Part shown: piece by piece, positions 1 to 40,067 of the stretch
Layout: every line of letters begins with the position of its first letter
Position numbering within the stretch: the first letter of the stretch is position 1
Assembly: GCA_022450595.1 (NCBI GenBank)
Contig: JAKUPT010000026.1
Coordinates: 1-40,067, forward strand
Reading direction: 5' to 3'
Length of the DNA: 40,067 nucleotides
Origin: Bdellovibrionales bacterium
GTDB lineage: Bacteria; Bdellovibrionota; Bdellovibrionia; Bdellovibrionales; UBA1609
Notes under the pieces: model-generated
What the model saw: only the letters and a program-made list of their open reading frames with translations
Told to the model about the DNA's origin: nothing
The model's database searches: none
Made by a program: the position numbers and the translations under genes

Positions 1-167
1 ATCCCCCTGTAAGTGTGTTTAAGACTTTATACAAAACTCATTTACTGATGTCATAGTTAACGCGGCAAAGAGTATAAATTTCACAAGAATCAAAGCATTA
101 GCGTATAATAATGATGTAAGCTTTACTGTATATATATCAGGCGAGTTTTTAGTTTAAGCTATCCTTG

Positions 168-201
168 GGGTCACAAGGCCATTTTTATGATGGTGTGACC
201 C
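168..201. other. Perfect 8-bp inverted repeat (hairpin) beyond the minus-strand secreted-protein pair
   Basis: GGGTCACA (168-175) pairs with TGTGACCC (194-201), and an inner CCAT/ATGG pair extends the fold. It lies just downstream of the stop of the minus-strand gene at 211. It could end that transcript, but no T-run follows on either strand, so a terminator call is not secure. The remaining bases 1-167 show no gene that I can support. Confidence 0.4.
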
Positions 202-210
202 ATAAGAAAC

Positions 211-672
211 TTATAAAGTGCAAGCAGATTGTGAGGTAGTGGTATCTATGCCGTAACGCTCTGTGGTAATAATGGTAGTGGTGGTTTCAAAGCGCTCGTT
301 AGAGATTTTTTGTACTGTGGCTTTTAAGAGTTGATTTTTTTGCACTCCTGCAAATTCAGTATTGGCGTCGATTTCAAATTTTAACATGTTTTGTTCCGGG
401 CAGTGGGCTTTTGTGTTTTTCACGATGACTCCAATAACTTTGCCGTAGTCGTCAGTAATAAACTCTTTGCTGGTTCTGATTTCGTTATCAGCAATAAGTT
501 CGATGGGTTTTACGTCGTTTTCGTTCAAAATGCTGTACTCAATACCATTTGTGGTTTGCATGTAAACAGTGTCGGTTTCACCACTGGTTGAAGAGCAAGA
601 AAATGTTCCTGTGATTTCGGGACAGGCAAACAGGCTTGTAGCTGTTAAAAGCATAGATAATATTATGGTCAT
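211..672 (-). CDS. Small secreted protein of unknown function (paralogue 1 of a tandem pair)
   Basis: This is a 153-residue protein with a short Sec-type signal (hydrophobic residues about 2-15 ending in Leu-Phe-Ala). The mature part begins Cys-Pro-Glu-Ile-Thr-Gly and continues with a spaced Cys. It shares this opening (A-C-P-x-I-x-G-x-x-x-C), an Asp-Gly/Asp-Asn-Glu patch and a central D-x-G-x-V-I-G segment with the upstream neighbour at 683-1156, so the two look like a tandem duplication. Only about 10 bases separate them and both run on the minus strand, so co-transcription is likely. The even Cys content suggests disulphides in the periplasm or outside the cell. I do not recognise a named family and assign no function. 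Confidence 0.8.
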   Translation of the reverse strand: MTIILSMLLTATSLFACPEITGTFSCSSTSGETDTVYMQTTNGIEYSILNENDVKPIELIADNEIRTSKEFITDDYGKVIGVIVKNTKAHCPEQNMLKFEIDANTEFAGVQKNQLLKATVQKISNERFETTTTIITTERYGIDTTTSQSACTL

Positions 673-682
673 GAGTTCCCCC

Positions 683-1156
683 TTATTGATTTTTTTGACA
701 AAAATAACTGTTGGATTCTTTTAATCTGCGGCCATCAATGTCTGTAAAAATATTTGTGTTTGTAATTTGAAGGCCTAAGTTTTGGTGTTCAATAAGTACA
801 CGATGCTCAAAAACCATTAAGCCGAGTTCATAATAAAGGTTTTTCTCTAACTTATTGGCTTCAATCATTGGGCCACGGCATAAATTATGGGTTTCAATAA
901 CGGCTTTGCCAATCACATTGCCATTGTCTTGAGTGAGATCCTTTTCAATGATTCGAAGTTGACCATCGGCTAAAAAATCTAGGTTATCTTGATGTTCAAA
1001 ATCTAAATGGACTCTTTCACCATGTTGTGAGGCCTGTTGAGTCACTTTTAATGGTTCAGTTTGATTTTCAGTGTAACAAGTGTAAAGACCCGAAATGTTC
1101 GGACAGGCCAATGTTAAACTTGAGAAAAACCACGCTAATATGATCATAGAGGTCAT
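683..1156 (-). CDS. Small secreted protein of unknown function (paralogue 2 of a tandem pair)
   Basis: This 157-residue protein has an N-terminal signal (residues about 1-17, ending Leu-Thr-Leu-Ala) followed by Cys-Pro-Asn-Ile-Ser-Gly-Leu-Tyr-Thr-Cys. That is the same opening as the next gene downstream. Further shared positions include an Ala-Asp-Gly/Asn-x-x-Ile/Arg patch and D-x-G-x-V-I-G-K/V. It is the first gene of a probable two-gene minus-strand unit and is divergent from the secreted nuclease-like gene at 1282. No catalytic motif is visible. A small beta-rich exported protein is a guess from the alternating hydrophobic pattern. Confidence 0.8.
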   Translation of the reverse strand: MTSMIILAWFFSSLTLACPNISGLYTCYTENQTEPLKVTQQASQHGERVHLDFEHQDNLDFLADGQLRIIEKDLTQDNGNVIGKAVIETHNLCRGPMIEANKLEKNLYYELGLMVFEHRVLIEHQNLGLQITNTNIFTDIDGRRLKESNSYFCQKNQ

Positions 1157-1281
1157 TAAACTGTGAACTTTGGGCTTTGTAAACAGGGAATCTTATAAAT
1201 AAGTATCAAAAAATAAGAATTTTTTATTGCATAATGTAAAAAATATAGGGATAAAGAGGACATTGGGGAAGGGGAAATCAT

Positions 1282-1974
1282 ATGAAGCTTAAGTTCATAT
1301 CAGTTATATTTGCGTTACTTTTTTCATCACATCTACTGGCAACAGATGCCTATTTCAGAAATCTTAAAGAAGATCATAAAGTGCCTAGTCATTGTCAGGA
1401 CACAAAAATTGAGCATTTTTCAAATACAACTATTGATGTATTTACTTTTGGTCTGGAGGGTTCTACCAGTCGAGGCTTTACTTTTGCATATGATCTAAAT
1501 CGTGAACAGGCCGGTTTTTTATGGGATGTATTTAAATATAATAATCATAACTCCAGACGCTTGCAGGAGCGTTTAAAACGAGAGCCAAACTTAAAAGCTA
1601 GTTATGAAATTTTGAGAGCCAATGATGATCTTAGAAACTTCGATTTTCATAATGAAGGTGCAATACTTGAGCTTCTCGCTCTTGAGTGGTTGCAAGTTAA
1701 ACTCAATCAGCGTTATGGCCACGGAAAATACTTTGTTCATGGCTCTATTGAGTATCATTACCCTGGTCGCAGAACCATGGGTGAGCTGGATTTACTTATT
1801 GCTAGAACGGATAATTGTAAAGTGGTCGGTTTTGGTGAGTCAAAGCTTGGTTATGGAGGCATTGGAAAGGCTCGTGAGCAACTACGTCGTTTTCAAGGCT
1901 TTATTGGGGATTTAAGAGGCAACACAGAGTTTGAGCCTATTGATATGCTAGAGCCTCATTTTCTTTATCATTAA
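1282..1974 (+). CDS. Secreted protein with a PD-(D/E)XK nuclease-like C-terminal half
   Basis: The product has 230 residues, with a clear signal peptide (about residues 1-20, ending Leu-Leu-Ala before Thr-Asp-Ala). The C-terminal half carries Gly-Glu-Leu-Asp-Leu-Leu (Glu168, Asp170), a beta-strand, then Gly-Glu-Ser-Lys (Glu186, Lys188), followed by a helix with Ala-Arg-Glu-Gln-Leu. This D...E-x-K spacing, an upstream helix bearing Glu125/Glu130, and a following helix with a Gln are the usual layout of the PD-(D/E)XK fold. The family assignment is from pattern only. An exported nuclease would act outside the cytoplasm, for example on DNA taken up or on prey DNA, which is an inference. The start is supported by a G-rich ribosome site (GGGGAAGGGG) a few bases upstream. 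Confidence 0.7.
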   Translation: MKLKFISVIFALLFSSHLLATDAYFRNLKEDHKVPSHCQDTKIEHFSNTTIDVFTFGLEGSTSRGFTFAYDLNREQAGFLWDVFKYNNHNSRRLQERLKREPNLKASYEILRANDDLRNFDFHNEGAILELLALEWLQVKLNQRYGHGKYFVHGSIEYHYPGRRTMGELDLLIARTDNCKVVGFGESKLGYGGIGKAREQLRRFQGFIGDLRGNTEFEPIDMLEPHFLYH

Positions 1975-2052
1975 GTAATATATGAATTTCAGAGTGTATC
2001 TTAGGCTATGATAGGTGTTGACCGATTCATAAAAATAGATACACTCATTTTT

Positions 2053-2370
2053 ATGAATGTCGTTCAAACACGTATAGAAGAAAAGCTAAAATCTTTATCT
2101 GTCAGTCATTTGCAAGTGATTAATGAAAGCCATATGCACAGTGTGCCTGAGAATTCCGAAACTCATTTTAAGGTCATTCTTGTTAGTGATGAGTTTAATG
2201 ACAAACCAAGAATTCAGCGCCATAGATTGATTAATCAGCTCCTTCAAGAGGAGTTAAGTGGCCCCGTGCATGCACTGAGCTTGAAGCTATACACTCCCGA
2301 TGAGTGGGAAACACACAACCCAAACAGCTTGAAGTCGCCTGACTGCCATGGAGGCAGTAAATTAGGGTGA
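2053..2370 (+). CDS. bolA: BolA family protein
   Basis: BolA proteins work with monothiol glutaredoxins in iron-sulphur/iron regulation, and E. coli BolA also acts as a DNA-binding morphogene regulator. The 105-residue product follows E. coli BolA almost end to end: an N-terminal R-I-E-E-K-L helix, H-x-V-P-x-x-S-E-T-H-F-K-V, the R-H-R-x-I-N signature, V-H-A-L-S-L and E-W. The tail Ser-Pro-Asp-Cys-His-Gly-Gly resembles the conserved SPPCRG end of true BolA (rather than IbaG). I chose the internal ATG at 2053 because the extra 15 residues from 2008 have no BolA counterpart. No strong ribosome site is visible for either start. It precedes ettA on the same strand. Confidence 0.9.
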   Translation: MNVVQTRIEEKLKSLSVSHLQVINESHMHSVPENSETHFKVILVSDEFNDKPRIQRHRLINQLLQEELSGPVHALSLKLYTPDEWETHNPNSLKSPDCHGGSKLG

Positions 2371-2473
2371 TATTGCAGTCTTTATTGATAAATGATAGAA
2401 CACACACTTTAATTAATTCAAATCATAACATGATGTGAACCCTCTGGGCTCAATCTTACTAAAGGAGTTTCTC

Positions 2474-4147
2474 TTGGCAGAAGATATTATTTATACAATG
2501 AAGGGTGTCAGCAAAGTCTATCCTCCTAATAAGTATGTCCTAAAAGATATATACTTGTCGTATTTTTATGGCGCAAAAATTGGCGTTTTAGGGCTTAACG
2601 GTGCTGGTAAATCCTCTCTTTTAAATATCATGGCCGGTATTGATAATGAGTTTTTAGGGGAAGCCTTTCCTGCCCGTGATTTTAAAGTGGGATATCTTGA
2701 GCAAGATCCCAAATTAGATAATTCTAAAACCGTGAAAGAAAACATCATGGACGGCATGAAAGAGCTTCAAGAGGCCATGCAGACTTTTAATGAAGTCAAT
2801 ACCCAGCTTTGTGATGAAAATATCACTCCAGAGCAAATGGAGAGCCTACTTGAAAAGCAATCAAAGGCCCAAGAAGTTATAGAGGCTTTAGATGGCTGGG
2901 AAGTGGATCAAAAGATTGAAAAAGCTATGGACGCTCTTCGTTGCCCTCCAGAAGACTGGAATGTTGAGAATCTTTCAGGTGGTGAAAAACGCCGTGTGGC
3001 TCTTTGTAGATTGCTTTTATCAAACCCAGATATTTTATTGTTAGATGAGCCAACCAACCACTTGGATGCCGAGAGTGTGGCATGGCTAGAGCGATACCTC
3101 CATGAGTTTCCAGGGACTGTGATTGCTGTCACTCATGATAGATACTTTCTTGATAATGTGGCCGGATGGATTTTAGAGTTAGATCGCGGAGAGGGGATTC
3201 CTTGGAAGGGCAATTACTCTTCTTGGCTTGAGCAAAAAGACAAACGTTTATCACAAGAGCAAAAGCAAGACGAAAAACGCAATAAAACTCTTCAGCGTGA
3301 GCTTGAGTGGATTCGTACCGGACAAAAGGGACGTCAGTCCACCACTAAGGCTCGTATTTCAAACTATGAGCAACTTTTAAAAGACCCATCGCCTGAAAAA
3401 CTCAAAGATATGCAGATATACATTCCACCAGGACCTCGTCTTGGGGATAAAGTGATTGAGGTTAAGGGAGTTAAAAAAGCTTATGACAACAAACTGCTTT
3501 TTGAAGACTTGAATTTTAGCATTCCTAAAGGAGCCATCGTGGGAGTGATTGGTCCCAACGGAGCTGGTAAATCAACCCTATTTAGACTAATTACTGGTGA
3601 AGAGCAGCCCGATGATGGCAATTTTGAAATTGGAGAAACAGTCAAGCTTGCTTACGTGGATCAAAGACGCCAACTGAGTCCAGAGAAAACCGTTTTTGAA
3701 GAGATCACCGGTGGTGAAGATGTACTTTGGATTGGGAATAAAGAGATCAACTCAAGAGCTTATGTGTCTCGCTTTAACTTTTCAGGCGCTGATCAGCAAA
3801 AAAAGATCAAAGAACTTAGTGGTGGTATGAAAAACCGCGTTTATTTAGCTAAGATGCTTCGTGAAGAGGCTAATATGCTGTTGCTCGATGAGCCGACTAA
3901 CGATTTAGATGTAAACACTATGAGGGCTTTAGAGGACGGACTGGCTGAATTTGGTGGTAATGCCATTGTGATCAGTCACGACAGATGGTTTTTGGATAGA
4001 ATTTGCACTCACATCTTAGCCTTTGAGGGTGATTCAAAAGTAGAGTGGTTTCCAGGAAACTATTCTGAGTACGAAGACTTTAAGAAGAAACAAATGGGAG
4101 AGGACGCCTTAACTCCAAGTCGAATTAAATACCGTCCAATTCACTAA
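2474..4147 (+). CDS. ettA: Energy-dependent translational throttle protein EttA (ABC-F ATPase)
   Basis: EttA is a cytoplasmic ABC-F protein that binds the ribosomal E site and gates the first elongation step according to ADP/ATP. The product has 557 residues, like E. coli EttA (555). Domain 1 has Walker A G-L-N-G-A-G-K-S (about 40-47), signature L-S-G-G-E and Walker B L-L-L-D-E-P-T-N-H-L-D. Then come the linker (E-L-E-W-I-R...R-Q-S) and domain 2 with G-P-N-G-A-G-K-S-T, L-S-G-G-M and L-L-L-D-E-P-T-N-D-L-D. I place the start at TTG 2474: AAAGGAG (2461-2467) sits 6 bases before it and the protein then begins M-A-E-D-I-I-Y-T-M like family members. An ATG at 2435 would add 13 unmatched residues. 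Its 3' end overlaps the convergent J-domain gene. Confidence 0.96.
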   Translation: MAEDIIYTMKGVSKVYPPNKYVLKDIYLSYFYGAKIGVLGLNGAGKSSLLNIMAGIDNEFLGEAFPARDFKVGYLEQDPKLDNSKTVKENIMDGMKELQEAMQTFNEVNTQLCDENITPEQMESLLEKQSKAQEVIEALDGWEVDQKIEKAMDALRCPPEDWNVENLSGGEKRRVALCRLLLSNPDILLLDEPTNHLDAESVAWLERYLHEFPGTVIAVTHDRYFLDNVAGWILELDRGEGIPWKGNYSSWLEQKDKRLSQEQKQDEKRNKTLQRELEWIRTGQKGRQSTTKARISNYEQLLKDPSPEKLKDMQIYIPPGPRLGDKVIEVKGVKKAYDNKLLFEDLNFSIPKGAIVGVIGPNGAGKSTLFRLITGEEQPDDGNFEIGETVKLAYVDQRRQLSPEKTVFEEITGGEDVLWIGNKEINSRAYVSRFNFSGADQQKKIKELSGGMKNRVYLAKMLREEANMLLLDEPTNDLDVNTMRALEDGLAEFGGNAIVISHDRWFLDRICTHILAFEGDSKVEWFPGNYSEYEDFKKKQMGEDALTPSRIKYRPIH

Positions 4148-4661
4148 TAATACTATCGTAGGCCTGCCTTAGATCAAAAAACTCCTCTAAGGTGGAGCCA
4201 TCATTATGATCAGGATGATACCGAAGCAGCAGTCTTCGGTATTGTTTTTTAAGCTCACTGGCATAAAAACTATCATCAAGGTTTGCCCCTAAACTTTTAA
4301 GCACATACAGGGCCGTGACAGCCTGAACACTGAGAGCTTCCATAGAATATATTGGTTCTGCTTTTGTCTCTGTTGTAGATGGTTGAGGGGGCTCGGTATT
4401 AGGCTCAACTGTATAAGTTGACTCAGCACTTTCTTTGCTTGTCTTTGAGTTTTCAGTTTCAGTTTTGGTAAAAGAGTTTTGGTAGTGGCCTGTTTTATAC
4501 TTAAATTGTGGGATTGACCCCATCAAAAAAGACAGTGCAAAAGGGTCAGAAAATTGACTCTTTTCTCCTTGGGAAAGATCGTTTTCCAAGGGGGAATTGA
4601 GCTTTTTCTCTAAAATCTCTCTGAAACTTGCTTGCATATGTATTATTTCGGAACATTGCAT
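4125..4661 (-). CDS. C-terminal J-domain (DnaJ-like) protein
   Basis: The product has 178 residues. Residues about 65-105 are rich in Ser, Thr, Glu and Pro and probably disordered. The C-terminal about 70 residues hold a J domain, with basic helix II (K-K-Q-Y-R-R-L-L-L-R-Y), the His-Pro-Asp motif at 149-151, and helix III (F-F-D-L-R-Q-A-Y-D-S-I). J domains recruit DnaK and trigger its ATPase. There is no G/F region and no zinc or substrate-binding domain, so this is a class C type with an unknown client. The last 23 bases overlap the end of ettA tail to tail. The start is uncertain (Met1 at 4661 or Met9 at 4637) because neither has a clear ribosome site. Confidence 0.85.
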   Translation of the reverse strand: MQCSEIIHMQASFREILEKKLNSPLENDLSQGEKSQFSDPFALSFLMGSIPQFKYKTGHYQNSFTKTETENSKTSKESAESTYTVEPNTEPPQPSTTETKAEPIYSMEALSVQAVTALYVLKSLGANLDDSFYASELKKQYRRLLLRYHPDHNDGSTLEEFFDLRQAYDSIISELDGI

Positions 4662-4982
4662 AGAGAGTTTAATACCCCTTTAAAGAACTAGTCTTACAGT
4701 TAGGAAAATCATGCTTTTAAGCTTATAAGTGGACTTCTGTTTAATCCTGTAAGGCCCTCTAGCAAGGGGTTTTGTGCATTTTTTGTCTTTGGCTTTTTGG
4801 GCCCAATGGGGGGGTGGGGAGAGGTGGTTCTAAGGGGGAATTTCGTTTTTTCTAAGGGGGAGCCAACAAAAAAATATACTTTGTTAAAAAAATTCTTTGG
4901 ACAATGCAAAAGCTTTATATATCATTATTGAAGTAAGGGTTTTTAAAACATAAAAACAAACAACCATTTTGGAGGGGCTAAC
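4662..4982. promoter_or_regulatory. G-rich intergenic region with a 12-bp direct repeat upstream of the H1/SWIB gene
   Basis: No gene is supported in these 321 bases. The segment holds several G-runs on the plus strand (about 4799-4838, then 4856-4860), with at least four runs of three or more Gs. It also holds two exact copies of TTCTAAGGGGGA at 4828-4839 and 4850-4861, which start 22 bases apart, or two helical turns. The layout suits a dimeric regulator site or a G-quadruplex near the promoter of the downstream gene. A ribosome site (GGAGGGG) lies just before the ATG at 4983. Confidence 0.45.
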
Positions 4983-5564
4983 ATGGCCAAAGCAAAAAAG
5001 AAAGCTACTAAAAAAGCAGCTACAAAGAAAAAAGCAACTAAGAAGAAAGTAGCCAAAAAAGCTACAAAAAAAACTGCAGCAAAAAAGGCGACTAAAAAAG
5101 CCACTAAAAAAACTGCAGCAAAAAAAGCTACAAAGAAAAAAGCAACTAAGAAAAAAGTAGCTAAAAAAGCCACTAAAAAGACTGCTAAAAAAGCGACTAA
5201 AAAAGCTACAAAAAAAGCTACAAAAAAAGCGGCAACTAAAAAAGCCACTAAAAAAGCAGCTCCTAAAAAGGCAACAAAAAAAGCAGCGACTAAAAAAACT
5301 GCTAAGAAAAAGACTAAAACTAAAAGAAAGCCAAATGCAGCTTTTATGAGACCACTAACTCCTAGTGATCAACTTGCTGCTATCGTTGGTAACAAGCCTA
5401 TTTCTCGTCCAGAGATCGTTAAAAAATTATGGGCTTACATCAAGAAGAACAATCTTCAGCAAAGCAGAAACATCAATGCTGATGACAAGCTTAAGCCACT
5501 TTTTGGCAAAAACATGATTACTATGTTTGAGCTTTCTAAAATCATTAGCAAGCACGTTTCTTAA
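4983..5564 (+). CDS. Histone H1-like Lys/Ala-rich tail fused to a SWIB/MDM2 domain
   Basis: The product has 193 residues. Residues about 2-115 are almost only Lys, Ala and Thr in repeats such as K-K-A-T-K-K, typical of histone H1-like DNA-condensing tails in bacteria. Residues about 116-193 (from P-N-A-A-F-M-R-P-L-T-P) form a SWIB domain, with L-A-A-I-V-G, R-P-E-I-V-K-K-L-W-A-Y-I-K, D-K-L-K-P-L-F and the closing M-F-E-L-S-K-I-I. H1-like and SWIB pairings are known from Chlamydiae and some other bacteria. Chromatin condensation or nucleoid packing is the likely role. The tail contains a long internal duplication (K-K-K-A-T-K-K-K-V-A-K-K-A-T-K-K occurs twice), so its length may vary between strains. 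A strong terminator follows. Confidence 0.93.
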   Translation: MAKAKKKATKKAATKKKATKKKVAKKATKKTAAKKATKKATKKTAAKKATKKKATKKKVAKKATKKTAKKATKKATKKATKKAATKKATKKAAPKKATKKAATKKTAKKKTKTKRKPNAAFMRPLTPSDQLAAIVGNKPISRPEIVKKLWAYIKKNNLQQSRNINADDKLKPLFGKNMITMFELSKIISKHVS

Positions 5565-5590
5565 AGCCAATTTAAGCTTTAGAATCACAA

Positions 5591-5622
5591 AGGCCAGGTC
5601 AGAGATGATCTGGCCTTTTTTT
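5591..5622 (+). terminator. Rho-independent terminator after the H1/SWIB gene
   Basis: AGGCCAG (5591-5597) pairs with CTGGCCT and is followed at once by a run of seven Ts. It lies 27 bases beyond the stop codon. Confidence 0.88.
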
Positions 5623-5714
5623 ATGCCTCTAAGGCTTGTATTTAATACGTCACAAGCCCTCAGGCAGTTGACAAGCCTCTGGAAATACGTTTTTTTACTT
5701 AAAAAGGAAAGCCT

Positions 5715-6470
5715 ATGACACCTGTTAAAGCCAATGATATTCGTTTGATGGAAAAAAGTGGACAACTGGCCGCTAAAACTCTTGCCCATGTGGGGAGTTT
5801 TGTTCGCCCAGGAATTACAACCAATGAGCTTGATAAAATTGCTCATGACTACACTCTTTCTCATGGGGCCCGTCCAGCTCCATTAAATTATCATGGGTTT
5901 CCAAAATCTATTTGTACCTCTGTGAACGAGTGCATTTGTCATGGAGTGCCGGATGAAAAGCCACTGGTGGAAGGTGATGTGGTGAACATCGATGTGACTT
6001 GTGAGTTAAACGGCTATTACGGAGATACTTCTAGCATGTTCTTTGTGGGCGAGGTGTCAGATGATGTCACAAACATTTGTGATGTTGCCAAAAGAGCTAT
6101 GGAAAAAGGCATTGAAGCAATTAGACCCTTTGGCACCACTGGAGACATTGGGTTTGCCATTAACAAATTTGTCACTAAAAAGGGCTTTTATGCTGTCCGT
6201 GAAATTGGTGGCCATGGGATTGGTGAAGAATTTCATATGGACCCATTTGTGCCCTCATATGGGAAAAAAGGCCGTGGTGACAAGTTGATTCCTTGGGCCT
6301 GTTTGACTGTTGAGCCCATGATTAATATTAATGATTTGCCTATTAAGGAGTTTTCAATACCTAACTCCAGTATCAAATACTACGAGACCAGTGATAAAAC
6401 ACCGTCTGCCCAATATGAGCACACCATTATGATTACAGACAGTGGATATGAAATTCTCACGATGCTCTAA
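5715..6470 (+). CDS. map: Methionine aminopeptidase, type I
   Basis: This enzyme removes the initiator methionine from nascent cytoplasmic proteins, using two divalent metal ions. The 251-residue length is typical of type Ia. All five metal ligands are in place: Asp93 (N-I-D-V-T), Asp104 (Y-G-D-T-S), His167 (G-G-H-G-I-G), Glu200 (T-V-E-P-M) and Glu235 (Q-Y-E-H-T). The substrate-site His76 in C-H-G-V-P-D is also present. There is no N-terminal zinc finger and no insertion in the catalytic core, other than a slightly longer loop around 205-230. The ATG follows AAAAGGAAAG. It stands between the H1/SWIB terminator and ahcY, apparently as its own unit. A TTGACA hexamer at 5668-5673 could be a -35 element, but I see no good -10 partner. 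Confidence 0.96.
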   Translation: MTPVKANDIRLMEKSGQLAAKTLAHVGSFVRPGITTNELDKIAHDYTLSHGARPAPLNYHGFPKSICTSVNECICHGVPDEKPLVEGDVVNIDVTCELNGYYGDTSSMFFVGEVSDDVTNICDVAKRAMEKGIEAIRPFGTTGDIGFAINKFVTKKGFYAVREIGGHGIGEEFHMDPFVPSYGKKGRGDKLIPWACLTVEPMININDLPIKEFSIPNSSIKYYETSDKTPSAQYEHTIMITDSGYEILTML

Positions 6471-6643
6471 ATTTTTTATTACGCACATTATTAGACGAGC
6501 TTTGGTTTTTTTAAATAGGCTTTGAATTTTCTCTATCTCGTGTTGTAATGAGCCTGTTTTATTAATCATTAGTACTATCTAAACCGCAGGGCCTGTGGCT
6601 TTGCTGTTTTAAATAGTGAAACATTTAAAATAAGGAGTGAAGA

Positions 6644-8026
6644 GTGCAACAGGTTGAAACTAGCACATCTCAAAAGAAGGGAATGGATATGTCTCAAAAA
6701 GTTGACTTTAAAGTTTGCAAAGAGGCTATGGAAGATCCAAAGCGTTTTGAAGAGTTAGCGCGTTGGGGTCGTAAAGAGATTAACATTGCAGAAACCGAAA
6801 TGCCTGGTCTTATGGGTCTTCGTGAAGAGTATGGTGAAACAAAGCCATTAAAAGGCTCAAAAATCACGGGCTGTTTACATATGACCATACAAACAGCAGT
6901 TCTGATTGAGACTTTACAAGCCCTCGGAGCTGAGGTTCGTTGGAGCTCTTGTAATATCTTTTCCACTCAAGATCACGCAGCCTGTGCTGTGGCAGCTGCT
7001 GGAACTCCTGTTTATGCTTGGAAGGGTGAAACCGAAGAAGAGTACGAGTGGTGCATTCGTCAGACGATTGAGGGCTGGGGAAAAGACGGCTTTGACATGA
7101 TCTTAGATGATGGTGGTGACTTGACCAACATGATGCATACTGATGAGTTTATTCACATGATGGACAAAGTGGTTGGTATCTCTGAGGAGACTACAACGGG
7201 TGTTCATAACCTTGAGAAGATGGCTAAAAAAGGTTTACTTAAAGCCCCTGCGATCAACGTTAATGACTCGGTCACTAAGTCTAAGTTTGATAACCTCTAC
7301 GGCTGTCGTGAATCACTAGCTGATGGAATCAAACGTGCCACTGATGTGATGGTTGCTGGTAAAGTCGTTGTTATTGCAGGCTATGGAGACGTTGGTAAGG
7401 GCTCAGCTCAATCTTTAAGAGGATTTGGTGCCAGAGTGCTTGTGACTGAAATAGATCCAATCTGTGCTTTACAGGCCGCAATGGAGGGCTTTGAAGTCAC
7501 AACTATGGAAGAAGCTGCTAAAGAGGCTGACATTTTTGTCACAGCCACTGGTTGCTACAACATTATTAACGAGCAAACCTTTAAAAGCATGAAAAGTGGC
7601 GCTATTGTTTGTAACATTGGTCATTTTGACAATGAAATTGATATGAAGTGGTTAAATGCTAACACAGAAAAAGATGAAGTGAAGCCTCAGGTTGACTTGC
7701 ATAAGTTTAAAGACGGTCGTGAGATTTTAGTTTTAGCTCAAGGTCGTTTAGTGAACCTTGGCTGTGCCACTGGCCACCCATCATTTGTAATGAGTAACTC
7801 TTTTACGAACCAAGTTTTAGCCCAAATGGACCTTTGGCAGAAAAAAGCGTCTGGTGAGTACCAAGAGGGGGCTGTATACAGACTTCCTAAGCACTTAGAT
7901 GAAAAAGTGGCAGCCTTTCACTTAGAAAAGCTTGGTGTGAAGCTGACAAAGCTGACAAAAGAGCAAGCGGATTACTTAGGTCTAAACCCTGAGGGGCCAT
8001 TTAAGCCAGATCACTATAGATATTAA
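6644..8026 (+). CDS. ahcY: S-adenosylhomocysteine hydrolase (adenosylhomocysteinase)
   Basis: AhcY splits S-adenosylhomocysteine into homocysteine and adenosine, which relieves product inhibition of methyltransferases and feeds the methionine cycle. It is an NAD-dependent cytoplasmic tetramer. Visible family marks are S[11 protein letters not shown] near the N-terminus, [25 protein letters not shown]-x-Y-G, the NAD-binding [16 protein letters not shown], and the canonical C-terminal P-F-K-P-D-H-Y-R-Y with the cofactor-contacting Lys and Tyr. The GTG at 6644 has AAGGAG six bases upstream, giving 460 residues. An ATG at 6689 would give 445 residues and is the main alternative. It is a single gene followed by a strong terminator. 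Confidence 0.97.
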
Positions 8027-8047
8027 TAAGTTATCTGAATATAACTC

Positions 8048-8082
8048 AAAAAAGCCTCAGACAAAATCTGAGGCTTTTTTTG
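8048..8082 (+). terminator. Rho-independent terminator after ahcY
   Basis: Stem GCCTCAGA / TCTGAGGC with loop caaaa, flanked by an A-run and followed by seven Ts, begins 21 bases after the stop codon. The A/T flanks would extend the stem and let it work in both directions. Confidence 0.92.
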
Positions 8083-8140
8083 TTTTAAGAGTCTAAATTT
8101 TTATTTTTTATTTCTAAACTGCAAGATTTTTACATACAAT

Positions 8141-8665
8141 TTGATAAAGCAGGGGGTTTTTATCAAATATTTTATCTTTATTTTTATAGCTATAATTTTA
8201 TCATCTTGTACAACCACAGGGCCGAGTAAAAAGACCACCTCAGGGACTCGAATTGACTTACAAAAAGTGCAAGAAGAGTTGGGGATTCAGTACTATGGTA
8301 AACAGTACGGCATTGCAGAGATTCCCTTTAACACCTGCAACATTAGCTCATACCCCACTGGCTCTAGATGTGAAATGAAAACCTTTATCTATGTGCGCTT
8401 TAGAGTCCGCTGTAGAAACTCTATGGACACAGTAGATCAGGTCAGAGCCTCGGACATTAGAAACCTCGCGAACTCAAAAATCAGGTGGAGATTAGGGCCC
8501 TATGAGGGCACCTCTTACTTGAACTCCAAGGGTGTTACAGAAGTCAGAATGATCTCAACGGGCACTCTCAGAGCTAGTCGGTTTGTTATATTCTCTGGAA
8601 ACAACTACTTAGGCATTCGAGTCAACGAGCTCAAGCAAATCGTTGTTCCAAGTGACTGGTGCTAA
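8141..8665 (+). CDS. Putative lipoprotein of unknown function
   Basis: The product has 174 residues. Its N-terminus is hydrophobic (I-F-I-F-I-A-I-I-L) and ends in the lipobox Leu-Ser-Ser-Cys at about residue 23, so export and lipid attachment are likely. The mature part has a Thr/Ser/Lys-rich linker and then a region with six further Cys and Arg-rich strands (Y-V-R-F-R-V-R-C-R), ending in Trp-Cys. The only ordinary start upstream of the signal is TTG at 8141, which has no clear ribosome site. The AGGGGG at 8151-8155 is badly placed for it, so the true start is uncertain. I do not recognise a family. It is convergent with the minus-strand gene ending at 8674. Confidence 0.72.
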   Translation: MIKQGVFIKYFIFIFIAIILSSCTTTGPSKKTTSGTRIDLQKVQEELGIQYYGKQYGIAEIPFNTCNISSYPTGSRCEMKTFIYVRFRVRCRNSMDTVDQVRASDIRNLANSKIRWRLGPYEGTSYLNSKGVTEVRMISTGTLRASRFVIFSGNNYLGIRVNELKQIVVPSDWC

Positions 8666-8673
8666 AGCAGATA

Positions 8674-9846
8674 TTATAAGCCTTTTAAAAACTCACGTGC
8701 TTCTTTTCGGTCAAAATAAGATAACTCATATTCTATTACACTTAATAGTTTGTCCTTATCTTGTTTAGAGACCTTGGTGGCTAAGATTTTAAAGGCTTCA
8801 AGGCTGTCAAAACTATCTATCAGTCTGATTGTTTGATGAACGAAATCTGCAGAAAGTGGAGTATTTAGTAGTGGGGAAAGCATTCGAACTATATCAAGTT
8901 TTTCGTTAAACGAAACATCATTCATTACATAATAAAAAAGTTCTGTTGGTAGTGGTCTCACAATTAAGGGGCTTAGTAGGTCTAGTGTATCTAACTTTTC
9001 ACTAAAACTTACACTGTTTAAAACTAGTTGAATGTCATTGCTATAAAATATGTCATTTGGATCATTATTTTTGACGTACTCTTTTATCAATTTAATTTTA
9101 TTTCCACCCATAGTATTTTCTAGCTTTAATAAAAACTCTGATTTTATCATAGGGAGACTAGATTTATTAACTCGATCTCCATTTTTATCTAAAACAAGTA
9201 TGCTTGAGTTATTAGGTAATGAAACTTTTGTATTTAATAAACAGATTCCAGCCATTCTAAACACTGAGCCTATTCTCATTTGTTTGCAGTATTCATTGCC
9301 TCGTTTTTTATGAATACTTGCTATTGCTCCATCTTCGACGAGCTCAAATCGGTTAATGTAATTATTTAAATAGTCTGAATTTTTAGGATCTGCTGCGAAG
9401 TCGAGTTCAACTACAATAGAGTTGTTATCCTTTGATGATAGTAATTTAATATCGGCTTTATCACTAGGTATTTGTAGTATCTGCGACCTGGTGTCGATAT
9501 CGTTAAAAACTTTTTTCTGTTTGGTAATTTGAGTTTCTGGATAAGAAGATTCGTTTTCATTTGACTCAATAAAGTTAGGAACACTTGTGTCGTTATTTTT
9601 AAAGTATTCATTCATGTCAGTACCAATAACTTCACGAAATATTTCTGAAAATTCATTGTCGGACATATCATTACAGTTAGCAGCTTTTTTAATAATATTA
9701 ATTTTATGGGTACTGTTTAAACCAACGGTATCGTGAACAGTAAGTAGAAACTTTTTCATCAAGCTCTTATCACAGGCATAACTTGTTGTTGAAAATAACA
9801 CACTTGATAAAAAAATTACCAATATATTTGAGTTAAGTAATTTCAT
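8674..9846 (-). CDS. Secreted protein with C-terminal helical repeats (DUF4476-like)
   Basis: The product has 390 residues, with a signal peptide at about 1-24 (ending Thr-Ser-Tyr-Ala before Cys). The middle is acidic and Asn/Ser-rich. The last about 120 residues hold at least two helical repeats of about 35 residues: V-S-F-S-E-K-L-D-T-L-D-L-L-S-P-L and V-S-F-N-E-K-L-D-I-V-R-M-L-S-P-L, each followed by P-L-x-T/A-E/D. A third weaker copy follows (S-F-D-S-L-E-A-F-K-I-L). The F-x-x-K-L-x-x-L-x-x-L-x-P pattern resembles DUF4476 repeats, but that match is from memory. The ribosome site GGAGG lies seven bases before the ATG. No enzyme motif is visible, and a binding or scaffold role outside the cytoplasm is a guess. 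Confidence 0.8.
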   Translation of the reverse strand: MKLLNSNILVIFLSSVLFSTTSYACDKSLMKKFLLTVHDTVGLNSTHKINIIKKAANCNDMSDNEFSEIFREVIGTDMNEYFKNNDTSVPNFIESNENESSYPETQITKQKKVFNDIDTRSQILQIPSDKADIKLLSSKDNNSIVVELDFAADPKNSDYLNNYINRFELVEDGAIASIHKKRGNEYCKQMRIGSVFRMAGICLLNTKVSLPNNSSILVLDKNGDRVNKSSLPMIKSEFLLKLENTMGGNKIKLIKEYVKNNDPNDIFYSNDIQLVLNSVSFSEKLDTLDLLSPLIVRPLPTELFYYVMNDVSFNEKLDIVRMLSPLLNTPLSADFVHQTIRLIDSFDSLEAFKILATKVSKQDKDKLLSVIEYELSYFDRKEAREFLKGL

Positions 9847-10006
9847 GAAAGGTCCTCCATAATAATCAATATGACAAAAAATGTCTATTTGTATCGATTC
9901 TATTCTTTATTGAAATACAATCAGATAAATATTGCTAATTTTATACCAATTTTTTTAGATTAAATTATAGGTTATTGATAGATCTACGAAATTATTAAGA
10001 GTTTTG
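9847..10006. other. AT-rich spacer with no supported gene
   Basis: This is the divergent spacer between the minus-strand secreted protein and the small plus-strand ORF at 10007. It is very AT-rich, with poly-T and poly-A runs that may hold promoters. I cannot pick out a convincing -35/-10 pair. Confidence 0.4.
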
Positions 10007-10165
10007 ATGACGACTCCAAAGATCAAATTGAAAACTTATAAACACAATTATATTAATAGTTCTATTATCTGGTTCCAATTTGTTTTGATGGTAGGGGTAT
10101 TTGTTTTATTTGTCGTTTTATGTGTAAATGGGTTAGTAATTTCGAAAAGACTTACTGATTGTTAA
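10007..10165 (+). CDS. Candidate 52-residue single-pass membrane protein
   Basis: An uninterrupted frame runs from ATG 10007 to TAA 10163-10165, with a weak ribosome site AAGAG five bases upstream. The product has a basic N-terminus (T-P-K-I-K-L-K-T-Y-K-H) and a long hydrophobic stretch (residues about 20-45: I-I-W-F-Q-F-V-L-M-V-G-V-F-V-L-F-V-V-L-C). It ends in a short basic tail, S-K-R-L-T-D-C. Positive residues on one side of a clear membrane helix are unusual for a chance ORF in AT-rich DNA. It is still short and has no recognised family, so this is a candidate only. Confidence 0.35.
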   Translation: MTTPKIKLKTYKHNYINSSIIWFQFVLMVGVFVLFVVLCVNGLVISKRLTDC

Positions 10166-10184
10166 AAGCTAGCATTAAGATTGA

Positions 10185-10964
10185 TTACTTAATGCCTTGA
10201 TGAGTTGCAGATTGGTTTTTAGGCTTGTTTACTTTTTTGCTCATAAATGGATTTGTGTTGTCAAATAAGCCAACTGAGGACCTGGTTTTGTCATCTACAA
10301 TTTGAATTCCGGGCAGGGTTAAATCCTGTGTATAACAGCTGTTAGTCCCGGGCTGATCATCGTAAACACTGATGTGTTCGCAGGTGTATTTTCGGCCTCC
10401 AACAGAGCCTATTGTTTTAGTGTCTAAAGAAAATAGTCCATTTTCATCTTTATGTTTTGCCATTAACTTTTTAAGTTTATTTAGCTCTTGTTGATTTAGT
10501 CTTAAAGCACCAATGACAACAGGCTTTTCTTTTTGCTCGTTTGTATTTTTTAAAGATTCACAGTATTTATCTTTTATAAGGCAAAGGCCACTTTTTGTAA
10601 CCCCAACTATAAATTCAGAGGTTTTAGCCAAGGCGCCTTTTTCTTCAGGTAATTTATAAAGTATCATTTCACAATAATTTTTTTCAGAAAAGCAGCTTAC
10701 TTTTAAGTCTTTGCCCTGATAAGAAGCAAGGTCGTGCAAACCAAAGTATTTATAGTCCGGATAGTCATTGCCGGTTTTTTCTTCAAAGTTTTTTATAGTA
10801 TTTTTATTAATATTCATTTTTGTTAAGTCTTGCTCTAAAGCCCAATTCATCAGTTCCACTTGATGATCGGTAAGGGTGAAGTTGAATTTATTTATTTCCG
10901 CTTGAAGAAAGATAGGAAATATAAACACTATGTTAGTAATGAGTATTAATTTTGTTAATTTCAT
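10185..10964 (-). CDS. Secreted protein of unknown function
   Basis: The product has 259 residues from the chosen Met (a start at 10982 would add six residues). M-K-L-T-K-L-I-L-I...F-L-Q-A gives a standard signal peptide from the downstream Met, which is why I prefer it. Neither start has a clear ribosome site. The mature part has paired Cys (about six), a Gly-Gly-Arg-Lys-Tyr-Thr-Cys-Glu segment and S-C-Y-T-Q-D. It ends in a disordered Lys/Asn/Gln-rich tail. No catalytic motif or known family is recognised. It reads in the same direction as the prepilin/VWA gene upstream but is separated from it by about 300 AT-rich bases, so it is probably transcribed separately. Confidence 0.75.
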   Translation of the reverse strand: MKLTKLILITNIVFIFPIFLQAEINKFNFTLTDHQVELMNWALEQDLTKMNINKNTIKNFEEKTGNDYPDYKYFGLHDLASYQGKDLKVSCFSEKNYCEMILYKLPEEKGALAKTSEFIVGVTKSGLCLIKDKYCESLKNTNEQKEKPVVIGALRLNQQELNKLKKLMAKHKDENGLFSLDTKTIGSVGGRKYTCEHISVYDDQPGTNSCYTQDLTLPGIQIVDDKTRSSVGLFDNTNPFMSKKVNKPKNQSATHQGIK

Positions 10965-10982
10965 ATCATAAAGAATATGCAT

Positions 10983-11272
10983 TTTTTAGACCATATTTTT
11001 TTAATCAAATAACATTTAAATCTTACATATTACTAACTCAATTTGAGACAATGTATGCTCTAAAGCAATGTATGAGAGTTGATAAAAACTTTTAATTTAT
11101 TGAATCTATCTTGTTTTGATAAATTTATAGTCATGTAATTATTAAATGTACAAACTTATTATTCGACAATGGTCAGTTCTAACCTGTGAAAATAAAACCC
11201 TTAATTTAATATAGTGTTTCAAATTGATATTCATATAAAAAATAATTATCCTTATTTTTTAAATGGATACAA
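10983..11272. other. AT-rich spacer with no supported gene
   Basis: About 290 bases of AT-rich DNA lie between two minus-strand genes. I find no ORF with coding character, no clear stem-loop with a T-run, and no RNA gene. Confidence 0.4.
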
Positions 11273-13588
11273 TTAAAGGTTCTCATTGGACTGATTGCTA
11301 GTCAACCAAGCTGGTTTTATTGCATTTAATTTTGGTGGTATTTTTCCAATACGAACATCTACAGGGTTTGTGTTTTTGGCAACAAAACTATCAGTAAAAG
11401 TAATAACTAAGCCATTAACGATATAGTCTTCTGGAGTTGAAAGTGTATATGTTTCGCCGGTCTTATTAATGCCTGTAATACGAATAAGCTGTTCTCCAGG
11501 TGACAAAACTAATGTTTTAAAACTTTCATTTGCTACTTTTTGAGCAAATGCACCCACATTATTTAAAGCACTAGAATAGTCTGCAGAACATATGGAGCTA
11601 ACGCCTCCTGGAATATACAAATCATTTGCTAAGTTTAAATATTCAGTTCCAAATGATTGTGCACCTTGAAGTGCACATCCAACTTGTTCATTAAGTTCTT
11701 TATCATTGATGATTAGTGATAAAGAGTAACCATCAGCACCAAACATAGAGTCAGCCTTCATTTTAATAACATCTTTCAATGAGGTGGTTTCAGGTGAAAA
11801 GCCCATGTCCTCTTGGTAACTTGAATATTCATAAGGAAGCTCATCGCATCGTGTGGCTTCTTTGTATCCATACCTACGGTATTCTGTAGTATTGAATTCT
11901 CTGTCTGGATGTTTAGCTTCCATGTATTCTATAAGATTAGAATAGGTGTTTCCACCAGAAGTGGTGAAACTGTTAAACATAAGGTTTTTACCTAGTGTAT
12001 CTTTATTATAATCATTGTATTCTGTGCTGTAACTGTTGTATTCATAACAACTAGTTTTACAACTTGTAATGACCTCTTCTTCTGTTGAGCAACTTGTTTT
12101 TTCTCTTACTCTTGTAATGTCATCAGCATTACAAATACCCTCACCAAATGGAATTTCAGAGCACGACTTATCATGTACATCTCTATAAGTGTATTCAGTG
12201 CTTGTTTCAACAAGTTCTGTGCCATCAGCAATGTATCTGTTTTCACAGGTTGCCCATATTTTTCTTCTTGAAACCTTTTGCAGGGCATCGACCGCCCATA
12301 CTCTATATTTTACACGATCACATTCAGCTGTATTAGACTGATCACATTGATTATAGGAATAGTAAGTTCCATATTTTGCATCACAATCACGCTTTTTTAC
12401 AAGTTTTGAATAGCAACTGTTTGCAGTTTCACTTTCGTCATTTTCATCAGTGACAACCAAAAATAAAACATTGTCACCTGCACTTAAAAATTGATTATTC
12501 CCTTTATCAAATAGAGTTCTAGATAAGGTACAAAGCCCTCTTTCTTTAGAATCTCCATGAATGCCAATTTCATCTGATATAACAGAGGTGATTTTATCTT
12601 CAAATTGATTAAACTCATCTTCGGACATATCTGAATCAATGGTCATAACTCCACCGATCGGGTCTCTTAAGCTTGGGGTAATTGTTTTTTCAACGTCGTA
12701 CTGAAAACCACCATAGTAGCCAGGGTCACTGGTAGTTTCGCGGTAGATACCGTTTTCGTCTGTATAACGGTAAAATCTATTATAGTCAGCAATATGATTG
12801 TCTCCATCGTTATGGAATTGTGTTGTTGAGTAGACGTAAAAGCTAACTTTAATTCCAAGCGCTCGTATGCGACTTAATAATGGGCGTATGCCTTGACTTA
12901 AATATTCTTGTGCGGATTTCATACTAGAAGAATTGTCCACAATCATTACAACCTTAAGCTCTTGAGCATCAAGGTTTATCTCTTTATCAGCATTCGATAG
13001 TGTCGGTGTCAGGACTTCTGTTCGACATCCTAAAGCACATTCATCAATTTTTAAAGCTTTTAAAAGCTGAAAATTTATATGATTAATAGTGTTGTTTGAT
13101 TGCTGATTATTAAAGTAATAAAAGTTTCCACTTATTTTTGCTAGAGGGGATTTACAGTTTTTATTACATAAAAAATCAACTTTTAACTTAACTGTTAAAT
13201 AACATTCTTCACCATCGCGACTTTTACTACATTGTTTACCATTACTTTTAAAACCAGAGTCGCCATCATCTTTAAAGTAAACACTATTATTACTATTTCT
13301 AACTATATTAATATATCCAGATTTATTTTTGCATCCATCTTCGCTATCTAAACAGTTAAATACACTATTGCTATTGTCATTTTGTGTGTGCTTCCAAGCC
13401 TCTGGATTATTTAAGATAGAGTATAAGCTATTTTTAATTAATTCACTGGAGTGCATTCTTCTTGTATGATTTTGCTGTTTATTAATATTATTAACTCCAA
13501 ACATAACACTTAAAAAGACCGCTCCGAGAAGTGCAGCACTTACCAAAGCTTCAGTTAAGCTAAATCCTTTATTATTGAGTAAAATCAT
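11273..13588 (-). CDS. Large prepilin-type protein with a von Willebrand A domain (modular minor pilin/adhesin)
   Basis: The product has 771 residues. The N-terminus is a class III prepilin leader: N-N-K-Gly8, then mature F-S-L-T-E with Glu at +5, and a hydrophobic helix A-L-V-S-A-A-L-L-G-A-V-F-L. PilD-type peptidase should cut after Gly8. A pilin-like Cys-bearing region (to about 200) is followed by a VWA domain opening V-V-M-I-V-D-N-S-S-S with the metal site Asp218-x-Ser220-x-Ser222. A later strand (V-L-F-L-V-V-T-D-E-N-D) is followed by a long Cys- and Tyr-rich insert. The layout matches modular minor pilins in which an adhesive domain is grafted on a pilin stem. A tip adhesin for a type IV pilus or T2SS-like filament is inferred. 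A ribosome site GGGAG precedes the ATG. Confidence 0.85.
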   Translation of the reverse strand: MILLNNKGFSLTEALVSAALLGAVFLSVMFGVNNINKQQNHTRRMHSSELIKNSLYSILNNPEAWKHTQNDNSNSVFNCLDSEDGCKNKSGYINIVRNSNNSVYFKDDGDSGFKSNGKQCSKSRDGEECYLTVKLKVDFLCNKNCKSPLAKISGNFYYFNNQQSNNTINHINFQLLKALKIDECALGCRTEVLTPTLSNADKEINLDAQELKVVMIVDNSSSMKSAQEYLSQGIRPLLSRIRALGIKVSFYVYSTTQFHNDGDNHIADYNRFYRYTDENGIYRETTSDPGYYGGFQYDVEKTITPSLRDPIGGVMTIDSDMSEDEFNQFEDKITSVISDEIGIHGDSKERGLCTLSRTLFDKGNNQFLSAGDNVLFLVVTDENDESETANSCYSKLVKKRDCDAKYGTYYSYNQCDQSNTAECDRVKYRVWAVDALQKVSRRKIWATCENRYIADGTELVETSTEYTYRDVHDKSCSEIPFGEGICNADDITRVREKTSCSTEEEVITSCKTSCYEYNSYSTEYNDYNKDTLGKNLMFNSFTTSGGNTYSNLIEYMEAKHPDREFNTTEYRRYGYKEATRCDELPYEYSSYQEDMGFSPETTSLKDVIKMKADSMFGADGYSLSLIINDKELNEQVGCALQGAQSFGTEYLNLANDLYIPGGVSSICSADYSSALNNVGAFAQKVANESFKTLVLSPGEQLIRITGINKTGETYTLSTPEDYIVNGLVITFTDSFVAKNTNPVDVRIGKIPPKLNAIKPAWLTSNQSNENL

Positions 13589-14423
13589 AACAAAGATCTC
13601 CCGCGGTCAATTTAATTATTTCTATCTATCTGTCTTTATCGGTAATGTCTCTTTATTAATAAACAACAATAGTATAAAAGATTTAAGAAAAAATCATTTC
13701 ATTGTATCAATTTTGGAAGAATTAAAAATTTCAAAATATATATCAATTTAAGACATCACTTTTGAACACCTCACGTTTTATTTGCATTCTTTATTCAGAT
13801 ATGTATTTTATTATGATTTATTTGATTAAGTGTTTACACATGCGTAGACTACTCTTATAGCTCCTCATGTAAAACTAGCAAAACATTTTCAACTCACAAT
13901 GTTTATGCTGCCTTAAAAGAGGATAGCAGTCTTGTAACTTGGGTATAGTCTCATAATGGTGGGGATAGCTCAAAAGTATTCATTTTGTCAGTGATGAAAC
14001 CTTTTGTGTCATACGTGTGGACGACTCATTGGTTTGTACAGGGAACATGTCTACTTTTAACACTGATTTGCGAGGTCGCCCTTAAAGCATTTAATTAATA
14101 TTTGATATTATCTAATAATGTCATACAGCCATTTCTGTAGAATTTTTTTGTATTTACCTACGTGGTATTATTCAAATTAGTTTCATTAAGATTTGGCCTA
14201 ATAATCTCTTGAGGATTATATTTTAGAAAATAATGCAAAAACGATAATTTATTATTATTAAAACCATACAAAGATAGTTATTTTAAGGCCTTAATCTCTG
14301 AGTTTTAACCCATTTTGAAACCAATTTCTTATAAAATATATAAGTGAATCAGTAAGTTATGTCTAATTTCATCCAGTGGTGATATTTATTTAGGCCTTAG
14401 TTGTTGATGCTGTGGGGGCGTTT
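13589..14423. other. 835-base AT-rich region without an intact gene
   Basis: This divergent spacer separates the prepilin/VWA gene from the giant membrane protein gene. It has no intact coding frame. One short open plus-strand frame (13969-14085) encodes a peptide with F-C-V-I-R-V-D-D-S-L-V-C-T-G-N, which looks like one RCC1-type repeat and may be a gene relic. I found no tRNA, terminator or clear repeat. The unusual length suggests lost genes or long regulatory DNA. Confidence 0.45.
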
Positions 14424-17400
14424 ATGTCTGGTTTCAAACATTGTTTATTATATCTCCTTTCACTTTCTATTTTATTCACAAGTGGACCGGTTCCTTTTTC
14501 TGTGAACAAGGCCCATGCGGAACAAACTTCCTCAGAGGATGCCGAGCTTGTAAGGCAACAAAAACTAGAAGAATTAAGACAAGCCATTTTAACCCCAGAA
14601 AGGGGAGGGGCTGAGCTTGATCCTTTTGACTTGTTAAGACAGCGAGTGATTGATGATAGAAACGAAAAGCTAGATGCCGTTGAATACCAGATGAGTATTG
14701 AGGACTATCTCGACCGTCAAAAACACTTCCAAGATCAAATTAAAACTCTGAATGAACTCGAACAAAAAGTTTTTGAAAAGCTAAGAGGGGTATCAGAGCC
14801 CTCAGACAAATACGCAGAACTCACTCTAGTGCTAGAAGATATCAAGTCTCGAAGAGCCCTCGCTCAATTGGAGTTAGATGACCTAAGACAATATGATCCT
14901 AGGCTTGGTAACAGCTTGCCTGTGGACTACATGGTTGATCGTGAGATTAAAACTAAACACTATTGGGGAAATAAGCTTCGCCTTAGAATTGAAAGTTCTG
15001 GTGAGCCTGTTATGGAGGTGAAGCAGGCAGACTTCAAACATGCTTTTAGTCCTAAATTTAGTAAAGAAAACCCTATTGATGGCTTAAATACATCGGAGCG
15101 TGATTTAACCTTTAGTTTGGTCGATCCCAAGGGCCGTCATTTGAACGAGTTTATGATCCCTGTTGAGGCGGTTTTCTTTTTTGGTCACTATTTAGTTTTT
15201 ATAGAAAAAAACCAATTAAATAAAAGCAGTGGTCAAATTCCAATTCGATTTGTTGATTTAAACTTTTTTAAGCCAAACATTGGAAATGCTCCTTTGGCTG
15301 TTTACACATTTCCGTTAAATATCTCAGAAGCGCCCGGCACGGCTTCAATAGAAAATGGCTATTTAAAAATTGGCCAACAAAAACTAAGCTATCAGCAGTT
15401 TGCTATGCTGTCTCAAACTCAGCAGTTGATATTTAACGTAAACGTTGCACTTGCCGACTCTAAAACTTACGAAAGTGTACAACCCCTTATCGATGAGATC
15501 TTAGAGTTTTTAAGAAAGTCCATGGCAGCAAAAGATAAGCTTTTTAATGATCAGATTGAAAGAGCGGCATCGGTCACACAGTTTACCCAAGAGCAGTCAC
15601 AACTGCTTAGAGAAAAAAACAAAATTAACCTTGATGAGGTAAAACCTCTATTAGAAGAGGCCATGAAAGATGGTAAGCTCACAAGTGAAGAGTTTGAAAC
15701 TATAAAAAAATACTTAGATTCTGAAAAATCAATCATAGACACAAACACAGCCCTCATTCAGGGGCGAAGCCTCACTAATAGAATTAAACTTTTGATGAAC
15801 TTTTTGATTCAGCCAAGGCCTCAAGGCTCACCCAAAGTCTTTGATAGCTTAATTCTGATGGCTTCAGGCAGTAAAGAGGACCGCTCCAGAGTTTTGGACT
15901 TGAGTCGAAACAGCTTTGCTCATTCCACTCTTAAGTATGGAGCGGCTGTGGGTGGTGTATTGCTCGCCTCAAGCTTTTTACCAGAGCCCTATGCGATTAA
16001 TTTTTATAAAATCAATGATCTTATTAGTGCCACTCATCAACATTTTATGGGCTATTTGTCCCATGCAAATTATGGGCAGGCCTATGTTGAAATAGCTAAA
16101 GACTCTTTTGTAACTTCTGTTACAGGCTGGACTTACTTCTTTCAAACCTATTTTGCAGATGGTGTTTGGGCGAAGTTCTTATACGGTTTAGGAAGTGTAC
16201 TACTTGTGCCTTTAAAGGTGTTTTCATCAGTGCACCTCACGGTCAACTCCTACAAGATGTTTAGAAAAACCCTTGAACTTAGGAATTTAAGTGAAGGGGA
16301 GCTTAGCTTTTTACAGGCCTATAAAAATGCGGCCAAACAGGATCAAAAAAGATATTGGCAAGAGCTTGCTGATGCTGAAAAAAAGGTCTCTGGCAGTGAT
16401 GTCAACAATCTCACTGAAGAGGAGTTAAGGCTGCTTCAGGAGCATTTGTATCGACTTAAAACTGGTCGAGAGAGCTTAACTGTATTAGAAAAAGAGATTG
16501 CTCGTGAGCACTTTACAGAAGAAAAGCCCACCTCAAAATTCACTTCTATGATGACTGGCTTTAAGCGCTTATCTATTTTTGGTAAAAAAACATCTAAAAG
16601 CATAGATGCAAAAGCCGCAGAGATGAAGCTTAAAGATGTGGACACATTAAGACAGGCCTTAGCTTCTACCTTTTTAAGCTATTCAGCCCTTAGGTCCACT
16701 TTTAAGTTCAATGCTATTACTTGGAACTATTTATTTATTACAAGATCCTATGTGTTTTCCCCAGTTAAATGGTTGATGTATTTAATATATCCCAACTACT
16801 TTAATGTGACAGTCACTACAAGAGAGGGCCGTCAGCATTTTCCTTCCAGATATAATGGAGGCCTTGAGCTTTGGCCGCAAAAAATTCAAAGACATTTGTC
16901 TAAAGCAACACATAATCGCTACCTGCGTGACTCTAAGATCTCAAATTTATTTATAAGCTCACAAGGCTTAAAAAACCTTACAGCTTTTGAGTCTTATGTG
17001 GCTTCTATGGAAGCGGTTGCAATGGAGATTGCCAAAAAGCAATCCCAAAAAGCTTTGATCGAGAAAATTGCGGATCCAAAAAGGGTTATGGTGCTATTTG
17101 ATTCTTCAAATAATCCAGGAGAAGTTTCAACTGGGATTAAAAACCTTCATGACTCAAAAATTAAAAAGCTTAAAAGATCGGAAAAAATATTTTATAGAGC
17201 CTACTTTACTAGGACTTTTGATGTTGTCATGCAGGGCTTTGTTTCTCAACTGCATGGGATTGATAAAGACATGTCCATGGACCCAGAGAGATTCGCAAAA
17301 GAGTTTAGAAAGGGTCTTAAAAATGGCAGCATTGAACCGGTAGATTTGAATCAAAATAAAGTTTTGGAAATTGAAGCTGAGTTAAAAAGCATTATTGATT

Positions 17401-18734
17401 ATAATAAGATATTTAATTGGGCTTCAGAAGTTTCTAAAAATTCTGAGAAATTTACAGAAAGGGTGAATTTAAAGTTTCGACATAAACTGCTTGAAACAAT
17501 ACACCCTAATAACCCTCAGATTAAAAGGTTTCTGACTGTTAAAGACAAAGTCGAACAACCTAGGGCTATGGAGCGCGCCATGAGAATGGAGGTTTCAAGC
17601 TTACTAACATCCATTCCTATGGGGGTAATCTCAACTCTAGCTCTTTACGCAGGTGTTAGCAGCGGACTGATAATGCCCTTTGATCCAGAGGCCTTAAACA
17701 CAGAAACTCACTATAGATACATGTCTCGATATCTTTTTTATAGCGGCTTTATTCCTGGAATTATTCTTGGACTGCTGGCCAACACATGGATGAAGGTTCA
17801 AGAAGATGCACGAGTGGATTCTTTAGGGGGATTTAATAAGGCCATAAAATTTTCAGACAGCAGCAAAGGCTTTTGGAGATATTATTTAAAGAACTTTTTG
17901 AAAAACCCATCCAACAAATGGGCTGATAACCACATTTATATATTAAAACTTGTGACGGCTAACATTCCAGCCGCCGCCGTGACGATTATTGTAAGTAACT
18001 TATATGGACTGGGCCGGATCGATCTTGGCTCGTTTATTGGTGGCTACTTAATTGTTTACGGAACAGTGTTGTATGGTTTAAGTGTAAAAATGGGGCAGGC
18101 TTTTGAGCTGGCATCCTCTTGGGTTTATGCCAAAGTTCCACGTAAACTTCGTGCCTCACCTGAAGCTCAAAAATACATCAACGGACAGCTTCAAAAGAGA
18201 AAAACCATGTTTTCGTTTTATGAAAACATTTGGGAAGTTGGAATTGTCGACGCCATAGCTGGAACCATGTTTATATTAAAAGATAACGTGATCTACGGCT
18301 CACGTGCTTTCTTGCGAGTGGTATTCGGTGGTGAGACACCAACTGTTTTAGCTGTGAATTTTGCAGATAAAATGATTGAGTCGCTTCGGTCGATCCCTGG
18401 GGTACAAACAGCCCTTGAAGGCTTTAAAACCCTGATATCCAATAACTACGAAGCCTTTGAGCGCTTTCCAGAAAAGCTTTCAATGCCACCAGAAGGCATT
18501 CAAAGAGCTGTTGAAAACACAAGCCTTCCTAAAAACGCTGTGGCTGAATTTATTGGTAAAACTTCTGCCATGGTGACAACACTGGGGCTATTTACGGCCA
18601 CTCCTTATGTGATATCAGAGATCAGTCACAGAAGAAAAGAGGCAAAGCTTCAAAAAAGAGGAGCTGAATATATTAAAACTCATCCTCAGTATCACTCAAA
18701 AGTAAGTAATAAGTGTGAGCAGTTGTTTCGTTAA
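14424..18734 (+). CDS. Giant multi-pass membrane protein of unknown function (1436 residues)
   Basis: The N-terminus has a signal or anchor helix (C-L-L-Y-L-L-S-L-S-I-L-F) ending near K-A-H-A-E. Next come a charged, probably coiled-coil region (about 40-165) and a mixed domain to about 500. Hydrophobic segments follow near residues 505-525, 580-605, 1065-1085, 1104-1122, 1176-1219 (probably two) and 1381-1397. Long charged helical stretches lie between them. The ATG at 14424 is preferred because GGGGG lies about six bases upstream; a GTG at 14412 would add four residues. I recognise no enzyme motif and no transporter signature. The size, exported N-terminus and paired membrane segments suggest an envelope-spanning scaffold, which is an inference. 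It stands alone, and a stem-loop follows. Confidence 0.85.
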   Translation: MSGFKHCLLYLLSLSILFTSGPVPFSVNKAHAEQTSSEDAELVRQQKLEELRQAILTPERGGAELDPFDLLRQRVIDDRNEKLDAVEYQMSIEDYLDRQKHFQDQIKTLNELEQKVFEKLRGVSEPSDKYAELTLVLEDIKSRRALAQLELDDLRQYDPRLGNSLPVDYMVDREIKTKHYWGNKLRLRIESSGEPVMEVKQADFKHAFSPKFSKENPIDGLNTSERDLTFSLVDPKGRHLNEFMIPVEAVFFFGHYLVFIEKNQLNKSSGQIPIRFVDLNFFKPNIGNAPLAVYTFPLNISEAPGTASIENGYLKIGQQKLSYQQFAMLSQTQQLIFNVNVALADSKTYESVQPLIDEILEFLRKSMAAKDKLFNDQIERAASVTQFTQEQSQLLREKNKINLDEVKPLLEEAMKDGKLTSEEFETIKKYLDSEKSIIDTNTALIQGRSLTNRIKLLMNFLIQPRPQGSPKVFDSLILMASGSKEDRSRVLDLSRNSFAHSTLKYGAAVGGVLLASSFLPEPYAINFYKINDLISATHQHFMGYLSHANYGQAYVEIAKDSFVTSVTGWTYFFQTYFADGVWAKFLYGLGSVLLVPLKVFSSVHLTVNSYKMFRKTLELRNLSEGELSFLQAYKNAAKQDQKRYWQELADAEKKVSGSDVNNLTEEELRLLQEHLYRLKTGRESLTVLEKEIAREHFTEEKPTSKFTSMMTGFKRLSIFGKKTSKSIDAKAAEMKLKDVDTLRQALASTFLSYSALRSTFKFNAITWNYLFITRSYVFSPVKWLMYLIYPNYFNVTVTTREGRQHFPSRYNGGLELWPQKIQRHLSKATHNRYLRDSKISNLFISSQGLKNLTAFESYVASMEAVAMEIAKKQSQKALIEKIADPKRVMVLFDSSNNPGEVSTGIKNLHDSKIKKLKRSEKIFYRAYFTRTFDVVMQGFVSQLHGIDKDMSMDPERFAKEFRKGLKNGSIEPVDLNQNKVLEIEAELKSIIDYNKIFNWASEVSKNSEKFTERVNLKFRHKLLETIHPNNPQIKRFLTVKDKVEQPRAMERAMRMEVSSLLTSIPMGVISTLALYAGVSSGLIMPFDPEALNTETHYRYMSRYLFYSGFIPGIILGLLANTWMKVQEDARVDSLGGFNKAIKFSDSSKGFWRYYLKNFLKNPSNKWADNHIYILKLVTANIPAAAVTIIVSNLYGLGRIDLGSFIGGYLIVYGTVLYGLSVKMGQAFELASSWVYAKVPRKLRASPEAQKYINGQLQKRKTMFSFYENIWEVGIVDAIAGTMFILKDNVIYGSRAFLRVVFGGETPTVLAVNFADKMIESLRSIPGVQTALEGFKTLISNNYEAFERFPEKLSMPPEGIQRAVENTSLPKNAVAEFIGKTSAMVTTLGLFTATPYVISEISHRRKEAKLQKRGAEYIKTHPQYHSKVSNKCEQLFR

Positions 18735-18757
18735 ACTCTAAGTCTTTCTTGGAGTTT
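18733..18757 (+). terminator. Possible terminator hairpin at the end of the giant membrane protein gene
   Basis: AAACTCTAAG pairs with CTTGGAGTTT around a TCTTT loop, giving a 10-bp stem with one G-T pair. It begins at the stop codon, but no tight T-run follows, so efficiency is doubtful. Confidence 0.4.
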
Positions 18758-18884
18758 GACTAAAAAATATTTTCTTATTGTAGTTATTTAATAATTACTA
18801 TCGGCACATTTATGTGAGTTTATATTATAATATAAATCTGTTTTAAAGTGTTTAAAGCACCACCTAAAGCTCAAGTTGATTGAG

Positions 18885-18937
18885 AGGTAAAGGCCGTAAT
18901 AGCAAGATGAATTAGCAACCGCCCCTAATCTTTGCCT
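18885..18937 (+). promoter_or_regulatory. Foldable segment upstream of the his regulator (possible structured leader)
   Basis: AGGTAAAG (18885-18892) can pair with CTTTGCCT (18930-18937) with one wobble. Directly inside the 3' arm, ATTAG (18911-18915) pairs with CTAAT (18925-18929), so the two helices would stack. It lies about 100 bases before the YerC-like gene. It does not match a riboswitch that I know and contains no run of His codons. Confidence 0.3.
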
Positions 18938-18997
18938 ATCTTATTTTGCAATCCTATAAATTCTTCACACTCTAACTTTTGGTCTTTACAGTTTGTA

Positions 18998-19025
18998 TTA
19001 GCGTGTTAAAACAAAACTACGCTAA
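18998..19025. promoter_or_regulatory. Inverted repeat TTAGCGT-N14-ACGCTAA upstream of the YerC-like gene
   Basis: Perfect 7-bp arms (18998-19004 and 19019-19025) end four bases before the ribosome site GGAG (19029-19032) of the regulator gene. TrpR-fold repressors bind palindromes near their own promoters, so this is a candidate autoregulatory operator. A TTTACA at 18985-18990 could be the -35 element. Confidence 0.45.
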
Positions 19026-19037
19026 AACGGAGTATTG

Positions 19038-19343
19038 ATGAAAAAATCTATGAATTTGTACAAAGCCTTCCTAATGCTTGAGTCTGAAAAAGAGTGTGAG
19101 CAGTTTTTAAAAGATTTACTCACACCAAATGAGCTTAAATCTATACAAGAGCGCTGGCGCGTGGCTCAGCTTTTAATGCAAAAAGTCCCTTACCGCTCGA
19201 TCAGTGAAAAAACGGGTGTCAGCACAGCCACCATCACTCGTGTGGCTCGCTATTTAGGTGAGGGCAAAGGCTATCAAACCCTTTTAAACCGTGGCTTTGA
19301 AGAAGAGTACACTCGTCCAGCACGCATGGCTCGGTCACATTGA
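19038..19343 (+). CDS. TrpR-like regulator of the YerC/YecD family
   Basis: The 101-residue product is a small all-helical protein. L-T-P-N-E-L-K-S-I-Q-E-R-W-R-V-A-Q-L-L is followed by the helix-turn-helix Y-R-S-I-S-E-K-T-G-V-S-T-A-T-I-T-R-V-A-R-Y-L and G-E-G-K-G-Y, the hallmark of the TrpR-related YerC/YecD family. These are cytoplasmic DNA-binding repressors. Its place 65 bases upstream of hisG, on the same strand, suggests that it controls the histidine operon. The gene-neighbour inference is good, but the ligand is unknown. I use ATG 19038 rather than TTG 19035 because GGAG lies five bases upstream. Confidence 0.88.
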   Translation: MKKSMNLYKAFLMLESEKECEQFLKDLLTPNELKSIQERWRVAQLLMQKVPYRSISEKTGVSTATITRVARYLGEGKGYQTLLNRGFEEEYTRPARMARSH

Positions 19344-19408
19344 TTCTAATCTTAATTTTAACTTCAACTTTTTTCGTTTTTAATTTCAAATAATAAAGGA
19401 CCCTACCC

Positions 19409-20293
19409 GTGGAAAAACTAACTATTGCCATTCAAAAATCTGGACGTTTAACAGATAAAACTTTAAATATACTCTCACAGTGTGGGCTTGAGTTCCATAT
19501 TAAAAAAGATGTGCTCTTTGCTAGCTGTGCAAGCTACCCCGCAGAACTTATGCTGGTGCGGGATGATGACATTCCAGCCTATATTGCTAACGGCACCTGT
19601 GACCTAGGTTTTGTAGGGGAGAATGTTTTAGAAGAAAAAGTACTTAAAAATAATAATTACGATTTAGACATCCCCATTATAAAAAAAATGAACTATGGCA
19701 AATGCAGGCTAAGTATTGCAGTTCCTAAAGAGCAATACTTTGAAAGTGTTAAGGATTTAGAAGGCAAGGTCATTGCCACTTCTTATCCCAATATCTTAAA
19801 TGACTTTTTAAAAGCCCAAGGAGTTGATGCCAAAGCCACAATGATCAATGGCGCAGTTGAAATCACCCCAAAGCTTAATGTGGCCGATGCCATTTGTGAC
19901 ATTGTATCTACTGGCGGCACTCTTAAAGCCAATGGCCTAAAAGAAGTGGCTCAAATTTATCAAAGTGAATGTGTGTTGGTGGAAAGCCCAAAAAGCATTT
20001 GTGATGAAAAAAGAAAGATGATCGATCAGCTTTTACAAAGACTTGATGGAGTGCTCTCGGCTCAAAACACCAAATATGTTATGATGAATGCCTCAAAGGC
20101 AAGTCTTGATAAAATTAAAGAGATACTACCAGGGGCAGAAGAGCCTTCCATTATGCCTTTAGCACAAAGTTCAGACAAGGTGGCCGTCCACATAGTGTGC
20201 AAAGAGGAAGTGTTTTGGAAAACCATTGAGCAATTAAAGGCCGCCGGGGCAAGCTCAATTTTGGTACTACCCATAGAAAAATACATACAGTAG
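19409..20293 (+). CDS. hisG: ATP phosphoribosyltransferase (HisG, long form)
   Basis: HisG commits ATP and PRPP to histidine synthesis by forming phosphoribosyl-ATP and is normally feedback-inhibited by histidine. The 294-residue length is that of the long form. It has a catalytic core with A-I-Q-K-S-G-R-L near the start, C-D-L-G-F-V-G-E-N and the PRPP-binding D-A-I-C-D-I-V-S-T-G-G-T-L. A C-terminal about 75-residue ACT-like regulatory domain follows (V-A-V-H-I-V-C-K-E-E...A-A-G-A-S-S-I-L-V-L-P-I-E). No HisZ partner is therefore needed. The start is GTG 19409 with AAAGGA eight bases upstream. It is the first gene of the his operon, and hisD follows after nine bases. Confidence 0.97.
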   Translation: MEKLTIAIQKSGRLTDKTLNILSQCGLEFHIKKDVLFASCASYPAELMLVRDDDIPAYIANGTCDLGFVGENVLEEKVLKNNNYDLDIPIIKKMNYGKCRLSIAVPKEQYFESVKDLEGKVIATSYPNILNDFLKAQGVDAKATMINGAVEITPKLNVADAICDIVSTGGTLKANGLKEVAQIYQSECVLVESPKSICDEKRKMIDQLLQRLDGVLSAQNTKYVMMNASKASLDKIKEILPGAEEPSIMPLAQSSDKVAVHIVCKEEVFWKTIEQLKAAGASSILVLPIEKYIQ

Positions 20294-20302
20294 GGTTTAA
20301 TT

Positions 20303-21598
20303 ATGAAAACAGTGCTTTGGAGTGATCTCACTCCAGATGAAAAATTAAAAATATTAAAAAGACCTGAAGTACTACAGTCTGACGAACTCAGGCTTAAGGT
20401 GCAAGAGCTTAAACTGCAGGTGAAAAATCAAGGCGACAAAGCCGTTAGAGAGCTCACCAAAAGGTTTGATCAGGTTGAGCTTGATAGTTTTAAAGTCTCA
20501 AAGCCCGAGGTGCAGTCGGCCTACCAAGCTGTAGACTCTGAGTTTTTAAGTGCCATACAAACAGCTATTAAAAACATTGAGTCTTTTCACAAAGCACAAC
20601 AACAAACTGAAATCAGTGTTGAGACTATGCCAGGGGTTGAGTGTAAACAAGTGGTAAGACCCATTGAAAAAGTCGGACTCTACGTTCCTGGCGGCACAGC
20701 TCCACTTCCATCCACTGTGATGATGTTGGCCATGCCGGCACAAATTGCGGGATGCTCCTTAAAAGTGATGTGCACACCCCCAAGGCCTGATGGAACCGTG
20801 GACCCTCATATTTTAGTGGCAGCTGACATGTGCAAAGTGGATGAGGTTTATAAAGTGGGCGGAGTGCAAGCCATTGCCGCCATGGCCTATGGCACCACCT
20901 CAATTTCTAAAGTGGATAAAATTTTTGGTCCAGGAAACTCTTGGGTGACCGAGGCAAAGTCTCAAGTCAGTCTTGACCCTAAGGGAGCAAGTATTGATAT
21001 GCCCGCCGGGCCCAGCGAAGTGATGGTTGTGGCTGACAGCACTGCCAGTCCTGAAAGTGTGGCCGCAGACCTTTTGTCACAAGCCGAGCACGGGGCTGAC
21101 TCTCAAGTGGTCTTGGTCACCAATAGCATCTCTTTGATTGAAGATGTGGAGTTTAACATTCGTAAGTTTTGTAATTCATTAAAACGCACAGAGCTTATTA
21201 AGCAGTCTTTAAAACATGCTGTATTTATTGAAGCCTCGGATTTTGAATTTATTGAGATCATTAACATGTATGCCCCAGAGCACTTAATACTAAACACCAA
21301 AAACTGTGAAGAGCTTGTAGACAAGGTGAATAACGCCGGTTCTATTTTTGTGGGCCCATGGTCTCCTGAGTCAGTGGGCGATTACGCCAGTGGCACGAAC
21401 CATGTTCTTCCCACCTATGGATATGCCAAAGTTTTTGGCGGCGTGAACTTAGACAGTTTTATGAAAAAGATCACTGTTCAAAAACTATCAGAGCAGGGGC
21501 TTAATAATATAGCCCCTAGTGTTTTAAAGTTGGCTGAAACAGAGGGTCTAGATGCCCATGCGTTGGCGGTTAAAGTAAGGTTAAAAAAAGATGTTTGA
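20303..21598 (+). CDS. hisD: Histidinol dehydrogenase
   Basis: HisD carries out the last two steps of the pathway, oxidising histidinol to histidine with two NAD and a zinc ion. The product has 431 residues, the usual length. Conserved stretches include V-G-L-Y-V-P-G-G-T-A-P-L-P-S-T, G-G-V-Q-A-I-A-A-M-A-Y-G-T, I-F-G-P-G-N-S-W-V, D-M-P-A-G-P-S-E-V, zinc/catalytic S-Q-A-E-H-G, Y-A-P-E-H-L, and G-T-N-H-V-L-P-T-Y-G. The gene overlaps hisC by eight bases, so translation of the two is probably coupled. Confidence 0.97.
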   Translation: MKTVLWSDLTPDEKLKILKRPEVLQSDELRLKVQELKLQVKNQGDKAVRELTKRFDQVELDSFKVSKPEVQSAYQAVDSEFLSAIQTAIKNIESFHKAQQQTEISVETMPGVECKQVVRPIEKVGLYVPGGTAPLPSTVMMLAMPAQIAGCSLKVMCTPPRPDGTVDPHILVAADMCKVDEVYKVGGVQAIAAMAYGTTSISKVDKIFGPGNSWVTEAKSQVSLDPKGASIDMPAGPSEVMVVADSTASPESVAADLLSQAEHGADSQVVLVTNSISLIEDVEFNIRKFCNSLKRTELIKQSLKHAVFIEASDFEFIEIINMYAPEHLILNTKNCEELVDKVNNAGSIFVGPWSPESVGDYASGTNHVLPTYGYAKVFGGVNLDSFMKKITVQKLSEQGLNNIAPSVLKLAETEGLDAHALAVKVRLKKDV

Positions 21599-22610
21599 AA
21601 AACTACTAAGACCTAAAATTTTAAAACTCAAAGCCTATGAATCAGCGCGCTCATTAAACTTAACGGCTGATCACTTTTTGGATGCCAATGAAAACTTTGA
21701 CGGTCCTTATAACAGATATCCGCAGCCAAGGCCTGAGTCTATATTGAATGCTTTAAGTGATTACTACGAAACTTCAAAAGAAAGTATTTTTTTAGGCCGT
21801 GGCAGTGATGAAGCCATTGACACTTTAATGCGCTGTTTTTGTGAACCAGGAAGCTCTAGCATTCTTATTACGCCTCCCACCTATGGAATGTATGAGGTGT
21901 CCGCAGAAATTCAAGGAGCTTTTGTAAAAAAAGTGCCCTTAGATCTGGACTTTGATTTGAATGTAAACCCTGTGCTTCAGTCTATTGATCCGTCCACAAA
22001 AATGATCTTTCTTTGTTCGCCTAATAATCCCACGGGTAACGTTTTAACTCGTGACAGAGTTCTAAGTTTGTTGGACAGAATCAAGCAAGATGTTTTAGTG
22101 GTGATTGATGAGGCTTACATTGAGTTTTCTCAAGAAGAGAGCTTTGTTAAAGAATTAAAAAACTTTGAAAACCTCATTGTATTAAGAACTGTTTCAAAAG
22201 CTTTTGGGCTTGCTGGGTTAAGACTTGGTGTGGCTATTTCTAACCCTGAGCTTATAGCTGTTATGAACAAAGTAAGAGCTCCGTACCCCATTGCTCAACC
22301 CGTGGTTGAGGCCTTTGAGAAGTTTTGGGCCGAGTTTAATCCCGAAAGCTTTCAGACTTCTATTAATGAGTACATGAAACTTAAAAATCTATTTGTTGAT
22401 AAATTAAAACAAAAACAAGAGGTGCTACGAGTCTACCCAAGTCAAACTAACTTTGTGCTAGTGGAGTTTAAAGATGCCACACAAGTTTTTGAAAGACTAA
22501 AGTCAAAAGGCCTTTTAGTAAGAGATCAACAGTCAAAAATAAAAAATGCTTTACGGATCACTGTAGGAAGTGCTGAGCAAAACCAGTTAATTTTAAAGGA
22601 GCTAGTATGA
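21591..22610 (+). CDS. hisC: Histidinol-phosphate aminotransferase
   Basis: HisC is a PLP enzyme that transfers an amino group from glutamate to imidazole acetol phosphate. The product has 339 residues, near the 350-360 norm. It has the fold-type I aminotransferase marks D-A-N-E-N near the start (substrate Asn), G-R-G-S-D-E-A-I, C-S-P-N-N-P-T-G-N, D-E-A-Y-I-E-F, and the PLP lysine Lys203 in T-V-S-K-A-F-G-L-A-G-L-R-L-G. It starts inside the end of hisD and overlaps hisB by four bases (ATGA). Confidence 0.96.
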   Translation: MFEKLLRPKILKLKAYESARSLNLTADHFLDANENFDGPYNRYPQPRPESILNALSDYYETSKESIFLGRGSDEAIDTLMRCFCEPGSSSILITPPTYGMYEVSAEIQGAFVKKVPLDLDFDLNVNPVLQSIDPSTKMIFLCSPNNPTGNVLTRDRVLSLLDRIKQDVLVVIDEAYIEFSQEESFVKELKNFENLIVLRTVSKAFGLAGLRLGVAISNPELIAVMNKVRAPYPIAQPVVEAFEKFWAEFNPESFQTSINEYMKLKNLFVDKLKQKQEVLRVYPSQTNFVLVEFKDATQVFERLKSKGLLVRDQQSKIKNALRITVGSAEQNQLILKELV

Positions 22611-23701
22611 AACGTGTGGCTTTTTTAGATCGAGACGGCACTTTAATTTGTGAACCGAGTGACTTTCAAGTGGATGCCCTTGAAAAGGTGAAATTTGCTA
22701 AGGGTGCAATTTCGGCTCTTAAAACCTTATCCCAGAATGGCTACAGTCTTGTGATGGTCACCAATCAAGACGGTCTTGGAACAGAAAGCTTTCCTGAAAA
22801 AGACTTTAAAGTTTGCCAAGACTTTATATTACAAGTTTTTGAGTCAGAAGGTGTAAAGTTTGAGGACATATTGATTTGCCCTCACAAACCTGAAGACCAG
22901 TGCTTGTGTCGCAAGCCTCACTTAGGACTTGTGCAAAAGTACTTACGCGACAACAATGTTGATTTTGATCATAGCTTTGTGGTGGGGGATCGTGAAAGTG
23001 ACATGCTATTGGCTGAAAACTTAGGCGTTCAGTTTTATCCCTATTTTGATGAACTCAATGAATCAAAAAAAGCAGATGGCCTGCAGGGCATGAATTGGAG
23101 TAAGATTTTAAAATCAGTTTTAAAGCAAAGCTCTCAAGCCACAGTGACAAGAAAGACCAAAGAGACCGAAATCAATTGTGAGGTAGAGGTTTACGGAGAA
23201 GGAAAATCTCACATACAAACAGGCCTTGGTTTTTTTGATCACATGTTAGAGCAATTATCTAAGCACTCAGGTTTAGATCTTAATATTAGTTGTCAAGGAG
23301 ACCTTGACATCGACGATCACCACACCGTTGAGGATGTGGCCATTTGCCTTGGGCAAACGCTTAAAAAAGCCTTAGGCCCAAAAGTGGGAATTGAGCGTTA
23401 CGGCAGTGTACTACCAATGGATGAAGCGCGGGCCGAAGTACTCATTGATTTGAGTGGCCGGTTTCATTTTGACTTTAAGGGTGAGTTCAAATCTGAAAAT
23501 GTCGGTGAGTTAAGCACTCAAATGGTGCCCCACTTTTTTAGGTCACTGGCAGAAAACATGCAAATGACTTTACATATGTCAGTCCAAGGTGACAATGATC
23601 ATCACAAAGTGGAGATCTTATTTAAGACTTTTGCCAAGTGCTTAAAACAAGCTCTTACCAAGTCTGGCCATGGAGTTCCCTCTACTAAGGGGGTTTTATG
23701 A
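22607..23701 (+). CDS. hisB: Bifunctional histidinol-phosphatase / imidazoleglycerol-phosphate dehydratase
   Basis: This 364-residue fusion does two steps. The N-terminal HAD-type phosphatase (about 1-165) has F-L-D-R-D-G-T with nucleophile Asp8 and acid/base Asp10, V-T-N-Q-D-G, the zinc-binding C-P-H-K-P...C-L-C-R-K-P, and V-V-G-D-R-E-S-D. The C-terminal dehydratase (about 168-364) has G-L-G-F-F-D-H-M, the metal-binding D-D-H-H-T-V-E-D, M-D-E-A-R-A, H-F-F-R-S-L-A, and D-N-D-H-H-K-V-E. Fusion of the two is typical of enterobacteria and some other groups, while many bacteria keep separate genes. It overlaps hisC and hisH by four bases each. Confidence 0.96.
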   Translation: MKRVAFLDRDGTLICEPSDFQVDALEKVKFAKGAISALKTLSQNGYSLVMVTNQDGLGTESFPEKDFKVCQDFILQVFESEGVKFEDILICPHKPEDQCLCRKPHLGLVQKYLRDNNVDFDHSFVVGDRESDMLLAENLGVQFYPYFDELNESKKADGLQGMNWSKILKSVLKQSSQATVTRKTKETEINCEVEVYGEGKSHIQTGLGFFDHMLEQLSKHSGLDLNISCQGDLDIDDHHTVEDVAICLGQTLKKALGPKVGIERYGSVLPMDEARAEVLIDLSGRFHFDFKGEFKSENVGELSTQMVPHFFRSLAENMQMTLHMSVQGDNDHHKVEILFKTFAKCLKQALTKSGHGVPSTKGVL

Positions 23702-24288
23702 TTTACCTAGCAAACTCTGGGGGCTATAACACTTTTTCTATTCAAAAGGTCATAGAGCGTGTTGGTGGAAAAAGTGAAATCACCTCAAACCCTGAGACTC
23801 TTTTAAAGGCCGACAAGGTTCTTATTCCCGGTGTGGGCCATGCAAAGCATGCCATGGACAAAATCAACAAACTTGAGATTGCGGAGGCCTTAACTCAAAG
23901 AACTCGTCCCACACTTGGAGTCTGTGTGGGAATGCAGTTGATGTTTTCCCATTCGGAAGAAGGGGATGTGGAGTTATTAAATATCTTCCCGGAAAGAGTG
24001 CAACACCTGCCAAAAAGTTTAAGAGCCCCACACATGGGGTGGAACAGTTTAGCCATTCAAAACTCATCCAGCAAACTTTTAAAAGGCATTGAAAATGGAG
24101 AGTTTGCCTACTTTGTTCACTCTTATTATGTGGAAAATAATAAAAACACATCGGCCTACTGTGAGTACGAGGATTTAAAAATCACAGCCGCTATAGAATG
24201 TGATAATTTTTTTGCCACACAATTTCACCCAGAAAAGTCAGCATCAGTGGGTGAAAAAATTATGAAAAACTTTTTGGAGATGTCATGA
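23698..24288 (+). CDS. hisH: Imidazole glycerol phosphate synthase, glutamine amidotransferase subunit
   Basis: HisH hydrolyses glutamine and passes ammonia to HisF. The product has 196 residues, the normal size. The triad is visible: nucleophile Cys76 in G-V-C-V-G-M-Q, and His177 and Glu179 in F-H-P-E-K-S. The oxyanion segment P-G-V-G-H-A and the H-M-G-W-N motif are also present. It overlaps hisA by four bases. Confidence 0.96.
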   Translation: MIYLANSGGYNTFSIQKVIERVGGKSEITSNPETLLKADKVLIPGVGHAKHAMDKINKLEIAEALTQRTRPTLGVCVGMQLMFSHSEEGDVELLNIFPERVQHLPKSLRAPHMGWNSLAIQNSSSKLLKGIENGEFAYFVHSYYVENNKNTSAYCEYEDLKITAAIECDNFFATQFHPEKSASVGEKIMKNFLEMS

Positions 24289-24992
24289 TTTATCCAGCTA
24301 TTGATTTAATCAACAACAAAGTGGTTCGATTGGTTGAAGGGGACTTTAAACAAAAAACAGAGTACTCTAATGACCCCGTATCCCAAGCCCAACTGTTTCA
24401 AGACATGGGTGCGAAGTACCTACATGTGGTGGATTTAGATGGGGCTAAAAAAGCTCAACCTGTACAAACCAAAATGATTCAAAAAATTATTGAATCGACC
24501 AACCTAAAGGTCCAAGTTGGCGGTGGTGTGAGGTCTTATCAACACGTAAAAGACTATGTCGATTTAGGTGCAGATAAAGTGATTGTGGGAAGCCTAAGTG
24601 TTAAACAGCCGGAATCCTTTAAAACTTTACTACAAGAGTTTTCAGACCATATTACATTAAGTGTTGATGTGGACTCTAAGTTTAATATTAAAATTTCTGG
24701 CTGGCAGGAAAGCACAGACCTTAATCTCTTTGAATTCTTAAAAGAGTTTGAAGGCCTCACACAAGTTTTATGCACCGACATTTCTAAAGATGGAAAACTG
24801 CAAGGCATTAATAAAGAGCTATATTTAGAGTTAAAAAAACAATTTCCCAGTTTGTGTTTTTTAGCCTCAGGGGGTGTTAGCCAAATGCAAGACATTCAAT
24901 GGGTGCGTGAGCATCAAATTGGTGGAGTGATTGTTGGCAAGGCTATCTATGAGAACAAGATTGATTTAAAGGAGCTATTTTATGCTCACTAA
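24285..24992 (+). CDS. hisA: ProFAR isomerase (HisA)
   Basis: HisA catalyses an Amadori rearrangement of ProFAR to PRFAR. The product has 235 residues forming a (beta/alpha)8 barrel. Catalytic Asp7 lies in P-A-I-D-L, the second Asp at about 128 in L-S-V-D-V-D, and the half-barrel phosphate sites in V-G-G-G-V-R and A-S-G-G-V-S. The last 11 bases overlap hisF. Confidence 0.95.
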
Positions 24993-25749
24993 AAGAATCA
25001 TTCCTTGCCTTGATGTGAAAGACGGACGAGTGGTTAAAGGAGTGCAGTTTAAAAACCACCGCGATATGGGCGACCCAGTGGAGCTGGCTCAATACTACTC
25101 CGACCAGGGAGCGGATGAGCTGGTGTTTTATGACATCACGGCCAGTGCAGAAAAGCGCTCAGTGGATATAAACTGGATTCAGCAGGTGGCCTCAAACATT
25201 AACATTCCATTTTGTGTCGCTGGAGGAATCAGTGATGTTGAACAAGCAGAAAAAGTATTGGCATCAGGCGCTGATAAAATCAGTATCAATTCTCCAGCTT
25301 TAATAAATCCAAGTCTCATTCAAGAACTCTCTCAGGCTTTTGGACGTCAGTGTGTAGTTGTGGGAGTAGATTCCAAATGGCTTAGTGATGATTACTATGT
25401 CTATAAGTTCACAGGAAAAGAAGAAACCTCCCAGAGGGCAGGACTTAAAACCACCGACTGGGTGAAGCAAAGTTGTGAGCTAGGTGCTGGTGAAATTGTT
25501 TTAAACTGTATGAACCAAGACGGCGTTCGTAATGGTTATGACATAAGTCAGTTAAAACTCATTCGAGAAATCTGCCCTGTACCATTGATTGCCTCAGGTG
25601 GAGCGGGTCTTCCTGAGCACTTTGTTGAGGTGTTTAACACTTGTGATGTGGATGGTGCCCTAGCAGCTACAATCTTTCACAACCAAAGTGTGAAGATTGC
25701 AGATTTAAAACAAATATTAAAAAATGCAAATGTTCCAACAAGGATTTAA
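24982..25749 (+). CDS. hisF: Imidazole glycerol phosphate synthase, cyclase subunit
   Basis: HisF condenses PRFAR with ammonia from HisH, giving imidazole glycerol phosphate and AICAR. The 255-residue barrel has catalytic Asp11 in [12 protein letters not shown] and Asp130 in V-G-V-D-S-K, plus the phosphate-site motifs V-A-G-G-I and A-S-G-G-A-G. It is paralogous to HisA and sits directly after it, three bases before hisIE. Confidence 0.97.
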
Positions 25750-25752
25750 AAA

Positions 25753-26343
25753 ATGAATTTAGATTGGCAAAAAATGAATGGTTTAATACCAGCGATAGTT
25801 CAACACGCAGACAGTGGTCAGGTTTTAATGCTGGGCTATATGAATGAAGAGGCTCTGCAAGTCACTCAGGACACCAAAAAGGTCACATTTTTTAGTCGAA
25901 GCAAAAACAAACTGTGGACTAAAGGTGAAACTTCAAAAAACTATTTAAACTTAATATCGGTCTCTCAAGACTGTGACAATGATGCTCTTCTCATTGAAGC
26001 CCTTCCCGAGGGGCCTACATGTCATACTGGAGAGTTCACTTGTTTTGGCCCCAAAAAACAATTTGGTTTTTTGCAACAATTAGATCAAATCATAGAATCC
26101 CGAAAACAATCAGAAGAAGACAGCTCATACACAAAAAGCCTATTTAATAAAGGCTTGGGTAAAATATCACAAAAAGTAGGGGAAGAGGCCGTAGAGACCG
26201 TTGTAGCAAGCTTAAATGAACCCAAAGACCGTGTGGTAAATGAGTCTGCGGATTTAATATTTCACTTAATGGTTTTACTGCGAGCTCAAAACTTAAAACT
26301 TGATGATGTGGTTGAGTGTTTAAAGCAAAGGCACAATAAATAA
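25753..26343 (+). CDS. hisI: Bifunctional phosphoribosyl-AMP cyclohydrolase / phosphoribosyl-ATP pyrophosphatase
   Basis: This 196-residue HisIE fusion does the second and third steps of the pathway. The N-terminal HisI part (about 1-105) has M-L-G-Y-M-N-E-E-A, F-F-S-R-S-K-x-x-L-W-T-K-G-E-T-S, metal-binding Q-D-C-D-N-D, and P-T-C-H-T-G...T-C-F. The C-terminal HisE part has L-F-N-K-G-L-G-K-I-S-Q-K-V-G-E-E-A-V-E-T and E-S-A-D-L-I-F-H-L-M-V-L-L. It closes the operon, and all ten catalytic activities of the pathway are now accounted for in this window. No strong terminator is visible in the next 100 bases. Confidence 0.96.
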   Translation: MNLDWQKMNGLIPAIVQHADSGQVLMLGYMNEEALQVTQDTKKVTFFSRSKNKLWTKGETSKNYLNLISVSQDCDNDALLIEALPEGPTCHTGEFTCFGPKKQFGFLQQLDQIIESRKQSEEDSSYTKSLFNKGLGKISQKVGEEAVETVVASLNEPKDRVVNESADLIFHLMVLLRAQNLKLDDVVECLKQRHNK

Positions 26344-26466
26344 TTATATATTCTTTTAAGTAGTTGAAACTATTAATTATTATTAATCTTAAAAATAAAT
26401 TAAAAATCTACTATACAAATAAAGCTATTATAGTTATTTCTCAAATTATTTTTGAGGAGGATGAAA

Positions 26467-26874
26467 ATGATTAAATTAGTTGTTGTATTACTGGCTTTAG
26501 GTTTTATTTCTTGTTCGCATCACAAAGATGTTCGGCCATCTGTGGATGGGACTCATAGGGTTGAAATTATGGCTGAGTCCAAAGAGCAGGGTGCAAGAGA
26601 TGCTATTGATCAAGCTAATTATTTCTGTGAAAAGCGCAACAAATCAGCTGCAATCGTAAATGAAGAGGCTAATTACGAGGGCGTGATGGATGAGTCTGTT
26701 TACAATGGTGGATATTAATTTTTTTTATTGTTTAGTTTTTTAGGTTGATCTACACATGTGTTTGGTGGCCGTAAAGAGTCAATCATTGGAGGCGTGGTAG
26801 GTCTTGGTGGAGTTGTTGCCGATGAGGTGATCGGTAAGGGATATAGAATCAAAATGATGTTTAAGTGCATTTAA
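26467..26874 (+). pseudogene. Small lipoprotein gene, apparently disrupted in the middle
   Basis: From ATG 26467 (GAGGAGG six bases upstream) an 82-residue frame encodes a signal with lipobox Gly-Phe-Ile-Ser-Cys and a mature part. The mature part reads A-R-D-A-I-D-Q-A-N-Y-F-C-E-K-R...E-G-V-M-D-E-S-V-Y-N-G-G-Y and stops at 26716. In the same frame, from about 26758 to the TAA at 26872, the DNA encodes V-F-G-G-R-K-E-S-I-I-G-G-V-V-G-L-G-G, then G-K-G-Y-R-I-K-M-M-F-K-C-I. This looks like the glycine-rich end of an outer-membrane lipoprotein. The about 40 bases between are T-rich with TAA and TGA. I read this as one gene broken by a small insertion or replacement. The alternatives are a short intact lipoprotein (26467-26718) plus noise. 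Confidence 0.55.
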
Positions 26875-26938
26875 CTTAAAAAAATTTTATTATTTTGTTT
26901 ATCCAATAGATTTATATCTACTGAAATTTATACATTTG

Positions 26939-26964
26939 ACCCAATTACTGGATCGTGGTTGGGT
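26939..26964. promoter_or_regulatory. 6-bp inverted repeat upstream of the symporter gene
   Basis: ACCCAA (26939-26944) and TTGGGT (26959-26964) flank 14 bases, 52 bases before the symporter ATG. A TATACT at 26975-26980 could be the -10 of its promoter. This is a weak candidate operator. Confidence 0.25.
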
Positions 26965-27015
26965 GAAATGCAAGTATACTCTCACAAATTTCTAACAACT
27001 TAATAAGGATTCTCT

Positions 27016-28380
27016 ATGTCAAAATTGAAGAAGCTGTCTCTGACAAGTTGGATACTATTGTCTCTTGTCGCTGGTGTTGTTTTTGGAATAGCTATAAATC
27101 TGATATTAGCTTCTGGTGTGGATGCTTCATTTAAATCAATGATTGATGCTTACCTTATTAACGGTGTTTTTGAACTCTTTGGCCAAGTCTTTATTAAGTC
27201 CATTAAAATGTTAGTTGTGCCTCTTGTATTAGTGTCACTGATTTGTGGTGTCACAGGTATTGGGGATATGAGTAAACTTGGTCGTGTGGGTGGTAAGGCG
27301 CTTTTCTTTTATCTTTCTACCACAGCGGTCGCAATCACATTTGCTCTATTGATTGCACAAATCATTGATCCAGGTGAGGGCATCACCATTCCTACAAACA
27401 CAGACAACTTCTCAGCCGGTGAACCACCAGGACTTATGCAGGTGCTCCTTAATATCATTCCATCGAATCCGTTTGAGTCTATGATGAAAGGGGAGATGCT
27501 GCAGGTGATTTTCTTTGCATTGCTTGTGGGTATTTCTATTGCCTCTTTAGGAAAAAGAGCCCTGACTCTTTTAAAGTTTTTTGATGAGTTGAATGAAGTG
27601 GTTATGAAGATGGTGACCATTGTAATGCTCGTAGCACCCATTGGTGTGTTTTGCCTTGTTGCCAATGTGACTGCAAAACTTGGCTTTGATATTTTAATTA
27701 ATTTATTTATTTATATTCTAACTGTTTTGTTAGTTTTGCTGGTGCACTTTTTTGTAACTTACGGTGGGATATTTACCTTGTTTACAAGGTTAAACTTTTT
27801 TAAGTTTATTAAAAAAATGTACTCAGCCATGCTTGTGGCCTTTTCCACCTCAAGCAGTAACGCCACCATTCCGGTAACAATGTCGGCCCTGACAAATAAA
27901 ATGGGGGCCTCAAAAGGGGTGTCGTCATTCACAGTGCCTTTTGGTGCGACCATCAACATGGATGGTACGGCGATTATGCAAGGTGTGGCCGTGGTGTTTA
28001 TTTCACAGATCTATGGAATTGACATCTCTTTAACCGGTTACCTAATGGTGATTTTGACGGCCACTTTAGCTAGCATTGGAACGGCAGGTGTCCCTGGCGT
28101 GGGTATGATCACCCTTTCTATGGTATTGGTTCAAGCAGGGCTCCCGGTAGAGGCCATTTCTATTATTTTTGGTATTGATAGAATCTTGGACATGTCTCGA
28201 ACTGTGGTGAATGTGTGTGGTGATGCTACGGCCACCATGGTGATTGCAAAGTCTGAGGGTGAGCTCAATGAGGATATCTTTAATGATCCAAATGCGGATG
28301 TGGATTTAGACCCAGACAGCGTGTGGGAAGATATTGAAGAGAAAGTTCATGAAACCCATGAGTTTTATGAAAAGAAGTAA
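27016..28380 (+). CDS. Dicarboxylate/amino acid:cation symporter (DAACS family)
   Basis: The product has 454 residues with about eight membrane helices and the re-entrant hairpins of the GltP/DctA/GltT fold. Family marks are the serine-rich hairpin S-T-S-S-S-N-A-T-I-P-V, the N-M-D-G-T-A motif in helix 7 (cation and substrate site), G-T-A-G-V-P-G-V-G in hairpin 2, and D-R-I-L-D-M-S-R-T-V-V-N-V-C-G-D in helix 8 with the substrate-binding Asp/Arg/Asn region. It imports glutamate, aspartate or C4-dicarboxylates with protons or sodium, and the exact substrate cannot be read. The ATG follows AAGGA. The acidic C-terminal tail (N-A-D-V-D-L-D-P-D) is cytoplasmic. Confidence 0.94.
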   Translation: MSKLKKLSLTSWILLSLVAGVVFGIAINLILASGVDASFKSMIDAYLINGVFELFGQVFIKSIKMLVVPLVLVSLICGVTGIGDMSKLGRVGGKALFFYLSTTAVAITFALLIAQIIDPGEGITIPTNTDNFSAGEPPGLMQVLLNIIPSNPFESMMKGEMLQVIFFALLVGISIASLGKRALTLLKFFDELNEVVMKMVTIVMLVAPIGVFCLVANVTAKLGFDILINLFIYILTVLLVLLVHFFVTYGGIFTLFTRLNFFKFIKKMYSAMLVAFSTSSSNATIPVTMSALTNKMGASKGVSSFTVPFGATINMDGTAIMQGVAVVFISQIYGIDISLTGYLMVILTATLASIGTAGVPGVGMITLSMVLVQAGLPVEAISIIFGIDRILDMSRTVVNVCGDATATMVIAKSEGELNEDIFNDPNADVDLDPDSVWEDIEEKVHETHEFYEKK

Positions 28381-28396
28381 AAAAGCCCATAAAATA

Positions 28397-28411
28397 TGAC
28401 AAAATTTGTCA
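28397..28411. promoter_or_regulatory. Palindrome TGACAAA-A-TTTGTCA upstream of a lipoprotein gene
   Basis: This is a perfect 7-bp inverted repeat with a one-base centre, between the symporter stop and the lipoprotein start (28478). There is no room for a hairpin loop, so a protein-binding site is more likely than a terminator. Confidence 0.35.
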
Positions 28412-28477
28412 CTGCAAGCTGCCAAGCAGTCCGTATTTATAGGTAGCAGTGGCTATAAAATTGCAAAGAAAATACTT

Positions 28478-29698
28478 ATGAAGTTTTATATTTGGCCGTT
28501 TTTTATTTTATTAGTTGCTTGCAGTTCAGACAAAGGGACTCCTAAGGTTCCTTCCTCTCAAATTCCTGCAGATGAAGCACTTGTGACAGAGGCCGATTAC
28601 CAGCCTATAGAAGACGGCTTGGACATTATAGCCCCTGAAAAAAATGAGCCTAAAATGGATCAGTTTCAACTGATTGCTGAGAAGCATATATACAACTTTC
28701 CTGTATATAGCTATGGGGATCCTAAAAATTATGAAAAATTCTTGATTGAAAGTTTTCGTAAAGCAAAAGATGACCTAGATAACCTTTATACAATGAATGA
28801 TGAGGCCATAGATTCGCAAATTATGGTTCGTAGTTTTGAAGAGTTAATGACACTTAGAACTTACATATCAACACGTTATTTAACAGAACTCAAAAAGCTT
28901 TCCTCAGCTTTTATTGAGAAATTTTATATTTATAAACGACTCTACGCCTCGTACCTTCTAAATGTGAAAGTCTTTGATCCAGAGCTATTGTCTATATGCT
29001 CTAAAAAAAGAGATGACATGCTAGTTACTGAGGGCTTTGAGGGCGTTGAGGACGAGGTTGAGTTAGAGTTAGACGCTCTAGACTCTGTCAATAAGCGTAG
29101 CTTAAATGAATTTTGGGGTGATACTGTTTTTATAGACAGTTCAGGTTATAAAACCATCACAATTTCTGAAGCTTTATTAATCACTAAAAAATTAGAACAC
29201 TTAAGAGAAACAATTTATGAGTACACTCAGTGTAAAGATAATATTCTGGCCGCTCAAAAGCTCTATCAGTATTTATTAACTTCTAATCTATCTGTGTTTA
29301 AAACTAAGCATTTATCTAGAGATCCAGAAAAGGCTGAAGATCAGGCCAGTTTAATTTCCGAGTATGTAGACAATTTGTTAACTCTTGTAAGTGACAAAGA
29401 CTATACGCAAGATTACCACCTGAAGCTTGCTAAGCAATACTCTTTGATCTTTGAAGCGAATATGCATATTTATGGTCCATGGGTTGAAAAACATATGATC
29501 GAGGAAAACTTAAAACCAAAAATCTATATTCCTATGGCGGAAAAGTTTTTAGAAAGCTCTAAAAAAAGTGAAAAAGATTTTTATAAAGGCATTCGCTGTA
29601 ACATGGCCCATTACAATCATTTTGTGATCGAGCATAATGATGGTGTGAGAAAAACACCACCATTAATGATTCCTTTAAGTGTTGATAACTGTCACTAA
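28478..29698 (+). CDS. Putative lipoprotein of unknown function
   Basis: The product has 406 residues from ATG 28478. The signal (M-K-F-Y-I-W-P-F-F-I-L-L-V-A-C) ends in the lipobox Leu-Val-Ala-Cys. A longer frame from 28406 would bury this signal behind 24 residues, so I reject that start. The mature protein is acidic and mainly helical, with long Glu/Lys/Leu/Tyr-rich helices. It has a few Cys and no enzyme motif that I recognise. Its last four bases overlap the end of orn, which runs the other way. It is likely anchored in the outer or inner membrane facing the periplasm. Confidence 0.8.
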   Translation: MKFYIWPFFILLVACSSDKGTPKVPSSQIPADEALVTEADYQPIEDGLDIIAPEKNEPKMDQFQLIAEKHIYNFPVYSYGDPKNYEKFLIESFRKAKDDLDNLYTMNDEAIDSQIMVRSFEELMTLRTYISTRYLTELKKLSSAFIEKFYIYKRLYASYLLNVKVFDPELLSICSKKRDDMLVTEGFEGVEDEVELELDALDSVNKRSLNEFWGDTVFIDSSGYKTITISEALLITKKLEHLRETIYEYTQCKDNILAAQKLYQYLLTSNLSVFKTKHLSRDPEKAEDQASLISEYVDNLLTLVSDKDYTQDYHLKLAKQYSLIFEANMHIYGPWVEKHMIEENLKPKIYIPMAEKFLESSKKSEKDFYKGIRCNMAHYNHFVIEHNDGVRKTPPLMIPLSVDNCH

Positions 29699-30207
29699 GC
29701 TTTAATCATTTCTAAATAAAACTTGAGCTCATCAATACTCTCTTGAATGTCATCTTCTGCTCGGTGGGATTCTTTTTTTTCATACTCTTTTTGGTATTTT
29801 TCTTTAAAGATTAATTTCCAGGCAGTCACATCAAGCATTCTGTAGTGAAGCAGTTTGTAAAACTCGGGCATATGGGCTTCAATAAAACGTCTGTCTTGCC
29901 AAATGGAGTTCCCGGCTAAAACCACAGGGTCATCACCTAAGTGTTTTTTTACAAAATCACAAAGCTCCTTTTCTGCGAGCTTAGGCTCTTTTCCAAGGGG
30001 CACTTGTTTAACCAGCCCTGTTTTTGTGTGTTGGTTGGTGTTCCATTCATCCATGTTGTCGAGGTACTTTTGATCTTGCTTTAAAATAGCATGATAAGAG
30101 TCAATGGCGTTAAAATCCATATCAGTGATAGTGGCAGCCACTTCAATAATTACTTCTTTTTTAACATCAAGACCTGTCATTTCTAAATCCAACCACACCA
30201 ACTTCAT
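29695..30207 (-). CDS. orn: Oligoribonuclease
   Basis: Orn degrades RNA di- to pentanucleotides, including pGpG from cyclic-di-GMP breakdown, in the cytoplasm. The 170-residue product is slightly shorter than E. coli Orn (181). All DEDDh catalytic residues are visible: Asp7 and Glu9 in W-L-D-L-E-M-T-G-L, Asp105 in S-I-W-Q-D-R-R-F, and His148 and Asp153 in H-R-A-E-D-D-I-Q-E-S. AAAGGAG precedes the ATG. It lies 12 bases downstream of the Smr-domain gene on the same strand, so the two are probably co-transcribed. Confidence 0.95.
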   Translation of the reverse strand: MKLVWLDLEMTGLDVKKEVIIEVAATITDMDFNAIDSYHAILKQDQKYLDNMDEWNTNQHTKTGLVKQVPLGKEPKLAEKELCDFVKKHLGDDPVVLAGNSIWQDRRFIEAHMPEFYKLLHYRMLDVTAWKLIFKEKYQKEYEKKESHRAEDDIQESIDELKFYLEMIKA

Positions 30208-30219
30208 TTAAAATCTCCT

Positions 30220-30486
30220 TTAATCATTAAATACAACTAAGATGCCTTTGTTCACTTTACCCACTCCCATTTCATCATGTTTCCAGGGGTAGTGGGCCTT
30301 TTTAAGATACTGAATCACGGCTTTTTGGACTTTACCAGAGCCCTTGCCAGTCATTATATAAAGTCTCCCATGGGTGCCACTGCTGTGCTTATGTAAAAAA
30401 TCATCAACCTTAATGATGGCCTCATCTACGGTGCAACCGTGCAGGTCGATCATTGGTTTTTTTGCTGTTTGTTTGGCTTTTCCCAT
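30220..30486 (-). CDS. Stand-alone Smr-domain protein
   Basis: The product has 88 residues and is nearly all Smr domain (the C-terminal domain of MutS2). It has I-D-L-H-G-C-T-V-D-E-A at about 13-23, R-L-Y-I-M-T-G-K-G-S-G-K, and a C-terminal K-G-I-L-V-V-F strand. Smr domains are nicking or RNA-cleaving nucleases; stand-alone forms include SmrA/SmrB-like proteins that act on collided ribosomes. The usual H-G-x-G in the second motif is T-G-K-G here. A short basic N-terminus precedes the domain. It is the first gene of a probable two-gene unit with orn. Confidence 0.88.
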   Translation of the reverse strand: MGKAKQTAKKPMIDLHGCTVDEAIIKVDDFLHKHSSGTHGRLYIMTGKGSGKVQKAVIQYLKKAHYPWKHDEMGVGKVNKGILVVFND

Positions 30487-30627
30487 CTCAATATCCTTAA
30501 AGTGTTAATTAAACGTTATAATGCCGTTGGGATCAACAAATGTGTAACATAATATTTGTAGTTTGATTTTTAATTCTTAAATAAAAACTTGCATGCTATG
30601 TTTTGGTGAATAAAGGAGAATGTATTT

Positions 30628-31836
30628 ATGCAGTGGTTAGCAGGACAGCTTTACAGTGGTGAGTTTGATCTGACAGCTTTGATGAGTTTGGTTAAAAATA
30701 TTCAGTCCAATAAAACCCAATGGGCCGACAAAAGCGGTGAGGACCGACTAGAGAGCTGTAAACAAAGCCTTGTGACGTTTAAAGAGCATAAAAGGCAGTT
30801 AGCCCAACAAGAGGCGGAGTTTTTATCTGTGCCTGTAGAGGACATTTTAGAAGACGTTGATGGCATATTCGAGTTGATCGAGTCCCACCTGCAAGAGTTT
30901 GATGACAAAAACACTTACCCAAGGGGAGTTATGCTGACTATGCTCCCTAAGACCTACGGCCTTTGCTCGTTTTTGTATATGAGTGTGCTCGGAAGCCTTT
31001 ACGGAAACTCCATGATAATAAAATTAAGAAACTCTCAAAAACTTATAGAGCTTGTTCAAAACACCGAGCTTGCCTCCAACCTCAGTGTGCTTTCAGCAGT
31101 GGAAGCCGATGCTTTTGAAATGCTGAACTCACATCCTTTTTTAGACTCCGTGGTATTTATGGGGCAAAAAAATAACTTTAACCCCCTGAGCGATAAGCAC
31201 ATATTTGCAAGCTTTGATGCCATTAACACCCATGTGGTTTTAAAAAATGCAGACGTACAAAAAGCCGCTAAAGAAATATTTAAGGCTTTTGTTAAAAACA
31301 AAGCCCTCAGTCCTTTTAAGCCCCATAGAGTGTTAGTGGCAAAAGCCCAGTTTGAAGAGTTTAAAGGGGCCTTTATGGAGCTTGTCAGTGATCTTACAAT
31401 TGATCTTCCAGCTCCTTATAAAGACAAGTTTGATCAAGACATCAGTGAGGTTAAAAAAGACACCCACAATCTTATGTATGAGGCCCCAGGGGTGTATATC
31501 ACCTCAGACTTAACTTACTGCTCGACATATCAGGAAAAAGAAGTACTTGGTGGTTTTTTAAGTATTAGTGAGTTTAAGTACAATCATGAGGCCGCCAAGT
31601 GGATTAACGTTAGCTCCAGACACCGCAGTGTGAGTGTTTGGACTGAAGAGGTTGAAAAGGCTGAAAAGTTTATGTCAAAACTTCACGCCCCTAAGGTGTT
31701 AGTTAATCAGGTTCAACCTAAAAAGCCTTTTCTGCCCTTAGCCGCAAGCGGTGACGGAGCCCATGGGGGAGTGATTGGCCAAGACATTCACCCCCAAGAC
31801 TTATTTGCTCAAAAAAGAATCATTGAATATGCTTAA
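30628..31836 (+). CDS. Divergent aldehyde-dehydrogenase-like protein without a visible catalytic Cys
   Basis: The product has 402 residues. Several blocks follow the ALDH fold in order: P-R-G-V-M-L-T-M-L-P (98-107), G-S-L-Y-G-N-S-M-I-I-K-L with Lys132 (nucleotide-site Lys), V-V-F-M-G-Q (175-180), and H-V-V-L-K-N-A-D-V-Q-K-A-A (202-214). R-V-L-V-A-K-A-Q-F-E-E-F and a closing A-P-K-V-L-V-N...A-S-G-D-G-A-H-G follow. At the place of the nucleophile (about 223-232) there is N-K-A-L-S-P-F-K-P and no Cys, and the usual E-L-G-G is missing. An inactive relative or one with a changed reaction is likely. The family call is from pattern and is moderately sure. It stands alone with an AAGGAG ribosome site and is followed by the tRNA. 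Confidence 0.72.
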   Translation: MQWLAGQLYSGEFDLTALMSLVKNIQSNKTQWADKSGEDRLESCKQSLVTFKEHKRQLAQQEAEFLSVPVEDILEDVDGIFELIESHLQEFDDKNTYPRGVMLTMLPKTYGLCSFLYMSVLGSLYGNSMIIKLRNSQKLIELVQNTELASNLSVLSAVEADAFEMLNSHPFLDSVVFMGQKNNFNPLSDKHIFASFDAINTHVVLKNADVQKAAKEIFKAFVKNKALSPFKPHRVLVAKAQFEEFKGAFMELVSDLTIDLPAPYKDKFDQDISEVKKDTHNLMYEAPGVYITSDLTYCSTYQEKEVLGGFLSISEFKYNHEAAKWINVSSRHRSVSVWTEEVEKAEKFMSKLHAPKVLVNQVQPKKPFLPLAASGDGAHGGVIGQDIHPQDLFAQKRIIEYA

Positions 31837-31870
31837 TGGTGCAGCAAGCAAAAAAAAGTAAAAGAATTAG

Positions 31871-31900
31871 TTGAAATCACAGCGATTATTCGTTTATATA
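31871..31900 (+). promoter_or_regulatory. Promoter of tRNA-Asp
   Basis: TTGAAA (31871-31876) is followed after 17-18 bases by TTATAT/TATATA (31894-31900), about 42 bases before the tRNA 5' end. The spacing and position suit a sigma-70-type promoter. Confidence 0.6.
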
Positions 31901-31941
31901 ACACTTCAACTTTTCGAGATCTTCGAAAATCTTACCACAGT

Positions 31942-32018
<77 letters not shown>

Positions 32019-32268
32019 TTTTACATTCCCTCTAATAAGCAAAATTTTAAAAAAACCAATAATCGTAACTAGTTAAAATCATTAATTTTTGAACTTCTAG
32101 AATGTTTCAGTATTTCCTGAAATTTCAGTGCATTTCAAAAAATGCCGTCACTTTGCCGTCACTCTACCGTCACTATTTGTGCGAGTGTATCAAGCGCAAA
32201 TGGCATTTTAAAGGACCTCCAGTTTAAGAAGATAGCCTGTTTAGTTGTTGAGAGCGTAGCACTCCAAA
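32019..32268. other. Attachment-site-like region downstream of tRNA-Asp
   Basis: No gene is supported between the tRNA and the toxin gene. The stretch is AT-rich. It holds a palindrome TTTCAG...CTGAAA (32105-32122) with further TTTCA copies, and then three CCGTCAC repeats (listed separately). Clustered short repeats beside a tRNA 3' end are typical of integrase arm sites. No integrase gene is in the window. Confidence 0.4.
32145..32173. repeat. Three CCGTCAC direct repeats at 11-bp spacing
   Basis: Copies lie at 32145-32151, 32156-32162 and 32167-32173, each starting 11 bases after the last, or about one helical turn. They therefore present the same face of the DNA. Candidate roles are an excisionase/integrase arm array or an iteron-like site. 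Confidence 0.6.
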
Positions 32269-32320
32269 ATCGTCAATAAGACGAATTTTTATTGATTAAT
32301 CGTCAAATTGACGATATAAA
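32269..32320 (+). promoter_or_regulatory. Promoter and operator of the toxin-antitoxin module
   Basis: A near-perfect palindrome, ATCGTCAAATTGACGAT (32299-32315), has 8-bp arms and a one-base centre. It sits between a possible -35 TTGATT (32292-32297) and -10 TATAAA (32315-32320) at 17-base spacing. A second partial copy, ATCGTCAAT, lies at 32269-32277. This fits autoregulation by the antitoxin. One caution is that a start point seven bases after TATAAA would cut into the toxin ribosome site, so the real promoter may lie further upstream. Confidence 0.5.
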
Positions 32321-32333
32321 TAAGGAGGTACTT

Positions 32334-32609
32334 TTGAAGACAACAATTTGCAAAAGCAAGCTGTATCAAAAACAAGTTTTGAGGGCTCCCACTCATATAA
32401 GGAGAAAGATTAGCTTTTGGATACTGGAAGTTTCACTTCATGGAATACAGGAGACTCGAAAAAGACCTGGGTACCATGATGAGCCTTTAAAGGGAGGCAG
32501 AAAAGGGCAAAGATCCATTCGTTTAAGCCACAGTTACAGACTGATCTATAGAGAGCTTGAGGCCGGAATACATATACATTTATTGGAGGTGAATAATCAT
32601 GACTATTAA
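32334..32609 (+). CDS. RelE/HigB-type toxin
   Basis: The product has 91 residues from TTG 32334, which follows AAGGAGG with five bases between. The longer frame from 32292 would run through the operator palindrome, so I reject it. The RelE-fold marks are a basic helix region (H-I-R-R-K-I-S-F-W), P-G-Y-H-D-E-P-L-K-G-G-R-K-G-Q-R-S-I-R-L, S-Y-R-L-I-Y-R-E and the closing H-L-L-E-V-N-N-H-D-Y with the catalytic-end His/Tyr. Such toxins cleave mRNA at the ribosome. Toxin-first order and an XRE antitoxin resemble HigBA. It overlaps the antitoxin gene by 11 bases. Confidence 0.87.
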   Translation: MKTTICKSKLYQKQVLRAPTHIRRKISFWILEVSLHGIQETRKRPGYHDEPLKGGRKGQRSIRLSHSYRLIYRELEAGIHIHLLEVNNHDY

Positions 32610-32901
32610 TGAACTAATTGAAGAATTAGAGCTAGAAAATGGTCCAATGACATTTGGTAGCGTTCTTAAGGCTTGGCGTGAAAGTGAAGAAGCTACCCAA
32701 AAAGAATATGCAAAAATGCTAAAAATCTCTCAGGGAAGTTATGCAGACCTTGAGAGTGGAAGGCGTATTCCATCACCAACTAGAGCTGCTTATGTGGCTA
32801 AAAAACTTGGGGTTGGTGAGGAGACTCTTATTCTTTTAGCATTGAGAGATTATTTAAAATCTCATGGATTTGATTATAAATTAATTTTAGAAACAGCTTA
32901 G
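32599..32901 (+). CDS. XRE-family antitoxin
   Basis: The product has 100 residues. A helix-turn-helix of the Cro/CI type lies in the middle: T-Q-K-E-Y-A-K-M-L-K-I-S-Q-G-S-Y-A-D-L-E-S-G-R-R-I-P (about 33-58). It probably neutralises the upstream RelE-type toxin and represses the module through the palindrome at 32299-32315. The overlap with the toxin frame suggests coupled translation. A strong GGAGGAGG site right after its stop points to a lost third gene, cut by the IS element. Confidence 0.88.
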   Translation: MTINELIEELELENGPMTFGSVLKAWRESEEATQKEYAKMLKISQGSYADLESGRRIPSPTRAAYVAKKLGVGEETLILLALRDYLKSHGFDYKLILETA

Positions 32902-32910
32902 GAGGAGGAT

Positions 32911-32932
32911 ATGTCAATTATTAGTCTGTACG
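32911..32932 (+). pseudogene. 5' remnant of a third gene cut by the IS element
   Basis: GGAGGAGG (32901-32908) is followed closely by ATG 32911 and seven codons (M-S-I-I-S-L-Y) before the IS end at 32933. If the DNA on the far side (34194 onward) is joined, the frame runs only about 20 further codons to a stop, so the rest of the gene seems lost or the reading frame was always short. Confidence 0.35.
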
Positions 32933-32977
32933 TGACCCCCATTTCCACTAGACACCTCCAAACAGGAGGAATCAACA

Positions 32978-33337
32978 ATGGAAACAAACAGAATCAAGCG
33001 TAAATACTATACAAGGGAGCGAAAAATAAAGATTTTACGTGAGTTAGAGACCGGTGGTATGACACATACGGAACTCGCACGAAAGTATGGCATACATCCA
33101 ATAACACTATACTCATGGAAAAGACTTATGGGACAAGAAAACAACTCTAAACCAGACTCTGACTACGAAGAGGTTCTTAATGAAAACTCTCAGCTCAAAA
33201 AAGAGGTTGAAAATCTTAAAAAGGCACTTGGTGAACTTGCTGTGGATAAGCAAATACTCCAAACAGCAAATGACATTTTAAAAAAAAGTCAGAGAAAAAC
33301 AAAGTTGAAGTCACAAAAGAAGTCATCGAAAAAATAA
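32978..33337 (+). CDS. IS3-family transposase OrfA
   Basis: The product has 119 residues. A helix-turn-helix (Y-T-R-E-R-K-I-K-I-L-R-E-L...E-L-A-R-K-Y-G-I-H-P-I-T-L-Y-S-W-K) is followed by a leucine-zipper-like coiled coil (L-N-E-N-S-Q-L-K-K-E-V-E-N-L-K-K-A-L). An A8G run at 33280-33288, with codons TTA-AAA-AAA, allows a -1 slip into the orfB frame, which is open from there on. The fused OrfAB would be the active transposase. ATG 32978 follows AGGAGG. Confidence 0.88.
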   Translation: METNRIKRKYYTRERKIKILRELETGGMTHTELARKYGIHPITLYSWKRLMGQENNSKPDSDYEEVLNENSQLKKEVENLKKALGELAVDKQILQTANDILKKSQRKTKLKSQKKSSKK

Positions 33338-34179
33338 GCCATAAGATATCTAAATCTAAAATTTGCAAAGTTCTAGAAACTTCTAGGGCAGCAATTTATT
33401 GGCAAAAAACCTCAAGGGAGAGTTCGATGAATAGATACAGAAAACCAGATGATGAATATTTGCTCACTGAAATCAGGCAAATTCTAAAACAACGTCCAAC
33501 CTATGGTTATAAACGTGTGACCGCGATGATGAATAAAAAGAGGAGCACAGAAGGGCTTAAAAGAATAAACAAAAAGCGAGTTTATAGAATCATGGATATG
33601 AATGGCCTTCTTTTAGAAAAGAATGCTCCGCCCAGAAACAGCAAAGGAACTGGCTCAATCATTACTCTCCATTCAAACACACGTTGGTGCTCAGATGGTT
33701 TTGAGATTCATTGTTTTAATGGGGAAAAGGTCTATGTTGCCTTTTCCTTAGATTGCCATGACCGTGAGTGCATAGCTTATGTTGCAAACACAAAGCCTTT
33801 GCTTGCATTAGATATACAAAACCTGATGTTAATGTCTGTTGAGAAAAGGTTTGGTATTGCACAAGCACCCAGGCAGATTCAATGGCTTAGTGATAGAGGT
33901 GGTATTTACAGGGCCCACTTAACAAAACAAATAGCAAGGCAATTAAACCTTAAAAGCTGTTTTACAGCTCCTCACAGCCCTGAATCAAACGGTATGAGTG
34001 AGGCATTTGTGGGAACAATTAAAAGAGACTACGTTTATGTCTCAGACTGTTATGATGCAAAGACCGTATTGGAGTTATTACCAATATGGATTGAAGATTA
34101 TAATAACGTGGCACCTCACTCTGGACTAGGAATGAAAAGTCCAGTAGAGTACCGAAAATCAATTAACCTAGGTGTCTAG
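33286..34179 (+). CDS. IS3-family transposase OrfB (DDE integrase core), made by -1 frameshift
   Basis: The frame is open from the slip site at 33286. The first ATG is at 33427, giving 250 residues. The catalytic triad counted from that Met is Asp90 (W-C-S-D-G-F), Asp156 (L-S-D-R-G-G-I-Y) and Glu192 (N-G-M-S-E-A-F), with 35 residues between the second Asp and the Glu, as in the IS3 family. S-P-E-S-N-G-M-S-E-A-F-V-G-T-I-K-R-D-Y is close to the IS2 subgroup. Residues upstream of the Met (E-V-I-E-K-I-S-H-K-I-S-K-S-K-I-C) also look coding and support the fusion. It appears intact. Confidence 0.88.
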   Translation, partial: KSEKNKVEVTKEVIEKISHKISKSKICKVLETSRAAIYWQKTSRESSMNRYRKPDDEYLLTEIRQILKQRPTYGYKRVTAMMNKKRSTEGLKRINKKRVYRIMDMNGLLLEKNAPPRNSKGTGSIITLHSNTRWCSDGFEIHCFNGEKVYVAFSLDCHDRECIAYVANTKPLLALDIQNLMLMSVEKRFGIAQAPRQIQWLSDRGGIYRAHLTKQIARQLNLKSCFTAPHSPESNGMSEAFVGTIKRDYVYVSDCYDAKTVLELLPIWIEDYNNVAPHSGLGMKSPVEYRKSINLGV

Positions 34180-34346
34180 TCAAATGGGGGCCAAAGCAGT
34201 TTTAGCTTTACAAATTATAATGAAAAACTATTGTCAGACTAGCTTTGGAAGTTGAAAAATAAACAACTAAGAAAACACTAGATTTATCAAGTGGCTATAT
34301 CATTTGCTCTATTACTAAGTTGAAGTTAATAACAGGATTAGCAGAA

Positions 34347-35150
34347 ATGAATAAAACAATTGTTAAAATTAAAAAGATGGACTGCCCTTCAGAAATTAAA
34401 ATGATCGAAAGATTGATGGAGAATTTAGACCCAACAGCAAAGATGGAGTTTAATTTAGATTCAAGAATAGTACTCTTTTATCATAGCATTGATAAACAAC
34501 GAATTATAAATTCTTTAAAAGATATTTCTCTTCATGGTGAGTTAATTAGCTCTGAGGAAGTTTTAGAAAGTGAAATTCCAGATATGGTTCCTAGTGTAGA
34601 GGCAAAAACGCTAAAATACTTGTTAGCTATTAATTTCACAATGTTTATTATAGAGATCATAATTGGCTTTTACGCTGAGTCAACAGGACTTCTGGCTGAT
34701 GGGCTTGATATGCTAGCTGATTCTTTTGTGTATGGTTTAAGTCTTTATGCAGTTGGAAGATCAATAACGATGAAGCATAGTGCTGCATATTTTAGTGGGG
34801 TTATACAAATATCACTAGGGTTACTTTGCTTAATTGAAGTTGGTAGAAAGCTTTATTTTGGAAGTGAACCACTTTCAAATTATATGATTGTCATTTCACT
34901 AATTGCTCTCGCTGCAAACTTGTTTTGCCTAATTTTAATTCACAAACATAGAGAGGGCGAAGTTCACATGAAAGCCAGTTGGATTTTTTCAGCTAATGAC
35001 GTTATCGTCAATACGGGAGTAATTATTTCTGGTATATTAGTCTATTTTCTAAATAGTAATATTCCTGATCTTATAATCGGTGCAATAGTCTCCTTTATCG
35101 TAATTAAAGGTGGCATTAGTATTGTTAAGTTATCTAAAATAAAAATCTGA
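34347..35150 (+). CDS. HMA-like domain fused to a CDF membrane domain (cation transporter)
   Basis: The product has 267 residues from ATG 34347, with AGGA nearby; a TTG at 34320 would add nine residues. Residues about 1-75 have the beta-alpha-beta look of a heavy-metal-associated domain, with K-M-D-C-P-S-E in place of the usual C-x-x-C. Six membrane helices of the cation diffusion facilitator fold follow. Helix 2 has D-G-L-D-M-L-A-D (a D-x-x-x-D site). The matching helix 5 segment is A-N-D-V-I-V-N, without the usual H-x-x-x-D. There is no C-terminal cytoplasmic domain. Such fusions occur in metal-efflux clusters, which fits the CzcA and CzcD neighbours. Metal specificity is unknown. Confidence 0.82.
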   Translation: MNKTIVKIKKMDCPSEIKMIERLMENLDPTAKMEFNLDSRIVLFYHSIDKQRIINSLKDISLHGELISSEEVLESEIPDMVPSVEAKTLKYLLAINFTMFIIEIIIGFYAESTGLLADGLDMLADSFVYGLSLYAVGRSITMKHSAAYFSGVIQISLGLLCLIEVGRKLYFGSEPLSNYMIVISLIALAANLFCLILIHKHREGEVHMKASWIFSANDVIVNTGVIISGILVYFLNSNIPDLIIGAIVSFIVIKGGISIVKLSKIKI

Positions 35151-35257
35151 AGTCTTCAAAGTAATTTATGTGCTTAGGAAAGTGAAGAACAATTAAAGAA
35201 GTAATTATGGAAAAATATATTTCTTTAATTAAAATTTATCTTCATAAAATGAATATA

Positions 35258-35282
35258 AACTAAAAAAGTCAGACTCTTTTAG
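35258..35282. terminator. Weak stem between convergent metal-transporter genes
   Basis: AAAAAGT and ACTCTTTT around CAG can fold with a bulged C, leaving A and T flanks, between the ends of two convergent genes. It is short and marginal as a bidirectional terminator. Confidence 0.25.
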
Positions 35283-35321
35283 TGCTTACCGGACTTAGGT
35301 GATATTAAAGTTAATTCGATA

Positions 35322-36218
35322 CTAGTTCAAATTACCTTTATTCATACAATCAGGAGAAGTTTCAATTTCAAGTGTAGAGTGATTAATAGAAAAATTTTCT
35401 GATAAAGAGTGTCGGATTTCAGATTTAATTTTTTCTAGAGATAAAAGGTTCTTTTCATCGATTAGAATATGTCCCTCTAATAATATTTCATTGTCGATGA
35501 GTTTCCAAACATGGATATGGTGGGCTTCTTGTACAAACTTCACTTCTTCAATAGACCTTTTGATTTTTTCAATGCTTAAGTGATTTGGAGTAGCCTGCAT
35601 TAGCACTGAAATACAATCTCGAATTAGAAAAAACGCATGATAAAGTACATAAAAAGAAATCACAATAGTTGCAATAAGATCAATCACATAAATTTGGTAA
35701 TTAATGATTAAAATGCCTGAGATTATAACCAAAACTGATGCTGCAGCATCTGAAACATTATGAATAAATGCTGCTTTTATATTTACACTATGTTTTGAAC
35801 CAGTGTAAGTAAGTATAGCTGTAAAAATGTCTATAACTAGTGCAATTGCAGCTACCCAAACAACAATCCAACCATCAATTGGATTTTGGTTAGAATATCT
35901 ATTAATAGCTTCATACAGTAAATAAATTCCCACTAGCACTAGAGTAGTGCTGTTTATTAATGCTCCAAGAATTTCAGCTCTTTTGTAGCCATAAGTCATT
36001 TTATTATTAGGAGGGATTTTACCAATTTTAGCTGCAATTGCTGCTATTCCTAAAGCTCCAGCATCACTAAAGTTATGAAGAGCATCTGCTAGAAGGGAAA
36101 GGCTTCCTGAAGCAATACCTCCGATCACTTGCGCTACCGTTAAAATGATATTAATAAGTACAGCAAAATAGAGTTTTTTGGTTGATATGTTTTCGTGATG
36201 ACTATGGTTGTTACCCAT
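35322..36218 (-). CDS. czcD: CzcD-type cation diffusion facilitator (Zn/Co/Cd exporter)
   Basis: The product has 298 residues with a short His-bearing N-terminus (H-S-H-H-E) and six membrane helices. It exports divalent metal from the cytoplasm in exchange for protons. The transport site is visible as D-A-L-H-N-F-S-D in helix 2 and H-N-V-S-D in helix 5, that is, HxxxD twice as expected for zinc-type CDFs. The C-terminal about 85 residues form the cytoplasmic ferredoxin-like domain (H-H-I-H-V-W-K-L). AGGAAT precedes the ATG. It lies downstream of the czcA-like gene on the same strand, separated by a strong inverted repeat. Confidence 0.93.
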   Translation of the reverse strand: MGNNHSHHENISTKKLYFAVLINIILTVAQVIGGIASGSLSLLADALHNFSDAGALGIAAIAAKIGKIPPNNKMTYGYKRAEILGALINSTTLVLVGIYLLYEAINRYSNQNPIDGWIVVWVAAIALVIDIFTAILTYTGSKHSVNIKAAFIHNVSDAAASVLVIISGILIINYQIYVIDLIATIVISFYVLYHAFFLIRDCISVLMQATPNHLSIEKIKRSIEEVKFVQEAHHIHVWKLIDNEILLEGHILIDEKNLLSLEKIKSEIRHSLSENFSINHSTLEIETSPDCMNKGNLN

Positions 36219-36360
36219 GATTATTCCTATATCATAGTTGATTTATTAAAAAGTATAAAATAAAAAAATAATTTTTATTAGCTTAAAAACTTTTAGGCTA
36301 AAATATTCACTCACCTTTTTAAAAATGTAGAGCAATAGGCTCTCAAATCAATATAAAATA

Positions 36361-36401
36361 TACTAAGAGATATTTAACTATATATTAAATATCTCTTAGT
36401 A
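36361..36401. terminator. Perfect 17-bp inverted repeat between the CzcA and CDF genes
   Basis: TACTAAGAGATATTTAA (36361-36377) and its exact complement (36385-36401) flank a 7-base loop. Read on the minus strand it lies 65 bases after the czcA-like stop and is followed by TATTTTATATT, so it may end or attenuate that transcript. It may equally be a metal-responsive operator for the CDF gene. The stem is AT-rich and lacks the GC core of a standard terminator. Confidence 0.5.
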
Positions 36402-36465
36402 GACTCATTATTAAGTATTATTAAAATGCTATGTACTACAATTACTGTCACGGCAAAAAGAATAA

Positions 36466-39400
36466 TTATGAAGTATAAGCTTCTTTCCCTAAACTTGGTT
36501 GCATATACTTTATAAATAAACGATACAAACTAGGAAGTACTATTAAAGTGAGTAATGTTGCGGACAATATGCCCCCAACCACAACTGTTGCCAGAGGTTT
36601 TTGCACTTCAGCTCCTAAACCTGTTGAAAACATCATTGGCAGAAAACCAAATATATCCGTTAATGCTGTCATTAAAACAGGTCTTAGTCTTGTCATTGCC
36701 CCTTCTTTAACAACCTCATCAGGGGTTTTTCCATCCTTTATCAACCTATTAAAATAAGTCACAAGTACAACACCGTTTAAAATACTAATACCTGATAAGG
36801 CAATAAACCCAACGCCTGCGGAAATACTAAATGGCATCCCCATAATGTTTAGGGATAAAACACCGCCGATTAGGGCCATGGGAGCACAAGCAAATATTAA
36901 TGCAACTTGAGCAAAGTTTTTAAATGCTGCATACAACATAGCTAAAATTATTAGTAGTGCTAAAGGAACCAAGACGCCAAGCCGCTCTTTGGCTTTTTGA
37001 AGATTCTTAAAGGTCCCACCCCATTCAATATAGTAGCCATCAGGAAGGTCAACTTTACTATCTACTGCTTGTTTTGCTTTGTTTACAAAACTTTCAATAT
37101 CCCTTGTCTCTGGATTAACAAGAACAGCAACTCTTCGTTGCGAATTTTCTCGACTTACAGCTGAGAATGTATCTATAAAGTCAATATCTGCGACCTGTTC
37201 AATTGGAACAGTAAACCCCTCAGAGATACCAATAGGGAGTTTTCGAATTGTCGAAATATCTTTTCTATTTTCTTCAGATAGACGAGTAACAATAGGAAAT
37301 TTTTTTACACCATCGTAAATTTGACCAACCTCTCGACCGCCAATAGCAGTGCTAATTGCATCTAATACAGGTCTCGACGTAACACCTAATTGAGCTAGTT
37401 CATCAGCCTTTGGAGTATATTGAAGCATAGGAGACTTTCCTTTTGATTCTGACTCAGCTTCGCCAGCGCCCTCTATCTCTCCAACGATTTCAGCAACCTC
37501 CTTTGAGTAAGAGATTAACTTATCTAGGTCGTCACCAAAAATTTTTGCAGACAACTCAGCTCTTGTTCCTTCAAGAAGTTCATTAAACCTAAGTTCTACT
37601 GGTTGTGTTATCATAAGAACTTGTCCAGGAACATGAAGTTCTAATTTCTCTTTAATTTCCTTCATCAAGTTTTGTTTGTTTTTGATATGTTCATTTTTAG
37701 GCCATTTATCTTTATCTTTTAGCATGACATAAGAGTCTGAAATATTAACACCCATAGGGTCAGTTGCGACTTCAGCAGCTCCTGTTCTAGCAAAAACGTC
37801 TTTTACTTGAGGAAAATCTTTAACAACCTTTTCAGATAGCCTTTGAAGTTTGACAGAATTTTCTGTGCTAATATTAGCAGGTCGTAAAAACTGAATGGCA
37901 AAATCACCCTCATCTAGTTGAGGTATAAACTCAGCCCCCATTCTTGAGAATAGAAAGATACCTAAAACTATTGAAGCAACTCCAATACCAAGAACACCTT
38001 TTTTAAATCTCAATGCAAAATTTAGTGTTGGTTTAAAAAACTTTTCTGCCATGCTCATAAGAAATGGTTTTTTATCCCTAGTTTTTCCACTTAAAAATGT
38101 TGCTGCAAGAGCTGGAACAACTGTAAAGGAAAGTAGTAATGCTGAACAAAGAGCCATGATAAAAGTCATTGCCATGGGGCCAAACATTTTTCCAGAAACG
38201 CCAGTAAGTGCAAAAAGAGGTATAAAAACTGTAATCACAATCAACTCTCCAAAGCCTGCCGCAGAACGGATTTCTATAGCAGAATCAATGACTACTTGTT
38301 TTACTTCAGCTCTTGACAACTCTCGTCCTAATTCTTCACCTTTTTTTTGAATTCGATGTACACAATTTTCTGTGACAATAACTGCTCCATCAACGATAAT
38401 GCCAAAGTCTAATGCTCCTAGACTCATTAAGTTACCAGACACATTTTGCCAACGCATAAGAATAAAAGTCATTAGTAAAGAAATGGGTATCATTAAAGAT
38501 GTAATTATAGCAGCCCTCAAATTTCCCACTAGAAGGAGCAAAAAAACCATAACAAGACCCGCGCCCAATATCAAATTATGCTCTACAGTACTGAGCGTGG
38601 CGTTTACCATATTAGAGCGATCATATAAAATTTTAAGTTCAACCCAGTCTGGTAAATCTTTTTTGATATTCTCTAGTTTTGATGTTACTCTTTGAGACAC
38701 AGTTCTAGAATTTTCACCTAAAAGCATAAATGCTGTGCCAATAATAGATTCCTCGCCATTTACTGTCGCAGCTCCAGTGCGAATTTCTTTATCAAATTTT
38801 ACATCAGCGATGTCTTTAATTTTTATGACTTGATAGGTAGATAGTCTTTTCACAACAACATTTTCAATATCTTTAATACCTTGTAAAAGACCAACACCTC
38901 TAACTAAAAGTTGTTCTCCCGTTTGTTGAATATAACCACCACCAACATTTAAGTTAGTACTCTCTATAGCAGATTCAATATCATCAAAATGAAGTCCATA
39001 TCTAGCTAACTTTTCAATTTTAGGTTGAATGAAAAACTGCTTTTCATATCCACCTATGGTGTTTACTTCAGTTATACCTTTAACTGTGAGAAGCCTGGGT
39101 TTTATATACCAATCTTGAATAGAGCGAAGCTCCATTAACTGAACCAGCCTTTTTTCTTCGTCTTTTTCTGGTTTTTTCGCTTCAATTGAATAATGAACTA
39201 TTTCTCCTAAACCAGTGCTAATAGGCCCCATTTCCGGCACAACACCTTCAGGTAGTTCAATGTTTTGTAGTTTCTCTGAAGCAAGCTGCCTTGCTTTATA
39301 AATATCAAAATCTTCGGTAAAGATTACTGTAACCTGAGAAATACCATATCTAGAAATTGATCTTATTGTTTCTACACCAGGTATACCATTCATTGAGTAT

Positions 39401-39609
39401 TCAATTGGAAATGTAACCATTCTCTCTACTTCTTCAGGTACAAGCCCTTTAACTTGGGTATTGATTTGCACTTGAGTATTGGTAATATCAGGAACAGCAT
39501 CAATTGATAGCTCCTGAAATGACTTTATTCCAAATATAATCAATAATATTGCTGCTATAAAAATAAACATTCTATTATTAACAGAAAATTTTATTACTTT
39601 ATTAATCAT
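36466..39609 (-). CDS. czcA: CzcA-type heavy-metal RND efflux pump
   Basis: The product has 1047 residues, the normal HME-RND length. It is the inner-membrane proton-driven subunit of a tripartite pump that expels metal through an adaptor and an outer-membrane channel. Helix 1 and S-I-D-A-V-P-D-I-T-N-T-Q-V-Q-I open the protein. Helix 4 carries D-F-G-I-I-V-D-G-A-V-I-V-T-E-N, the signature of Zn/Co/Cd or Ni/Co pumps (HME1/HME2) rather than of Cu/Ag pumps such as CusA. Twelve membrane helices and two large periplasmic loops are recognisable. It follows the adaptor-like gene after 20 bases, so the two form an operon reading into the window from its right edge. Confidence 0.95.
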   Translation of the reverse strand: MINKVIKFSVNNRMFIFIAAILLIIFGIKSFQELSIDAVPDITNTQVQINTQVKGLVPEEVERMVTFPIEYSMNGIPGVETIRSISRYGISQVTVIFTEDFDIYKARQLASEKLQNIELPEGVVPEMGPISTGLGEIVHYSIEAKKPEKDEEKRLVQLMELRSIQDWYIKPRLLTVKGITEVNTIGGYEKQFFIQPKIEKLARYGLHFDDIESAIESTNLNVGGGYIQQTGEQLLVRGVGLLQGIKDIENVVVKRLSTYQVIKIKDIADVKFDKEIRTGAATVNGEESIIGTAFMLLGENSRTVSQRVTSKLENIKKDLPDWVELKILYDRSNMVNATLSTVEHNLILGAGLVMVFLLLLVGNLRAAIITSLMIPISLLMTFILMRWQNVSGNLMSLGALDFGIIVDGAVIVTENCVHRIQKKGEELGRELSRAEVKQVVIDSAIEIRSAAGFGELIVITVFIPLFALTGVSGKMFGPMAMTFIMALCSALLLSFTVVPALAATFLSGKTRDKKPFLMSMAEKFFKPTLNFALRFKKGVLGIGVASIVLGIFLFSRMGAEFIPQLDEGDFAIQFLRPANISTENSVKLQRLSEKVVKDFPQVKDVFARTGAAEVATDPMGVNISDSYVMLKDKDKWPKNEHIKNKQNLMKEIKEKLELHVPGQVLMITQPVELRFNELLEGTRAELSAKIFGDDLDKLISYSKEVAEIVGEIEGAGEAESESKGKSPMLQYTPKADELAQLGVTSRPVLDAISTAIGGREVGQIYDGVKKFPIVTRLSEENRKDISTIRKLPIGISEGFTVPIEQVADIDFIDTFSAVSRENSQRRVAVLVNPETRDIESFVNKAKQAVDSKVDLPDGYYIEWGGTFKNLQKAKERLGVLVPLALLIILAMLYAAFKNFAQVALIFACAPMALIGGVLSLNIMGMPFSISAGVGFIALSGISILNGVVLVTYFNRLIKDGKTPDEVVKEGAMTRLRPVLMTALTDIFGFLPMMFSTGLGAEVQKPLATVVVGGILSATLLTLIVLPSLYRLFIKYMQPSLGKEAYTS

Positions 39610-39629
39610 GTGATTACTCCTTATCTATA

Positions 39630-40067
39630 TCAGTGAGAATGTCCATACTCTGATTTATCTGTTGAATAGACATCTGTAACCCTAAGAAGTCCAAGGCCAT
39701 TAATAACTATTTGATCTCCAAATTCTAAACCAGTAACTTTAACTATGTATTTATTTTTACTCTCTTTAAGTATTTGAGCTGTCATTAATTTAAAAAAACC
39801 TGCTCTAAATCGATAAACACCCTTTATTTTTTTTGAAGTGACAAGAGAATCTTTTTTAATTTCAAACTCATCTCCATTCACATTTTGAAATTTTAGATTG
39901 AGCATTTTTATTGCTTCTTCACTTAGCTTAAATCCTTTTTTTTCATCAACAACTTCGATTGCTTTACCTTTGCCAATTGATTTAGAACTACCTTCATCAT
40001 GGTCATCATGGTCATCATGGTTTTCATGGTTTTCATGGTTTTCATGGTTTTCATGGTTTTCATGATC
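39630..40067 (-). CDS. His-rich RND adaptor-like protein, 5' part beyond the window
   Basis: The frame is open from the window edge (40067) to the stop at 39630, giving at least 145 residues. An internal Met at 39905 is not the true start. The visible part opens with repeats of His-Glu-Asn (five) and His-Asp-Asp (two), giving eight His in 23 residues, probably a metal-binding stretch. It then has a region ending G-L-E-F-G-D-Q-I-V-I-N-G-L-G-L-L, which resembles the last beta-rich part of CzcB/CusB-type membrane fusion proteins. The C-terminus is G-H-S-H. Adaptor (CzcB-like) is the best guess from the match and from its place before czcA. A separate small metal-binding protein is possible. Confidence 0.65.
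   Translation of the reverse strand, partial: DHENHENHENHENHENHDDHDDHDEGSSKSIGKGKAIEVVDEKKGFKLSEEAIKMLNLKFQNVNGDEFEIKKDSLVTSKKIKGVYRFRAGFFKLMTAQILKESKNKYIVKVTGLEFGDQIVINGLGLLRVTDVYSTDKSEYGHSH
39998..40067. repeat. 9-bp tandem repeats encoding the His-rich segment
   Basis: Five units of CATGGTTTT (from 40016) and two or more of CATCATGGT (before it) run to the window edge. They encode the His-Glu-Asn and His-Asp-Asp repeats on the minus strand. The unit length is a multiple of three, so copy-number change would keep the frame. Confidence 0.85.

Follow-up and report, generated by a model that had tools for sequence, protein, structure and literature searches.

PilY1 is an adhesin made of a VWA domain and a beta-propeller which sits at the tip of type IVa pili, and it is not itself a pilin. 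A different arrangement is seen in PilB of Streptococcus sanguinis, in which a pilin module is followed by a VWA domain with a MIDAS and with arms that flank the metal site (PMC8179133; 7b7p). Variable C-terminal modules at the pilus tip, present in several paralogous sets, have been described for the Kil/Tad minor pilins of Myxococcus, where KilL4 to KilN4 have added domains, one of which was reported to be without a known structural relative (PMC12075869). In Bdellovibrio bacteriovorus, variants of the MIDAS adhesin Bd0875 in residues D66 and E213 do not bring prey invasion back to normal, and a cap formed by amino acids 143–176 is located upstream of the loop-3 acid (PMC11003981).

Here we describe a gene from a Bdellovibrionales bacterium (assembly GCA_022450595.1, contig JAKUPT010000026.1), found in a stretch of 40,067 nucleotides which was analysed as a whole and to which we refer as the window. 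We consider it likely that the product of this gene is a type IV minor pilin of modular (bimodular) build which acts as a MIDAS adhesin at the pilus tip, with a PilB-like architecture and a MIDAS domain of the Bd0875 type. The initial annotation had given no strand for the gene, which lies on the minus strand (Table 1).

Table 1 Features of the putative VWA-bearing minor pilin gene in the window.
Feature	Residues	Positions	Strand	Basis
Whole gene, probable modular minor pilin with VWA domain, ATG start	771 aa	11273..13588	-	
Class III leader MILLNNKG; predicted cleavage by prepilin peptidase behind Gly8	1-8	13565..13588	-	Sequence; N_methyl 21.9 bits
Pilin stem: long N-terminal helix (11-59), then beta part with conserved Cys	9-178	13055..13564	-	AlphaFold2; alignment
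Linker with Cys184 and Cys188	179-207	12968..13054	-	Alignment; low-confidence in AlphaFold2 model
VWA domain, first part	208-388	12425..12967	-	VIA-align Z 14-15
Predicted MIDAS loop 1, D218-x-S220-x-S222 (D-N-S-S-S)	218-222	12923..12937	-	Sequence
Predicted MIDAS loop 3, T-D-E-N-D	380-384	12437..12451	-	Sequence
Insert (arm), 212 residues with 11 Cys and 22 Tyr	389-600	11789..12424	-	Composition; low-confidence model
VWA domain, second part (fold match to about 688)	601-690	11519..11788	-	VIA-align
Small C-terminal beta domain	691-749	11342..11518	-	Profile match to Bd0875 C-terminal region and compact relatives

The genome contains two further copies of the gene, an intact one (C67, 49% identical) and one split by a frameshift (C73, at L022:8658-10963), the latter showing 64% identity over its first part and 42% over its second. 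A single-protein query against the contigs of the genome returned no match. The frameshift in C73 lies near 9530-9545 and each half is otherwise open, which may indicate an error of sequencing or assembly, or else a recent loss. A programmed frameshift was considered and set aside, as the shifted frame is already homologous again ahead of the AAAAATTT run.

The N-terminus reads MILLNNKG^FSLTEAL, and the class III leader proposed by the initial annotation is present as described, with Gly8, Phe at +1 and Glu13 at +5. The N_methyl model exceeded its cut-off when the genome was searched (21.9 bits) and fell below it by Pfam hmmscan (16.8 bits), and nothing that we found contradicts the leader as a prepilin peptidase substrate. 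The protein has this prepilin leader in place of a lipobox anchor, and the helix is followed by a globular pilin module, as in class III type IV pilins. Residues 1–178 align with two plain prepilins (201 and 200 aa) encoded directly after the C67 paralog, with which the stem shares a GF..G..C...C...C...C pattern and which stop at the start of the linker to the VWA domain. Judging from this alignment, the VWA module appears to be a clean graft on a minor pilin, with the pilin and VWA modules joined by a short linker, as in modular pilins of the PilB kind. Weak Pfam matches to CBM_X2 and DUF678 were under cut-off and were not used, and a promoter and terminator scan found no more than in shuffled sequences.

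Structure prediction agreed with the initial annotation in returning a VWA fold. Residues 208–688 matched integrin and VWF A domains with Z 13–14 over approximately 187 residues (VIA-align); the full-length AlphaFold2 model gave Z 14.2 against an integrin I-like domain, with 187 residues spanning 208–688, and with a second model, of residues 196–771, an integrin I domain scored Z 15.0 and S. sanguinis PilB (7b7p_A) scored Z 14.6 over 207 residues. Because a span of 480 residues matches only about 187, the insert appears to be looped out of the VWA domain, and in the models residues 208–388 and about 601–690 are predicted to form one VWA fold. Mean pLDDT of the full-length model was 48, with the VWA core at approximately 70–80 and the insert and linker very low. 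Both models were built on an alignment of 8 sequences, without the paralogs or the relatives from whole-genome searches, and the low confidence of the insert in both is attributed to this small number of sequences. The D-x-S-x-S motif and the T-D-E-N-D strand that had been noted ahead of an insert of about 200 residues are both found in the sequence. D218, S220 and S222, as well as E382, are invariant among prepilin-borne relatives. The loop-3 acids are present; in the G-x-x-x-E segment at 345–349, the MIDAS Thr expected in loop 2 could not be recognised. Profile searches against Pfam, which gave the N_methyl pilin match, did not bring up any VWA model with the 771-aa protein. As Bd0875 is likewise without any Pfam match, we ascribe this to divergence.

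Bd0875 was recognised in genome G061 by protein length and residue numbers, as an open reading frame at about 827 kb which, when started at its GTG, encodes 378 aa with D66 and E213. A profile alignment (A2) with the 771-aa protein as its first row was used as the hhalign query, and D218 and E382 aligned with D66 and E213 of Bd0875 (probability 98.8, E 9.5e-17); the region of the C-terminal domain also matched in profile comparison. The two proteins have in common a homologous VWA domain with equivalent acids, a shared C-terminal region and extra material near the MIDAS. However, Bd0875 is a lipoprotein and has no pilin stem, its cap precedes the loop-3 acid whereas the insert described here follows it, and it is a compact VWA protein, compact and insert-bearing VWA domains being placed apart in our tree. 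PilB, for its part, belongs to another phylum and another filament, has a mature protein of 454 residues and is described without a 212-residue Cys-rich insert (PMC8179133), and the present protein differs from it further in its extra C-terminal beta domain and in that its loop-2 Thr is not recognisable. The likeness to the Myxococcus proteins, which are Tad pilins, is one of description.

The insert starts directly after the metal-site strand and no family was matched by it in the family scans. Its enrichment in Cys and Tyr, which had been singled out by the initial annotation as the unusual part, is real: 11 Cys and 22 Tyr in 212 residues compare with 1.16% and 3.2% in the other proteins of the window (binomial p 4.5e-5 and 1.6e-6, for boundaries picked after the sequence had been seen). 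The two residues fared differently among the paralogs, as all 22 Cys of the protein, including 11/11 in the insert, are conserved in both same-genome copies, while only 9 of the 22 Tyr are matched in C67; a dityrosine role was set aside on account of this lack of conservation of the Tyr positions. Identity between paralogs falls to 30–37% in the insert, compared to 49–66% in the flanking VWA parts, so that a Cys scaffold is kept while the region drifts, which points to disulfides.

Profile searches of related genomes, which the initial annotation had proposed as a check, found the same architecture. Prepilin-borne copies are present in 7 of the 141 genomes of the order (G000, G079, G081, G094, G040, G126 and G023, the last truncated at a contig end) and in two others of the same phylum (G349 and G350), and are therefore rare, being found in nine of the genomes searched. 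The same VWA domain is far commoner across the order on lipoprotein leaders than on prepilin stems. By estimate, the insert is nearly absent from compact proteins (Bd0875, Bd1483, G002) and reaches about 600 residues in G045, and the number of Cys climbs with its length. Given that one VWA domain occurs with inserts of such different lengths, we read the insert as an arm of variable size that is built on disulfides. In a tree of the first VWA part, compact and insert-bearing forms are set apart (100/99.6), and the prepilin label requires 2–3 changes on it; the tree test neither demonstrates nor rejects a single origin of prepilin-borne VWA domains (p-AU 0.226). In a 1048-aa protein (L081:4622-7768), the VWA motif is not reached until about residue 708, which constitutes another arrangement of the same domain.

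The absence of pilus genes next to the gene had been pointed out before, and holds for the window copy, which has no pilin or pilus genes beside it; its downstream neighbour on the same strand encodes a secreted protein of 265 aa without family matches. It does not hold, however, for the C67 paralog, which has two prepilin genes directly downstream, nor for most other prepilin-borne relatives, which are flanked by pilin genes in minor-pilin operons. The G079 and G081 copies are each located between two pilin-like genes of approximately 300–320 aa (L070, L071, L072, L073), a pilin-like gene precedes the G040 copy and two pilins follow the G094 copy. A minor pilin neighbouring the latter (L075:6474-7742) has a fibrinogen-like GGGWT domain (2.7e-11), and on this domain match the operon appears to encode a second adhesive pilin of modular build. 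No pilin neighbours were found for relatives L074, L099 and L100. The genome to which the window belongs encodes type IVa pilus (T4aP) ATPases and a major-pilin-like gene, a type II secretion system (T2SS) cluster, Tad genes and a PilD-type peptidase. It also has nineteen N_methyl matches spread over many contigs, several in open frames of 400–490 codons, which make up a large set of minor pilins, possibly modular ones. Elsewhere in the window, a divergently oriented gene (14412-18734) encodes a 1440-aa protein without Pfam or NCBIfam families, and a histidine biosynthesis run occupies 19409-25749 (hisG, hisD, an aminotransferase, hisB-like, hisH-like and two His_biosynth genes).

Given the presence of a complete-looking T2SS cluster with pseudopilins in the genome, and of weak stem matches to GspG and GspI models among the neighbouring pilins, the stem could instead join the T2SS pseudopilus, with the VWA head binding or gating secreted cargo rather than a surface. 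We regard this as unlikely, as the T2SS cluster contains a G-H-I-J-K set of its own and neither the gene nor its relatives are part of it, and as the relatives bear VWA and fibrinogen-like adhesive domains, as pilus tips do. It is also quite unlikely that the protein is a surface MIDAS adhesin whose prepilin-like N-terminus is only an inner-membrane anchor and never enters a filament. The occurrence of the same VWA domain on lipoprotein leaders across the order would agree with such an anchor, as would the lack of pilin neighbours at the window copy, but the stem is a full pilin module homologous to plain pilins and not a leader alone, most relatives are in pilin operons, and a VWA domain on an inner-membrane anchor would not reach the cell exterior.

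An alternative of another kind concerns the insert, which might be a functional unit of its own (an enzyme, a metal-binding or a tyrosine cross-linking region), leaving the VWA domain a mainly structural role. Its large size, its Cys/Tyr-rich composition and a fold predicted without confidence leave room for this idea, which we nevertheless hold to be very unlikely in view of the poorly conserved Tyr positions (9/22 in C67), the lack of a family match and a length that varies among relatives from none to about 600 residues, unlike that of an enzyme. The preferred reading of a pilus-tip adhesin, which the initial annotation had advanced for surface or prey attachment, fits the leader, the computed stem homology and VWA fold, the conserved metal-site acids equivalent to those of Bd0875, the Cys scaffold, the operons of the relatives and the T4aP, T2SS and Tad genes of the genome. 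Counted against it are the lack of pilin neighbours at this copy, the unrecognisable loop-2 Thr, the low AlphaFold2 confidence, the frameshift in C73 and the three pilin-free relatives.

If the protein is a pilus-tip adhesin, prepilin peptidase would cut behind Gly8 and the hydrophobic helix would enter a type IV filament, for which T4aP is favoured over T2SS. The minor pilin would most likely cap the tip of this filament, because the shaft could hardly accommodate a head of this bulk. There, the VWA domain would hold a divalent metal at the predicted MIDAS (D218, S220, S222 and the acidic loop 380–384) and grip a ligand on a surface or on another cell, and pulling by the pilus would load the bond. 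The 212-residue arm, placed beside the metal site and presumably kept in place by disulfides as most of its other residues change, would likely set specificity. Because its VWA domain is related to the adhesin that Bdellovibrio requires for invading prey efficiently, the protein probably serves as the gripping tip of a retractable pilus, and it may have a role in predation.

PilY1 and the present protein both have a VWA domain, only the latter being a pilin. The PilY1 family (PF05567) was found in none of the 369 genomes of the phylum; these searches were silent in the first named controls, and myxobacterial genomes, which then served as positive control, matched in four of four cases. VWA-bearing minor pilins may therefore fill a PilY1-like tip role in the phylum, though they are rare.

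The locus joins two things that have been studied separately, pilins with a grafted VWA domain such as PilB and the Bdellovibrio MIDAS adhesin for efficient prey invasion. Of chief interest are the variable disulfide arm and the fact that one domain is common to lipoproteins and pilins, which, within one order, have it with widely different insert lengths beside the metal site. What predatory or related bacteria choose to grip thereby becomes testable gene by gene. We tentatively suggest, as a possibility about which we remain rather doubtful, that in the Bdellovibrionota, in which PilY1 was not found, one MIDAS domain has changed carriers, from lipoprotein anchor to pilus tip or the reverse, and that the arm, absent in some proteins and up to about 600 residues long in others, could be a fast-changing recognition element which sets the target of each pilus, prey included.
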